A stretch of DNA of 40,301 nt, from positions 1 to 40,301 of the IMG/VR virus record IMGVR_UViG_3300045971_000321; one strand, 5' to 3'. The notes under the pieces are model-generated. The model made no database searches and was not told the DNA's origin. It was given only the letters and a program-made list of their open reading frames with translations. Within the stretch, counting starts at the first letter, position 1; the number at the start of each line of letters is the position of its first letter. Origin of the DNA: a virus. The translations under genes and the position numbers were made by a program. Positions 1-40,301 of the stretch are shown here, piece after piece.

Positions 1-82
1 GGACCGAACGGAGTCCAGAAACAGCGCCCAGACCCCGGAGAACGCCCCGGCGTTCCAGGAGCCGCCCGAATTCACACAAAGC
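1..82 (-). repeat. DGR variable repeat, duplicate of its 5' part through terminal redundancy
   Basis: Bases 1-82 equal 40175-40256, the 5' two thirds of the VR in the coding sense. It is not a second VR; it appears because the contig was opened inside VR. Confidence 0.95.
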
Positions 83-127
83 TCATTCAAGCGGTTGTCG
101 TACATGTAGTCATTGCCGAACTGGTTG
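1..127. repeat. Terminal redundancy, left copy (circular contig)
   Basis: Bases 1-127 are identical to bases 40175-40301. The shared stretch lies inside the DGR target gene, and the reading frame continues across the join, so the molecule is circular (unique length about 40,174 bp). An overlap of exactly 127 is also a common largest k-mer of short-read assemblers, so it is probably an assembly overlap rather than a biological terminal repeat. Confidence 0.95.
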
Positions 128-1302
128 GAGCCACCTGTACCGCCGACCAACGGGATGCCAGCGCCGGCCACCGCCCATGCCGTGCCGCTGGTTGCAGCGG
201 AGAGCACTTGTGCGGCTGAGCCAAAGCCCTTGTTTGCAACTGCGGCCGTCATGCTTTCGTATGTGGCACCCAGACTGGTGTACATCGCTGCCAGACCGGT
301 TGCGCCCCATGCGTCAGTCGCCAGCGTGTTGCCGGCTGTGATTGTGGTCACATCCACCGTGGTGTTGAGCAAATAGAAGTTGGTGCCGTTGCTGGTCAGG
401 CCGAAGGGCTCAATGCCCCACACCGTGCCGTTCAGATCTGCAACGCCGCAGTTCTGGCCGTTGTGTGTCGTCTTGGAAAAGAAGTTAGCGCTGCCGGTCT
501 TATTGCAGTTTGTGGCCGTACCGTCGTCCAGGAATGCAAGGGTTGCGTCATTGGCGTCACCCAGCGCATTGTTGTTGCAGCCCTTGGGGAAGTTCATAGC
601 GCCTGCGCTGTACCAAGCGCAATAGGTTGTGCCGCTGCTGGCACTACCGTGTGCGGTGGCAAGCATGGCCAGGGCGGAGCGGATGAAGCGGCTCATCACA
701 AAGAAGGCGCTGCCGCGTGTCTTGGCGGCGGCAATAGAGCCATAGAAGGCATTGGCCGGGGCGCCCGTGAGCGTGGCGAATGCCGTGCTTGCAACCGCAC
801 CACGTTGGGCGCTGGCCAATGGCACACCGTTCTTCAGGCTGGACGCCACCCCGCTATTGTTGGAGCAGTAGTACTTGTCCACAAACACACCAGGTCGCAC
901 GGTGTTGCCGTTGTAGAACGCGCGATGCAGCGCATATCCTGCGGCATTGGCTGTGGCGATGTCCGCGAAATACGAAAACGCTTTGATGTCAATGACATTG
1001 AGCGCAAAGCCGTTGGCGCCCGTGCCGTACTTGTAATAGAAGGCCGGGATGTACACCATGATGCTGCCGTCCGTGTACTGGTAATTTCCGTACGTGTCAG
1101 AAGCCGGATCTTCAGTGCCATACAGCTTGGCAAAGTTCGTAGGCAGGCTGGGTGCAATGCCCACGCCAAAGCCCTGCTGACCGGCAACGCCAATGTTGTT
1201 GATGGCGCCTGCGCCAATGGCAGAGCCAATGCGAATACCGTTGGGGAAGCTGACGGGCGATCCGTCAGGGGTTTGAACGGCGCGGGTAACGAGTGTGCTC
1301 AT
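1..1302 (-). CDS. DGR-diversified tail/receptor-binding protein, residues 1-434 (gene crosses the window join)
   Basis: The frame is open from ATG at 1302 to base 1 and continues across the circular join to a TGA at 40130-40132, giving 448 residues. A GAAAG ribosome-binding element lies 6 nt upstream. The N-terminal half looks like a tail-fibre attachment region. The middle and C-terminal parts resemble the formylglycine-generating-enzyme/C-type-lectin fold of DGR targets: a VFVDKYYCSN-like segment near residue 140, and a C-terminal GGSW...VR...YGFR pattern. The variable repeat starts at residue 407. Seen: the frame and the TR match. Known: DGR targets of this fold bind ligands through variable surface residues. 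Inferred: this is the adsorption protein at the tail tip, displayed on virions. It follows the tail-tip genes at the end of the tail operon, which fits. Confidence 0.9.
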   Translation of the reverse strand, partial: MSTLVTRAVQTPDGSPVSFPNGIRIGSAIGAGAINNIGVAGQQGFGVGIAPSLPTNFAKLYGTEDPASDTYGNYQYTDGSIMVYIPAFYYKYGTGANGFALNVIDIKAFSYFADIATANAAGYALHRAFYNGNTVRPGVFVDKYYCSNNSGVASSLKNGVPLASAQRGAVASTAFATLTGAPANAFYGSIAAAKTRGSAFFVMSRFIRSALAMLATAHGSASSGTTYCAWYSAGAMNFPKGCNNNALGDANDATLAFLDDGTATNCNKTGSANFFSKTTHNGQNCGVADLNGTVWGIEPFGLTSNGTNFYLLNTTVDVTTITAGNTLATDAWGATGLAAMYTSLGATYESMTAAVANKGFGSAAQVLSAATSGTAWAVAGAGIPLVGGTGGSNQFGNDYMYDNRLNELCVNSGGSWNAGAFSGVWALFLDSVRS

Positions 1303-1320
1303 GGATTACTTTCGGGTGGG

Positions 1321-1794
1321 TTAATGGATTGACCAGGTGGCGTTGTTGTTGATCGTCACGGTGATGCCTTCATTGATCACGATGGGCCCGACGCTTGCGG
1401 CGTTGTAGTCGCTGGCGATGCTGACGTTGGCCATGATTTCGCGTGGGTTCAGACGAATGGGGCTATCGGGATTTGTGGCCTGTGCCAGGGTGGCGCTGGC
1501 CGCTGCAGCAGCAGCGCTGGCGGCGGCGGCGGCTGCATTGGCAACGGGGCTTTGGGCGGCAATCGCATTGGCGGCGGTCTGGGCGGCGATCCGGTCGGTC
1601 TGTGCGGCCGTGGCCAGGCCGTAGACCTCCACTGCTGTGGCGTAGGTCCAGGCGAGGGCCGCAGTCTCTTCCGGGCTGTTGACGACGCGCCAGGCGTGGT
1701 ACAGGTCAGAGCGCGCGGCGAAGTTGACCGAGTCCGTGCGTGAGGGTGCGGGCGACGGTGGCGCCGTGAGCGCGGGAGGGGCGGAAATTGTCAT
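1321..1794 (-). CDS. Tail protein with Ala-rich helix, upstream of the DGR target
   Basis: This 157-residue protein has a Pro-rich start (MTISAPPALTAPPSPAPSRT), a helical middle with AAAAAASAAAAAASATLAQA that should form a trimeric coiled coil, and a beta-strand end (IVINEGITVTINNNATWSIH) as in small fibre stalk or foldon-like domains. It lies 18 nt before the DGR target and may connect that protein to the tail tip. Confidence 0.75.
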   Translation of the reverse strand: MTISAPPALTAPPSPAPSRTDSVNFAARSDLYHAWRVVNSPEETAALAWTYATAVEVYGLATAAQTDRIAAQTAANAIAAQSPVANAAAAAASAAAAAASATLAQATNPDSPIRLNPREIMANVSIASDYNAASVGPIVINEGITVTINNNATWSIH

Positions 1795-2684
1795 GTAAGT
1801 CCTTCGATTTCAATGGAGCAAAGTGATGTGGTCGGGTACCTGACAACGATGTTGAAATCCCGATAGAAGCCAAAGGCGTCCAGCACTTCAAACCCGTCAA
1901 CATCCGTGCCGATCCAGCCGCAGGGCGTGGCGCGCAGACTCTTGAGTACGCCCTTCACTTTGTTGAGCTGCGAATTCGGAAACATCAGGTTCAAGCTGAT
2001 GCGGTCGCTGTAGGCGCGCTGCACAAACGTGGTGACGCCGAAGGCATCGGTTTCCTTCACGCTGTAGTCGGTGATGCCGCTGGTGGCGTCGTACTGGGCA
2101 TCCCCCAGCTCGTAGAACGTGCCCACCAGCAGCACGCCGCACTTCACCACCCCGGTGCCGGTAACGCTCACGGTGATATGCGCATTGCCATAGGGCGGCA
2201 AGTCGCTCAGCACCACGGACTCCAGTTGCACAAAGGGCTCGAAGTAGTACTGGTACCAGTCGGAGATCACCGTGCCGTCCAGCGTCTTCGTGTAGCTGTA
2301 GACCACTGCGCCGGCCAAGCCATCTCGCACAGTGATGGTCAGCGTGGTGCCCACCAGTCCATACAGGCACAGGCTGTTGCACAGGCCTGGCTTTATGACC
2401 ACTGTGAGCGCGCTTGTGGCCTCAGACTGGGTGCTGATCTGGCTGTCGAACATCGCCCACTGGTTGGTGGGCCCGATATCGGCCCAGTTCACGGTATCGC
2501 TTTCGGGTGCGGTGGCGGTGGTACCGGCGATCAGCCGCGCATAAACGCGGTTGGTGGTGGTGCGGATCACCTTGTTGCCCACCACGTATGCAGTGACAGC
2601 TGCCCATGCGGCATAGGTCTCCACCGCTGTGGTGCTGACCAGCATGGCGGCGATGACGGGCGTTGGTTTGACTACTTTTGTCAT
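1791..2684 (-). CDS. Tail tip protein with carbohydrate-binding-like N-terminus
   Basis: This 297-residue protein's N-terminal part (YAAWAAVTAYVVGNKVIRTT, then VYARLIAGTTATAPESDTVN and WADIG) resembles the CBM5/12-like repeats found in phage tail tips. The rest is a beta-rich domain (TLTITVRDGLAGAVVYSYTK, GVVKCGVLLVGTFYELG) and ends FNIVVRYPTTSLCSIEIEGL. It lies after the tape measure and before the fibre genes, consistent with a baseplate or distal-tail protein. It overlaps both neighbours by 4 nt. Confidence 0.75.
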   Translation of the reverse strand: MTKVVKPTPVIAAMLVSTTAVETYAAWAAVTAYVVGNKVIRTTTNRVYARLIAGTTATAPESDTVNWADIGPTNQWAMFDSQISTQSEATSALTVVIKPGLCNSLCLYGLVGTTLTITVRDGLAGAVVYSYTKTLDGTVISDWYQYYFEPFVQLESVVLSDLPPYGNAHITVSVTGTGVVKCGVLLVGTFYELGDAQYDATSGITDYSVKETDAFGVTTFVQRAYSDRISLNLMFPNSQLNKVKGVLKSLRATPCGWIGTDVDGFEVLDAFGFYRDFNIVVRYPTTSLCSIEIEGLT

Positions 2685-5600
2685 GCTGCTGCTGTTGCCA
2701 GAGTGGTTCTGTTGGGCGTCACATCGCGCAGGATCTTGGCTGTGGCCATTGAGGACACGGCAACCGAACGAAACTCCACGCGGCTGCCTTCAAGATGGCT
2801 GACAACCTGTTCCAGTAGAGCTTCGAGACGGGTGGTGTTACCTATGCCGCCACCCGTGCGCGCGCCGGCTGCCGGGTTGTAAGCCCTTGGCACCACGGCC
2901 TCTCCCTCATGGATGCGGGCAAACATGTTGCGTGGCACGTAATTCGTGCCCACATCGAACGATGGTGTTCCACCCAATGCGGTCACCACTTGGCGCAAAC
3001 CGGCGGCGGTCAGGCCGCTGCTCGATTCGATGGCGCGGGTGATGGCGCGCGTGCTGTCGTCCAGCATCGCCAGCGTATCGTCAATGGCTGTGAGTGCGCT
3101 CAGGCTCTCTGCCTGGTAATCCTTGGGTGCTGCATCTGCCAGCATGGCTGCAATCTGCTCACTCTGTGCATACAGGGTTTGCGTTGCAATCACCCACTCA
3201 GACCGCGAACTGGCGGTATCCATCAGGCCGGCCGCCAGATCAGGCAGGGCAGATGCCAACTTGTCGGCGTAGCTGGCCTGTACGGAGCCGGTGGTGGACA
3301 GGGCCATGCTGTACGAGGTGGCGAACTCCCGCTTGCGCTGAGCCAGGATATGTGCGCTGTCGAGCTGCGTGGATTTAGCTGTTGCGACTGCCATGCGCAA
3401 GTTTCCCGAGCTGGCGATCATCTGTTCAGACAGCGCCTTTTGCGACTCGTAATACCGCAGGGTTTCCTCGCGCAACTTGGTGAGCTTGGGCACAGACTTG
3501 CTGGCCTCCACAGCCCATGCGTCAACCGCCTGCGAGTACTCCAGCGTTGCCTTGCTGACTGCGGCTGTATACGCCTTGGATGCTGCGGCTGCAGCAGCGT
3601 CGGCAGCGGTCTTGGCGTAGGTCAGGCTCGAAAGTGTGGCTTGTGCCGAGCCCAGTGCGGTCTGTGCGGTGGCCACGCTTGCAGCAGCGTTGGAGAGGGC
3701 TGTATTGCCGTTCGACAGAATGGCAACCAAAGACCCCGCCTGCGCGATCAGATACCCATTGCCGTCGCGCTGGCCGGTGCCGCCATAGGCTGCCACCTTG
3801 AAGGCGGTTGCGTTACCCAGGCCCGAGCTGGAGCTATTGGTGCCGGTCAGTGACCCCCACAGCGAGCTGCTCGTGGTGTTGGTATAGCCCACAGAATTCC
3901 AGGGGTTGAGCTGGTTGGTGGACGCGTTGTACCCGTAGGCCGCATTGTCATATCCGTTGTAATTTGCAGTGACGCCATAGCCAGAGGCCATGTCTTGAAA
4001 CTGCTTTGCAACCTGCGAATAGTAGGCGGCTGTATTGGCCTTAGAGGTGACGGCCGACGAGTAGGTCCCCGACTTGCCGGCAACGTCCTGGGCGGCTGCG
4101 GCGCGCATTGCTTCAACTTGTGCTGCAGCCGACTTGAACGTATCCAGCGAAACGCGGCTGGGATCGTTGTATGTTGGTGCAGTGGTGTTGATGCCTGAGA
4201 TGCCAGAGCGAATATCGGCCAGCGCCATGATGGGCGCCGGGTTGATGCTCAGGCGTGCGGAGCCCACTGCGTTGCGCTCTGTGGCGATGTTGCCAACCAG
4301 GTCTTTGATGCTTTGGGCCACAGCCACCAGCATCGGTGCAAGCGTATCCACGTTGGACGTGATGCTGGCAAAGGCGCTCGACAGGTTGATGAGGGAAGCG
4401 TAGGCGTTGCGTCCGCTCTCTGTGGAAATGTCTTGCGCGGTGACCAGATCGCGGAATGCCTGCAGGGTGTCAGGCATTGCAATCCCCAGGCTCGAAAACG
4501 CTGCGGTAGTCTGCTCGCGCGTCTTGGCCAGGCGCTCTTCCTCAGAGTAGTACGTCTGGTAATAGGCGCTCATGCTGCTTTGGAATGCCTGCAGCCCGCC
4601 CATCTGATCAATCAGCGAGCTGGCAACATCTCCGCCCGCCTGGCCGATGTAAAGCAGTGTTTTTCCGAGCGTGTCAAAGGACCCGTTCACGATCGTCAGG
4701 TTGGTCGCCAGGCGTGCCAGGGTGTCGGCTGCGGCCTCGCCTTCGCGGATGTACTGCGGGTCCAGCACCATGGCTGCTGCTGCATCCGCAATGCCCTTGA
4801 ACATGGCTGTGATAGCTGCCTTGTTGGCCTCAGCATCACTCCCCAGGCTGAGCCGAATGTCTTTGCTGAAGCCCTGCACTGTGTCCGCGCTCAGGCCCAG
4901 GGCCTTTGCGAAGTCGGCTGTTTGAGTTTTGATACCGGCAAAGGCAATGCCAAAGGCTTTGGCTTGGGCACTATCCATGGCGCTGTAGTTGGTGCCACTG
5001 CTCGATCCTGATCCACCGATGCCAAAGAGGCCGCTGGAGCCATCATTGCGCCAGTCCTGAAAGCTGCGCCCGGAGAACCCGGAGCCGCTGAAGCTACCGG
5101 AGATTCCCGAGCCCGTAGTGTATTCATGGCCGCCGCCGAAGGCGTTATCGACCCAGCTACCGACAGCGCCGCCCACCATGGAGCCCAAGGGGCCCCAGAT
5201 CGCTCCAACGCCAGTTCCTACGGCCTGCCCCCATTTGCCCTTGCTGGCAGCATCCAGCGCGTTGATAGCTGCTACCGCATACCCGGTATAGGTGGCGAAG
5301 TTTCCAATGGCTGCTGTATTGCGGCCAATGGCGCCGCCCAGCTGCTGCATTGTCTCGTTAGAAGACGTGGACATCCAGCTACCCAGGCTGCCTGCGCTAG
5401 ATGCCACAGAGCCGCCGAAGTCAGTCATCCAGCCTTTGGCGCTTGAAAGCATGCTGGCGCCGTTGATCGCAGCCGATGTGCCATTCACAGCATCGACCCC
5501 GCCGGCGTTAGCCGCCCCGCTCAAGCCCATCATCCCACTGATACCCATGGACACCGGGCTCACGATTGCACTGATCACGGGCTGGAGCACCAGCGTTTTG

Positions 5601-7396
5601 AACATGTTGACAACGGTATCGCGGAAGTTCTCGGCAAAGCCCTTGCCGCTTTCCCATCCGCGCATGAGGGCATCGGTCAAGGATTGGTTGATGCTGTCAG
5701 ACGTCTTTTTCCATTCGTCAGCAGCATTCTTTGCAGCTTTGCTTGCGGCTTCGCTGTCTTGGCCTGTGGCGGTCAAACTGCGTTGCTCTTTGAGCAGCTT
5801 GATGCGCTGCTCCATCGTGTCGATTTCTTCCTGTGAGCTGTTTTGCAGATTCATCAGGGCGCGGGTTTGCTCTTGCGTGGCAAGTGCATCGTCCAGGCGA
5901 CGCAGGCGCAACTGGTCCAGCGCCTCGGAGCTGAGGCCTATTTCCTGGTTGTGCTCAGCCAGCTTTGTGTTGGCTTCTGCCAAGGTTGCCAGGTCTTTGA
6001 TATTGGCTTCGTAGTAAGCGGCTGCAGACTTGGCGGCCGAGTCGTACATCCTGCTGGCTGCCTCAACGGCCTTGGCCTGATCATCAGTAGCTTTCTTGAC
6101 GCCGGGCTGCTTGGCCAGCAAGGCTGCTTGTGCCTCGGTCAGTTGTGTGACCGACAGGGCGCCAGACTTGAACATGGCCGATAAGCGGTTCCAGTCGTCA
6201 TAGAAAGAACTGCTAAGGCCGTTCAATTCATTGATCAGGGCGGCCTGCTTTTTCAATTCTTCATTGGCAGCCTTGGCAGCTGCAGCAGCAGCTTTATCTG
6301 CGGCATCTTTAGAATTCTTAATGAATTCCTTGACACTTGCATCGGCCTTGGCATCGCTAACTTTTTTCGCTTTTTCTTCTGCATCGGCGCGACGTTGTGC
6401 GGCATCTTTGCTTCCATCAAGGGCGCTCTTCTGGCTTTCCAGATTGGCGATGGTTTCGCGCAATTTGTTTAGTGCCGCTTCTGTGAGTTTGATATCGGGG
6501 ATAAACCACGCAGCTATGCCGTTTGGGGCGAGGCTCCCCGCAGTAAGCTGCTGGCGAGCAATGTCTAACTGATCATTGATCTTCTTTATTTTTCTCGCAG
6601 AACTTTCGAATTCATCGGTCCATATGAAGGCGCCTGCAGCGCCGAGCGCAACCCAAGCAGCTTGGAGCTTTCCCGACTCCTCGTAGGCATGCGTGATTGC
6701 CTTCGTGATGTCGATCATGGCTGGTAGCATTTCGTCTGCCAATTTCATCTTGGCGCCGCCTGTCGCCGCTTCTAGCTCAGCCATCAGGTCATTGAATTTG
6801 TCGGCCTTGTCGGCCATCTCCTGCGTGATGCCAGACAGAGCTGTGCCCTTGGCAACCATATCGGAGATGCTTTTGCTACCTTCCGCGAGCAAGGGTGCTG
6901 CACTTGCCCACGACTTGCCCAGCGCCTCTGCGCCCAAAGCGGCGCGCATCTGGGGATCTTGAATTGCGCTGAACACATCGGATAGCTGCTTGAATGCCTC
7001 CAATGGGTCTTTGGCTGTGACGCCTAATTTTGCAAAGCGCTCAGACTCTTTACCCATGGCAACCGATAGCTTGTTGATGCTGGCTGCAATGCCCTCCAGA
7101 TCTCCGCCCGACTGTTTGGCGGCCAGCTGCAGACCGGCCAGTTGGGTGACTGCGATGCCGGTTGTCTTGCTCAGGTCGTTGAGGTTATCGGCAAGGTCTA
7201 CTGCACCCCGAATCATGCTCACAAATGCACCAACGCTCAGGCCTGCAGCAAGGCCCTGCAGTGCAGATTTGGCGGCTTCCACAGAGCTTTCGATACTGCT
7301 CATAGCTCCGCCAACCGCACGCTTGGCATCCTCCATATCCTTCTGCAGCCGGGCCATATTGGCCAATAGCTGAATCTCAAGGGTTCCGGCAATCAT
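2681..7396 (-). CDS. Tail tape measure protein
   Basis: This 1571-residue protein sets tail length and is injected with DNA. The N-terminus (MIAGTLEIQLLANMARLQKD, AVGGAMSSIESSVEAAKSAL) and long coiled-coil regions are typical. A hydrophobic Gly/Ala stretch (AVGTGVGAIWGPLGSMVGGA) and a Gly/Ser-rich segment (SGISGSFSGSGFSGRS) lie near 720-800. The final part includes TNYVPRNMFARIHEGEAVVP, a common tape measure end. The large size suggests a tail well above 150 nm. It overlaps both neighbours by 4 nt. Confidence 0.95.
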   Translation of the reverse strand: MIAGTLEIQLLANMARLQKDMEDAKRAVGGAMSSIESSVEAAKSALQGLAAGLSVGAFVSMIRGAVDLADNLNDLSKTTGIAVTQLAGLQLAAKQSGGDLEGIAASINKLSVAMGKESERFAKLGVTAKDPLEAFKQLSDVFSAIQDPQMRAALGAEALGKSWASAAPLLAEGSKSISDMVAKGTALSGITQEMADKADKFNDLMAELEAATGGAKMKLADEMLPAMIDITKAITHAYEESGKLQAAWVALGAAGAFIWTDEFESSARKIKKINDQLDIARQQLTAGSLAPNGIAAWFIPDIKLTEAALNKLRETIANLESQKSALDGSKDAAQRRADAEEKAKKVSDAKADASVKEFIKNSKDAADKAAAAAAKAANEELKKQAALINELNGLSSSFYDDWNRLSAMFKSGALSVTQLTEAQAALLAKQPGVKKATDDQAKAVEAASRMYDSAAKSAAAYYEANIKDLATLAEANTKLAEHNQEIGLSSEALDQLRLRRLDDALATQEQTRALMNLQNSSQEEIDTMEQRIKLLKEQRSLTATGQDSEAASKAAKNAADEWKKTSDSINQSLTDALMRGWESGKGFAENFRDTVVNMFKTLVLQPVISAIVSPVSMGISGMMGLSGAANAGGVDAVNGTSAAINGASMLSSAKGWMTDFGGSVASSAGSLGSWMSTSSNETMQQLGGAIGRNTAAIGNFATYTGYAVAAINALDAASKGKWGQAVGTGVGAIWGPLGSMVGGAVGSWVDNAFGGGHEYTTGSGISGSFSGSGFSGRSFQDWRNDGSSGLFGIGGSGSSSGTNYSAMDSAQAKAFGIAFAGIKTQTADFAKALGLSADTVQGFSKDIRLSLGSDAEANKAAITAMFKGIADAAAAMVLDPQYIREGEAAADTLARLATNLTIVNGSFDTLGKTLLYIGQAGGDVASSLIDQMGGLQAFQSSMSAYYQTYYSEEERLAKTREQTTAAFSSLGIAMPDTLQAFRDLVTAQDISTESGRNAYASLINLSSAFASITSNVDTLAPMLVAVAQSIKDLVGNIATERNAVGSARLSINPAPIMALADIRSGISGINTTAPTYNDPSRVSLDTFKSAAAQVEAMRAAAAQDVAGKSGTYSSAVTSKANTAAYYSQVAKQFQDMASGYGVTANYNGYDNAAYGYNASTNQLNPWNSVGYTNTTSSSLWGSLTGTNSSSSGLGNATAFKVAAYGGTGQRDGNGYLIAQAGSLVAILSNGNTALSNAAASVATAQTALGSAQATLSSLTYAKTAADAAAAAASKAYTAAVSKATLEYSQAVDAWAVEASKSVPKLTKLREETLRYYESQKALSEQMIASSGNLRMAVATAKSTQLDSAHILAQRKREFATSYSMALSTTGSVQASYADKLASALPDLAAGLMDTASSRSEWVIATQTLYAQSEQIAAMLADAAPKDYQAESLSALTAIDDTLAMLDDSTRAITRAIESSSGLTAAGLRQVVTALGGTPSFDVGTNYVPRNMFARIHEGEAVVPRAYNPAAGARTGGGIGNTTRLEALLEQVVSHLEGSRVEFRSVAVSSMATAKILRDVTPNRTTLATAAA

Positions 7397-7665
7397 TTTG
7401 AATCCTGTTGGTTGTGGGTACTGAGGACGATGCCGTCAAACATTTCGATCACTTCAAGCTCCCAGGGCGTCAGGCGTATGCCGTGATTGCTCTGCCAGGC
7501 TTGGATTTCCTGCTGACTGATTGCACCAATGCCGCCCATGCTGGGTTGCCGTGCAAGGCTCTTGAATACGCTCCAGATGGGCAGCCCAGTGGGTGGCCAC
7601 TGCATCTGCAGGCGGGGGTCAACCTTTGTAGTGTTGGCCGCCGCCCGTTGCAGGTGCATGCGCAA
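7393..7665 (-). CDS. Tail assembly chaperone, second component (T-like)
   Basis: This 90-residue protein runs from ATG 7665, but the frame stays open upstream to about 7750 with coding-like sequence (RETLAECCRVECELSAREGD), so the real product may be a frameshift fusion of 7722-8168 with this frame. The C-terminal ISQQEIQAWQSNHGIRLTPW and ELEVIEMFD is the typical helix-rich end of such proteins. It overlaps the tape measure start by 4 nt. Confidence 0.7.
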   Translation of the reverse strand: MRMHLQRAAANTTKVDPRLQMQWPPTGLPIWSVFKSLARQPSMGGIGAISQQEIQAWQSNHGIRLTPWELEVIEMFDGIVLSTHNQQDSK

Positions 7666-7719
7666 TGTGGCTCCATCACCTTCTCGGGCTGATAGCTCAC
7701 ACTCAACCCGGCAACACTC

Positions 7720-7751
7720 CGCTAGGGTTTCGCGGAGCTGCTGATAAAAAG
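7720..7751 (-). promoter_or_regulatory. Candidate -1 frameshift window between tail chaperone genes
   Basis: On the minus strand, the -1 frame opens after a TGA inside GGCTGAAC, and the zero frame stops at TAG 7722. The shared window is about 30 nt and contains CTTTTTA (five T at 7750-7746). After a -1 slip the reading is F-YQQLRETLAECCRVECE... and continues in the frame of the next gene to 7393. The heptamer is not the canonical X-XXY-YYZ form. Confidence 0.45.
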
Positions 7752-8168
7752 TTCAGCCTTGTTGATGCCTGCAGCAACCTGGGTGCGCACCCACTGCTTT
7801 TTGGGGTTGCTGTAGAGATGACGTGCCGCGTTTTCGCTGAATGGCAGTGGTACGCCGCCCTGGGTGATATTCCAGCCCACCGTGGAGGCAACCAGGTAAT
7901 CCGTCTCATCATCAAAGTCATCCACCGGATCGCTCACCGGCATCTTGCCGGTCTGGTTAAAGGCGCTGCGTAGCTTGCGGGTGCGGGCCATATCGATCTG
8001 CTTGCGCGTCTGGTGCTCTTTGCTGGCCAGGGTGATGGTGGAGGTCGTTGGCGCCTGGGTGACTGGGTTGAGCAACGTCAGTACACCCGTGGAGATGTCT
8101 TCGAAGTCGTCAATGTCCAAGGTGCCGATGAGTTGGGAAACCAGGTTGCTGGGGGTTGCTGTGTTCAT
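7722..8168 (-). CDS. Tail assembly chaperone (G-like)
   Basis: This 148-residue protein begins MNTATPSNLVSQLIGTLDID and contains TITLASKEHQTRKQIDMART, the charged helical region typical of chaperones encoded between tail tube and tape measure genes. It ends NKAELFISSSAKP. In this position siphophages usually make a second product by frameshifting, and a suitable overlapping frame exists here. It should bind the tape measure before tube polymerisation. Confidence 0.7.
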   Translation of the reverse strand: MNTATPSNLVSQLIGTLDIDDFEDISTGVLTLLNPVTQAPTTSTITLASKEHQTRKQIDMARTRKLRSAFNQTGKMPVSDPVDDFDDETDYLVASTVGWNITQGGVPLPFSENAARHLYSNPKKQWVRTQVAAGINKAELFISSSAKP

Positions 8169-8176
8169 AAGGTTCT

Positions 8177-8226
8177 TTCGCGGGGTGGTTGAAAATGCCC
8201 GTGCCCAGCTACCGCGCCCCCGCGAA
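8177..8226. other. Inverted repeat between tail tube and tail chaperone genes
   Basis: Perfect 9-bp arms ttcgcgggg (8177-8185) and ccccgcgaa (8218-8226) with a 32-nt loop lie between the tail tube stop and the next ATG. No T-run follows, so it is not a standard terminator. The left arm includes part of the GAAAG ribosome-binding element of the next gene, so the stem could mask it. Confidence 0.45.
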
Positions 8227-8265
8227 GGAGCGACAGCAGCCGGGTCGGTGCCTGGGGTGCAGGGT

Positions 8266-9477
8266 TTAGGCTGCAGAGTCTTGGATCGAGATGGTGGTCA
8301 GGTCGGAGGCAAGTGCAGCCCCGCCGCTGATGTTGAGCAGAGCCTGGAAGGGGATGGTTTGCACAATGGACTTGGCGCCGTCATCCTTGGACGCATCGCT
8401 AAGCTTGATGCGGGGAATGTTGAAGCCAATGAAGTCGGCGGCCGCGCTGTTGTCAGCGGTGAATACTGCGAGCAGGCTGATTTCGGTTTCGCCGTAGAAA
8501 GCATCCCGCAGAGCGATGCTGTCGAATACTGCGGTGAACTGACCCGCCACCACCACCGTGCCAGCAGCTTGGTTGGCGACCGTATTGGCGCCCACTGCCG
8601 GCTCTCCGGATTGGGCTGCATTCATGTCGATGGTCAAGCCAGTGATATTTGCTACCGTTGCGCCTGCAACCCGCACCACGCCATTCACAGCGGCCATGAT
8701 GCCGGTGGTCGTCAAGGCTGTGGGGGATGTGAAGTACTGTACCGAGGTGCCTTCAGCATCCTTGCCACTGAAATCAATGCTGCAGGTTGCCATACCAGTG
8801 GCAGGCAGGCCAAACGAAATCTTGGAGGGTTTGCATCCGGTAAACACTTCGCTGGCCGGCACATCAGGGTACCAGTGCTCCAGGCTGAAAGACTTGTCCG
8901 TATGGCCCGTTTGTGGCACCAGGGACTTCTTACCTTGCACGGTCACTGTCGCGGCTGCGATGGGGCCTTCTGTCACCAGTACGGAGGCATTGAGCACAAG
9001 CCCGGTGAGCACCAGGGCGGTGACGTTGGTAACAAGAATATTCTTGTTGGAGTTCGCCACGTTGAATGTGCCAGCCGTGAGGCGCACCACGTCACCAATC
9101 TTCACACCATCCGTGAGGAATGAACCTGCAGCCCGGGTAATCGTCCAGGCGCCCGCCACGCCGCCGATGGTGATCGACATGCCGGCAATGGCTGCTGTGG
9201 CGGTGAAGTCCTTTTTCAGGACTGCTGCAATGAAGTCCGAGTAGGTCTTGGCGGACAGTTCGCCGCTGACCGATCCAGCGGCGGTGCGGATGCCGTGGCG
9301 GAAATCAGCGACCTGGAAGTCAGGGCGGATTTCGTTGGACTGGTACGTGGCCTTTTTGAGGTCCAAACTCGATGTCACACGGCGCAGCAATTGTGCTGCT
9401 GCCGCTGCTGGCTTTACGCCGTAGGTTGCTTCCACCTTGTAGGTGAGTTGCTTGAAGGTGCCGCTTGCTTGTCCCAT
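8266..9477 (-). CDS. Major tail (tube) protein
   Basis: This 403-residue protein begins MGQASGTFKQLTYKVEATYG, a tail-tube style start, followed by SLDLKKATYQSNEIRPDFQV and FRHGIRTAAGSVSGELSAKT, the core pattern of the phage tail tube family. A central insertion (about 100-190, TITGG...LVLTGLVLNASVL) looks like an extra Ig-like domain. The end is beta-rich. It is preceded by a GAAAG element 7 nt from the ATG and by the terminator-like hairpin. It polymerises as hexamer rings around the tape measure. Confidence 0.88.
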   Translation of the reverse strand: MGQASGTFKQLTYKVEATYGVKPAAAAAQLLRRVTSSLDLKKATYQSNEIRPDFQVADFRHGIRTAAGSVSGELSAKTYSDFIAAVLKKDFTATAAIAGMSITIGGVAGAWTITRAAGSFLTDGVKIGDVVRLTAGTFNVANSNKNILVTNVTALVLTGLVLNASVLVTEGPIAAATVTVQGKKSLVPQTGHTDKSFSLEHWYPDVPASEVFTGCKPSKISFGLPATGMATCSIDFSGKDAEGTSVQYFTSPTALTTTGIMAAVNGVVRVAGATVANITGLTIDMNAAQSGEPAVGANTVANQAAGTVVVAGQFTAVFDSIALRDAFYGETEISLLAVFTADNSAAADFIGFNIPRIKLSDASKDDGAKSIVQTIPFQALLNISGGAALASDLTTISIQDSAA

Positions 9478-9490
9478 GATGAGCCTTTCA

Positions 9491-9532
9491 GAAAATAAAA
9501 AACCCGCCAGCGGTATGCAAGGCGGGCGGGTT
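9491..9532 (-). terminator. Terminator or processing hairpin directly before the tail tube gene
   Basis: On the minus strand 8-bp arms AACCCGCC (9532-9525) and GGCGGGTT (9508-9501) with a 16-nt loop are followed by six T, then ATTTTC. The tail-tube ribosome-binding element begins only 2 nt later, so no promoter fits between. It must be read through (antitermination), or serve as a 5' stabiliser of the tail-tube message. Confidence 0.75.
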
Positions 9533-9555
9533 GGTGGAGAACTGGGGAGGTGGAT

Positions 9556-9963
9556 CTAGTTGACTTCGTCGTAAGTCACAGCAAAGTCCACTGACTGCTG
9601 AAAATACCCGGCATCCGGGTCATTGAAATCGGGTCCGTTGGAGATGCGCATAACCGAAGAAACCGACACTCCGGCAATAGCGCCACGCTTGTAATTGCAG
9701 GCCTTGCGGGCCAGCGTGAGGATCTGTTTTTGCGCGGGGTAGCTATTCGCCACGATAGTGACTTGCACCCGTGCTGTGACCGTCGTGGCAACCGCATGGG
9801 CCTCAATATGCGCCCGCTCGGTAAGCACCACTTCGGCGACGGCGATGGCGGGCAGTGTGGTGCCTGTGGGCAGTATGCCGCCCATGATGTTGGCCTTTGC
9901 CACAACTGCCAGCAGAGCCGCATTGCCCTGCAGCAGCGAGACGATGACTGCTACCGCGCTCAT
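9556..9963 (-). CDS. Tail terminator-like protein (DUF3168/gp17 type)
   Basis: This 135-residue protein has IVSLLQGNAALLAVVAKANI at the start, LPAIAVAEVVLTE, ATTVTARVQVTIVANSYPA, and an end FQQSVDFAVTYDE. This strand-helix order matches the short tail-completion proteins that cap the tail tube. It is the last gene before the terminator at 9491-9532. Confidence 0.8.
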   Translation of the reverse strand: MSAVAVIVSLLQGNAALLAVVAKANIMGGILPTGTTLPAIAVAEVVLTERAHIEAHAVATTVTARVQVTIVANSYPAQKQILTLARKACNYKRGAIAGVSVSSVMRISNGPDFNDPDAGYFQQSVDFAVTYDEVN

Positions 9964-10451
9964 AGTGCCTCCAGGTCCACGCCGCTAGCGTCGATGCCTT
10001 GCTTTGTGAGGCGTCTTTTGATGGCCTCGCCGACAGTCACCAGGGCTTCCTGCGATTGGCTTTCAAGCGCGGGTCGCAGGAAGGCTTTGGGTGCGGCGCC
10101 GGGATGCTCTACACCGTTGGAAAACAGTCCTGCAATGAAGAGGCTCTTGGCTGTCTTTGGCTTAATAAAGTGAGCTGCTGTGCCGTATTCAATCCAGCGG
10201 GCCAGATAGGCGTGCTTGCCGGTAGCTTTGACCTTGGCAGTGACTACGCCACGGCGTGAGCTGGTAGTTACCTTCAAGCCGTCGCGTAGTAGCCCGGTCT
10301 TGACGGGCACATTAGAGCGCGCCTCATCTCGAACTACATTGGCGCCCTGGCGCAGAGCTGATCGCATGATGTTGGCTTCCATCTTGGCGGGCAGCTGATC
10401 CAGGAAGGCTTGCAGTTCGCTCAGGCCTTTGACGTTGGTAAGTTCGGTCAT
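9960..10451 (-). CDS. Tail completion protein, HK97 gp10 family
   Basis: This 163-residue protein has MRSALRQGANVVRDEARSNV, VPVKTGLLRDGLKV, YLARWIEYGTAAHF and KAFLRPALE, the diagnostic HK97 gp10 pattern. It helps terminate the tail tube and join it to the head. It overlaps both neighbours by 4 nt. Confidence 0.92.
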   Translation of the reverse strand: MTELTNVKGLSELQAFLDQLPAKMEANIMRSALRQGANVVRDEARSNVPVKTGLLRDGLKVTTSSRRGVVTAKVKATGKHAYLARWIEYGTAAHFIKPKTAKSLFIAGLFSNGVEHPGAAPKAFLRPALESQSQEALVTVGEAIKRRLTKQGIDASGVDLEAL

Positions 10452-10801
10452 GGTGCATTGGCGTCCGTTGAGTACTCTGCTGCCATGAATTCCAGTCCCA
10501 CTTTGCGGCCCATCACAGCAGGGGGGGTGAGGATCTGCATCACTGCATTGCCGCGCGAGATGTGCACCAGACGCATATCGGCGGTGATGCCTTCAAAGTA
10601 GCGGGTGCGAATACGCGAGGTACGAGTGGTCTGCTGCAGATCATTGACCTGCGCTTCGCCTTTACTTGGCAGCGTGTCTTGCACTTGGGCCCAGAGCGTT
10701 GCAAAGGTTACCCAGGTCACCACGGGTGTACCGTATTCGGGGTCCTGCGTAGTCTGCTTGGCCTCGATGCGAATGCGTTGATCCAGTGAACTAATGTTCA
10801 T
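10448..10801 (-). CDS. Head-tail joining protein (SPP1 gp16-like stopper)
   Basis: This 117-residue protein begins MNISSLDQRIRIEAKQTTQD then GTPVVTWVTFATLWAQVQ, the usual RV-I-Q-x-TRD..G.....W......W pattern of the head-tail joining family, and ends with IRTRYFEGITADMRLVHI. It forms the stopper ring that closes the head after packaging. Overlaps of 4 nt on both sides keep it in the connector operon. Confidence 0.88.
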   Translation of the reverse strand: MNISSLDQRIRIEAKQTTQDPEYGTPVVTWVTFATLWAQVQDTLPSKGEAQVNDLQQTTRTSRIRTRYFEGITADMRLVHISRGNAVMQILTPPAVMGRKVGLEFMAAEYSTDANAP

Positions 10802-11367
10802 AGCGCGTGCACCTTGTAACGGTCCAGTAGACGGTCGGCAAAGCCCAGTGCATATGTCTGCACCGCACCTTCAGCCGCACGGTTTTCGTACATGGCACCC
10901 ACCTGCAGCTTGATCCAGGCCTTGATGCTGTCGGGCACGTTGGCTGCAGCTGCATAGCCTGCCACGTAACGCAGGGCTACCGCATTGATCTGGGCCCGCG
11001 TGTCGGGCCACACGCCGCTATACACCGGCACCACGAAGGCGCTGCCGAAGTCGTCGGTGTTGTCCAGCGTATACAGGGCACTGCCCAGCGTTTGCTGCGT
11101 ACTGGTGGTGTCAAAGTACTTGAGGCTGGTGATGCTGACTGCAGGCACACGGGTCAGTTCAAACGCATCAGGGAAGGCATCAAGTGTCAGCTCCCAAGTC
11201 TGCGGCATGATGGCCCGGCCGGTGGCCTGCTCAGCCAGCTCGGTGGCAGCGATGATGAAGGCGGTGATGAGGGTGTCGTCATCTGCTATATCCACTTTCA
11301 GGTGGGCTTTAGCTTCTGCCAGGCTGACGGCCAGCTCGATGGCTGGGGTGATGAGTTTGAGTGCCAT
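10798..11367 (-). CDS. Head-tail connector, gp6-like adaptor
   Basis: This 189-residue protein starts MALKLITPAIELAVSLAEAK AHLKVD, the typical HK97 gp6/phiE125 gp8-like beginning (helix with LAEAKAHLKV, then DDDTLITAFIIAATELAEQA). It binds beneath the portal as the first connector ring. It ends with a helix-containing LLDRYKV. It overlaps the next gene by 4 nt. Confidence 0.88.
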   Translation of the reverse strand: MALKLITPAIELAVSLAEAKAHLKVDIADDDTLITAFIIAATELAEQATGRAIMPQTWELTLDAFPDAFELTRVPAVSITSLKYFDTTSTQQTLGSALYTLDNTDDFGSAFVVPVYSGVWPDTRAQINAVALRYVAGYAAAANVPDSIKAWIKLQVGAMYENRAAEGAVQTYALGFADRLLDRYKVHAL

Positions 11368-12497
11368 TAGCGTGTTGTCCTTGCAATCCGTGGGGGGCGT
11401 GATGCACCTGCTTGCACCGGCCTATCGTCTCCAAACTGTCCGGCCCTGGCGGTATCCACTTCAGGGCGATCGCCCACCAATGCGCCGGGCAGCACATCGC
11501 TGCTACTGCGCAGGGTGAATGCCACGCCGCTAGCTACAGCGTCGCCCGCCGTCATTCCAAAGATGCGATGCAGCTGCGCCAAAAGGCCTACCGCTGCACT
11601 GTCACCCGCCAACGCTGCTAGACGCAGGCCTGTGGCAGCAGTTTCACCCACTGCGCTGGCTGCGGCCACAGTGGCCTTGAGCGTAGTGCTGATCTGTGCT
11701 GCCACACCCGTCGCACCCGCTCCTGCCACATTGCAGGTGACCGTATTGGATGACGACTGGCTGATGGTGGAGGTAATGCCCTGCGCTGCAGCACTACCCA
11801 CTGCCATGGGCATGGTCTGGGGCAGCGAGACCTGCAGACCGATTGCCGATGCGGCACCCACTGCAGCCACCAGGCGCTGGCTGATGCTGGCCGTGACACC
11901 TGCAGCCGCTGCTGCACCAGGTGCTGCAGACACGGTGATGTTGGTCAGCTCACCGGCACCCGTGGCCAGCGCATTGCCAACCGTACAGGTGATTACGGTG
12001 GAGCCGGATACGCTGATCGCGGCGGTAACGCCTGTGGCGCTAGCAGCTCCTACTGCAACCGGCAGCACTATAGGCAACAGGGCGCTGACGCCTTGCGCTG
12101 CCGATGCTGCAACTGTACAAACCAAAGTGCTGTGTACTAGGGCGATAGTGCCCGCTGCGCTGGCTGATGCGACCGTACAAACCAAGGTGTTGTGCACCAG
12201 GGCGCTGACGCCCACTGCGCTGGCTGCTGCGACCGATGCTGCAACCTTGACCGGTAGCACCACTGGCACACCGGCTGCGGCCGCGTTACCAATTTGGGTC
12301 TGCAGCGTTGTAGCAATGCCGGTGGTAACACCAACTGCGCTGGCGGTGCCTACGTTGCATGTGACGGTGGTGTTGCCGCCACCGCCACCCACTGTGGTGT
12401 CGATGATCTCGCTGTCCCACCAGCCAGCAGGCTTCAGCTCGGCATCGAACCACGCATCGGGGCGCAGTTCGCCATCAAACCAGCCGAGGAATGCCAT
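11367..12497 (-). CDS. Ala/Val-rich tandem-repeat virion protein
   Basis: This is a 376-residue protein. Residues 1-33 hold three WFD/WWD-E-L units (GWFDGEL, AWFDAEL, GWWDSEI), a pattern seen at the start of some phage structural proteins. Residues about 45-335 are some 14 degenerate repeats of 18-24 residues with core V-x-x-A-S-A-x-G-V, for example CTVASASAAGTIALVHST and VAVGAASATGVTAAI. The C-terminus is polar and basic. The repeats probably form a beta-solenoid or regular fibre. It overlaps the connector gene by one base. A head fibre is a guess from composition and location. Confidence 0.75.
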   Translation of the reverse strand: MAFLGWFDGELRPDAWFDAELKPAGWWDSEIIDTTVGGGGGNTTVTCNVGTASAVGVTTGIATTLQTQIGNAAAAGVPVVLPVKVAASVAAASAVGVSALVHNTLVCTVASASAAGTIALVHSTLVCTVAASAAQGVSALLPIVLPVAVGAASATGVTAAISVSGSTVITCTVGNALATGAGELTNITVSAAPGAAAAAGVTASISQRLVAAVGAASAIGLQVSLPQTMPMAVGSAAAQGITSTISQSSSNTVTCNVAGAGATGVAAQISTTLKATVAAASAVGETAATGLRLAALAGDSAAVGLLAQLHRIFGMTAGDAVASGVAFTLRSSSDVLPGALVGDRPEVDTARAGQFGDDRPVQAGASRPPRIARTTR

Positions 12498-12500
12498 GTT

Positions 12501-12668
12501 TTAGCCCTGTGGTGGGGTGAGGGTTATGCCGTCGTATGTCCAGCCAATGTTTTCGAAGCCCACCTGCTCTTGCAGCTGGTGCTCGGGGTACATCTCGGAG
12601 AGGGTTTCCAAGTCGTTTACGCTGACGCAAAGTTCGACCACACCGTCTTTGATGCCGATGATCACCAT
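12501..12668 (-). CDS. Small structural-region protein
   Basis: This 55-residue protein starts at MVIIGIKDGVVELCVSVNDL with GGAG upstream; a longer frame upstream overlaps the previous gene and lacks support. It ends GWTYDGITLTPPQG. It is fitted exactly between two virion genes (gaps of 2-3 nt). Function unknown. Confidence 0.6.
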   Translation of the reverse strand: MVIIGIKDGVVELCVSVNDLETLSEMYPEHQLQEQVGFENIGWTYDGITLTPPQG

Positions 12669-12670
12669 GG

Positions 12671-13858
12671 CTATTTCTCCATGACGGCCAGTGAGCCGCT
12701 GAAGAAGGTAGCCGTGGTGGCACTGCACAGGATGTTGTGCAGCAGGCACGTGCCGTTGTATAGCCGGATGCCAGGGGAGCCGATGAGCTTGGGCGTGGAC
12801 ACATTCACCACGGCGGTGCCGATGGTCGAAATGTCGCGGCAGATCATCAGGCTGATGGAGCCGGTCAGCATGGAGGTGCCCAGCGTGATGCTCTGGATAC
12901 TTTGGACACCGGTGTCACCCGCTGCCAGCTGGAACCACACGATGGTGCCAACCACTGGCGTGGCCGGTACCTGCGAGCCAGCAATGGCGGACAGCGTAGC
13001 TGTGCGACCCGCCACGCCCTTGCTGTTGGTATAGCTGACGGTCAGGTTAGCCCCTGCAGCCGCCAGTGTGGATGCCGCCGTGATCAGCAGCGCGGTGGTG
13101 CAGCCTTCACCGTTGGTGGTGCCGTTCACGTCCCGTGCGGGTAGCGTGGGCGTGGTGATGGCTTGCGCGGTCGTGGTAGTGACTACCAGGCCGGAGTTCA
13201 CCCAGAGGCAATCAAAGAAGTCGTTGGTGTGGTTGACCGACGAGGCCATTTCCAACGCGGTCAGATAGTTGCCACCGGTGGCTGCATTGGGGATGGGAAT
13301 GCAGCCGTAATCCGCTGCTGTGGTGCCATCGGTCACGCGGCCATTTACGCCGGGTGTACCAACAGCCCATGCGCCGGGGTAGCCAGCATCCTTGCTGGTG
13401 CAGTACCAGCAGCCCGCCACATCCGTCGCGGTAGATGTTTTCATGAAGGGGATGGACTTGCCGCCGTAATTGCCCAGGCCAGCGGCAGGGTACTCTGCGC
13501 CGTTCTGATCGCGGTGCACCCAGGAGCCATCTTCCCGGTAGCCCATGTTTTCACCAGGCAGCAGAACGAACTGCATCAGTTCGACGCTGTTGGTACCGTC
13601 AAAGTGCTCTACACCTACCACGCAGGATGTGCCCACGCTGTTGTTGGTAACGTAGATGGCCTTGACGTTGCGCTGCGTGCTGGCTGCAGGGCTGGCTACG
13701 ATGGTTGTCGTGGTGGCCGTGGTGATGCGGGTGTTGGTGCGGCCGGGCGTGATGGTGGTACCGTTCACGTCCACATAGCTGGTGTGCACCTCTATGGTGG
13801 ACGCGGCTGCGCCGGTGATCAGGCGAACAATGTCGCTGACGCTGGTGAGTAGCAGCAT
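12671..13858 (-). CDS. Virion structural protein, beta-rich
   Basis: This 395-residue protein is Thr/Ser/Gly/Val-rich with few charged residues (ITTATTTTIVASPAASTQRN, SIPFMKTSTATDVAGCWYCT, TLAAAGANLTVSYTNSKGVA). That is typical of extracellular virion proteins made of beta sandwiches. Cysteines (SCVVG, GCWYC, CTTALL) may form disulfides. It lies between capsid and connector genes, and could be a head fibre or decoration protein. Family not recognised. The next start lies 3 nt after its stop. Confidence 0.7.
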   Translation of the reverse strand: MLLLTSVSDIVRLITGAAASTIEVHTSYVDVNGTTITPGRTNTRITTATTTTIVASPAASTQRNVKAIYVTNNSVGTSCVVGVEHFDGTNSVELMQFVLLPGENMGYREDGSWVHRDQNGAEYPAAGLGNYGGKSIPFMKTSTATDVAGCWYCTSKDAGYPGAWAVGTPGVNGRVTDGTTAADYGCIPIPNAATGGNYLTALEMASSVNHTNDFFDCLWVNSGLVVTTTTAQAITTPTLPARDVNGTTNGEGCTTALLITAASTLAAAGANLTVSYTNSKGVAGRTATLSAIAGSQVPATPVVGTIVWFQLAAGDTGVQSIQSITLGTSMLTGSISLMICRDISTIGTAVVNVSTPKLIGSPGIRLYNGTCLLHNILCSATTATFFSGSLAVMEK

Positions 13859-13864
13859 GGGCGA

Positions 13865-14332
13865 TCAGCTCGGAGTGACACGCAGCACGTCGGTGCCAGC
13901 GCCCTGGAAGTCGATGGTGAAGCTGCCCGACACAATGCTCAAGGTGCCAGCGGCGCTAAGTTCGATGAAGCCGAGCGCCCGCTTGTTGGCATCCGTGCTG
14001 TTGAAAATGATGCCGTACGCACCATTCGCAAAGCCAGCGGCATTCTGCGGAATCACCGGGTCAGTTGCCCGCAGCGTCGGGACGCCTGCAACATTGCTCC
14101 AGGTGACGCCAGCCAGCGTGATCGGGCCGGTGTAGCCGCCACCAACACCCACCTGGTTGGTTGCAAAGTTGGTGGTGCCCGTGCCGCCCCAGTGCGGTGC
14201 TGCGGTGGCCATGGAGGGGGCCACTGCACTGGTGACAATGCCCAGCTGCAGCACGTCGCTGCTGAGGTTGTGGATTTTATTTCCGAGGTCCAGCAGGCCT
14301 TGCTGAAACCATTTGATGTCGCCGGTTGCCAT
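13865..14332 (-). CDS. Virion structural protein (head/decoration candidate)
   Basis: This 155-residue protein has an N-terminal helix (MATGDIKWFQQGLLDLGNKI) then a Gly/Thr-rich beta region (HWGGTGTTNFATNQVGVGGG, TFRATDPVIP-like stretch) ending SIVSGSFTIDFQGAGTDVLR. It is preceded by AGGAGC. The composition and the site directly after the capsid gene suggest a surface or decoration protein; no defined family. Confidence 0.6.
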   Translation of the reverse strand: MATGDIKWFQQGLLDLGNKIHNLSSDVLQLGIVTSAVAPSMATAAPHWGGTGTTNFATNQVGVGGGYTGPITLAGVTWSNVAGVPTLRATDPVIPQNAAGFANGAYGIIFNSTDANKRALGFIELSAAGTLSIVSGSFTIDFQGAGTDVLRVTPS

Positions 14333-14406
14333 GTGTGCTCCTGAAAATGTCTGTGGAATGCGCTACGGGGATGCAGCGCATTGCGCAGCAATTTTGCGGG
14401 GAGTGG

Positions 14407-14625
14407 CTATTTTTTAGCCTTGAGTGCTGCAGCTTCAGCGGCGGCCTTGGCTTTGGCTTCTGCATCGGCATCGTCGTCTTTTCCTTCCTCGGCAGCCCAG
14501 CCTTCTTCAGTGGCTACACGAATGAGGTCTTCGTCTTCGGTGTCGATCACATCGCCCACGTTGTGCTCTTGCACATTGACATGTTGGTGTGCCCACTTGA
14601 ATGCTTCTTTAACTTTGAGTTGCAT
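14407..14625 (-). CDS. Small acidic head-region protein
   Basis: This 72-residue protein starts at MQLKVKEAFKWAHQHVNVQE and contains TEDEDLIRVATEEGW. It ends in a charged Ala/Lys/Asp-rich tail (DADAEAKAKAAAEAAALKAK). Similar short proteins with an acidic or alternating tail occur after capsid genes; the role is not clear. The frame extends upstream into the terminator, so this ATG is preferred. Confidence 0.65.
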   Translation of the reverse strand: MQLKVKEAFKWAHQHVNVQEHNVGDVIDTEDEDLIRVATEEGWAAEEGKDDDADAEAKAKAAAEAAALKAKK

Positions 14626-14635
14626 GCTTTGCTCC

Positions 14636-14674
14636 AGAAAAAGCGCCCCTTGAAACACTGCTCAAGGGGCGCTT
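14636..14674 (-). terminator. Terminator after the major capsid gene
   Basis: On the minus strand a perfect 13-bp stem (arms 14674-14662 and 14653-14641, AAGCGCCCCTTGA) with an 8-nt loop is followed by five T. It lies 14 nt after the capsid stop. It probably gives a stable, abundant capsid message while antiterminated transcripts continue to tail genes. Confidence 0.85.
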
Positions 14675-14687
14675 GGGATTGATGAAA

Positions 14688-16076
14688 TTAGGCCGCTGCG
14701 ATCTTGAGCAGCTTGATGGCCTGGGTGTTACGCAGCTTGCCGCCCACACGCTTACGGATGTAGTACTTAACGAAACCGGGCGAGGTGATTTCGTCGCGGG
14801 TCATACGCATGCCCACGCGGTCAGCGATGAGGTAGCCTTCTTTGAAGTCTCCAAATGCCAGCGGGAAGGCATTGGCTGCAACTGCAGGCATGTCTTCAGC
14901 TTCCACCACGCCGTAACCCAGGAAGGTAGCGGGTTGGCTGGCGATGAGGGATGGCTGCCACAGGTACTGGTTCTGGGCATCTTTGTACTTGCGCATCGCA
15001 GCCAACACCAGCTTGTTGGTGAGCCAGTTGGCATTGCGGCGATAGCGGGCACGCAGGCTGTAGATGATGTCGTAGAACACATCTGCACTGGTGGGCATGG
15101 CTGCTGCACCGCCCGAGGCGATGTATTGCAGCGTGCCGAAGGCGCGGACAGTGTCCACCGTGCTCAACGGTGCCGGGCCGGCCAGGATGCCGGTGGGCTT
15201 CTTGGTGCCGTTGCCTGCGATGAAGGCTGCACCTTCACCTTGTGCCATGGCTTCCACGGCGCTGTCGATCAGCCAGCCTTCCACGTCGAAGAAAAGATCG
15301 TCCAGCGACTCTTCGGTGGCTTGCGGCTTGGCGCTGGCCATGCCGAACGTGGGCGCGATTTCGGCCATGTCGGGCGTATTGGTTTGGTTGCGAGTATCAC
15401 CCTCACCCAGCCACTCGAAGCCTGCGCCGTTTACATCGAACAGTTCCTTGTAATCGGAGCTGCCCACAGTGCGTACCATGGCGAGCTGGCGAATGGGGGA
15501 GATATCAACCGACAGGCGGGCAATGGTGCGCTCCAGGACTTCGGGCAATGCAAAGCCACCTGCAGAGCCGGTGCTGGTGATGGTTTGCACGGCGCGAGTT
15601 TCGCGGTGCTCTGCAGCTTGCTTTGCTTCCAGTGCCTTTTGAGCTTGGCTAGCACGCTGTTGGCGATCTTGATCACCAGGTGCACGCACCCAGTCAAAGA
15701 ATGCGTTTTTGTAGGCGATGGCTTCAGCGGACTCGCGCTGTTCACGGTCGCCATGCATGGCACCAGGGCGGGCCATCTTGGCTTCGAGCTTTTCGAGCTT
15801 GCTCTTGGCTTCACTGATGCTGTCGATGTGCTCGTCCATGCGGGCCAGCTTGGCGTCCAGCTCGGCAGTGCCCTTGCCAGCCTTGATGGCTTCGATGCGG
15901 GAATCGTTGGTTTTTTTGTACTCATCGAACGCGGTGGCGATCTTGTCCAGGGCGTCGGCGACGGACTTGATGGATGGGTCTTCACGTTTTTCGTAGACGG
16001 CGAAGGTTTCCGCTTTGGCCTGGAAGGCGGCAAAGTGGGCGGCCATTATGGCCAGTACGGTCAGAGACTTTTTCAT
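14688..16076 (-). CDS. Major capsid protein (HK97 fold)
   Basis: This protein has 462 residues from ATG 16076, which has a GAAAG element 7 nt upstream; an 11-residue longer frame lacks one. A coiled-coil delta domain spans about 35-110 (LDKIATAFDEYKKTNDSRIE, EAKSKLEKLEAKM), and the mature part starts around TRAVQTITSTGSAGGFALPE. Capsid core motifs include FEWLGEGDTRNQTN, PQATEESLDDLFFDVEGW and GAAFIAGNGTKKPTGILAGP. Oddly, the first 24 residues (MKKSLTVLAIMAAHFAAFQA KAE) read like a Sec signal peptide. They should be lost with the delta domain. A terminator follows the gene. Confidence 0.95.
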   Translation of the reverse strand: MKKSLTVLAIMAAHFAAFQAKAETFAVYEKREDPSIKSVADALDKIATAFDEYKKTNDSRIEAIKAGKGTAELDAKLARMDEHIDSISEAKSKLEKLEAKMARPGAMHGDREQRESAEAIAYKNAFFDWVRAPGDQDRQQRASQAQKALEAKQAAEHRETRAVQTITSTGSAGGFALPEVLERTIARLSVDISPIRQLAMVRTVGSSDYKELFDVNGAGFEWLGEGDTRNQTNTPDMAEIAPTFGMASAKPQATEESLDDLFFDVEGWLIDSAVEAMAQGEGAAFIAGNGTKKPTGILAGPAPLSTVDTVRAFGTLQYIASGGAAAMPTSADVFYDIIYSLRARYRRNANWLTNKLVLAAMRKYKDAQNQYLWQPSLIASQPATFLGYGVVEAEDMPAVAANAFPLAFGDFKEGYLIADRVGMRMTRDEITSPGFVKYYIRKRVGGKLRNTQAIKLLKIAAA

Positions 16077-16086
16077 GGTGGTTCTT

Positions 16087-16869
16087 TCAGGTGGTGGAGA
16101 GGGAGGCAATCAGCCGCTGGGCTGACTTGAGGGCTTTGGCGGTCGAATCCGCGGAATCACTCCGCTCTTCTCCCATCCGCATGACGCGCGACACGAGTGC
16201 CGTCGCATCGGTTTTGCTGAACCCAGCATCACGCAGGATTCGCTCAACATCTTTTGGGGTCGTTAGTTCGTTGGACGACTTCACATTGGTGACCCGGGCA
16301 GATTCATTTGCCGGGAAGGTGACCAGGGAGACTTCCCACAGGTCGATTTGGTTAAGTACGCGCACACCGTCATCTTTGTAAACGGATGTGCCAGGCACCG
16401 ACATGAAGCCGATGGACAGGCCATTTATCGCGCCCATCTTGAGCAGGGCATAGGCCTCTTTGCCCTGAGAAGTTTCAAGGCACAACTGGCCTTTGATGCG
16501 CAGGCCTGTGGAGTCTTCGGCCATCTCGGTCCAGATGCCGATCGGGTCGTCTGCTTCATGCTGCCAGAGCATGGCGGGCATCGTTCCAGCGGCTTTGTGA
16601 GCCTTGAGGCTTTCCAGGAAGGCCCCGGCTGCAATGACATCGTCATAGTTGTCACGCACGCCGAATACAGAGCCATAGCCCTCAACAGTTCCGTCTGTGC
16701 CAACAGCTTTGAGGCTGAGGGAAAAGGATCGGGTCTCACGCTGGCCAGCGGTGGGGCGGTTCTTTCGCTCCAGTTGCGCTGGTGTGCGCGTTGGGGACTT
16801 TTGCGCCAGGGTTGGCGACGGAGCTGCCTTGCGGTCAGGCTGCTGCTGCGGGATCGGTAGCGTCTTCAT
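16087..16869 (-). CDS. Prohead protease (HK97 type)
   Basis: This 260-residue protein is a serine protease that removes the capsid delta domain during maturation. The core after residue 45 has VEGYGSVFGVRDNYDDVIAA, then LWQHEADDPIG with H104, and INGLSIGFMS with S152, the catalytic pair of this family. The N-terminal 45 residues are basic and Pro-rich; the C-terminal part after 190 looks like a scaffold-like helix (DVERILRDAGFSKTDATALV). AAGGA precedes the ATG. It overlaps the portal end by 35 nt. Confidence 0.92.
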   Translation of the reverse strand: MKTLPIPQQQPDRKAAPSPTLAQKSPTRTPAQLERKNRPTAGQRETRSFSLSLKAVGTDGTVEGYGSVFGVRDNYDDVIAAGAFLESLKAHKAAGTMPAMLWQHEADDPIGIWTEMAEDSTGLRIKGQLCLETSQGKEAYALLKMGAINGLSIGFMSVPGTSVYKDDGVRVLNQIDLWEVSLVTFPANESARVTNVKSSNELTTPKDVERILRDAGFSKTDATALVSRVMRMGEERSDSADSTAKALKSAQRLIASLSTT

Positions 16870-18082
16870 TGTTGGTTCCTTGTGTGGTGGAGCCGTTGGT
16901 CATGTTCATAGGGGTGAGTGGCACGTCCAGGCCTGGTAATGGGTCTTTGCCTTCTTCATCGCGCGCCTCGTTGCGGGTATAGATGCCGGTTTCGACCATG
17001 GTGCGAGACCACTGGCTGCGGTCTTTCATGGAACCGGCCCGCATGTAGCGGGTATCGAACTCAGCAAACAGTGGGCCATTGCCATCGAGCACGAATTCGT
17101 CCAGGCCTTGCGTCCAGCGGGTGTGCCAGGGCGTCAATGTGTGGATCAGGTGGGCTGCAAAGAATGCCTCGGAGCTGGCGAATGTGGCGCTCTTGTCAGA
17201 GTGGCCGATCATGATGGGGAAAACACTCCAGCTTCGACAGACTTCCTCGATCTGCAGGCGGCGGGTCTCAATGTGCTGAGCGTCTACGCCGGTCATGGTG
17301 TTGCTGACCCACTTGGCCGCCCGATCGAGAATCAAGGGGATGCCGGCTTTGGTCGGGCCTGCCTTCTTTTCGAGGTAAGCCGCCAGGCGCTCATGCTGCT
17401 CTGGATTCAGGCTGCCCTCAAGCGAATACATGCCGCTGGGGCGCAGACTGTTGGCATGCATAGATGCCTGACTGTTTTCCGTAGCCATTGAGAGGCCAAT
17501 GGCAGTCCGTGCCAGGTTGACAGGGCTAAGCGGCTTCGTCCAGTCCCATTGCATACCCTTCAGCACATACACCTGGTCGGGGGTGAAGTCGCCTATCTTG
17601 CCAAACTCATCCCAGCAGGTGTATATCACTTCATATCGGCTGATGCGGCGAACACTCCAGCTTCCAGGCTGCACCGGAATGAACTCCAGCAAGCGGTTGT
17701 TGTCGCTCTTGACCTTGATGGACAGGCCGTAGCCAGCCAGGCAGGCGTGCAGCGTCATCATTTGCCGCCACTCGAATGAGGTTTGCCATTCGTTGGGACG
17801 ACGGGACAGCAGGCGGTATTCAGGAATGTTGGTGGCCAGCTCGCGCTTGCCATCCTTCAGCTCACGAAATACCTTGAGCTTTGGCGTTGCACAGCCCTCC
17901 GATATGACCTTGACGCAAGCCAGCACAGTGGACGTTTGCAGGGCAGTTTTCTCGGTGACCATGACGCCAGCAACTGACCGACCGCCACGGCCATCGATCA
18001 GGTCTGCCACCTGGTCGTAGGTGAGCTGGGCCGCCTTGCGCCCAAAAAATCGGTCTAGGAATTTCACTAGCTTGTTTCCCAA
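16835..18082 (-). CDS. Portal protein (HK97 family)
   Basis: This 415-residue protein forms the dodecameric ring at the capsid vertex through which DNA passes. It shows the HK97 portal pattern: TALQTSTVLACVKVISEGCA, LLSRRPNEWQTSFEWRQMM, LSPVNLARTAIGLSMATENS, RRLQIEEVCRSWSVFPIMIG, and NEARDEEGKDPLPGLD near the end. The C-terminal tail (NEDATDPAAAA) is disordered. It overlaps terL by 16 nt and the protease by 35 nt. Confidence 0.93.
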   Translation of the reverse strand: MGNKLVKFLDRFFGRKAAQLTYDQVADLIDGRGGRSVAGVMVTEKTALQTSTVLACVKVISEGCATPKLKVFRELKDGKRELATNIPEYRLLSRRPNEWQTSFEWRQMMTLHACLAGYGLSIKVKSDNNRLLEFIPVQPGSWSVRRISRYEVIYTCWDEFGKIGDFTPDQVYVLKGMQWDWTKPLSPVNLARTAIGLSMATENSQASMHANSLRPSGMYSLEGSLNPEQHERLAAYLEKKAGPTKAGIPLILDRAAKWVSNTMTGVDAQHIETRRLQIEEVCRSWSVFPIMIGHSDKSATFASSEAFFAAHLIHTLTPWHTRWTQGLDEFVLDGNGPLFAEFDTRYMRAGSMKDRSQWSRTMVETGIYTRNEARDEEGKDPLPGLDVPLTPMNMTNGSTTQGTNNEDATDPAAAA

Positions 18083-19791
18083 AATGAGGAAGGTTCTTCT
18101 TCCGGTGGAGCGAGTGCCCGATTCATCGCCACGATGGTCCCAAGGGCCGCATCGATCTTGTTGGATGCCCTGGACTTACGCGGGAAAATGTTTTCGTTAC
18201 GGTCTTCCTTGACTTCTACGTTGCTCATCATCCAGACGTAACAGGGGTTTCCATCATGGTGAAAGCGCCCAGAGTCCACCAGGGCTGCAATCTCTTTCAT
18301 CGGGTCGCTGAGATACCGCACCTGCTGCGGTATATCCACCACGGTGAGCCCGGCCTCAGCCAGGTTGGCGCCCATCTGGTGGCCGCCCCATGGGTCTTTT
18401 GCTACCTCTTTGGTGCCGATCTGCTGGGTGGTCTCCAGCACTTCTTCCTCGATCTGGGTCAGCGAGATCATGTTGCCCGGGGTGGCAATCAGGTGGCCCG
18501 CATTGACCCATGCCTGGTAGTGCGCGTTTTCTGGTTTTTCCAGCGCAGCATCCGGCACATAGTTTTTTGAAAACGCGTAGTAGTGGCGCTCTTCACCTTC
18601 GCCTATCCAGGCTAGCGTCACGGCGCTGGCTATGTCCTGTTTGCTGGCCAGGTCAAGCCCGATCTTGCTGCCGTCCCACTTCATTGCATGGATGGTGAGC
18701 GTGCTGTCACCGGCTTGCTGCAGGTTGTGCAGGTTCAGCCAGGGCGAGGCAGCTGCCACCCAGATGTTCAAGTGCTTGGTCTTGAAAACGTTCTGCTTGC
18801 GCGGATCTGCCAGCGCATCACGCTGCTGGATGGTCAGGAACTCAATGTCCACCGACACACCAAAGTTGGGGTTGGCCTTGATCAGCGCCGCTTCGGATGT
18901 CCAGTCGTCATCGTCATCCATCGTGAAGATGATGCCGAAGCGTTGGTCGTTCTCAACTACCCCTTCAAGAATCTTCTGCAGCTCCACCTGGTGGAGGTAG
19001 CAGGGCTTTGAAATATCAGCACCGGCCGTGGTGATCACCAAAATCAGCGGCTGACTGCGGGCACCCATGCCGGTCTGCATGGTGTCGTACAGGTCAGACG
19101 TAGCGTGTTCATGGTATTCGTCCACGATCGCGCAACTGGGCGATGCTCCGTCACCAGGCTTGCCGATCACAGGCTCGAACTTGGAGTTGTTTTCCAGGAT
19201 CGACAGGTTGGAGGCATTGGCCGCGATTCCGTATTTCTGGCACAAGCGCGGCGTGGCTTTAGCCATCAGCAGCGCGGGCCGGAAAACTTCCATCGCCTGG
19301 TCTTGCGACGTGGCACCCGAATAAATCTCTGCCCCAAATTCTTCATCCGGGCCCAGCATGTACAGGCCGATCACGGCCGCCAGCGTGGACTTGGCATTCT
19401 TGCGCGGCACGATCACATCGGCCACACGGAACCGGCGCTTTCCAGTCTTGACACTCACCCATCCGAAGATGCTGGTGAGGATGAAGATTTGCCACAGCTC
19501 CAGGATGATCAGCTGGCCCTTGGCTGCCCAGTCGCCCTTAATGTGCGGCATGAGCTGCGCAAACTTGCAGACCCGTTCAGCGGGGCGGAAGTCCAGGCTA
19601 CGCACGTTCTGCAAGATTGGATTCCACACATACGGAAAGCCATCCGAACCAATGCGGCCCAGGTCTTTCAAGTGCCGGGCACAGGCCAGGCGGTGCCACT
19701 TGCACGCTACGATTTTTCCTGAAACTACAGCGTTGGCATAGTCGGTTGCGATATCGGCAAAGTAGGTGTCAGAGATCACAGCGCATCCCAT
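18067..19791 (-). CDS. terL: Terminase large subunit (HK97-like)
   Basis: This 574-residue DNA-packaging motor has ATPase and nuclease domains. The Walker A variant is VPRKNAKST (residues 128-136) and the Walker B is CAIVDEYHEH with D224-E225. The C-terminal nuclease begins near SKIGLDLASKQDI, with the acidic metal site at the Asp of GLDLA. Length and motifs match the Terminase_1 family used by cos-type HK97-like phages. It overlaps terS and the portal gene by 16 nt each, so packaging genes are translationally coupled. Confidence 0.95.
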   Translation of the reverse strand: MGCAVISDTYFADIATDYANAVVSGKIVACKWHRLACARHLKDLGRIGSDGFPYVWNPILQNVRSLDFRPAERVCKFAQLMPHIKGDWAAKGQLIILELWQIFILTSIFGWVSVKTGKRRFRVADVIVPRKNAKSTLAAVIGLYMLGPDEEFGAEIYSGATSQDQAMEVFRPALLMAKATPRLCQKYGIAANASNLSILENNSKFEPVIGKPGDGASPSCAIVDEYHEHATSDLYDTMQTGMGARSQPLILVITTAGADISKPCYLHQVELQKILEGVVENDQRFGIIFTMDDDDDWTSEAALIKANPNFGVSVDIEFLTIQQRDALADPRKQNVFKTKHLNIWVAAASPWLNLHNLQQAGDSTLTIHAMKWDGSKIGLDLASKQDIASAVTLAWIGEGEERHYYAFSKNYVPDAALEKPENAHYQAWVNAGHLIATPGNMISLTQIEEEVLETTQQIGTKEVAKDPWGGHQMGANLAEAGLTVVDIPQQVRYLSDPMKEIAALVDSGRFHHDGNPCYVWMMSNVEVKEDRNENIFPRKSRASNKIDAALGTIVAMNRALAPPEEEPSSFWETS

Positions 19792-20324
19792 GCATCCTGG
19801 GGCGCCTCCTGGAATAGGGAGCCCTGCCGGTTATCACTGGTGGTGACCCGTGTCCGCGCCGACGGCGACAGGCCGAATAAGTCCAGGTAACGTTTGACCT
19901 CGGCAGCCGCATGCTTGCCGACCACCCAGTGGTGTGAATACGTGAAGTTTCCGTTGGCCGTCTTGATCATCAGACCGTCGCCGCCGTTGTAAATTTCTCC
20001 CGCCTTCTCGGCCAGGGCGCGGGCTTCATCCGCTGCCTTCATGGCGCGGGCCAGCATGCGCTCTGCCCAAACCATCTTGGCCCATGCCTGGCAGTACAGC
20101 ACCAGGGCAGCCCGGTCCAACTTGGACACCAGGCCGTAGCGCTCCAGCTCAAAGCCTATGCGCTTCCATTCCTTCTTCGCCTCAGGCCAGATCCAGGAGG
20201 GGAAGTCGGGAATCTCTACTTCAGGCCGGAATTCGTCAAGGATATTGCCAAGCGCTTTTTTACTCGGGTTGCCTCGCAATTGGTGGACATTCGCAGGCAA
20301 CGGTTTCGGACCAGGTCGCCCCAT
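19776..20324 (-). CDS. terS: Terminase small subunit (P27 family)
   Basis: This 182-residue protein starts at MGRPGPKPLPANVHQLRGNP, a classical P27-type beginning, and has ILDEFRPEVEIPDFPSWIWP, VSKLDRAALVLYCQAWAKMV and a C-terminal HHWVVGKHAAAEVKRYLDLF. It recognises phage DNA at cos and delivers it to the large subunit. An open frame of 50 further residues upstream crosses the cos region and is not counted. It overlaps terL by 16 nt. Confidence 0.9.
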   Translation of the reverse strand: MGRPGPKPLPANVHQLRGNPSKKALGNILDEFRPEVEIPDFPSWIWPEAKKEWKRIGFELERYGLVSKLDRAALVLYCQAWAKMVWAERMLARAMKAADEARALAEKAGEIYNGGDGLMIKTANGNFTYSHHWVVGKHAAAEVKRYLDLFGLSPSARTRVTTSDNRQGSLFQEAPQDAWDAL

Positions 20325-20452
20325 ATAACCCCCAAATTGAAACAGCGTGCATATGTCTGCACCAAAAAAAAATTGGTAGGGGGTACCCCCCACCCCCTCT
20401 AACTCCCGCACGTGAAAATTTGGCTTCAAGGTCGGTACCGGTCTGGGAGGCC
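20325..20452. other. Candidate cos region upstream of small terminase
   Basis: This roughly 128-bp stretch between HNH and terS holds a nine-A run (20364-20372), then GGGGGTACCCCCC (20379-20391, palindromic core GGGGTACCCC) and CACCCCCTC. A frame is open across it, but it is out of character with the TerS start. cos sites of this phage type usually lie here and are GC-rich. The cut position cannot be read from the sequence. Confidence 0.35.
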
Positions 20453-20836
20453 TCAGAGATCTGATGCCCCCCACCCTCGGTCGATTCCTCGCTTTGCCTC
20501 TGCCTGCGTCTTGGTCAGATGGCAGGCTCGGCAGATGGCCTGCAGGTTGCTCTCGCTCTCCGTTCCACCTTCCGCCTTCGGGATGATGTGGTCAACCTCA
20601 CGCGCCAGGGTAGTGCGTCCTGCAGCCCTGCACACTTGACATAGACCTGCATCACGCGCCAATACAACTGCCCTGAGCTTTGTCCATGCCGTTCCATAAC
20701 CACGCTCATGCCGATTGCCGCGCTTCTTATCGGCAAACCGATTGGCTTGCGGGTGCTTGGCGCAACGGCTTGTGCCATCTCGCACCAGGACGCCGCAGCC
20801 GGGTTGACTACATGGTTTGGGTGCAGCTTGTGGCAT
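20453..20836 (-). CDS. HNH homing-type endonuclease, packaging-associated
   Basis: This 127-residue protein starts at MPQAAPKPCSQPGCGVLVRD (a TTG four codons upstream is unlikely). Paired Cys motifs (CSQPGC, CQVC, CRAC) bind zinc, and the nuclease core is EVDHIIPKAEGGTESESNLQ ending AICRACHLTKT. In HK97-like phages a small HNH protein next to cos works with terminase in cleaving cos DNA. It lies directly upstream of the cos candidate and the small terminase gene. Confidence 0.9.
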   Translation of the reverse strand: MPQAAPKPCSQPGCGVLVRDGTSRCAKHPQANRFADKKRGNRHERGYGTAWTKLRAVVLARDAGLCQVCRAAGRTTLAREVDHIIPKAEGGTESESNLQAICRACHLTKTQAEAKRGIDRGWGASDL

Positions 20837-20845
20837 GTTGGTTCG

Positions 20846-20885
20846 CAAAAGAAAAACCCCTGCAAGTAGTGGCCTGCAGGGGTTT
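20846..20885 (-). terminator. Strong terminator ahead of the late genes (tR'-like)
   Basis: On the minus strand an 11-bp perfect stem (AAACCCCTGCA paired with TGCAGGGGTTT, arms 20885-20875 and 20864-20854) is followed by T-rich TTCTTTT. It lies between the Q-like gene and HNH/terminase, so late transcription must read through it, which suits antitermination by the Q-like protein. Confidence 0.85.
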
Positions 20886-20932
20886 GGGGCAATGCGTTCG
20901 GGGTGGTGACACGAATTACACAGCTTGCCTGA

Positions 20933-20960
20933 AATGTACCTAAAAGGTCTATGACGTAAA
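20933..20960 (-). promoter_or_regulatory. Candidate late promoter (pR'-like)
   Basis: On the minus strand TTTACG (20960-20955), a 16-nt spacer and TACATT (20938-20933) lie just after the Q-like gene and 48 nt before the terminator at 20885-20854. This is the lambda pR'-tR' arrangement. The match to consensus is modest, so the support is mainly positional. Confidence 0.35.
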
Positions 20961-21344
20961 ACTCTTTTTTAACTTGTCACGCACGATCTGACGATCCTCT
21001 AACCAACGGGCGATCACATGGTCGCCATCCTCAAGGTTGCGCTTGATTGTGCTCTCTGCCCTACCCATGCGCCTTGCCACCTGATGGCATGGCAGACCCT
21101 TGGCGTAGGTCAGCAACACAGCGAGATATAGGTGCGACTGTGTGAACTGCATAGACTTCACTGCATCATCGGTCTCACTCGCTTCCAGGTCAGACACGGG
21201 GACTATGCCCTCAGTACGCCCACTGGATGGGCCCATGCGAGCAAAGGAGCTTTGCTTTGGATACCCAAGGGCACCCGACTCTGTTTGCTGCGACCAGCGT
21301 GCCCAGTTCTCCAGGCGGTGCTTGACCCACTCAATGCGCGCCAT
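20949..21344 (-). CDS. Q-like late antiterminator/transcription regulator
   Basis: This 131-residue protein starts at MARIEWVKHRLENWARWSQQ with GGGAGG upstream. The second half is a helix-turn-helix region: HLYLAVLLTYAKGLPCHQVA, RRMGRAESTIKRNL, IARWLEDR. This arrangement (N-terminal ERLxNWARW-like start, then a sigma-region-4-like HTH) matches the antitermination Q family of proteobacterial phages. It is the last early gene; a promoter candidate and a terminator follow directly, ahead of all late genes, as expected for a Q system. Confidence 0.75.
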   Translation of the reverse strand: MARIEWVKHRLENWARWSQQTESGALGYPKQSSFARMGPSSGRTEGIVPVSDLEASETDDAVKSMQFTQSHLYLAVLLTYAKGLPCHQVARRMGRAESTIKRNLEDGDHVIARWLEDRQIVRDKLKKSFTS

Positions 21345-21639
21345 CAGTAGTACCTCCCACGTCAGGTGTTGCAATGAAGCCAGCAAAGGTACAGCCATAG
21401 GTCACTGCATATTGCTGGTCCTGCGCTACCGGGTGCGTGGGTGGGAACGGTGTGCCCAGCACATGGCCGCGCTCGATGGCATAGAAGAAGCCCGGCTCAC
21501 CCTTCATTGCACGTCGGATGCAGCCATTCACAAAGGCGGCGCCATGTTCGGTACGCTTTTCATCAACCCATTTGGCAGTCTCGGGCATGTTCTGGCGAAG
21601 ATCAACCTTCGCGGCTGGCTGGCTGGCTTGTTGGTTCAT
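21331..21639 (-). CDS. Hypothetical early protein
   Basis: This 102-residue protein starts at MNQQASQPAAKVDLRQNMPE with AAGGA upstream. It contains FVNGCIRRAMKGEPGFFYAI and ends VGGTTDGAH. The helix-rich start and conserved-looking core suggest a real small protein, but I know no family. It overlaps the Q-like gene by 14 nt and lies between the origin candidate and the antiterminator. Confidence 0.65.
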   Translation of the reverse strand: MNQQASQPAAKVDLRQNMPETAKWVDEKRTEHGAAFVNGCIRRAMKGEPGFFYAIERGHVLGTPFPPTHPVAQDQQYAVTYGCTFAGFIATPDVGGTTDGAH

Positions 21640-22044
21640 GGCTGCATTCCTTAAAAATCGAGGTGGAGGACAGGGTGTGGACGTGGGGTGGACGTCGCAA
21701 ACCCGCATGGATACTCAATCCGTCCATCCGTCCAACCCGACCACATGTGTGTGGGTAAGCTGCGCCCGTGCGTACGCGCGCAGACACGCGCCCACCCGTG
21801 TCTGCGTGTGTGCATACGTATGTACGCGGTAGGTCCGAGGGTGGACGGGTGGACGGATGACATTTTCTTAAACAAAATCAATAACTTGCAACGTCCACCC
21901 CAGGTGGACGAGGGGTGGACGGGGTGGACGGCGGCGGCGACAGGACCGACCGGGCAGACGTTTGCACATCTACCCAGGCGGGGCGTGACCAGCCAGCAGG
22001 GCGTCCGGGTGCCACTACAAGCATTGCTCTCGCAAAAGAAGGGG
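21640..22044. other. Candidate replication origin: GTGGACG iterons with AT-rich segment
   Basis: This 405-bp gap contains GTGGACG at 21677, 21688, 21841, 21849, 21904, 21915 and 21924, the inverse CGTCCAC at 21892, and two relaxed inverse copies CGTCCA at 21721 and 21729. An AT-rich stretch (21857-21888, cattttcttaaacaaaatc) sits in the middle of the dense cluster. A perfect 8-bp hairpin lies at 21781-21804 (cagacacg/cgtgtctg) beside alternating purine-pyrimidine sequence. Iterons plus an unwinding-prone segment next to the replicase are typical of origins. The open frames crossing here are repeat artefacts. Confidence 0.65.
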
Positions 22045-24480
22045 TTACAGCGGGAGGTCATCATCCTCACTCGCAGACGGCCCGACATGGGCCATTTTTG
22101 GGGCCATAGGCGCGCCGTTAGGCGTTGCCGGTGGGGGTGGCGGGGGACGGCGCATAAAGCCGCGACGGCGCTTTCCGCCCGTCTCCCGATGCCGATCAAA
22201 CTCCAGGGCGCGCATGGCATTACCGATACGTGTATCCATGTTGCCAAAGCCGTCGATTCGGTCTGCCTTGATCAGCAGCGCCTTTTCGTAAATTTCCACC
22301 GTAGTGAAGAAATCGCGCTTGGCATTGACTGGCGAATTCGGGTCATCATTCTTGTCAGGCGTGTCCCGGTTCACGTACGCATCGATCATGTCTTCCCATG
22401 TATCGGTGCGCTTGAACGGCTCTTGCTCTGGGAATACCAGGGTGCGCTCTTCCTCCCGATCCGGCCAGAAGCGCTCACCGGCATCCAGGCGATGCAGGGC
22501 TTCAGCAAAGAGCTGCAGCCGCATGCTGGCCAGTGTCTCTTCATTGACTACATGCACCTCCAGCGGCCAAAAGCGGCGGTCGCCTGTTGCATCCTTGAGG
22601 AAGGTATCCGCATTGGTCGTTCCCACGTTCACCGAATGGCGCTTGGCCCGGATGAGCTGCGATCCATAGGGTGGACGAAACATGTCTTCCTGCGCCGACA
22701 AAAACTGCTTGATCTGGGTGGTCTCGGACTTGTTGAGCGACTCCAGCTCCGCAGACTCCGCAATCCACACCAGCTGCATCGCCATCAGCGAGTCCTTGTC
22801 ACCCATGCGAATCGCGTTGTCAGTGAAGAAGGGATAGGCCAGGGCCCGGAATGCGGTGGATTTCTTCAGGCCCTGCTCACCCTTAATGATCAGCATGTAG
22901 TCGAACTTGCAGCCCGGCTGCAGTGCCCGTTTGACCAGGCCCATGATGAAGCACTTGCCAATCAGTCGGGTATAGGGCCGCTCATTGATCTCATACACAT
23001 CGGTGAGCCAGTGCTCCAGCCGGTCAATGCCATCCCACTTTTGCGCATGGATCAGATCCAGCACCGGGTTGTATTTGGCAGAGCGTGCCGCCATCAGGAC
23101 GCCATTGCGCAAGGTGCTGGTCGCTTTGATACCCAGTCGGTAATTGCGAAGGAGATATTCCCCCAGCATGAGGTCGTCTTCCTCATTCCACTCGCCGGCT
23201 GGGTGGCCCCAAGGCGTCATGCGACTGCGCTCCAGCAGGTGGGTGAAGTCGTTCTGTTTGACCAGCTCCCTCAGCTCTGGATCGAGCTGCAGGCAATACA
23301 TCACGTTTTCCCGGCAATCCAACGCGCGGCCGCGAATCGTCACCAAGCGGGAAAACACATCGGGATCTTCATCATCACCACCAGGTGGTATTCCGCCGCC
23401 AACACCATCACTGCCATCTCCACCCGAACCACCCGCGATTTCCCCTCCCCCAGCGGGAGCCGGAGCGGTCGCGATTTTTAGTTTTCGCGGCTGCGGCGGT
23501 GCAAGGTCGATGCCAATGCGCTGGGCCAGCCAGTGCAGTGCTTCCTTGGGCTTGGCAACGGGTAGCCATTCCATCACCAGGTCAATCGGGGTGCGGCGGC
23601 CTTGCTTGGGGTCGCCCATGTCCGCGACACCAAAGTCCACAATGCCCTCGGGCATGATGCTCAGGTCTTCCTGGTTGGTGCGGTTAAGCGACTTGCTGGT
23701 GACACGAAAGCCACTGCCAGCTGATCCAGTCTTTGGGATGGCTGATGCAAATAACGACGGTACCCATACCTGCAGCATCTGCATTGCCGTTTCGTTCACT
23801 CGCTTGAAATCGTCCGCGCCCGAAGCCTCTGGCTGTGCTGCAGTAGGCGCTGCTGGCTTGGGCGCCGGTGCCGGGCGCATCACCGCCTGACGTATGGCCT
23901 TGGCTTCATCAATGGTGGCATGCAGGCGTTTGAGCACGCCCGCATCGATCTGCACCACTTCCGCCACGGTGCCGGGGTAACGGTTGGCCGTGAACGTGAA
24001 AAACTGGCGACCGCAAAACACCTCCAGCCCGATGTCGTTGCTCTTGTTGGTATCTGTGGTGCCTTGCACGATGATGTGCACGCCCTTACCGCTGGGTGAC
24101 ACCTCGGTGAATGAAGCGCACGCTGTGATGATGTTGGCGCAGCGCTCCGTCACCGCACCGGTAGCCGGATCGATGGCGCCATCGATGTCAATGCCAATCA
24201 GGCCATCATCTGGCAGGAAGGCAAAGCCTATGCCCGTCCACCCGCCGCGCTCATAGGCACGACGCACCACGGCCAGAGTGGCTAGTCGTTGACGGTCGCG
24301 CTCATCCCCTTGACCGCCAGTACGGCGACCACCTTGGACGTAATACGGAATCTTGCCAGGCTTGGCTTGCCCTTCCTTGGGCTCAAACTTCCACAGCAGC
24401 CATTGCTGCCGGGTTGCCAAATCTGGGGGGATGTTTTCCCAAACCGGAGGCACCACCACCGGGGTTTGTGAGTCTGTCAT
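22045..24480 (-). CDS. Primase-polymerase/VapE-type helicase replication protein
   Basis: This is an 811-residue protein. The N-terminal 300 residues resemble a primase-polymerase of the archaeo-eukaryotic type (TGIGFAFLPDDGLIGIDIDG with metal-binding Asp residues; SPSGKGVHIIVQ). A Pro/Gly-rich linker follows near 350. The C-terminal half is the virulence-associated-E family ATPase: Walker A GEQGLKKST at about 533-541, WIAESAELESL, MFRPPYGSQ and the arginine-rich GDRRFWPLEV. The protein should prime and unwind phage DNA. It ends beside the iteron cluster, the expected neighbour of its origin. It is full length, with the last residues low-complexity. Confidence 0.9.
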   Translation of the reverse strand: MTDSQTPVVVPPVWENIPPDLATRQQWLLWKFEPKEGQAKPGKIPYYVQGGRRTGGQGDERDRQRLATLAVVRRAYERGGWTGIGFAFLPDDGLIGIDIDGAIDPATGAVTERCANIITACASFTEVSPSGKGVHIIVQGTTDTNKSNDIGLEVFCGRQFFTFTANRYPGTVAEVVQIDAGVLKRLHATIDEAKAIRQAVMRPAPAPKPAAPTAAQPEASGADDFKRVNETAMQMLQVWVPSLFASAIPKTGSAGSGFRVTSKSLNRTNQEDLSIMPEGIVDFGVADMGDPKQGRRTPIDLVMEWLPVAKPKEALHWLAQRIGIDLAPPQPRKLKIATAPAPAGGGEIAGGSGGDGSDGVGGGIPPGGDDEDPDVFSRLVTIRGRALDCRENVMYCLQLDPELRELVKQNDFTHLLERSRMTPWGHPAGEWNEEDDLMLGEYLLRNYRLGIKATSTLRNGVLMAARSAKYNPVLDLIHAQKWDGIDRLEHWLTDVYEINERPYTRLIGKCFIMGLVKRALQPGCKFDYMLIIKGEQGLKKSTAFRALAYPFFTDNAIRMGDKDSLMAMQLVWIAESAELESLNKSETTQIKQFLSAQEDMFRPPYGSQLIRAKRHSVNVGTTNADTFLKDATGDRRFWPLEVHVVNEETLASMRLQLFAEALHRLDAGERFWPDREEERTLVFPEQEPFKRTDTWEDMIDAYVNRDTPDKNDDPNSPVNAKRDFFTTVEIYEKALLIKADRIDGFGNMDTRIGNAMRALEFDRHRETGGKRRRGFMRRPPPPPPATPNGAPMAPKMAHVGPSASEDDDLPL

Positions 24481-24489
24481 TATATTTTT

Positions 24490-24798
24490 CTACCTGACCC
24501 AATCAGCCATGCATTGGCCCAGATCGACCCATCCAAGATCGACAAATGGAGCGTCGTCAGACGCAGGCACGTATTCCGCCACAGGGCGGTTGCGGTAGTC
24601 CACCCGGCGCTCGGCGACTATCTTGAGAGCGCCAGATCGGCGCATGTTGTCAATGCAGCGACGGGCAGCATCACGTCCTACGCAGGACCGGTCGGCCAGC
24701 TCGGCCAGCGTGGCGCCACGGTTGGGCATGCCCAATTCGGCCACTACGTCATGCGCCGCCTGGATCAGTGCTTGCCTGATTTCGCCGGCGGGCCTCAT
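24490..24798 (-). CDS. Winged-helix early regulator or replication accessory protein
   Basis: This 102-residue protein starts at MRPAGEIRQALIQAAHDVV; a longer start (24831) adds 11 unlikely residues. ATLAELADRSCVGRDAARRC is a helix-turn-helix, followed by NMRRSGALKIVAERRVDYRN as recognition helix and wing. It lies 10 nt before the primase-helicase gene, so a replication-linked role or local regulation is likely. Related small proteins occur in Burkholderiales phages. Confidence 0.75.
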   Translation of the reverse strand: MRPAGEIRQALIQAAHDVVAELGMPNRGATLAELADRSCVGRDAARRCIDNMRRSGALKIVAERRVDYRNRPVAEYVPASDDAPFVDLGWVDLGQCMADWVR

Positions 24799-24906
24799 GC
24801 ATGGCTCCAATGCGCGATTGTGAACAGACACAGAAGCATCTCAGGCTTCAAACTGTGGCGGGGCGATGTGTGGCTGTTGGGCATTTTTTGAAAAAAGAGT
24901 AATGAC

Positions 24907-25292
24907 TTAGGCCACAGCACGGATGCCGCCCCTCGCCTGGATATGCTCAATGGCCTTCAACGCACGATTCATAGTGTCGGCAGCACCGTGGATCACCTCT
25001 GTGAGATTTACCAACTCATCAGATGGGTCTTTGCGCGAGGGCCTGGCATGCAATGTTTCATCGCACATGTACAGCAGGGGGTCATAGGCCTCGCAATAGC
25101 GCATGAGGCGCACGACTGCCCAAACGTGAGCCGCTGATCGCCAGTTGGGCTGCAGCACTCCTTCAAACGGGCATATGCACTCTCAGGCTTCATGTCCGGA
25201 AACATGTGTGCAGCAACTAGCTTGAACGGCTTTCCGCTGTTACCAATCGCCGTTGCGATTGCGTCAAATTCATCGTCATAAAAAAGCTTCAT
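24907..25292 (-). pseudogene. Early phage protein split by a one-base frameshift
   Basis: The first frame (ATG 25292, GGAG upstream) reads MKLFYDDEFDAIATAIGNSG ... PESAYARLKECCSPTGDQRLTFGQ, then turns Cys-rich and stops at 25008. A second frame continues VVRLMRYCEAYDPLLYMCDE, then TLHARPSRKDPSDELVNLTE, to 24907. Joining them by adding one base between 25116 and 25115 gives one protein of about 128 residues, typical of a small conserved protein in proteobacterial phages. Either a sequencing/assembly error or a real disabling mutation; a programmed shift is less likely, as no slippery run is present there. Confidence 0.7.
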
Positions 25293-25342
25293 CTAGGGCT
25301 CCGTAATCTTTAGGGGTGTTTAGGGGAGACGAAAGCGGGCAA

Positions 25343-25366
25343 AAAAAACACACTGCAGGCATGCAG
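25343..25366 (-). terminator. Weak candidate terminator in the early operon
   Basis: On the minus strand CTGCA-TGCC-TGCAG (25366-25353) is followed by TGTG and eight T. The stem is only 5 bp. Its position after the cro-linked gene recalls tR1-type sites that early antitermination must pass. The rest of 25293-25445 shows nothing else clear. Confidence 0.4.
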
Positions 25367-25445
25367 CGACAACCCAAAAGGATGAGTCCCCCTACAAGCG
25401 GACAATGGAGTTCTCACACAACCAACGCCACTACAAGGGGTACTC

Positions 25446-25742
25446 ATGAAAGCAGAAAATCCGTTCGACACAGCAATCACCGTTCGCAAGGGCATACCGG
25501 AATCAATGCGGGTGTCGGCTATCGAATTGACAGACACGCTCGATCTCTGCTGGGCAGCTGCCCAGGCTGTCTTCGAAAAGAATGCGGCACCAGAGCACGC
25601 GCTGGCCTTGCTTCCCATGTTCATGGAACGGGGAGACGCGAAACGTCAAGAAGCACTTGCTCAGCACAAAGCCCGTATGGACGACGCATCATCACCACCG
25701 CCACGTTTGAAACGTCGCAAGCAGGGTCCAGCGGCAGGGTAA
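25446..25742 (+). CDS. Possible plus-strand gene convergent with the early operon
   Basis: This 98-residue product starts MKAENPFDTAITVRKGIPES and has a natural-looking composition with helical centre (LDLCWAAAQAVFEKN) and basic Pro-rich tail. AAGGGG lies about 6 nt before the ATG. It fills a stretch otherwise empty on the minus strand, and its last 122 nt overlap the end of the opposite gene. No promoter is evident. It could be real and antisense to the early operon. Confidence 0.45.
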   Translation: MKAENPFDTAITVRKGIPESMRVSAIELTDTLDLCWAAAQAVFEKNAAPEHALALLPMFMERGDAKRQEALAQHKARMDDASSPPPRLKRRKQGPAAG

Positions 25743-25953
25743 CTTCAGCGGCCAAAAGGTCGTCTTTATCTAACCCTGCCAGGAGCGCTGCTTTGACCGG
25801 GGGGAATGATGACGGAGTGAGCTTAGCCAGCTCCTGTGTCTCTTTTACCCAGGTGCGAAGCATTGCTTTGAATACCACCGGGTCACGCATCACGATCTTT
25901 GGTGCCCGTATGGCCGCACGTTTACGCCATGCCAGTTGTTTGATTGGTTTCAC
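25621..25953 (-). CDS. Small basic protein coupled to cro (CII-position gene)
   Basis: This 110-residue protein starts at GTG 25953, one base after the cro stop, with AAGGGGG 8 nt upstream inside cro. The N-terminus is very basic (MKPIKQLAWRKRAAIRAPKI), followed by a helical part (VFKAMLRTWVKETQELAKLT). The position after cro is where lambdoid phages carry cII or another early regulator; no CII motif is visible. Its 3' end overlaps a plus-strand frame by 122 nt, so one of the two may be shorter or spurious; the coupling to cro favours this one. Confidence 0.6.
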   Translation of the reverse strand: MKPIKQLAWRKRAAIRAPKIVMRDPVVFKAMLRTWVKETQELAKLTPSSFPPVKAALLAGLDKDDLLAAEVTLPLDPACDVSNVAVVMMRRPYGLCAEQVLLDVSRLPVP

Positions 25954-25954
25954 C

Positions 25955-26149
25955 TTAGGCCCCCTTGCCGGTTTGCGGGATTGGCTTCGACGCCCCTCCT
26001 GGCAGGTACTTCAGCCGCAAGGCGAAATCCCATGGTTTCGGTAAGCCTCGCGCTCGCCAGTTGCTTACAACGCTCTGTCTTACGCCAAGGGCCGACGCGA
26101 GCTTTCCCACGCCCCCCTCGGTATCGATTGCAGTTTGAAGGATGTCCAT
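25955..26149 (-). CDS. cro: Cro-like HTH regulator
   Basis: This 64-residue protein starts MDILQTAIDTEGGVGKLASA, and the helix-turn-helix LASALGVRQSVVSNWRARGL is the YdaS/Cro type found opposite CI genes. A GTG directly before the ATG would add one residue; the ATG is preferred. It is the first gene of the minus-strand early operon and should repress the CI promoter. The next gene starts one base after its stop. Confidence 0.85.
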   Translation of the reverse strand: MDILQTAIDTEGGVGKLASALGVRQSVVSNWRARGLPKPWDFALRLKYLPGGASKPIPQTGKGA

Positions 26150-26163
26150 CACTTCACTATATC
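26135..26163 (+). promoter_or_regulatory. Predicted promoter for the repressor gene
   Basis: TTGAAG (26135-26140), a 17-nt spacer and TATATC (26158-26163) point toward the repressor gene. Its -10 overlaps that of the opposing cro promoter, so the two should compete. The expected transcript start is about 10 nt before ATG 26178. Confidence 0.55.
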
Positions 26164-26184
26164 ACTTTAGTGTTGTTATGAAAA
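26156..26184 (-). promoter_or_regulatory. Predicted cro promoter (early minus-strand promoter)
   Basis: On the minus strand TTTTCA (26184-26179), a 17-nt spacer and TATAGT (26161-26156) precede cro. The expected start falls at or next to the cro ATG (26149), which would make a leaderless message. Operator 1 covers the -10, so it would be blocked by repressor. Confidence 0.6.
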
Positions 26185-26210
26185 CCACCAAAGTGATACA
26201 CAGGTGTGAT
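26161..26210. promoter_or_regulatory. Tripartite operator between cro and cI
   Basis: Three sites share the pattern ATCAC-4-GTGAT: 26161-26174 (ATCACTTTAGTGTT), 26184-26197 (ACCACCAAAGTGAT) and 26197-26210 (TACACAGGTGTGAT, weaker). The first overlaps the -10 boxes of both divergent promoters; the second touches the cro -35. Three adjacent sites echo the OR layout of lambdoid phages. The first site is identical in its 14 bases to the one at 27396-27409. Confidence 0.75.
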
Positions 26211-26639
26211 TTACTTAAATTTATGGATGAAACACAAGGGCAGCGCCTCAAGCGGTTGCGATTAGCAAAAAAACTGACACAGAAAGAGGTCGCAAAGTTT
26301 GGTGATGTAGGGCAAACGGCTATCGCAAATATCGAGGCAGATGCGCGGGGATATGGCGCAGGCATCGTAGGCATTGCCAAAGGTCTTGGTACTACACCTG
26401 AGTACTTGCAGCTTGATGATCAACTTAAGCCAGTATCAACACTGTCCGGAAGTCAAGCTGGTGCTTCTTCGTATTGTTGGCCGTTCCTAACCGTAAGCCC
26501 GACCCAGTATTACGAAGTGATGACGCAGACCCAGCGCGATATTTTGGAGGCTACAGCCCACTCGTTTGTGGGTGCCAGAGAGTCGCCTGAAAAACAGGAA
26601 GCGCCCGCGCCAAGTGCCACAAAGGTTCATTCAACTTGA
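26178..26639 (+). CDS. CI-like XRE-family repressor
   Basis: This protein has 153 residues from ATG 26178; ATG 26223 (138 residues, MDETQGQRLKRLRLAKKLTQ) is an equally possible start. The helix-turn-helix is LTQKEVAKFGDVGQTAIANI, followed by IEADARGYGAG and GLGTTPEYLQL. Divergent orientation to cro, with operators between, identifies it as the lysogeny repressor. It is shorter than lambda CI, and I see no S24 peptidase segment with a Ser-Lys dyad, so RecA-driven self-cleavage is unlikely and induction must work another way. No good ribosome-binding site precedes either ATG. Confidence 0.8.
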   Translation: MKTTKVIHRCDLLKFMDETQGQRLKRLRLAKKLTQKEVAKFGDVGQTAIANIEADARGYGAGIVGIAKGLGTTPEYLQLDDQLKPVSTLSGSQAGASSYCWPFLTVSPTQYYEVMTQTQRDILEATAHSFVGARESPEKQEAPAPSATKVHST

Positions 26640-26720
26640 CCTGTTTAGCGGCCAAGTTTTTTGTTTTGCATCATATAAAAACAACCGGGCTAGAGTCGTT
26701 TGGATTAACTGAAAGTACAA

Positions 26721-27341
26721 ATGGAAAATAGCATTTCAATCCAGAAGTCCTTAGAGCGGCACCGCATTAACAAGGCTATAGAGCATTTGCTTGGCTTAGT
26801 GGAAGGAATAATTGCAGATAACCACTTACATGACAAAGAAGTGCACTTGTTATCCACCTGGCTAAGCGCAAACCCAGAAGCTACTAGCGCATGGCCTGGA
26901 AACTTGGTTGGGCGAAAAGTTCAAGAGGTATTGGCTGACGGAATCATCACCGAAGTAGAGCGCAGCCACTTGCTCAAAGTGCTATCTGGGTTAATCGCCA
27001 GCGATTTTCACGCTACAGGTAGCGCCTCGGCCGAAGTAACCACCTTACCCATTGATGATGCAGTGACGGTGGACTTACGTAATTCTGGCGTATGCATGAC
27101 TGGGGAATTCATCTATGGCACCCGGGCCGCATGCGAGCGCTTGACCCTTAGGGCGGGCGGTATGCCGCTGGATAATGTAAGCAAGAATGTGGACATATTG
27201 GTAATCGGAACCCGGGTATCACCCGATTGGGTGCATACGACATTTGGTCGCAAGATACAGCGGGCTGCGGAATTGCAAGATGAAGGGCATGCAATAGAGA
27301 TCATCTCGGAGCGGCGCTGGCTGGAGGTAGTTGGGTCGTGA
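26721..27341 (+). CDS. BRCT-domain protein with TerB-like N-terminus (cargo gene)
   Basis: This is a 206-residue protein. Residues about 15-95 are helical and acidic (KAIEHLLGLVEGIIADNHLH, EVLADGIITEVERSHLL), resembling TerB-type modules. Residues about 120-204 form a BRCT domain (VCMTGEFIYGTRAACERLTL, NVDILVIGT, GRKIQRAAEL, ISERRWLEVV) like that of NAD-dependent DNA ligase. BRCT domains bind DNA ends or phosphoproteins. It lies between the repressor and the second operator, is more AT-rich than its neighbours, and could be expressed in the prophage. No ligase domain is present. The role is unknown; lysogenic cargo or defence is an inference. Confidence 0.8.
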   Translation: MENSISIQKSLERHRINKAIEHLLGLVEGIIADNHLHDKEVHLLSTWLSANPEATSAWPGNLVGRKVQEVLADGIITEVERSHLLKVLSGLIASDFHATGSASAEVTTLPIDDAVTVDLRNSGVCMTGEFIYGTRAACERLTLRAGGMPLDNVSKNVDILVIGTRVSPDWVHTTFGRKIQRAAELQDEGHAIEIISERRWLEVVGS

Positions 27342-27395
27342 ACGGGGGAATCGTCTCCGCAAAAGACGGACATCATTCAAAAATTCTTTTTGAAT

Positions 27396-27436
27396 ATCAC
27401 TTTAGTGTTGACACAATAAATCACTAAGGTGATACT
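27396..27436 (+). promoter_or_regulatory. Repressor-controlled early promoter with two operators
   Basis: A -35 TTGACA (27408-27413), a 17-nt spacer and a -10 GATACT (27431-27436) form a strong sigma-70 promoter. It is overlapped by two operator-like sites of form ATCAC-4-GTGAT: 27396-27409 (ATCACTTTAGTGTT, part of a 17-bp match to the cro/cI region) and 27420-27433 (ATCACTAAGGTGAT, perfect arms). It should drive the plus-strand early operon and be shut in lysogens. Confidence 0.8.
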
Positions 27437-27477
27437 TCACTCTGTGCCCGCCGCTTCCGGTGGGCTTGGAGTGAAAA

Positions 27478-27858
27478 ATGGCACCATCCACCGCAGACGC
27501 CATTCAGGCGGCTTGCAAGAAAACACTGACTAGCGCGGCTTTTGCCAAGTTCATGGGCGCGGCTGTCCAATCAGCCCTGCAGGAGGCCGCAGACAAGCCT
27601 TCTGGCATTGCATTGGCACCCATGATGCTGCCCGTCCGGGTACGCTATATCGAGCACCTTGAGGCGATCATGGTCACCTCGGCTGATAGCAAAGTAGACG
27701 TGACGATCTACCGTGGTTGCACGGATGCGTCTGTGAAGAATCGCAGCATCTGGTGGGGGGGCGAGAACCGGGAGGATGCAGACGGCGTCCGCTGGGGCCG
27801 CACCCTTCACCACTATGTGCAGGATGATTTTGGGCAACTGGTGGAGGTTGCAAGATGA
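27478..27858 (+). CDS. First gene of the plus-strand early operon, hypothetical
   Basis: This 126-residue protein begins MAPSTADAIQAACKKTLTSA; the second half is strand-rich (VRVRYIEHLEAIMVTSADSK, VDVTIYRGC, HHYVQDDFGQLVEV). GGAG stands 8 nt before the ATG. It lies 35 nt after the predicted start of the operator-controlled promoter at 27408-27436, so it should be made immediately on derepression. No family is recognised. Confidence 0.7.
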   Translation: MAPSTADAIQAACKKTLTSAAFAKFMGAAVQSALQEAADKPSGIALAPMMLPVRVRYIEHLEAIMVTSADSKVDVTIYRGCTDASVKNRSIWWGGENREDADGVRWGRTLHHYVQDDFGQLVEVAR

Positions 27859-27998
27859 CCTACCACCAGTCTTTCGACCGCCTTGGCAACCCTGTTGCAC
27901 GCCGTTCACGTCAGCCCATCGGTCACCGCATCATCCAGGTTGTCAGCGTTATCTGCAGTCTGATCCTGCTGGCTATGCTGTATGGGGTGCGGCCATGA
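27855..27998 (+). CDS. 47-residue membrane peptide
   Basis: The ATG overlaps the previous TGA. The product starts MTYHQSFDRLGNPVARRSRQ, then has a hydrophobic stretch (IIQVVSVICSLILLAMLYGV) and ends RP. It is a basic N-terminus with one predicted span. The next ATG lies over its stop. The coupling supports translation. Confidence 0.6.
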   Translation: MTYHQSFDRLGNPVARRSRQPIGHRIIQVVSVICSLILLAMLYGVRP

Positions 27999-28231
27999 TG
28001 GATGCTGAGACCTGCCCACCCTGCAATCATGATTGCCAGCAGAGCGACACGTGCCCGGCACGCAATACACCCCAGCCACCAGCTGCGCCAGGCGGAAGCT
28101 TTGACCCTATCCCTGAATTTCTGGACGGTGAGCGTGTCACTTACTGGATTGCCATTGGCCTTGCCACGGCTTGCACTGTGGCTGTTGCCGCTGGTGCAAT
28201 GGGTTATCCCTACTCCAAATGGGTGGCCTGA
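27995..28231 (+). CDS. Small membrane protein with Cys-rich N-terminus
   Basis: This 78-residue protein begins MMDAETCPPCNHDCQQSDTC, then a Pro-rich stretch, then a hydrophobic segment (YWIAIGLATACTVAVAAGAM) that should span the membrane. Five N-terminal cysteines could bind metal. The start overlaps the previous TGA. A longer frame exists upstream, but it would run through the preceding gene. Function unknown; superinfection exclusion is possible for an early phage membrane protein. Confidence 0.6.
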   Translation: MMDAETCPPCNHDCQQSDTCPARNTPQPPAAPGGSFDPIPEFLDGERVTYWIAIGLATACTVAVAAGAMGYPYSKWVA

Positions 28232-28233
28232 CC

Positions 28234-28569
28234 ATGCAAGCGTCTGCACACCGTGAATTGCCAATCGACTGGCCCCAGGCCGAGTACAGCGGCACCCTGA
28301 TCCACCCTGCCGAAGCGCGTACTGGACTGCTTGATGCCATTGGGCAATCGGTCCCGGTGTTGTGTCTGGACATCGAGCTGGACAACGCTACCCATAACTT
28401 GCTCCACGTTGAGCAGCCTTTTCCTGCTGGCGATTTCAGCCAGTGCCAGGCTGCGGCCCGGCGCCTTAAAGAAGGCACGCGTGTGACCGTGACTGCACCC
28501 CTCGTGGGTATGCGTCTGGTTGCTCGCAATGCCACACACATCCATGTCATCAACCAGGAGGCAGCGTAA
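28234..28569 (+). CDS. Conserved early phage protein, possible OB-like fold
   Basis: This 111-residue protein starts at MQASAHRELPIDWPQAEYSG. It is strand-rich with VLCLDIELDNATHNLLHVEQ and a final GTRVTVTAPLVGMRLVARNA then HIHVI. The strand pattern would suit a small OB-like nucleic-acid-binding fold, but that is inference without a motif. It starts 2 nt after the previous stop. Confidence 0.65.
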   Translation: MQASAHRELPIDWPQAEYSGTLIHPAEARTGLLDAIGQSVPVLCLDIELDNATHNLLHVEQPFPAGDFSQCQAAARRLKEGTRVTVTAPLVGMRLVARNATHIHVINQEAA

Positions 28570-28766
28570 TGCCATCCGTCACCATCATCCTCATTGATAC
28601 ACCTACGGGCGGTGTCGCCATCCAGACCGACTTCAAGCCGGCAGTGGGTAACCCCTGCAGCGCCGCCCAAGCGGCTGCACTGGACATCATTGCCCGCACC
28701 CGTAAGGACTACCAGTTGGACAAGCCGCCCGCCAACCCCCCTCCTGCTTCCGAGGTGTACCGATGA
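28569..28766 (+). CDS. Small conserved phage protein
   Basis: This 65-residue protein (MPSVTIILIDTPTGGVAIQT...) has a beta-strand-rich start, a helix with CSAAQAAALDIIART, and a Pro-rich end. The start overlaps the previous TAA (TAATG). Short proteins of this type recur in early regions of betaproteobacterial phages; the role is unknown. Confidence 0.65.
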   Translation: MPSVTIILIDTPTGGVAIQTDFKPAVGNPCSAAQAAALDIIARTRKDYQLDKPPANPPPASEVYR

Positions 28767-29296
28767 GTCCCACCATCCTGACCGCATCGGGCCTGACGTT
28801 CAATCTGCTGGAGCCCGATCCCAATCTGATCGAGATCGAAGACATTGCACACGCGCTGAGTCATATCTGCCGCTTTACTGGCCACACGCGCGAGTTCTAC
28901 AGCGTGGCCGAGCACAGCATCTATGTAAGCAACCTGGTGCAGCCCCCGCATGCCCTGGCTGCCCTGTTGCATGATGCAGCTGAGGCCTACATCGGCGACG
29001 TGTCCAGCCCTCTCAAGTATCTACTGCCTGATTACCGAGCCATCGAATGGAAGCTGGAGGCTGCTATTCGCAAGCGCTTTGGTTTGCCTGCTGTGCAGCA
29101 TGAAAGCATCAAGCACGCCGACCTGGTAATGCTGGCCACCGAGAAGCGCGACCGCCTGAACCACCACGACCAGGACTGGGAATTGCTGCAGGGCATTGAG
29201 GTCTACCCGCTTCCCATGAATCCACCGCTGTCACCAGCACATGCCCGCGAGTACTTCCTAGGTCAATTTGTAATGCTGGGCGGTGCCACGGTATGA
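28763..29296 (+). CDS. HD-domain phosphohydrolase (YfbR-like)
   Basis: This 177-residue protein has the metal-binding set of the HD superfamily: H51 (SVAEHS), H70-D71 (ALLHDAAEAYIGDV) and D120 (KHADLVMLATEKRD). The HDAAEAYIGD signature and YfbR-like size suggest hydrolysis of a nucleoside monophosphate or similar phosphoester, with the GDVSSPLK loop near the substrate site. In a phage this may adjust nucleotide pools or remove a defence signal; neither is shown. ATGA overlaps couple it to both neighbours. Confidence 0.85.
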   Translation: MSPTILTASGLTFNLLEPDPNLIEIEDIAHALSHICRFTGHTREFYSVAEHSIYVSNLVQPPHALAALLHDAAEAYIGDVSSPLKYLLPDYRAIEWKLEAAIRKRFGLPAVQHESIKHADLVMLATEKRDRLNHHDQDWELLQGIEVYPLPMNPPLSPAHAREYFLGQFVMLGGATV

Positions 29297-29586
29297 GCAA
29301 GAAGCCTAAGGCCGTGATGATCGGCCGCATCATCATCCGCACCCCCGAAGATCAGGCGGTGGAGTCTGCGCGCATCCTCAAGAGCGAGTTTGCCCGCCTG
29401 CGTGCCATGCATAAGGCCCAGGCGAAGAAGAAGCCATCGACCAACTACGACCCCAGCATGGACGTGAATTCAGCAGCCGCGCGTCCAGGTGCTGACGATG
29501 CACTCTCCATCCCTTCCCGCCACGGCGACCGGTTGCATTACCGCGACGGCCGCGTGATCGATATCTTTACCGGAGCCTCAGTATGA
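29293..29586 (+). CDS. Hypothetical protein before ParB-like gene
   Basis: This 97-residue, basic N-terminal protein (MSKKPKAVMIGRIIIRTPED...) has a helical segment (ESARILKSEFARLRAMHKAQ) and ends RVIDIFTGASV. It is coupled by 4-nt overlaps on both sides. No family is recognised. Confidence 0.65.
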   Translation: MSKKPKAVMIGRIIIRTPEDQAVESARILKSEFARLRAMHKAQAKKKPSTNYDPSMDVNSAAARPGADDALSIPSRHGDRLHYRDGRVIDIFTGASV

Positions 29587-31559
29587 CCGAGCAATTCGCA
29601 CAGATCGGGTTGTCCCTGATCGCCCCCAGTTTGACCAACCCACGCAAGACGTTCAACCAGGTACGTCTGCAGGAGCTTGCCGACAACATCAAAGCCAGTG
29701 GTGTGCACACACCCGTCCTGGTGCGCATGTTGCCCGGCCACCGCGCTGCTGATACCGAACGCAGCGTAATTTATGAGCTGGTGGCCGGTGAGCGCCGCTA
29801 CCGGGCCAGCGAGATGGCCGGTGTCGATACCATCCCCGCGCTGATCCGCCCGCTCACTGACGATCAGGTGCTGGAGATCCAGCTGGTTGAAAACCTGCAC
29901 CGTGACGACCTGACCGCCTTGGAGGAAGCAGAGGGCTACGAAGCACTGATGGAGCACACGGGCATGACGGCGGTCCAGGTGGGCGAGAAGATCAACAAGT
30001 CGCGCACCTATGTCTACAACCAGCTCAAGCTGCTGGATCTGTGCAGTGAGGCCCGTGTGAGCCTGCGCGATGGCAGTATCGACCCCAGCCGCGCGCTGGT
30101 GGTAGCCCGCATCCCGGACCATAAGTTGCAGATCAAGGCCATGAAGGAGATTGTGGATGGTCATGGCTACAGCTCACCCCGTGAGCCCATGACCTACCGC
30201 CAGGCGCTGGAGCATGTTCAGCGCAATTACATGCTCAAGCTCGGTGAGGCCAAGTTCAAGATCACCAATGCCGAACTGGTGCCCGCTGCCGGCAGTTGCA
30301 AAACCTGCACTAAGCGCACTGGCCACGATCCGGACCTATTCAGTGATGTGAAGGGGGCCGATGTCTGCACAGACCCGCCCTGCTTCCATAAAAAGGAAGA
30401 GGCCCACGCCGCCGTCCTGGTGAAGGAAGCGAAGGACCGGGGGCAAACAGTCATTGCTGGCAAGGAAGCCAAAGAGCTGCTGACCAACCACTACGACACC
30501 AAGTTCAAGGGCTATAAGCGCCTGGACAGCACCGAAGACAGCCCCACCGGCCAGCCGCTGCGCAAGATCATTGGCCAGCAGATGGAGGCCGACGGCATCA
30601 AACCCACCATGATCGAGAGCGCCAAGGGTGTGCTGGTGGCTTGCCTGCCCAATGAGGTTTCGCTGCAGCTGCTCAAGCGCGTGGAAGGCCAGGCGGCTGC
30701 GGCCAAGACAGTGGCGAAGGAGGTCCGCGAGTTGGTGGATTCAAAAAAGGCCAAGGTCGAAGCCAAGGCAACCGCTGCGTATGAACAGGAATGGCGCGAC
30801 CAGCTGGTGGCGCGCACGTGGCAAAGCATCGAACGCATTGAAGATCCGATGCAGTGGTTCACCGAGCATCTGCACCGCTTCATTGCCCTGAAGACCGCGA
30901 ACAACCTGAGCACCGACCAGTCGACCAAGGTTGCCGAGTTGATTGGCCTGGACAAAGTGGGCTCGCACAGCGCCCTGATCGATCACGTCAAGACGACGGA
31001 GGACCCCGAACGCGTCCACCTGTTGATGATCATGGTGCGTGACAGCAGCGCCAACGATCTCTCATACAGCGACCGTGTTGCCAATGAAGGCATGCACCTG
31101 GTTGCAGAGGCCATTTTTCAGAATGGTCTGCAATCCACGCTCAAGGACATCAAGTCCGAAGCCCTGGCCAAGCATTTCCCCAAGGTGAAGGAGCAAAAAG
31201 TAAAAGTCGCGACGGCTCCCGCTGCGCGGCCGAAGGAGGGTGCGGGAGGAAAGAAGGCGGTAAAGCTATCGGCTGAGGAGGCAACACTAGGCATCGCTGC
31301 CGCGATGCAAGGTATCGATGGGGCTGCTTCTGCGCCTGTGGGCGCAGTGGCGCTGCCCGCTGAGCCAGCGGGTGATCCGTTGCTTGCCACTGCAGTCAAG
31401 GTGGTGGTGCGTGAACAAAAAGCCACCGTGCGACTACTCAAGACCGAGTTGAGTGTGGGCACCAGTAAGGCGATGGAGTTGATGGACCTACTGCAAAAGG
31501 CAGGCACGGTGAGCGCGTGCGATGAGCGCGGCGCCAGGAAGGTGTTGGTGGCTGCATGA
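29583..31559 (+). CDS. ParB-like protein with Cys motif and C-terminal FtsK-gamma-like winged helix
   Basis: This is a 658-residue protein. Residues 10-105 form a ParB N-terminal domain (LTNPRKTF; box AGERRYRASEMAG at 69-80; LVENLHRDDL). Residues 110-150 form the ParB helix-turn-helix (VGEKINKSRTYVYNQLKLL). Residues 239-267 carry Cys 239, 242, 262 and 267, a likely metal site. A long helical middle follows, then an Ala-rich linker, and residues about 598-656 (DPLLATAVKVVVREQKATVR..., ending RKVLVAA) match the pattern of the FtsK gamma DNA-binding domain. ParB domains bind centromere-like sites and, in known members, CTP. Here there is no ParA, so plasmid-style partition is unlikely; recombination, replication or transcription roles are possible. 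It is coupled at both ends by ATGA. Confidence 0.85.
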   Translation: MTEQFAQIGLSLIAPSLTNPRKTFNQVRLQELADNIKASGVHTPVLVRMLPGHRAADTERSVIYELVAGERRYRASEMAGVDTIPALIRPLTDDQVLEIQLVENLHRDDLTALEEAEGYEALMEHTGMTAVQVGEKINKSRTYVYNQLKLLDLCSEARVSLRDGSIDPSRALVVARIPDHKLQIKAMKEIVDGHGYSSPREPMTYRQALEHVQRNYMLKLGEAKFKITNAELVPAAGSCKTCTKRTGHDPDLFSDVKGADVCTDPPCFHKKEEAHAAVLVKEAKDRGQTVIAGKEAKELLTNHYDTKFKGYKRLDSTEDSPTGQPLRKIIGQQMEADGIKPTMIESAKGVLVACLPNEVSLQLLKRVEGQAAAAKTVAKEVRELVDSKKAKVEAKATAAYEQEWRDQLVARTWQSIERIEDPMQWFTEHLHRFIALKTANNLSTDQSTKVAELIGLDKVGSHSALIDHVKTTEDPERVHLLMIMVRDSSANDLSYSDRVANEGMHLVAEAIFQNGLQSTLKDIKSEALAKHFPKVKEQKVKVATAPAARPKEGAGGKKAVKLSAEEATLGIAAAMQGIDGAASAPVGAVALPAEPAGDPLLATAVKVVVREQKATVRLLKTELSVGTSKAMELMDLLQKAGTVSACDERGARKVLVAA

Positions 31560-31843
31560 ACATGATCAAGCGCACGCCAGGTCCGTGGAAATCAATGCCG
31601 GATAACTACTCTGGAGAAATGCATCGCATGGTGGTTAATTTGCAAGGGGCACCTCTGTTTGATAGCGTCAATCGCTCACCTGCAGCAGATGACTCTACGG
31701 AGCATGGTGACTTGATGCTGGCTGCAGCTGCACCTGAATTGCTGGAGGCGCTGTTGGAGGTGGTGCGTATCAGTGATAGGAAGCACGATGCATGGGATGC
31801 AGCTCACGCTGCAATTGCAAAGGCTACAGGAGCACGGGCATGA
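31556..31843 (+). CDS. Conserved small phage protein (TPGPW family-like)
   Basis: This 95-residue protein begins MNMIKRTPGPWKSMPDNY and contains GDLMLAAAAPELLEALLEVV. The start TPGPW together with a later LIAAAPELLEAL-type helix is a widespread pattern in small phage proteins of unknown function. It overlaps the ParB-like stop by 4 nt. Confidence 0.7.
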   Translation: MNMIKRTPGPWKSMPDNYSGEMHRMVVNLQGAPLFDSVNRSPAADDSTEHGDLMLAAAAPELLEALLEVVRISDRKHDAWDAAHAAIAKATGARA

Positions 31844-32115
31844 ACAGCCCATTTACCGCCATGGCCAGCGTGCTGGCACGGCACCAGCCTGCAGCCGTCC
31901 CCCAGTTCGCAATCCGCCTTCGTGCCGACGCCCGCCAAAACGGCAAAACCGCCATGCTGCGGCATGCCCTGGACCATGGAAGTTTCACGGCACAGGAGTT
32001 GGCCAGCATCACCGGCCTGAGCAATTCCGGTCTGGTCTATGCGCTGCTCAAGGCAGACATACGCAAGGGCTTGATCACTCTGGCTCGTGGCATCTATGCG
32101 AGGGTTCGGTCATGA
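31840..32115 (+). CDS. Winged-helix DNA-binding protein (putative)
   Basis: This 91-residue protein has a C-terminal 50 residues (MLRHALDHGSFTAQELASIT, SGLVYALLKADIRKGLITL) with the helix-helix-turn-helix-strand pattern of a winged-helix domain, followed by a short wing (ARGIYARV). It could regulate the accessory operon or bind phage DNA. It is coupled to both neighbours by 4-nt overlaps. Confidence 0.65.
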   Translation: MNSPFTAMASVLARHQPAAVPQFAIRLRADARQNGKTAMLRHALDHGSFTAQELASITGLSNSGLVYALLKADIRKGLITLARGIYARVRS

Positions 32116-32642
32116 GGAGGATGTCCAGCTACACACGCAAACGCTTGCACAAGCCGGTGCATTTCAACGGCGCCGAGTGGCTGAATGCCATTGGCCGATG
32201 CCGCCAATACAGCGATGAGCCGGTCATCGGGTCATTTATACCTATTGGCACTACCCAGATATCAAACACCGTGCTGGCCGAAGCCCGTATGGCCTACCAG
32301 AGCATCAAGGATGGGCTTATCCAGCCGGACCAAACCGACTACTACGACATGCTCTCCCACGTGGTTGGTGTGGCGAAGATCCGCGCAATCACGATTGGTG
32401 GCGAAGACCCCGAAGTCAACTACCTGCTGCCGATGATCTCCCTGGCAGAAGATGCGTTACGGCGCATCCGTTCCAGATGGGAAAAGCTGCAGGTATGGGG
32501 CATGGACGGGCCGGCAATAGCCGAGCTAGCCGATGCGTTGGACATCTATCAGGAAATCCTGACCCAGAGCAGCCCGCAGCAGATGGCCGAAGCAACGGAT
32601 GCGCGGATTGCAATCTTGAACCGCATGCGGGAGGCATCATGA
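32112..32642 (+). CDS. Hypothetical accessory-region protein
   Basis: This 176-residue protein begins MRRMSSYTRKRLHKPVHFNG, with GAGGG 7 nt upstream of the ATG. The second half is strongly helical (ISLAEDALRRIRSRWEKLQV) and includes SQQQ-like polar stretches. The N-terminus resembles small phage proteins of unknown role that sit between ParB-like and integrase genes. The start overlaps the upstream stop by 4 nt. Confidence 0.7.
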   Translation: MRRMSSYTRKRLHKPVHFNGAEWLNAIGRCRQYSDEPVIGSFIPIGTTQISNTVLAEARMAYQSIKDGLIQPDQTDYYDMLSHVVGVAKIRAITIGGEDPEVNYLLPMISLAEDALRRIRSRWEKLQVWGMDGPAIAELADALDIYQEILTQSSPQQMAEATDARIAILNRMREAS

Positions 32643-32869
32643 ACGCCTCACCTCAAGAATCCTGCGATTGTTTAAACTACTGCGGTGACGATGACCGGGT
32701 TGAAGAAGGCCAGGTGAAACCCTGCGACAACATGCTGGCTAGGAGGGAGCGGGAGCGCGTTGTTACCCAGCAGCTGGCGACAATCACCGCACTGCGCCAG
32801 ATCTATGGTGCCACCAACGTGTTTGAGCTGATTGAAAAGATGCATGCAAAGCTGGAGGCATCGAAGTGA
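32639..32869 (+). CDS. Small hypothetical protein
   Basis: This 76-residue protein has an N-terminal Cys cluster (ESCDCLNYC) and an acidic stretch, followed by a helical basic part (MLARRERERVVTQQLATITA). It starts on an ATGA overlap. A metal-binding N-terminus is possible. No family is recognised. Confidence 0.6.
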   Translation: MNASPQESCDCLNYCGDDDRVEEGQVKPCDNMLARRERERVVTQQLATITALRQIYGATNVFELIEKMHAKLEASK

Positions 32870-33021
32870 CTTATCTATTTCACCGGCTGCATGAAGGTAA
32901 GCCGTTTTTCTACCCGGTTGAATGCTGGAACGATGCCGATGCATTGGTGCACGTCGAGTGCAATCCGGGAACTATCAAAGTCACAACTCCTGACGGTCGC
33001 GTTGTATGGAGCTTGTCATGA
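32866..33021 (+). CDS. Small hypothetical protein (51 residues)
   Basis: It starts at GTG 32866, overlapping the previous TGA, and ends at a TGA overlapping the next ATG. The product (MTYLFHRLHEGKPFFYPVEC...) is compact and aromatic-rich. The perfect head-to-tail coupling on both sides is the main support. Confidence 0.6.
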   Translation: MTYLFHRLHEGKPFFYPVECWNDADALVHVECNPGTIKVTTPDGRVVWSLS

Positions 33022-33257
33022 GCACCATCAAGATCAACGTCAAGGTGGTGGAACGCACGGATCTGGCGCTCCTGGTGTCCGATGGATGCAAAGAGGCTTG
33101 GGTGCCGCTCAGCCAGATCGAAGAGGTGATTGAGGAGCCCGGCCTGTTTGGCCCGGTGATCACCGCCATTGTTGTGCCCGAATGGTTGGCTGCCGACAAG
33201 GGTCTGCAGCAGCACCAGGATGACGACACGCTGGATATGTTCGGAGGTGCCGCATGA
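33018..33257 (+). CDS. Small hypothetical protein
   Basis: This 79-residue protein (MSTIKINVKVVERTDLALLV...) is probably a small beta-rich fold with an acidic tail ending DMFGGAA. It is coupled to both neighbours by ATGA overlaps. No family is recognised. Confidence 0.65.
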   Translation: MSTIKINVKVVERTDLALLVSDGCKEAWVPLSQIEEVIEEPGLFGPVITAIVVPEWLAADKGLQQHQDDDTLDMFGGAA

Positions 33258-33580
33258 CATTCCCCGCCGATCTGGCCAAGCTGTACGTTAAGAGTGCTGG
33301 CCAGCAATACATGCCGTCCAACGGCACCGAGGGTGAAGTTTTCTGGTCCGAATGGTGCTGTCAGTGCTCCAGGGATAGAGCGATGCGTGAGGGTGCGCCC
33401 ATTGAAGACTGCGATGACGATGAGCGTTGCGACATCCTTGGCGCATCTTTTCGTGGTGAAGCCAAAGAGTGGGTGTACGGCACTGATGGCCAGCCCATTT
33501 GCACTGCATTCCATGAGCCTGGCACGCCTGAGCCTTACCGCTGCCCAGCCACCGCTGACATGTTCGGAGGTGCGTCATGA
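33254..33580 (+). CDS. Cys-rich conserved phage protein
   Basis: This 108-residue acidic protein contains WCCQCSRDRAM, IEDCDDDERCDILG, QPICTAF and YRCPATADMFGG; the repeated cysteines suggest a metal-binding site. The WCCQC...RAMREGAPIEDC arrangement resembles a family of small proteobacterial phage proteins of unknown role. It ends with the motif DMFGGAS, and the gene before it ends with the similar DMFGGAA. It is coupled by 4-nt overlaps on both sides. Confidence 0.7.
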   Translation: MTFPADLAKLYVKSAGQQYMPSNGTEGEVFWSEWCCQCSRDRAMREGAPIEDCDDDERCDILGASFRGEAKEWVYGTDGQPICTAFHEPGTPEPYRCPATADMFGGAS

Positions 33581-33801
33581 GCAAAGTTGGCCAACTCAAA
33601 AAGCAGTGGGATTACGAACCCAATGTGCCCCGTTGCGTTGACTGCATCAGCTTTCGTGAGTCCTATATCCGGCTGACTGAAAACAGCAATACGAAACGCG
33701 TCAACCAACATTGCGACAAGGGCGGGTTCACTGTCAGCCGCAATGGCGTTTGCAAGCACTGGACGGATAAGACTGGTCACAAATTGGAGGTGCATCCATG
33801 A
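33577..33801 (+). CDS. Small Cys-rich protein, possible zinc ribbon
   Basis: This 74-residue protein has Cys at VPRCVDCISF, QHCDKGGF and GVCKHW, four cysteines plus nearby histidines that could bind one metal ion. The start overlaps the previous stop (ATGA). It is one of a chain of small accessory genes before int. Similar Cys-rich small phage proteins exist, but no function can be named. Confidence 0.65.
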   Translation: MSKVGQLKKQWDYEPNVPRCVDCISFRESYIRLTENSNTKRVNQHCDKGGFTVSRNGVCKHWTDKTGHKLEVHP

Positions 33802-34202
33802 GCACGCTCAAACGCGGCCTGACCCACCAGGAGGCCATGGATTACGTTGGCGTGAAGCGCCGCACCTTCGATGAAGTGTGGCGGCCGCAGTTGGTGGCCA
33901 TGCGCCAGGGCGCTTGCGTGATCTTCGATCGCATGGACATTGACCGCCTGTTTGACCGGTTCAAGCAGGAAGCGTCCGGCCAGCCAGAGGCGGCCAACGA
34001 ATCGACAAGCCAGGCCTTGGCGGCGCACAATGGCGGCCGGAACGAACGGCCCATCAAACCGAAAGGAGAAAAAATATGGGCCAAAACACACGGGGAATCT
34101 ATCCCGAAGACAACGGGCTCTGGCAGGTTGACAAGTGGAAACGGGGCACTCGATTTCGCCAGCGCGGCTTCGAGAGCTTTGACGAGGCGGAACGCTGGCT
34201 GA
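33798..34202 (+). CDS. Putative excisionase/helix-turn-helix DNA-binding protein
   Basis: This 134-residue protein has an N-terminal region (LTHQEAMDYVGVKRRTFDEV, then FDRMDIDRLFDRFKQ) that fits a MerR/excisionase-type winged helix: a first helix, a turn with a recognition helix, and a wing. The C-terminal 70 residues are low-complexity and overlap the integrase start. Its place directly before int suggests Xis, which bends att DNA and directs excision. ATGA overlap with the preceding gene. The C-terminal tail may be dispensable. Confidence 0.7.
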   Translation: MSTLKRGLTHQEAMDYVGVKRRTFDEVWRPQLVAMRQGACVIFDRMDIDRLFDRFKQEASGQPEAANESTSQALAAHNGGRNERPIKPKGEKIWAKTHGESIPKTTGSGRLTSGNGALDFASAASRALTRRNAG

Positions 34203-35254
34203 TCACTCAGCTGGCGGGCCAGCGGGAAGTACTGGTGCATGGGCAGCGTGCGACATACACGTTTGACCAGGCATCGGCCCACTACATCAGCTTGCACGAG
34301 CAAAAGGCCTCTCTTGAAACTGAGATCTTCATGCTGACAAGTGTCATGCCCTATATCGGCAAGCTCGACCTGCACCAGGTGCACGATGGTTCGCTCGCGC
34401 CCTTCCAGACCGCAAGGTTGGCAGAAGGACGTGCGCACAAGACCATCAATCTGGCGCTGGGTGTGGTGCGCCGCATTCTCAACCTGGCGGCCACAAGCTG
34501 GCGGGATGAGAGCGGGAAGACATGGTTAGAGCAGGCACCCAAGATCACACTGCTGCCCCTGGTTGGTCACCAGCGCGAACCGCGCCCGATCACATGGGGA
34601 GAGCAGCGCACCCTACTGCCCAAGCTGCCGGACCATCTGGCGCGCATGTCGCTGTTCACCCTGAACACTGGCGTGCGTGACGATGTGGTCTGCAGCCTGC
34701 GGTGGGAATGGGAGATCAAGGTGCCAGAGCTGGGCATATCGGTGTTCGAGGTGCCACGGGAGCACGTCAAAGGGCGCAAAAAATCGCGGGTGGTGATCTG
34801 CAATAGTGTGGCGCAGTCGGTAATTGAATCCGTGCGTGGCCAGCACAAGGACTTCGTCTTTGTCTACCGGCGCGAACGGGTGAAAAACACCGACCAGGCT
34901 CCGAAAATGCCCTATCGACCCATTGGAACCATGAACAACACCGCCTGGCAGACGGCACGCAAGGCGGCGGGCCTGGGCGATCTGCACGTGCATGACCTGC
35001 GCCACACCATTGGCATGCGTCTGCGCGAGGCGGGTGTGGCCGAGAGCACGATCTCCGACATCCTGTGGCACAGCACCAAGACGATGACCCAGCATTACAG
35101 CGTGGCTCAGATCGTGGAGCTGCACCAGGCGCTGGAGAAGGTGAAGGACGATGCTGGCCGGTGGAACAAGAGCCTGGCAACGCTCAAACGCGAGCAGGCG
35201 GGGGATTTCGGGGAGGCCACTCCCCCAAAAGTCCCCCAGGTGAAGGTAGCGTAG
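34076..35254 (+). CDS. int: Tyrosine-recombinase integrase
   Basis: This 392-residue protein catalyses site-specific integration and excision between attP and the host tRNA. The catalytic set is visible: R201 (NTGVRDDV), HDLRH at 306-310 (H306, R309), H332 (LWHSTKTM) and nucleophile Y341 (TQHYSVAQ). The N-terminal 60 residues look like an arm-binding domain, and 60-150 like the core-binding SAM-like domain. The start is supported by AAAGGAG 8 nt before the ATG. It overlaps the candidate xis by 127 nt in another frame. attP lies immediately downstream, as usual. It is full length. Confidence 0.95.
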   Translation: MGQNTRGIYPEDNGLWQVDKWKRGTRFRQRGFESFDEAERWLITQLAGQREVLVHGQRATYTFDQASAHYISLHEQKASLETEIFMLTSVMPYIGKLDLHQVHDGSLAPFQTARLAEGRAHKTINLALGVVRRILNLAATSWRDESGKTWLEQAPKITLLPLVGHQREPRPITWGEQRTLLPKLPDHLARMSLFTLNTGVRDDVVCSLRWEWEIKVPELGISVFEVPREHVKGRKKSRVVICNSVAQSVIESVRGQHKDFVFVYRRERVKNTDQAPKMPYRPIGTMNNTAWQTARKAAGLGDLHVHDLRHTIGMRLREAGVAESTISDILWHSTKTMTQHYSVAQIVELHQALEKVKDDAGRWNKSLATLKREQAGDFGEATPPKVPQVKVA

Positions 35255-35256
35255 AA

Positions 35257-35293
35257 AATGAAAAAGCCTCTGAAAACTTGCGTCTTCAGAGGC
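35257..35293. terminator. Rho-independent terminator between integrase and attP
   Basis: Perfect 9-bp arms gcctctgaa (35266-35274) and ttcagaggc (35285-35293) flank a 10-nt loop. On the minus strand the stem is followed by TTTTT and further T-rich sequence, making it a good terminator for transcription from the late operon into the integrase. On the plus strand there is no T-run, so it ends the integrase message only weakly, if at all. Confidence 0.7.
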
Positions 35294-35301
35294 GATGTCA
35301 T

Positions 35302-35346
35302 TGGTGCGGCTGGCAGGAATTGAACCCACGACCCCTTGGTTCGTAG
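35302..35346. other. Phage attachment site attP, 3' part of a tRNA-Arg(ACG)
   Basis: The minus strand reads as the anticodon loop CTACGAA, then the anticodon 3' strand, variable loop, T-arm (GTGGG TTCAATT CCTGC) and acceptor end ...GCCGCACCA. That is the 3' half of a tRNA with anticodon ACG and encoded CCA. No 5' half is present, so it is not a tRNA gene. It lies 48 bp after the integrase stop. Phages commonly integrate at tRNA 3' ends and restore the gene on insertion. The exact core boundaries need the host attB. Confidence 0.85.
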
Positions 35347-35469
35347 TTTTGTCCGCGCCGCTAAGTAGTTGATTTGTATAGCATTGGTGCCGTTCGTTCC
35401 AACTGATTGTGCACTGCATTGTGCTGATTTTTGAGGGCCAATCCCCCAAAATTCCCCCAGCACAAACGC

Positions 35470-35502
35470 AAAAAAGCCCCCCACCCACGAGGGATGGAGG
35501 GC
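35470..35502 (-). terminator. Rho-independent terminator ending the late operon
   Basis: On the minus strand an 11-bp GC-rich stem with G-T wobbles (arms 35491-35502 and 35476-35486) is followed by six T (35475-35470). It lies 40 nt after the last late gene. A second 7-bp hairpin (35508-35514 with 35523-35529) sits between the gene and this stem. Confidence 0.8.
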
Positions 35503-35541
35503 ATAAATGCCGTGAACCTTGGCACGGCAGGAGACAACTAG

Positions 35542-35835
35542 TTAGGCTTCAGCCGGCGTGAAGTCCACGTAGAACTTGTCGCCCACTTTGAATTTGTCCC
35601 AAAGGTCGGGGTTTGCAATGTTGATGCTCAGTTGGGCGCCTGGGGACCACTTGGCGTAAGTGTTGTCCTCATCGGAGCCGTCTGTAGGGTATTTGCAAGC
35701 GGCTACAGCATGCATATTGAGCGACTCCATAGTCTTGATCGGCTCTCCGGCTGGGTCATAGCGGCCGGATTCGTTCACGCGTTGAGTATGAACGTGAACA
35801 AAACCAACTTGAAATTTGGCGCGCATAGTGGTCAT
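35542..35835 (-). CDS. Conserved small phage protein, last gene of late operon
   Basis: This protein has 97 residues from the ATG at 35835, or 94 if the second ATG (35826) is used. Sequence such as MRAKFQVGFVHVHTQ and KYPTDGSDEDNTYAKWSPGA, ending KVGDKFYVDFTPAEA, looks like a compact beta-rich domain; similar short proteins are seen in other phages but I cannot name a function. A GAAAG element lies 5 nt before the first ATG. A roughly 100-bp gap separates it from the endolysin, and strong terminators follow it, so it may have its own promoter or mark the operon end. Confidence 0.65.
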   Translation of the reverse strand: MTTMRAKFQVGFVHVHTQRVNESGRYDPAGEPIKTMESLNMHAVAACKYPTDGSDEDNTYAKWSPGAQLSINIANPDLWDKFKVGDKFYVDFTPAEA

Positions 35836-35937
35836 AAGGTCTTTCAAAATCGTGTGTCACCCACTTAATCGCGGCGAGGTGACGAAACCGGAAACGAAAC
35901 ATTCAGCGGGTGATTTCCCGTTTGACGAAAGTCGATG

Positions 35938-36453
35938 TCAGATCTGCGCTACCTCAGCATGGCGCCGAATGGTCAGCCCCTTGAGTACACGGCCGCCGGC
36001 CTTGTCCCATTTCAGAACTTCACCAGGCACAGCCTCCCAATCGGCAGCATTTACCTTTTTTCGCAATGTGCTGGCGCGCAGGTTCCCGCTGCCGAGGTTG
36101 AATGTCCAATCGATGAGCGCAGCCACCCTGCCAGGCGATTCATGGATGACTGCGGGACACCACCTCAACACGGCTGGCAGGTAGACGGTCTTGACGTGCC
36201 AGAGCAGCAGGGCCTCGGCGCGTTCCCGCGTGATCAGCGGATCGTGTAGGGTGACACGGGTGCCGTCCTCGTAGTAGGTTGCCCCATAACCAATAGTCGG
36301 CACGCCAGCCGGGCAAAGGTATGGGACCAGAAACAGGCCCTCGAAGCGCCGGATCAGCGCCAGGGTGATGGTCAGCGCGTCCACGGCCAGTTCCACCAGA
36401 TCAGCCAGATTGCTAGCGGGCTCATTTTCCGCGCTTAAAGAGAGAACGGTCAC
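35938..36453 (-). CDS. Endolysin, GH24 lysozyme (T4/P22 type)
   Basis: This 171-residue muramidase cleaves the MurNAc-GlcNAc bond of peptidoglycan at the end of infection. The catalytic signature is clear: RRFEG with E38, eight residues, C47, five residues, T53 (VPTIGYG). This is the E-8-C-5-T arrangement in which Cys replaces the Asp of T4 lysozyme, as in several phage lysozymes. The C-terminal part (LIDWTFNLGSGNLRASTLRK) is the usual second lobe. The N-terminal 35 residues are not a convincing signal-anchor, so export through a holin lesion is expected. It overlaps the upstream membrane gene by 32 nt. Confidence 0.92.
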   Translation of the reverse strand: MTVLSLSAENEPASNLADLVELAVDALTITLALIRRFEGLFLVPYLCPAGVPTIGYGATYYEDGTRVTLHDPLITRERAEALLLWHVKTVYLPAVLRWCPAVIHESPGRVAALIDWTFNLGSGNLRASTLRKKVNAADWEAVPGEVLKWDKAGGRVLKGLTIRRHAEVAQI

Positions 36454-36889
36454 CCAGATATATCCCCAGGGCGCAGCCGGCCAGTGCCATAACGTTTTCG
36501 CTCAGGTGGGCGATGACGCCGATCTCACCAAGGGTCAGCATCACTACCGACCAAGTGGCAACCCCCGGGCGGATGATGGCGTTCCAACCATCGACCCAGG
36601 CCAGTCCAGTCTTGATCGCCGTGGCTTTGACTGCTTCCAGCCAACCCTCGGCCTCGATCTGGCCAACTACCGCTTCGGCCTGCACCTGGATGGTCTTGAC
36701 CCCAAGCTCTGCCTGGACGCGGATCGCTTCCTGGTTGCGTTGGTGCTGGGCCGCGTCAAGCTCTCCCTGCAGGCGCATACGCTCGACCTCCTGCTGGTGC
36801 GCCTGGCGCTTATCAAAAAAGCTGACGACCTCCCCGAAAATCATCCTGAAAACGTTACCGCCCAAAAAGCTCAACAGTGCAGTGATCAT
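36422..36889 (-). CDS. Membrane-associated phage protein, candidate holin
   Basis: This 155-residue protein has a hydrophobic N-terminus (MITALLSFLGGNVFRMIFGE), a central charged helical region (residues about 25-70, rich in Q, E and R), and two hydrophobic C-terminal segments (ATWSVVMLTLGEIGVIAHL and NVMALAGCALGIYLGD). Proteins of this design occur beside endolysins in many proteobacterial phages and are often annotated as putative holins. It overlaps the endolysin gene by 32 nt. Two rival holin candidates (this and 37674-37874) remain. Confidence 0.6.
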   Translation of the reverse strand: MITALLSFLGGNVFRMIFGEVVSFFDKRQAHQQEVERMRLQGELDAAQHQRNQEAIRVQAELGVKTIQVQAEAVVGQIEAEGWLEAVKATAIKTGLAWVDGWNAIIRPGVATWSVVMLTLGEIGVIAHLSENVMALAGCALGIYLGDRSLFKRGK

Positions 36890-36892
36890 GAT

Positions 36893-37108
36893 TTACCCTT
36901 CAATTTCTGCCCAGCTCGTGGGCTGTGTGTCATGGAAGTCGCCTTTGAAGCACCGGAACACGATGCCCACCGCCCTGGCCATGCCGCGCGCTTCCAGATC
37001 GCGGCCCTGACATAGGTACTGCTCATGCTTATTGACCAGCTCGTGCAAAGCGTGCACCTCGACAGGCAGGAACTCCGGCTGGTGAATGTCCAGATCTATG
37101 CGGCTCAT
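36893..37108 (-). CDS. Hypothetical protein in lysis cassette
   Basis: This 71-residue soluble acidic/polar protein (MSRIDLDIHQPEFLPVEVHA...) has no membrane segment and no recognised family. Its start abuts the previous stop (TGAATG), and the next start follows 3 nt after its stop, so it is part of the coupled lysis operon. The function is unknown. Confidence 0.6.
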   Translation of the reverse strand: MSRIDLDIHQPEFLPVEVHALHELVNKHEQYLCQGRDLEARGMARAVGIVFRCFKGDFHDTQPTSWAEIEG

Positions 37109-37444
37109 TCATTTCTGGCCGCGCTCAATAAGCCGGTCCAGCTTTGAGTCCAGTCGCGAGAATTGATCCTGCATCATCTTCAAGGCCTCTTTAAGGCTGT
37201 CAGCATTTTGGGTATCGCGTATATGCAGTGCAGCAATATCTTGAGTATTCAATGCAACCCGTTCTTTTAGGTCAGCAAAAAACCAGATCACGGATGCCGC
37301 TTGAACGATCAAGGCGAAGAAGAGTCCGATAGGCACTTTCTTATCAAGATGCCAGCCGCTTTGCTCTTGTTGCATTGGTTGAGTAAGCAGCGCGCGGCGT
37401 TCGCCTTCTCGCCTATCGGCTGATGAGGCTTGAAAATCAGTCAT
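37109..37444 (-). CDS. Single-span membrane protein with C-terminal coiled coil
   Basis: This 111-residue protein starts at MTDFQASSADRREGER (ATGA overlap with the previous gene). The polar N-terminus carries LDKKVPIGLFFALIV, then a membrane span of about 20 residues (to VIWFFADL), then an amphipathic helix with heptad character to the end (SLKEALKMMQDQFSRLDSKL). A span followed by a long coiled coil recalls inner-membrane spanin-like or holin-accessory proteins of phage lysis cassettes, but the topology alone does not decide. The stop codon directly abuts the next ATG. Confidence 0.65.
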   Translation of the reverse strand: MTDFQASSADRREGERRALLTQPMQQEQSGWHLDKKVPIGLFFALIVQAASVIWFFADLKERVALNTQDIAALHIRDTQNADSLKEALKMMQDQFSRLDSKLDRLIERGQK

Positions 37445-37677
37445 TGCATGTCCTGTGGTAGGTTGAATTTGGCCCGGGTATAGGCCCGCTGACAGTGGCC
37501 TGGTTGAAACCAGAAAAGCGCATCGATCAGCGGACGAAACTTGCCGTAAAAAAGGCCGTTTGTTTCTGCCCGCCATGCGGCGCTGCTAAAGCTCTCGAAC
37601 GGATAGGCAGCACCCAGCGTGCACAGACTGAACAGGAAGCAGTCGGCGATAAACAGGATGTTGACTATTCGGCTCAT
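37441..37677 (-). CDS. Small hypothetical membrane/secreted protein of lysis cassette
   Basis: This 78-residue protein starts MSRIVNILFIADCFLFSLCT, a hydrophobic N-terminus with Cys 13 and Cys 19 followed by a polar, aromatic-rich remainder (GKFRPLIDALFWFQPG). It could be an N-terminal membrane anchor or a signal sequence. It is coupled by ATGA overlaps to the genes on both sides. A spanin component is possible, but there is no clear lipobox at a usable distance and no typical Rz coiled coil. I do not recognise the family. Confidence 0.6.
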   Translation of the reverse strand: MSRIVNILFIADCFLFSLCTLGAAYPFESFSSAAWRAETNGLFYGKFRPLIDALFWFQPGHCQRAYTRAKFNLPQDMQ

Positions 37678-37874
37678 TTGTCAGCCAGTGCTGTGGTTGT
37701 GATTTCACGCAGCAGAACCATCAGGACCGGCCACAGCAGCACCGCATAGGTGCGGTAAGGCAATGGGATGTACTGACCGATAAAGTTGCTATTGGCTTCG
37801 ATGATGGCCAGCACCGCGCCCACCATCGCAACCCAATAGGTTTTGCTCTTGAGGCGTTGAATCAGAATTTCCAT
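37674..37874 (-). CDS. Putative holin (two-span membrane protein)
   Basis: This 66-residue protein starts at MEILIQRLKSKTYW. Two hydrophobic segments, roughly residues 14-32 (WVAMVGAVLAIIEAN region) and 43-57 (TYAVLLWPVLMVLL), are joined by a short polar loop, and charged residues lie at both ends. Size and topology suit a class II holin. It lies about 1.2 kb upstream of the endolysin among other small membrane genes. A longer frame upstream is out of character; this start overlaps the 29-residue peptide gene. It overlaps the next gene by 4 nt (ATGA). There is no family motif, so holin is inferred from size, topology and context. Confidence 0.55.
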   Translation of the reverse strand: MEILIQRLKSKTYWVAMVGAVLAIIEANSNFIGQYIPLPYRTYAVLLWPVLMVLLREITTTALADK

Positions 37875-37951
37875 GCTACGGCTCCAATCACTGCAAAAAA
37901 GATGGTGAGTAGGTAAATGAGGATTGCAATCCAAACGGTACGCCGGGTCAT
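37862..37951 (-). CDS. 29-residue single-pass membrane peptide in lysis cassette
   Basis: The ATG overlaps the upstream stop by one base (TGATG), giving MTRRTVWIAILIYLLTIFF and ten more residues ending in AWKF. Three N-terminal charged/polar residues are followed by about 22 hydrophobic ones, so it is a strong single membrane span with a basic cytoplasmic start. It overlaps the next membrane gene by 13 nt. Such tiny overlapping membrane ORFs near holin genes can be pinholins, antiholins or holin regulators. The coupling and composition make it credible despite its length. Confidence 0.55.
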   Translation of the reverse strand: MTRRTVWIAILIYLLTIFFAVIGAVAWKF

Positions 37952-38415
37952 CACAGTCCCAGTTTTGCTTTTTCGACGCGGCCCCACTGGCGCACGGCTT
38001 CAACGAATTCGCCAAAGACCGTCATCGCCTGCATTTCATCGCTGGCTGGGCTGTACAGGCCAACAGCAGCGCCCACACCAATGCGCGCGAAATACATTTC
38101 GTCGTCAATGGAATACGAGGCGCGGATCTGCTGAATCATCCGTTCGCCAATCAAGCGCACGTGCGGGCTTGCGGCCTTTATTTGCTCTTTGAGTACTGGG
38201 TCCAGCGGTGTGGCAAGCACTTCGATGCTGGCAGTAATGGCTGCTGGCTGGTTGGTGGGCAGCGTGTAGCCATCGAACAGCGCAACGATTGTGCGACCGT
38301 CAGGAAGCGTGGCCAGCTCTTGTCCCGCCTGCTCTCCGGGCTGTGGATCAGGAAGACGCAGCGCGTGGGTGGTAATGGAGTCGATAACTCGGCGGTAGGC
38401 GATCAAAGATGTCAT
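37951..38415 (-). CDS. Hypothetical phage protein downstream of the DGR RT
   Basis: This 154-residue protein starts with MTSLIAYRRVIDS. It is a mix of charged and hydrophobic stretches (SIDDEMYFARIGVGAAVGLY) with no signal peptide or clear membrane segment, and I do not recognise the family. It begins inside the RT gene (68-nt overlap) with its own GAAAG ribosome-binding element 9 nt before the ATG, like several structural genes here, so it is likely translated independently. The stop overlaps the ATG of the next tiny membrane ORF by one base. Its position between the DGR and the lysis genes is compatible with a virion-associated or lysis-linked role, but the sequence does not show which. Confidence 0.7.
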   Translation of the reverse strand: MTSLIAYRRVIDSITTHALRLPDPQPGEQAGQELATLPDGRTIVALFDGYTLPTNQPAAITASIEVLATPLDPVLKEQIKAASPHVRLIGERMIQQIRASYSIDDEMYFARIGVGAAVGLYSPASDEMQAMTVFGEFVEAVRQWGRVEKAKLGL

Positions 38416-39367
38416 GGTGCTTGTCTTTCAAGTGGGTTAAGAGTGGGTGAAGTGAGCAAGTGCGCTTGGCGTGCCCCAAGCGCGAAATAATCGATTCGAG
38501 TTTTCCCCGACGGGCGTCATATCGCAGGGCGCTGACAATGCGCGGGCGCACAAAGCGGCCACTTGCCCAGGTGCGGAATCCGACAAAGTTGGCGCCCCGC
38601 TTGACTGGGTGCAGGCTGTAATGGCTGACCTCTAAGCCCAGTAGAGCCAGGTGCTTGCGAATGCTCTGCAGCCACAGCAGCCCGGTTGCCCGGTCGGGCG
38701 CCAACATGATGCTGTCGTCCATGTAGCGGCCGTATTCCTTGACCCGCAATTGGCGCTTGCAAAAGTGGTCCAGGCTGTTGAGATACAGGTTTGCGAATGT
38801 CTGGCTCATCAGGTTGCCAATGGGCACACCGGTGGGCTCGGGGCGCTGTGCAAATGCGTGCATGAGTTTCATCAACGGCGCGCACTTGATGATCTTGCCC
38901 AGCAGCACCTGGAGCACGTCGCGGTCGATGCTGTAGAAGAACTTGCGCACGTCCACGTGCAACACCCAGTCTGTGCGCGGGGCCCGGCGCATTGCCGCCT
39001 GCAGCCAGTCTGCTGCGACATGGGTGCCGCGCCCTACCCTGCAGGCAAAGTTGGTGTGGATGTAGTGCGCCTCAAAGATCGGCGATGTCACTGCATAGAT
39101 TGCGTGCTGCACCACCATGTCCCGAAAGCTTGGCGCTTCGATCAGGCGAGGCTTGCGGCCATCAGTCACCCAGAACCGGCTGCATGGGTGCGGCCGGTAT
39201 GTGCCAGCCAGTAGGTCGGCTTGGATTAATGCGAGATTGGTGCCCAGGTTGCGGCCAAATTCAAAGCAGGCCCGGTGGCTGTGCTTATTGCGGCTGGCTT
39301 GGTGGTAAGCCGCCAGCAGCGCGTCTGTTGTGCAGATGCGTGGATACAGATTGCCTATGCGCTTCAT
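38348..39367 (-). CDS. DGR reverse transcriptase
   Basis: This 339-residue protein, from the ATG of MKRIGNLYPRIC, is the error-prone enzyme that copies TR RNA into mutated cDNA. Motif A is HVDVRKFFYSID with D139. The DGR-type motif GVPIGNLMSQ is at 180-189 (I-G-x-x-x-S-Q, where retroviral enzymes have Q-G-x-x-x-S-P). The catalytic YMDD is at 215-218 (D217, D218). The region after 250 (HPVKRGANFVGF) is the usual motif following the palm. The open frame extends upstream into TR, but this ATG gives the standard N-terminus of DGR RTs. There is no maturase or RNase H domain and no retron-type msr/msd element. Its 3' end overlaps the next gene by 68 nt. The enzyme looks intact. Confidence 0.95.
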   Translation of the reverse strand: MKRIGNLYPRICTTDALLAAYHQASRNKHSHRACFEFGRNLGTNLALIQADLLAGTYRPHPCSRFWVTDGRKPRLIEAPSFRDMVVQHAIYAVTSPIFEAHYIHTNFACRVGRGTHVAADWLQAAMRRAPRTDWVLHVDVRKFFYSIDRDVLQVLLGKIIKCAPLMKLMHAFAQRPEPTGVPIGNLMSQTFANLYLNSLDHFCKRQLRVKEYGRYMDDSIMLAPDRATGLLWLQSIRKHLALLGLEVSHYSLHPVKRGANFVGFRTWASGRFVRPRIVSALRYDARRGKLESIISRLGHAKRTCSLHPLLTHLKDKHHDIFDRLPPSYRLHYHPRAASS

Positions 39368-39517
39368 GCCAAGGCTTCCATACCAATTTTCTGAAAGCGG
39401 CCAACATGGGCCGCGACACGTACCAAAGGGTTTGCAAGCAAAACATTTCGCCGCAAGGCACGACGGGGGCTCCCTCTTCGCCAGACGGTACACACCGCAT
39501 GAGGCGTTATTGGCGGA
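39368..39517 (-). ncRNA. DGR spacer RNA between TR and RT
   Basis: This 150-nt gap lies between the TR 3' end and the RT start codon. In studied DGRs the RNA just downstream of TR is required for priming and for binding of the RT-Avd complex. No convincing gene is seen; a reading frame crosses it but does not belong to a known family. The functional assignment rests on position only. Confidence 0.5.
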
Positions 39518-39634
39518 GAGTCGGAGCGAAACCCATAGTTCGTGTTCGAGTTGGACCGAACGTTGTTCAGATTCAGCGCCCAGACCCCGGAGATCGCCCC
39601 GTTGTTCCAGTTGCCGCCCGAATTCACACAAAGC
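39518..39634 (-). repeat. DGR template repeat (TR)
   Basis: This is the invariant donor copy for mutagenic homing. It begins 3 nt after the avd stop and ends 150 nt before the RT start. In the VR frame it is rich in AAC codons (eight AAC plus one AAT, mostly at the positions that vary in VR). This is the well-known DGR design, since A-mutagenesis of AAC reaches many amino acids but never a stop codon. It is presumably transcribed with avd and RT as the template RNA, reverse transcribed with random insertion opposite A, and the cDNA replaces VR. It is non-coding by role even though an open frame runs through it. Confidence 0.95.
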
Positions 39635-39637
39635 ATG

Positions 39638-40093
39638 TTAAGCCCCCACCGCATTCGCGGGCTCACGCCCTTGAATGTCTGCGCCCACAGCCATCTGGCT
39701 GTGAACGTCTTGATTGACCCACCCTCCAATCATTCGGCCCAGTTCGTCCACCAGCCGCAAGATCACCAGGTGGCGCCGGTCACCCGGTGCCGTTGTGTCT
39801 TTGCGTCCTGCGCTGAAGTCAAACAAACCCAGCTCGTGCGCCAGGTTGATCAACATGCGCAACTGCTCGTGCCGAATGTCCAATTGGGTCAGGGTAGTTT
39901 TCTTGTGATAGCGCTTTTGGGCCTCGGTCACCAGGTTGTACACATCAACAAACGCCACGCGGATGGCCTGCGTCAAGCTGTGCTTGTGGCAGTTTGGAAA
40001 GTGGGCCAAGTAGCCCTCCAGGGCAACTGCAAAAAGCACCAGCTTGCGGTGCAAGCCAGCTTCGGCGTGGATGGTTTGTTTGAAGTGCTTCAT
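39638..40093 (-). CDS. avd: Avd, DGR accessory variability determinant
   Basis: This 151-residue protein is helical and basic (MKHFKQTIHAEAGLHRKLVL..., with segments such as AFVDVYNLVTEAQKRYHKKT). Length, charge and helix spacing match Avd, a four-helix bundle that forms a pentameric barrel, binds the template RNA and partners the DGR reverse transcriptase. It follows the target gene by 36 nt and is followed 3 nt later by TR, the usual target-avd-TR-RT order. The C-terminal 30 residues look disordered. Family assignment comes from sequence character plus locus position; the locus makes it firm. Confidence 0.85.
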   Translation of the reverse strand: MKHFKQTIHAEAGLHRKLVLFAVALEGYLAHFPNCHKHSLTQAIRVAFVDVYNLVTEAQKRYHKKTTLTQLDIRHEQLRMLINLAHELGLFDFSAGRKDTTAPGDRRHLVILRLVDELGRMIGGWVNQDVHSQMAVGADIQGREPANAVGA

Positions 40094-40105
40094 GGGGACG
40101 GGGAT

Positions 40106-40127
40106 GCCTAATCGCTAGCGCTCAGGC
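40106..40127. other. Near-perfect 22-nt palindrome just 3' of VR (candidate DGR cruciform)
   Basis: The sequence gcctaatcgctagcgctcag plus gc folds into a stem with one G-A mismatch and one G-T wobble, centred on CGCTAGCG. It starts 12 bp past the VR 3' end and lies between the target stop and the avd start. Phage DGRs such as that of Bordetella phage BPP-1 need a hairpin/cruciform a short distance downstream of VR for efficient homing. Position and symmetry fit that role, but the tiny loop differs from the classical four-base loop. It has no T-tract, so a terminator is unlikely. Confidence 0.5.
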
Positions 40128-40129
40128 CA

Positions 40130-40301
40130 TCACAAATACGAGGCGGAGCGAAACCCATAGCTCGTGTACGAGGCGGACCGAACGGAGTCCAGAAACAGCG
40201 CCCAGACCCCGGAGAACGCCCCGGCGTTCCAGGAGCCGCCCGAATTCACACAAAGCTCATTCAAGCGGTTGTCGTACATGTAGTCATTGCCGAACTGGTT
40301 G
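40130..40301 (-). CDS. DGR-diversified tail/receptor-binding protein, C-terminal part with the variable repeat
   Basis: This is the 3' end of the gene that starts at 1302 on the other side of the join; 40175-40301 repeats 1-127. The residues encoded read ...GGSWNAGAFSGVWALFLDSV then RSASYTSYGFRSASYL and stop, so VR covers residues 407-446 of 448 and only two residues follow it. Against the template, ten residues differ (N to S, A, F, D, S, A, Y and S; I to F; D to A), while the scaffold W, G, V, R and YGFR residues are unchanged. That is the expected split between a lectin-fold scaffold and varied binding-site positions. The stop lies 36 nt before the avd start, with a hairpin between. Confidence 0.9.
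   Translation of the reverse strand, partial: NQFGNDYMYDNRLNELCVNSGGSWNAGAFSGVWALFLDSVRSASYTSYGFRSASYL
40140..40256 (-). repeat. DGR variable repeat (VR)
   Basis: This 117-bp copy aligns without gaps to the TR at 39518-39634 (offset 622). The two differ at 15 positions, and at every one the TR base is T on the plus strand, meaning A in the coding sense. No other base differs. The TR holds 24 such adenines, so 15 of 24 are substituted, to G, C or T in the coding sense. Identity stops abruptly at both ends. By DGR rules the 3' end (near 40140) should carry the initiation-of-mutagenic-homing element. Part of VR is present again at 1-82. Confidence 0.95.
40175..40301. repeat. Terminal redundancy, right copy (circular contig)
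   Basis: This is the second copy of the 127-bp sequence at the window start. It carries codons of the DGR target protein in the same frame as bases 1-127. Count this stretch once when treating the genome as a circle. Confidence 0.95.

What the first reader, a model, noticed from the sequence alone, without database searches (positions are those of the whole stretch)
38348..40256. Complete diversity-generating retroelement in a temperate siphovirus late operon
Reading the minus strand the order is target gene with VR, hairpin, Avd, TR, spacer, reverse transcriptase. The RT has the DGR-specific IGNLMSQ motif and intact YMDD; Avd and TR are adjacent. All parts look functional. The system would vary the phage adsorption protein and so its host range. 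The association of DGR, tail module and lysis cassette in one late transcript suggests homing occurs during lytic growth.
Basis: partly seen in the sequence, partly recalled or inferred. Interest (0 to 1): 0.92.

Follow-up and report, generated by a model that had tools for sequence, protein, structure and literature searches.

The report
Phage mutator cassette for attachment protein
This bacterial virus carries a complete copy of a known kind of genetic machine (a diversity-generating retroelement) that randomises the tip of one of its surface proteins; the machine is ordinary in design, but the small DNA hairpin that marks its target is of an apparently undescribed sub-type shared by a group of related viruses.

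Summary
On the minus strand lie, in order, a target gene ending in VR (40140-40256), a hairpin, Avd, TR (39518-39634), a structured spacer and a DGR reverse transcriptase. VR and TR (117 bp) differ at 15 sites, all TR adenines (0 of 93 other bases; P about 4e-13). The RT falls among DGR RTs, not group II introns or a retron. Avd and target match solved DGR proteins: BPP-1 Avd, and TaqVP, a C-type-lectin variable protein. The contig is circular, so the target gene (448 aa) runs across its ends. The layout is that of phage BPP-1, including the lysis genes downstream. In near-identical relatives only VR differs, always at adenines, so the family is active in nature; for this phage, activity is inferred from concerted TR/VR change. 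One detail looks new: the post-VR hairpin of this clade is not a plain GC stem but has a constant 5'-GA/GA-3' tandem-mismatch core under a covarying outer stem, in lineages that demonstrably diversify. This phage's loop (GCTA) also breaks the published GRNA consensus.

The parts
38348..39367 (-). DGR reverse transcriptase, 339 aa, motifs IGNLMSQ and YMDD
   Evidence: phrog_1423 E 6e-91, Pfam RVT_1; PDB 8ub7 (BPP-1 bRT) E 6e-52; DGR side of tree, SH-aLRT 99; SQ motif
39368..39517 (-). Spacer (Sp) RNA between TR and RT, expected platform for RT-Avd and cDNA priming
   Evidence: conserved in 17 relatives; 18 of 38 predicted pairs have compensatory changes, 94.7% of cells paired
39518..39634 (-). 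Template repeat (TR), 24 adenines, IMH* at 3' end
   Evidence: DNA match to the annotated BPP-1 TR
39638..40093 (-). Avd accessory protein, 151 aa
   Evidence: Pfam bAvd E 4.5e-14, phrog_3206, profile hit to 4dwl/8ub7 Avd E 1e-40; below NCBIfam's equivalog cut-off, 59.8 vs 80 bits
40106..40127 (-). Target hairpin GCCT-GA-GC-GCTA-GC-GA-TT-AGGC: 4-bp outer stem, tandem GA/GA mismatch, 2-bp inner stem, loop GCTA
   Evidence: family comparison and covariation
40140..40256 (-). Variable repeat (VR), the 3' end of the target gene, with IMH
40130..40174 (-). 3' end of the target gene (448 aa in all) after crossing the contig join
   Evidence: 127-bp terminal repeat; joined ORF translated
1..1302 (-). 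5' part of the target gene (C-type-lectin variable protein)
   Evidence: profile hit to 5vf4 TaqVP E 8e-30; AF2 model of the L003 orthologue, pLDDT 85.8, TaqVP Z 31.2, Mtd Z 13
35938..36453 (-). Endolysin, downstream in the same-strand gene run
   Evidence: Phage_lysozyme E 4e-30, phrog_7
35476..35502 (-). Terminator-like site closing the late gene run

Best explanation
It is a complete, BPP-1-type diversity-generating retroelement of a temperate HK97-type siphovirus, probably of a Burkholderiales (Comamonadaceae-like) host. The avd-TR-Sp transcript would be bound by RT and Avd. The RT copies TR into cDNA with random bases opposite adenines, and the cDNA replaces VR at the 3' end of the target gene, guided by IMH and the hairpin after the stop codon. 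This re-randomises 13 codons of a TaqVP/Mtd-like C-type-lectin domain (up to 23 adenines, no stop codon possible), most likely the phage's receptor-binding protein. Shown here: the anatomy, adenine-only divergence, homology of RT, Avd and target, Sp structure, and population-level VR diversification in DGR relatives. Inferred: homing in this very phage, the receptor-binding role, and timing.
For: 15 of 15 VR/TR differences at TR adenines. RT nests with DGR RTs and has SQ, not SP, in the motif. Avd and target profiles hit solved DGR proteins. Sp RNA covariation. Same gene order as BPP-1 including endolysin downstream. Relatives identical in compared RT, Avd, TR and upstream target DNA differ in VR by 13-15 bases, all at adenines: L020/L021, L043/L045/L048. 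TR non-adenine substitutions between the window and L003/L004 are each mirrored in VR, 6 of 6 and 5 of 5. VR adenines sit mainly in AAY codons (10 of 14 A-containing codons) and no variant gives a stop.
Against: No reads or second genome of this phage were available; an exact 41-base probe found no other record, so activity in this phage is indirect. Its hairpin loop (GCTA) breaks the GRNA consensus, and changing the BPP-1 loop to CTTT nearly abolishes homing (PMC3240598). The Avd score is below NCBIfam's equivalog cut-off.
Confidence: 0.93

Rival explanations
1. The cassette is a recently inactivated DGR: parts intact, but homing impaired by the hairpin loop change.
For: Loop GCTA in place of GRNA; in BPP-1 the loop sequence matters strongly.
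Against: RT, Avd and target are open and conserved. VR still matches TR at all 93 non-adenine sites. The same loop occurs in L003, whose private TR change at site 105 is mirrored in its VR, and in the distant L351, whose VR is heavily diversified.
Confidence: 0.1
2. The target is a displayed C-type-lectin protein that is not the host-adsorption protein (for example binding surfaces or polysaccharide in general).
For: No receptor data; FGE-like C-type-lectin domains occur in varied proteins.
Against: It sits last in the tail module, after tape measure and tail genes, and resembles the BPP-1 receptor-binding protein Mtd.
Confidence: 0.15
3. The post-VR hairpin acts as an RNA element (terminator or avd translation control), not as a DNA target mark.
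For: It lies 12 nt before the avd start codon and tandem GA motifs are also stable in RNA (own knowledge).
Against: No T-run follows. Loops are GRTA or GRNA and mostly not GNRA. The element stays just after VR in families with unrelated stem sequence.
Confidence: 0.15
4. The repeats are a plain duplication and the RT is a group II intron or retron enzyme.
For: RT scores on a group II model, far below its cut-off.
Against: Adenine-only divergence, RT tree and motif, Avd.
Confidence: 0.01

Closest known systems
Bordetella phage BPP-1 DGR (mtd-avd-TR-brt)
   Same: Gene order, 117-134 bp TR/VR, adjacent Avd and TR, spacer before RT, hairpin after the target stop, lysis genes downstream, C-type-lectin target
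   Different: RT about 36% identical; target belongs to the TaqVP rather than the Mtd sequence family; BPP-1 hairpin is an uninterrupted 8-bp GC stem with GAAA loop, here GA/GA-interrupted with GCTA
Thermus aquaticus prophage DGR variable protein TaqVP (5vf4)
   Same: C-type-lectin FGE subtype with VR at the C-terminus; profile E 8e-30, model Z 31.2
   Different: Different host and phage; about 20% identity; extra N-terminal residues here
Pseudomonas phage Bise, unnamed DGR
   Same: Nearest named phage RT found (44% identity); target-Avd-TR-RT order with 116-bp TR/VR
   Different: Different host; followed by a DNA methylase rather than lysis genes; plain-stem hairpin
IMG/VR contigs L003 and L004
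   Same: 89% RT identity, orthologous 91% target
   Different: Different VR at adenines; L004 loop is GGTA

Membership tests
Diversity-generating retroelement | TR and VR differing essentially only at TR adenines | tested here: met
   15 of 15 differences at adenines, 0 of 93 elsewhere
Diversity-generating retroelement | RT of the DGR clade with xGxxxSQ motif and YxDD | tested here: met
   IGNLMSQ, YMDD; DGR group SH-aLRT 99 against group II and retron-like RTs
Diversity-generating retroelement | Accessory protein (Avd or equivalent) | tested here: met
   Pfam bAvd above cut-off; profile hit to BPP-1 Avd 4dwl
Diversity-generating retroelement | IMH/IMH* distinction at the 3' ends of VR and TR | tested here: met
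   Fixed TR GAC / VR GCC and divergence beyond it, shared by 68 of 80 relatives
Diversity-generating retroelement | Hairpin after VR with 7-10 bp GC-rich stem and GRNA loop (phage DGRs; PMC3240598) | tested here: inconclusive
   A covarying inverted repeat is present, but the stem is broken by tandem GA and this loop is GCTA; single-strand folding energy is not unusual (z -0.10)
Diversity-generating retroelement | Structured spacer RNA between TR and RT | tested here: met
   18 of 38 pairs with compensatory change, above controls
Diversity-generating retroelement | Mutagenic homing takes place | tested here: inconclusive
   Shown for relatives at population level; for this phage only mirrored TR/VR changes
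C-type-lectin (TaqVP-like) DGR variable protein | C-type-lectin fold with VR at the C-terminus | tested here: met
   Model of the 91%-identical L003 orthologue, Z 31.2 to TaqVP over 302 residues
Receptor-binding protein of the virion | Binds the host surface as part of the tail | not testable with these tools
   Only position in the tail module and fold support it

The most novel reading that the evidence does not exclude
This clade of phage DGRs uses a distinct class of target hairpin in DNA: a 4-6 bp outer stem of variable sequence, a constant tandem G.A mismatch (5'-GA/GA-3'), a 2-bp inner stem and a GNNA loop. The homing machinery would recognise the conserved non-Watson-Crick core rather than a plain GC stem, and it tolerates loops outside GRNA.
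Probability: 0.6. Interest if true: 0.45.

Novelty: new member of a known kind. Interest (0 to 1): 0.3.

Why it matters
As a DGR it adds one more complete phage cassette to a catalogue of tens of thousands. The useful part is the hairpin. How the target DNA hairpin helps homing is unsettled: in BPP-1 it is required for efficiency, its loop sequence matters, and its role is still debated. A natural family in which the stem is built around a conserved tandem G.A core, and in which VR diversification is visible in the same genomes, gives a ready set of variants to test whether stem stability, shape or loop sequence is what is recognised.

Tried and rejected
Group II intron or retron origin of the RT: rejected. 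A second VR elsewhere in the genome: none. First AlphaFold run with 14 close sequences failed (pLDDT 28); 48 diverse sequences gave 85.8. Pfam on single targets found nothing; three of 48 family members gave weak FGE-sulfatase hits. phmmer with the single Avd found no PDB hit; the profile did. Simple inverted-repeat scoring missed the hairpin until the tandem GA was allowed. DNA folding energy alone does not single it out. Search for other records of this same phage by exact 41-mer: none. Rfam and tRNA scans of the window: nothing. No paper mentioning DGRs with Rhodoferax or tandem-GA DGR hairpins was found in the open-access library; subscription papers were not searched.

Full report
What is in the sequence. 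On the minus strand, 5' to 3', lie the end of the target gene with VR (40140-40256), a small inverted repeat (40127-40106), Avd (40093-39638), TR (39634-39518), a spacer (39517-39368) and a reverse transcriptase (39367-38348). TR and VR are the only such repeat pair in the region, and no third copy exists in the genome. Over 117 bp they differ at 15 sites; all are adenines in TR (24 A), and none of the 93 C, G or T sites differs. The chance of that placement is about 4e-13. The 3'-most difference (TR GAC, VR GCC) recurs in 68 of 80 relatives, so I read it as the fixed IMH/IMH* distinction; 14 of 23 mutable adenines have changed. Ten of the 14 A-containing codons are AAY and no substitution can make a stop codon.

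The contig is circular. It has an exact 127-bp terminal repeat. The target ORF therefore crosses the join (1302 to 1, then 40174 to 40130) and encodes 448 aa ending ...GFRSASYL.

Identity of the parts. The RT is phrog_1423 (E 6e-91), its best PDB match is the BPP-1 RT 8ub7 (E 6e-52), and in a tree of 42 RTs the DGR RTs form one side of a branch with SH-aLRT 99, with the window RT next to L003 and L004. Its motif is IGNLMSQ; the group II comparators have QGxxxSP. Avd exceeds the Pfam bAvd cut-off, and its family profile hits BPP-1 Avd structures 4dwl and 8ub7 (E 1e-40). The target had no single-sequence Pfam hit, but its family profile hits 5vf4 at E 8e-30. That entry is TaqVP, the variable protein of a Thermus aquaticus prophage DGR with a C-type-lectin fold (PMC6328139). 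A confident model of the L003 orthologue (pLDDT 85.8; 91% identical to the window's target) matches TaqVP with Z 31.2, and the BPP-1 receptor-binding protein Mtd with Z about 13.

Spacer RNA. In BPP-1 the spacer folds and recruits RT and Avd, and cDNA starts from a spacer adenine (PMC12875486). Here the TR 3' end and spacer of 17 sequences share a predicted fold with compensatory changes in 18 of 38 pairs and 94.7% paired cells, against 11.3 pairs and 83.6% in shuffles and far less when slid. One helix pairs the TR 3' end with the spacer (columns 12-15 with 74-77).

Activity. Among relatives, L020 and L021 are identical in the compared stretches of RT, Avd, TR and upstream target DNA, yet their VRs differ at 13 sites, all adenines. 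L043, L045 and L048 show 13-15 VR differences under the same conditions. L024 and L026 show 17, and L018, L019, L022 and L023 show 11 to 19, again only at adenines. So the DGR family is active in nature. For the window phage itself there is no second genome. Indirect evidence is that every non-adenine TR difference from L003 (6) and L004 (5) is mirrored in VR, as expected if TR is recopied into VR.

Genome setting. The genes before the target on the same strand are terminase, portal, capsid, head-tail connectors, minor tail protein and tape measure. Genes after the RT on that strand include an endolysin (35938-36453), and a strong minus-strand terminator-like site follows at 35502-35476. A tyrosine integrase (34076-35254) and an HTH repressor (26142-26639) are on the plus strand. 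This fits one late unit in a temperate siphovirus. BPP-1 also has its endolysin just downstream of its DGR, so the association with lysis genes is not new. RT relatives at 67-79% identity lie in Rhodoferax and Burkholderiales genome contigs, which suggests the host group. Whether homing is confined to lytic growth was not tested.

The hairpin. In BPP-1 a hairpin after VR with a 7-10 bp GC stem and a GRNA loop is needed for efficient homing, and a CTTT loop drops activity to near background (PMC3240598); later work finds it important but not absolutely required. Here the element is GCCT-GA-GC-GCTA-GC-GA-TT-AGGC. Plain inverted-repeat scoring misses it and its folding energy is unremarkable. Comparison shows a pattern: 36 distinct post-VR stretches (window included) carry GA-NN-loop-N'N'-GA. 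The core with a GRNA loop occurs in the 120-nt post-VR stretch of 45 of 80 loci and only once in the other 1.18 Mb searched. Around the core the outer stem covaries: 20 different stem sequences in 30 distinct hairpins. In a gap-free set of 14, four of five outer pairs changed on both sides, score 0.518 against 0.158 shuffled and 0.104 or less when slid. In L087 the inner pair changes from C-G to T-A with the GA/GA kept. A 5'-GA/GA-3' block is the classic tandem sheared G.A motif (own knowledge); counting it as two pairs gives this stem 8 pairs, within the published range. In L020 and L032 the same place holds Watson-Crick pairs instead. The type occurs in this clade and in the sister group sampled with A6 (17 more). 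It was not found in loci sampled with the BPP-1/VP58.5-like query, where plain stems with mostly GAAA loops prevail. The lineages in which VR diversification was seen include ones with this hairpin (L018-L026, L043-L048). I therefore think it is a working variant of the target element, though the G.A pairing itself is inference.

The loop. The window and L003 have GCTA, outside GRNA; L004 has GGTA. A search found one further contig, L351, 70% identical in RT, with the same core and a VR changed at 19 of 27 adenines, including the 3'-most A-to-C that matches the fixed IMH marker. So GCTA is rare but compatible with past homing.

Verdict. The finding is real and correctly read, and the system is a new member of a known kind with the BPP-1 layout and a TaqVP-like target. 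The catalogue already holds more than 30,000 DGRs with phage lineages that diversify attachment proteins (PMC8144416). The only aspect I found undescribed is the tandem-GA hairpin sub-type.

Noticed in passing
window 40106-40127 and post-VR regions of L004-L088 and L201-L268: Clade-specific post-VR hairpin with conserved tandem GA/GA core and covarying outer stem; described in the report.
   Followed up: yes
L351:1941-1958: A more distant DGR (RT 70% identical) also carries the GCTA loop and has a strongly diversified VR.
   Followed up: partly
L094, L095 (terminase 98-99% identical) versus L003, L004 (RT 89% identical): Packaging genes and the DGR/tail end of this phage have different nearest relatives, which hints at mosaic exchange of the tail-DGR-lysis block; L003 and L094 come from the same sample.
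   Followed up: no
L061:4001-4960: One relative's RT reading frame contains an in-frame stop in the stretch translated; possible decayed DGR or assembly error.
   Followed up: no
window 12671-13858 and 37951-38415: Structural-region gene (395 aa) with no PHROGs match, and a 154-aa gene overlapping the end of the RT gene with no match in Pfam, PHROGs or NCBIfam.
   Followed up: no
L046 versus L043, L045, L048: RT, Avd and TR identical, but only about 215 nt before VR is held, so the upstream comparison (0.35 identity) is not meaningful for this locus.
   Followed up: no
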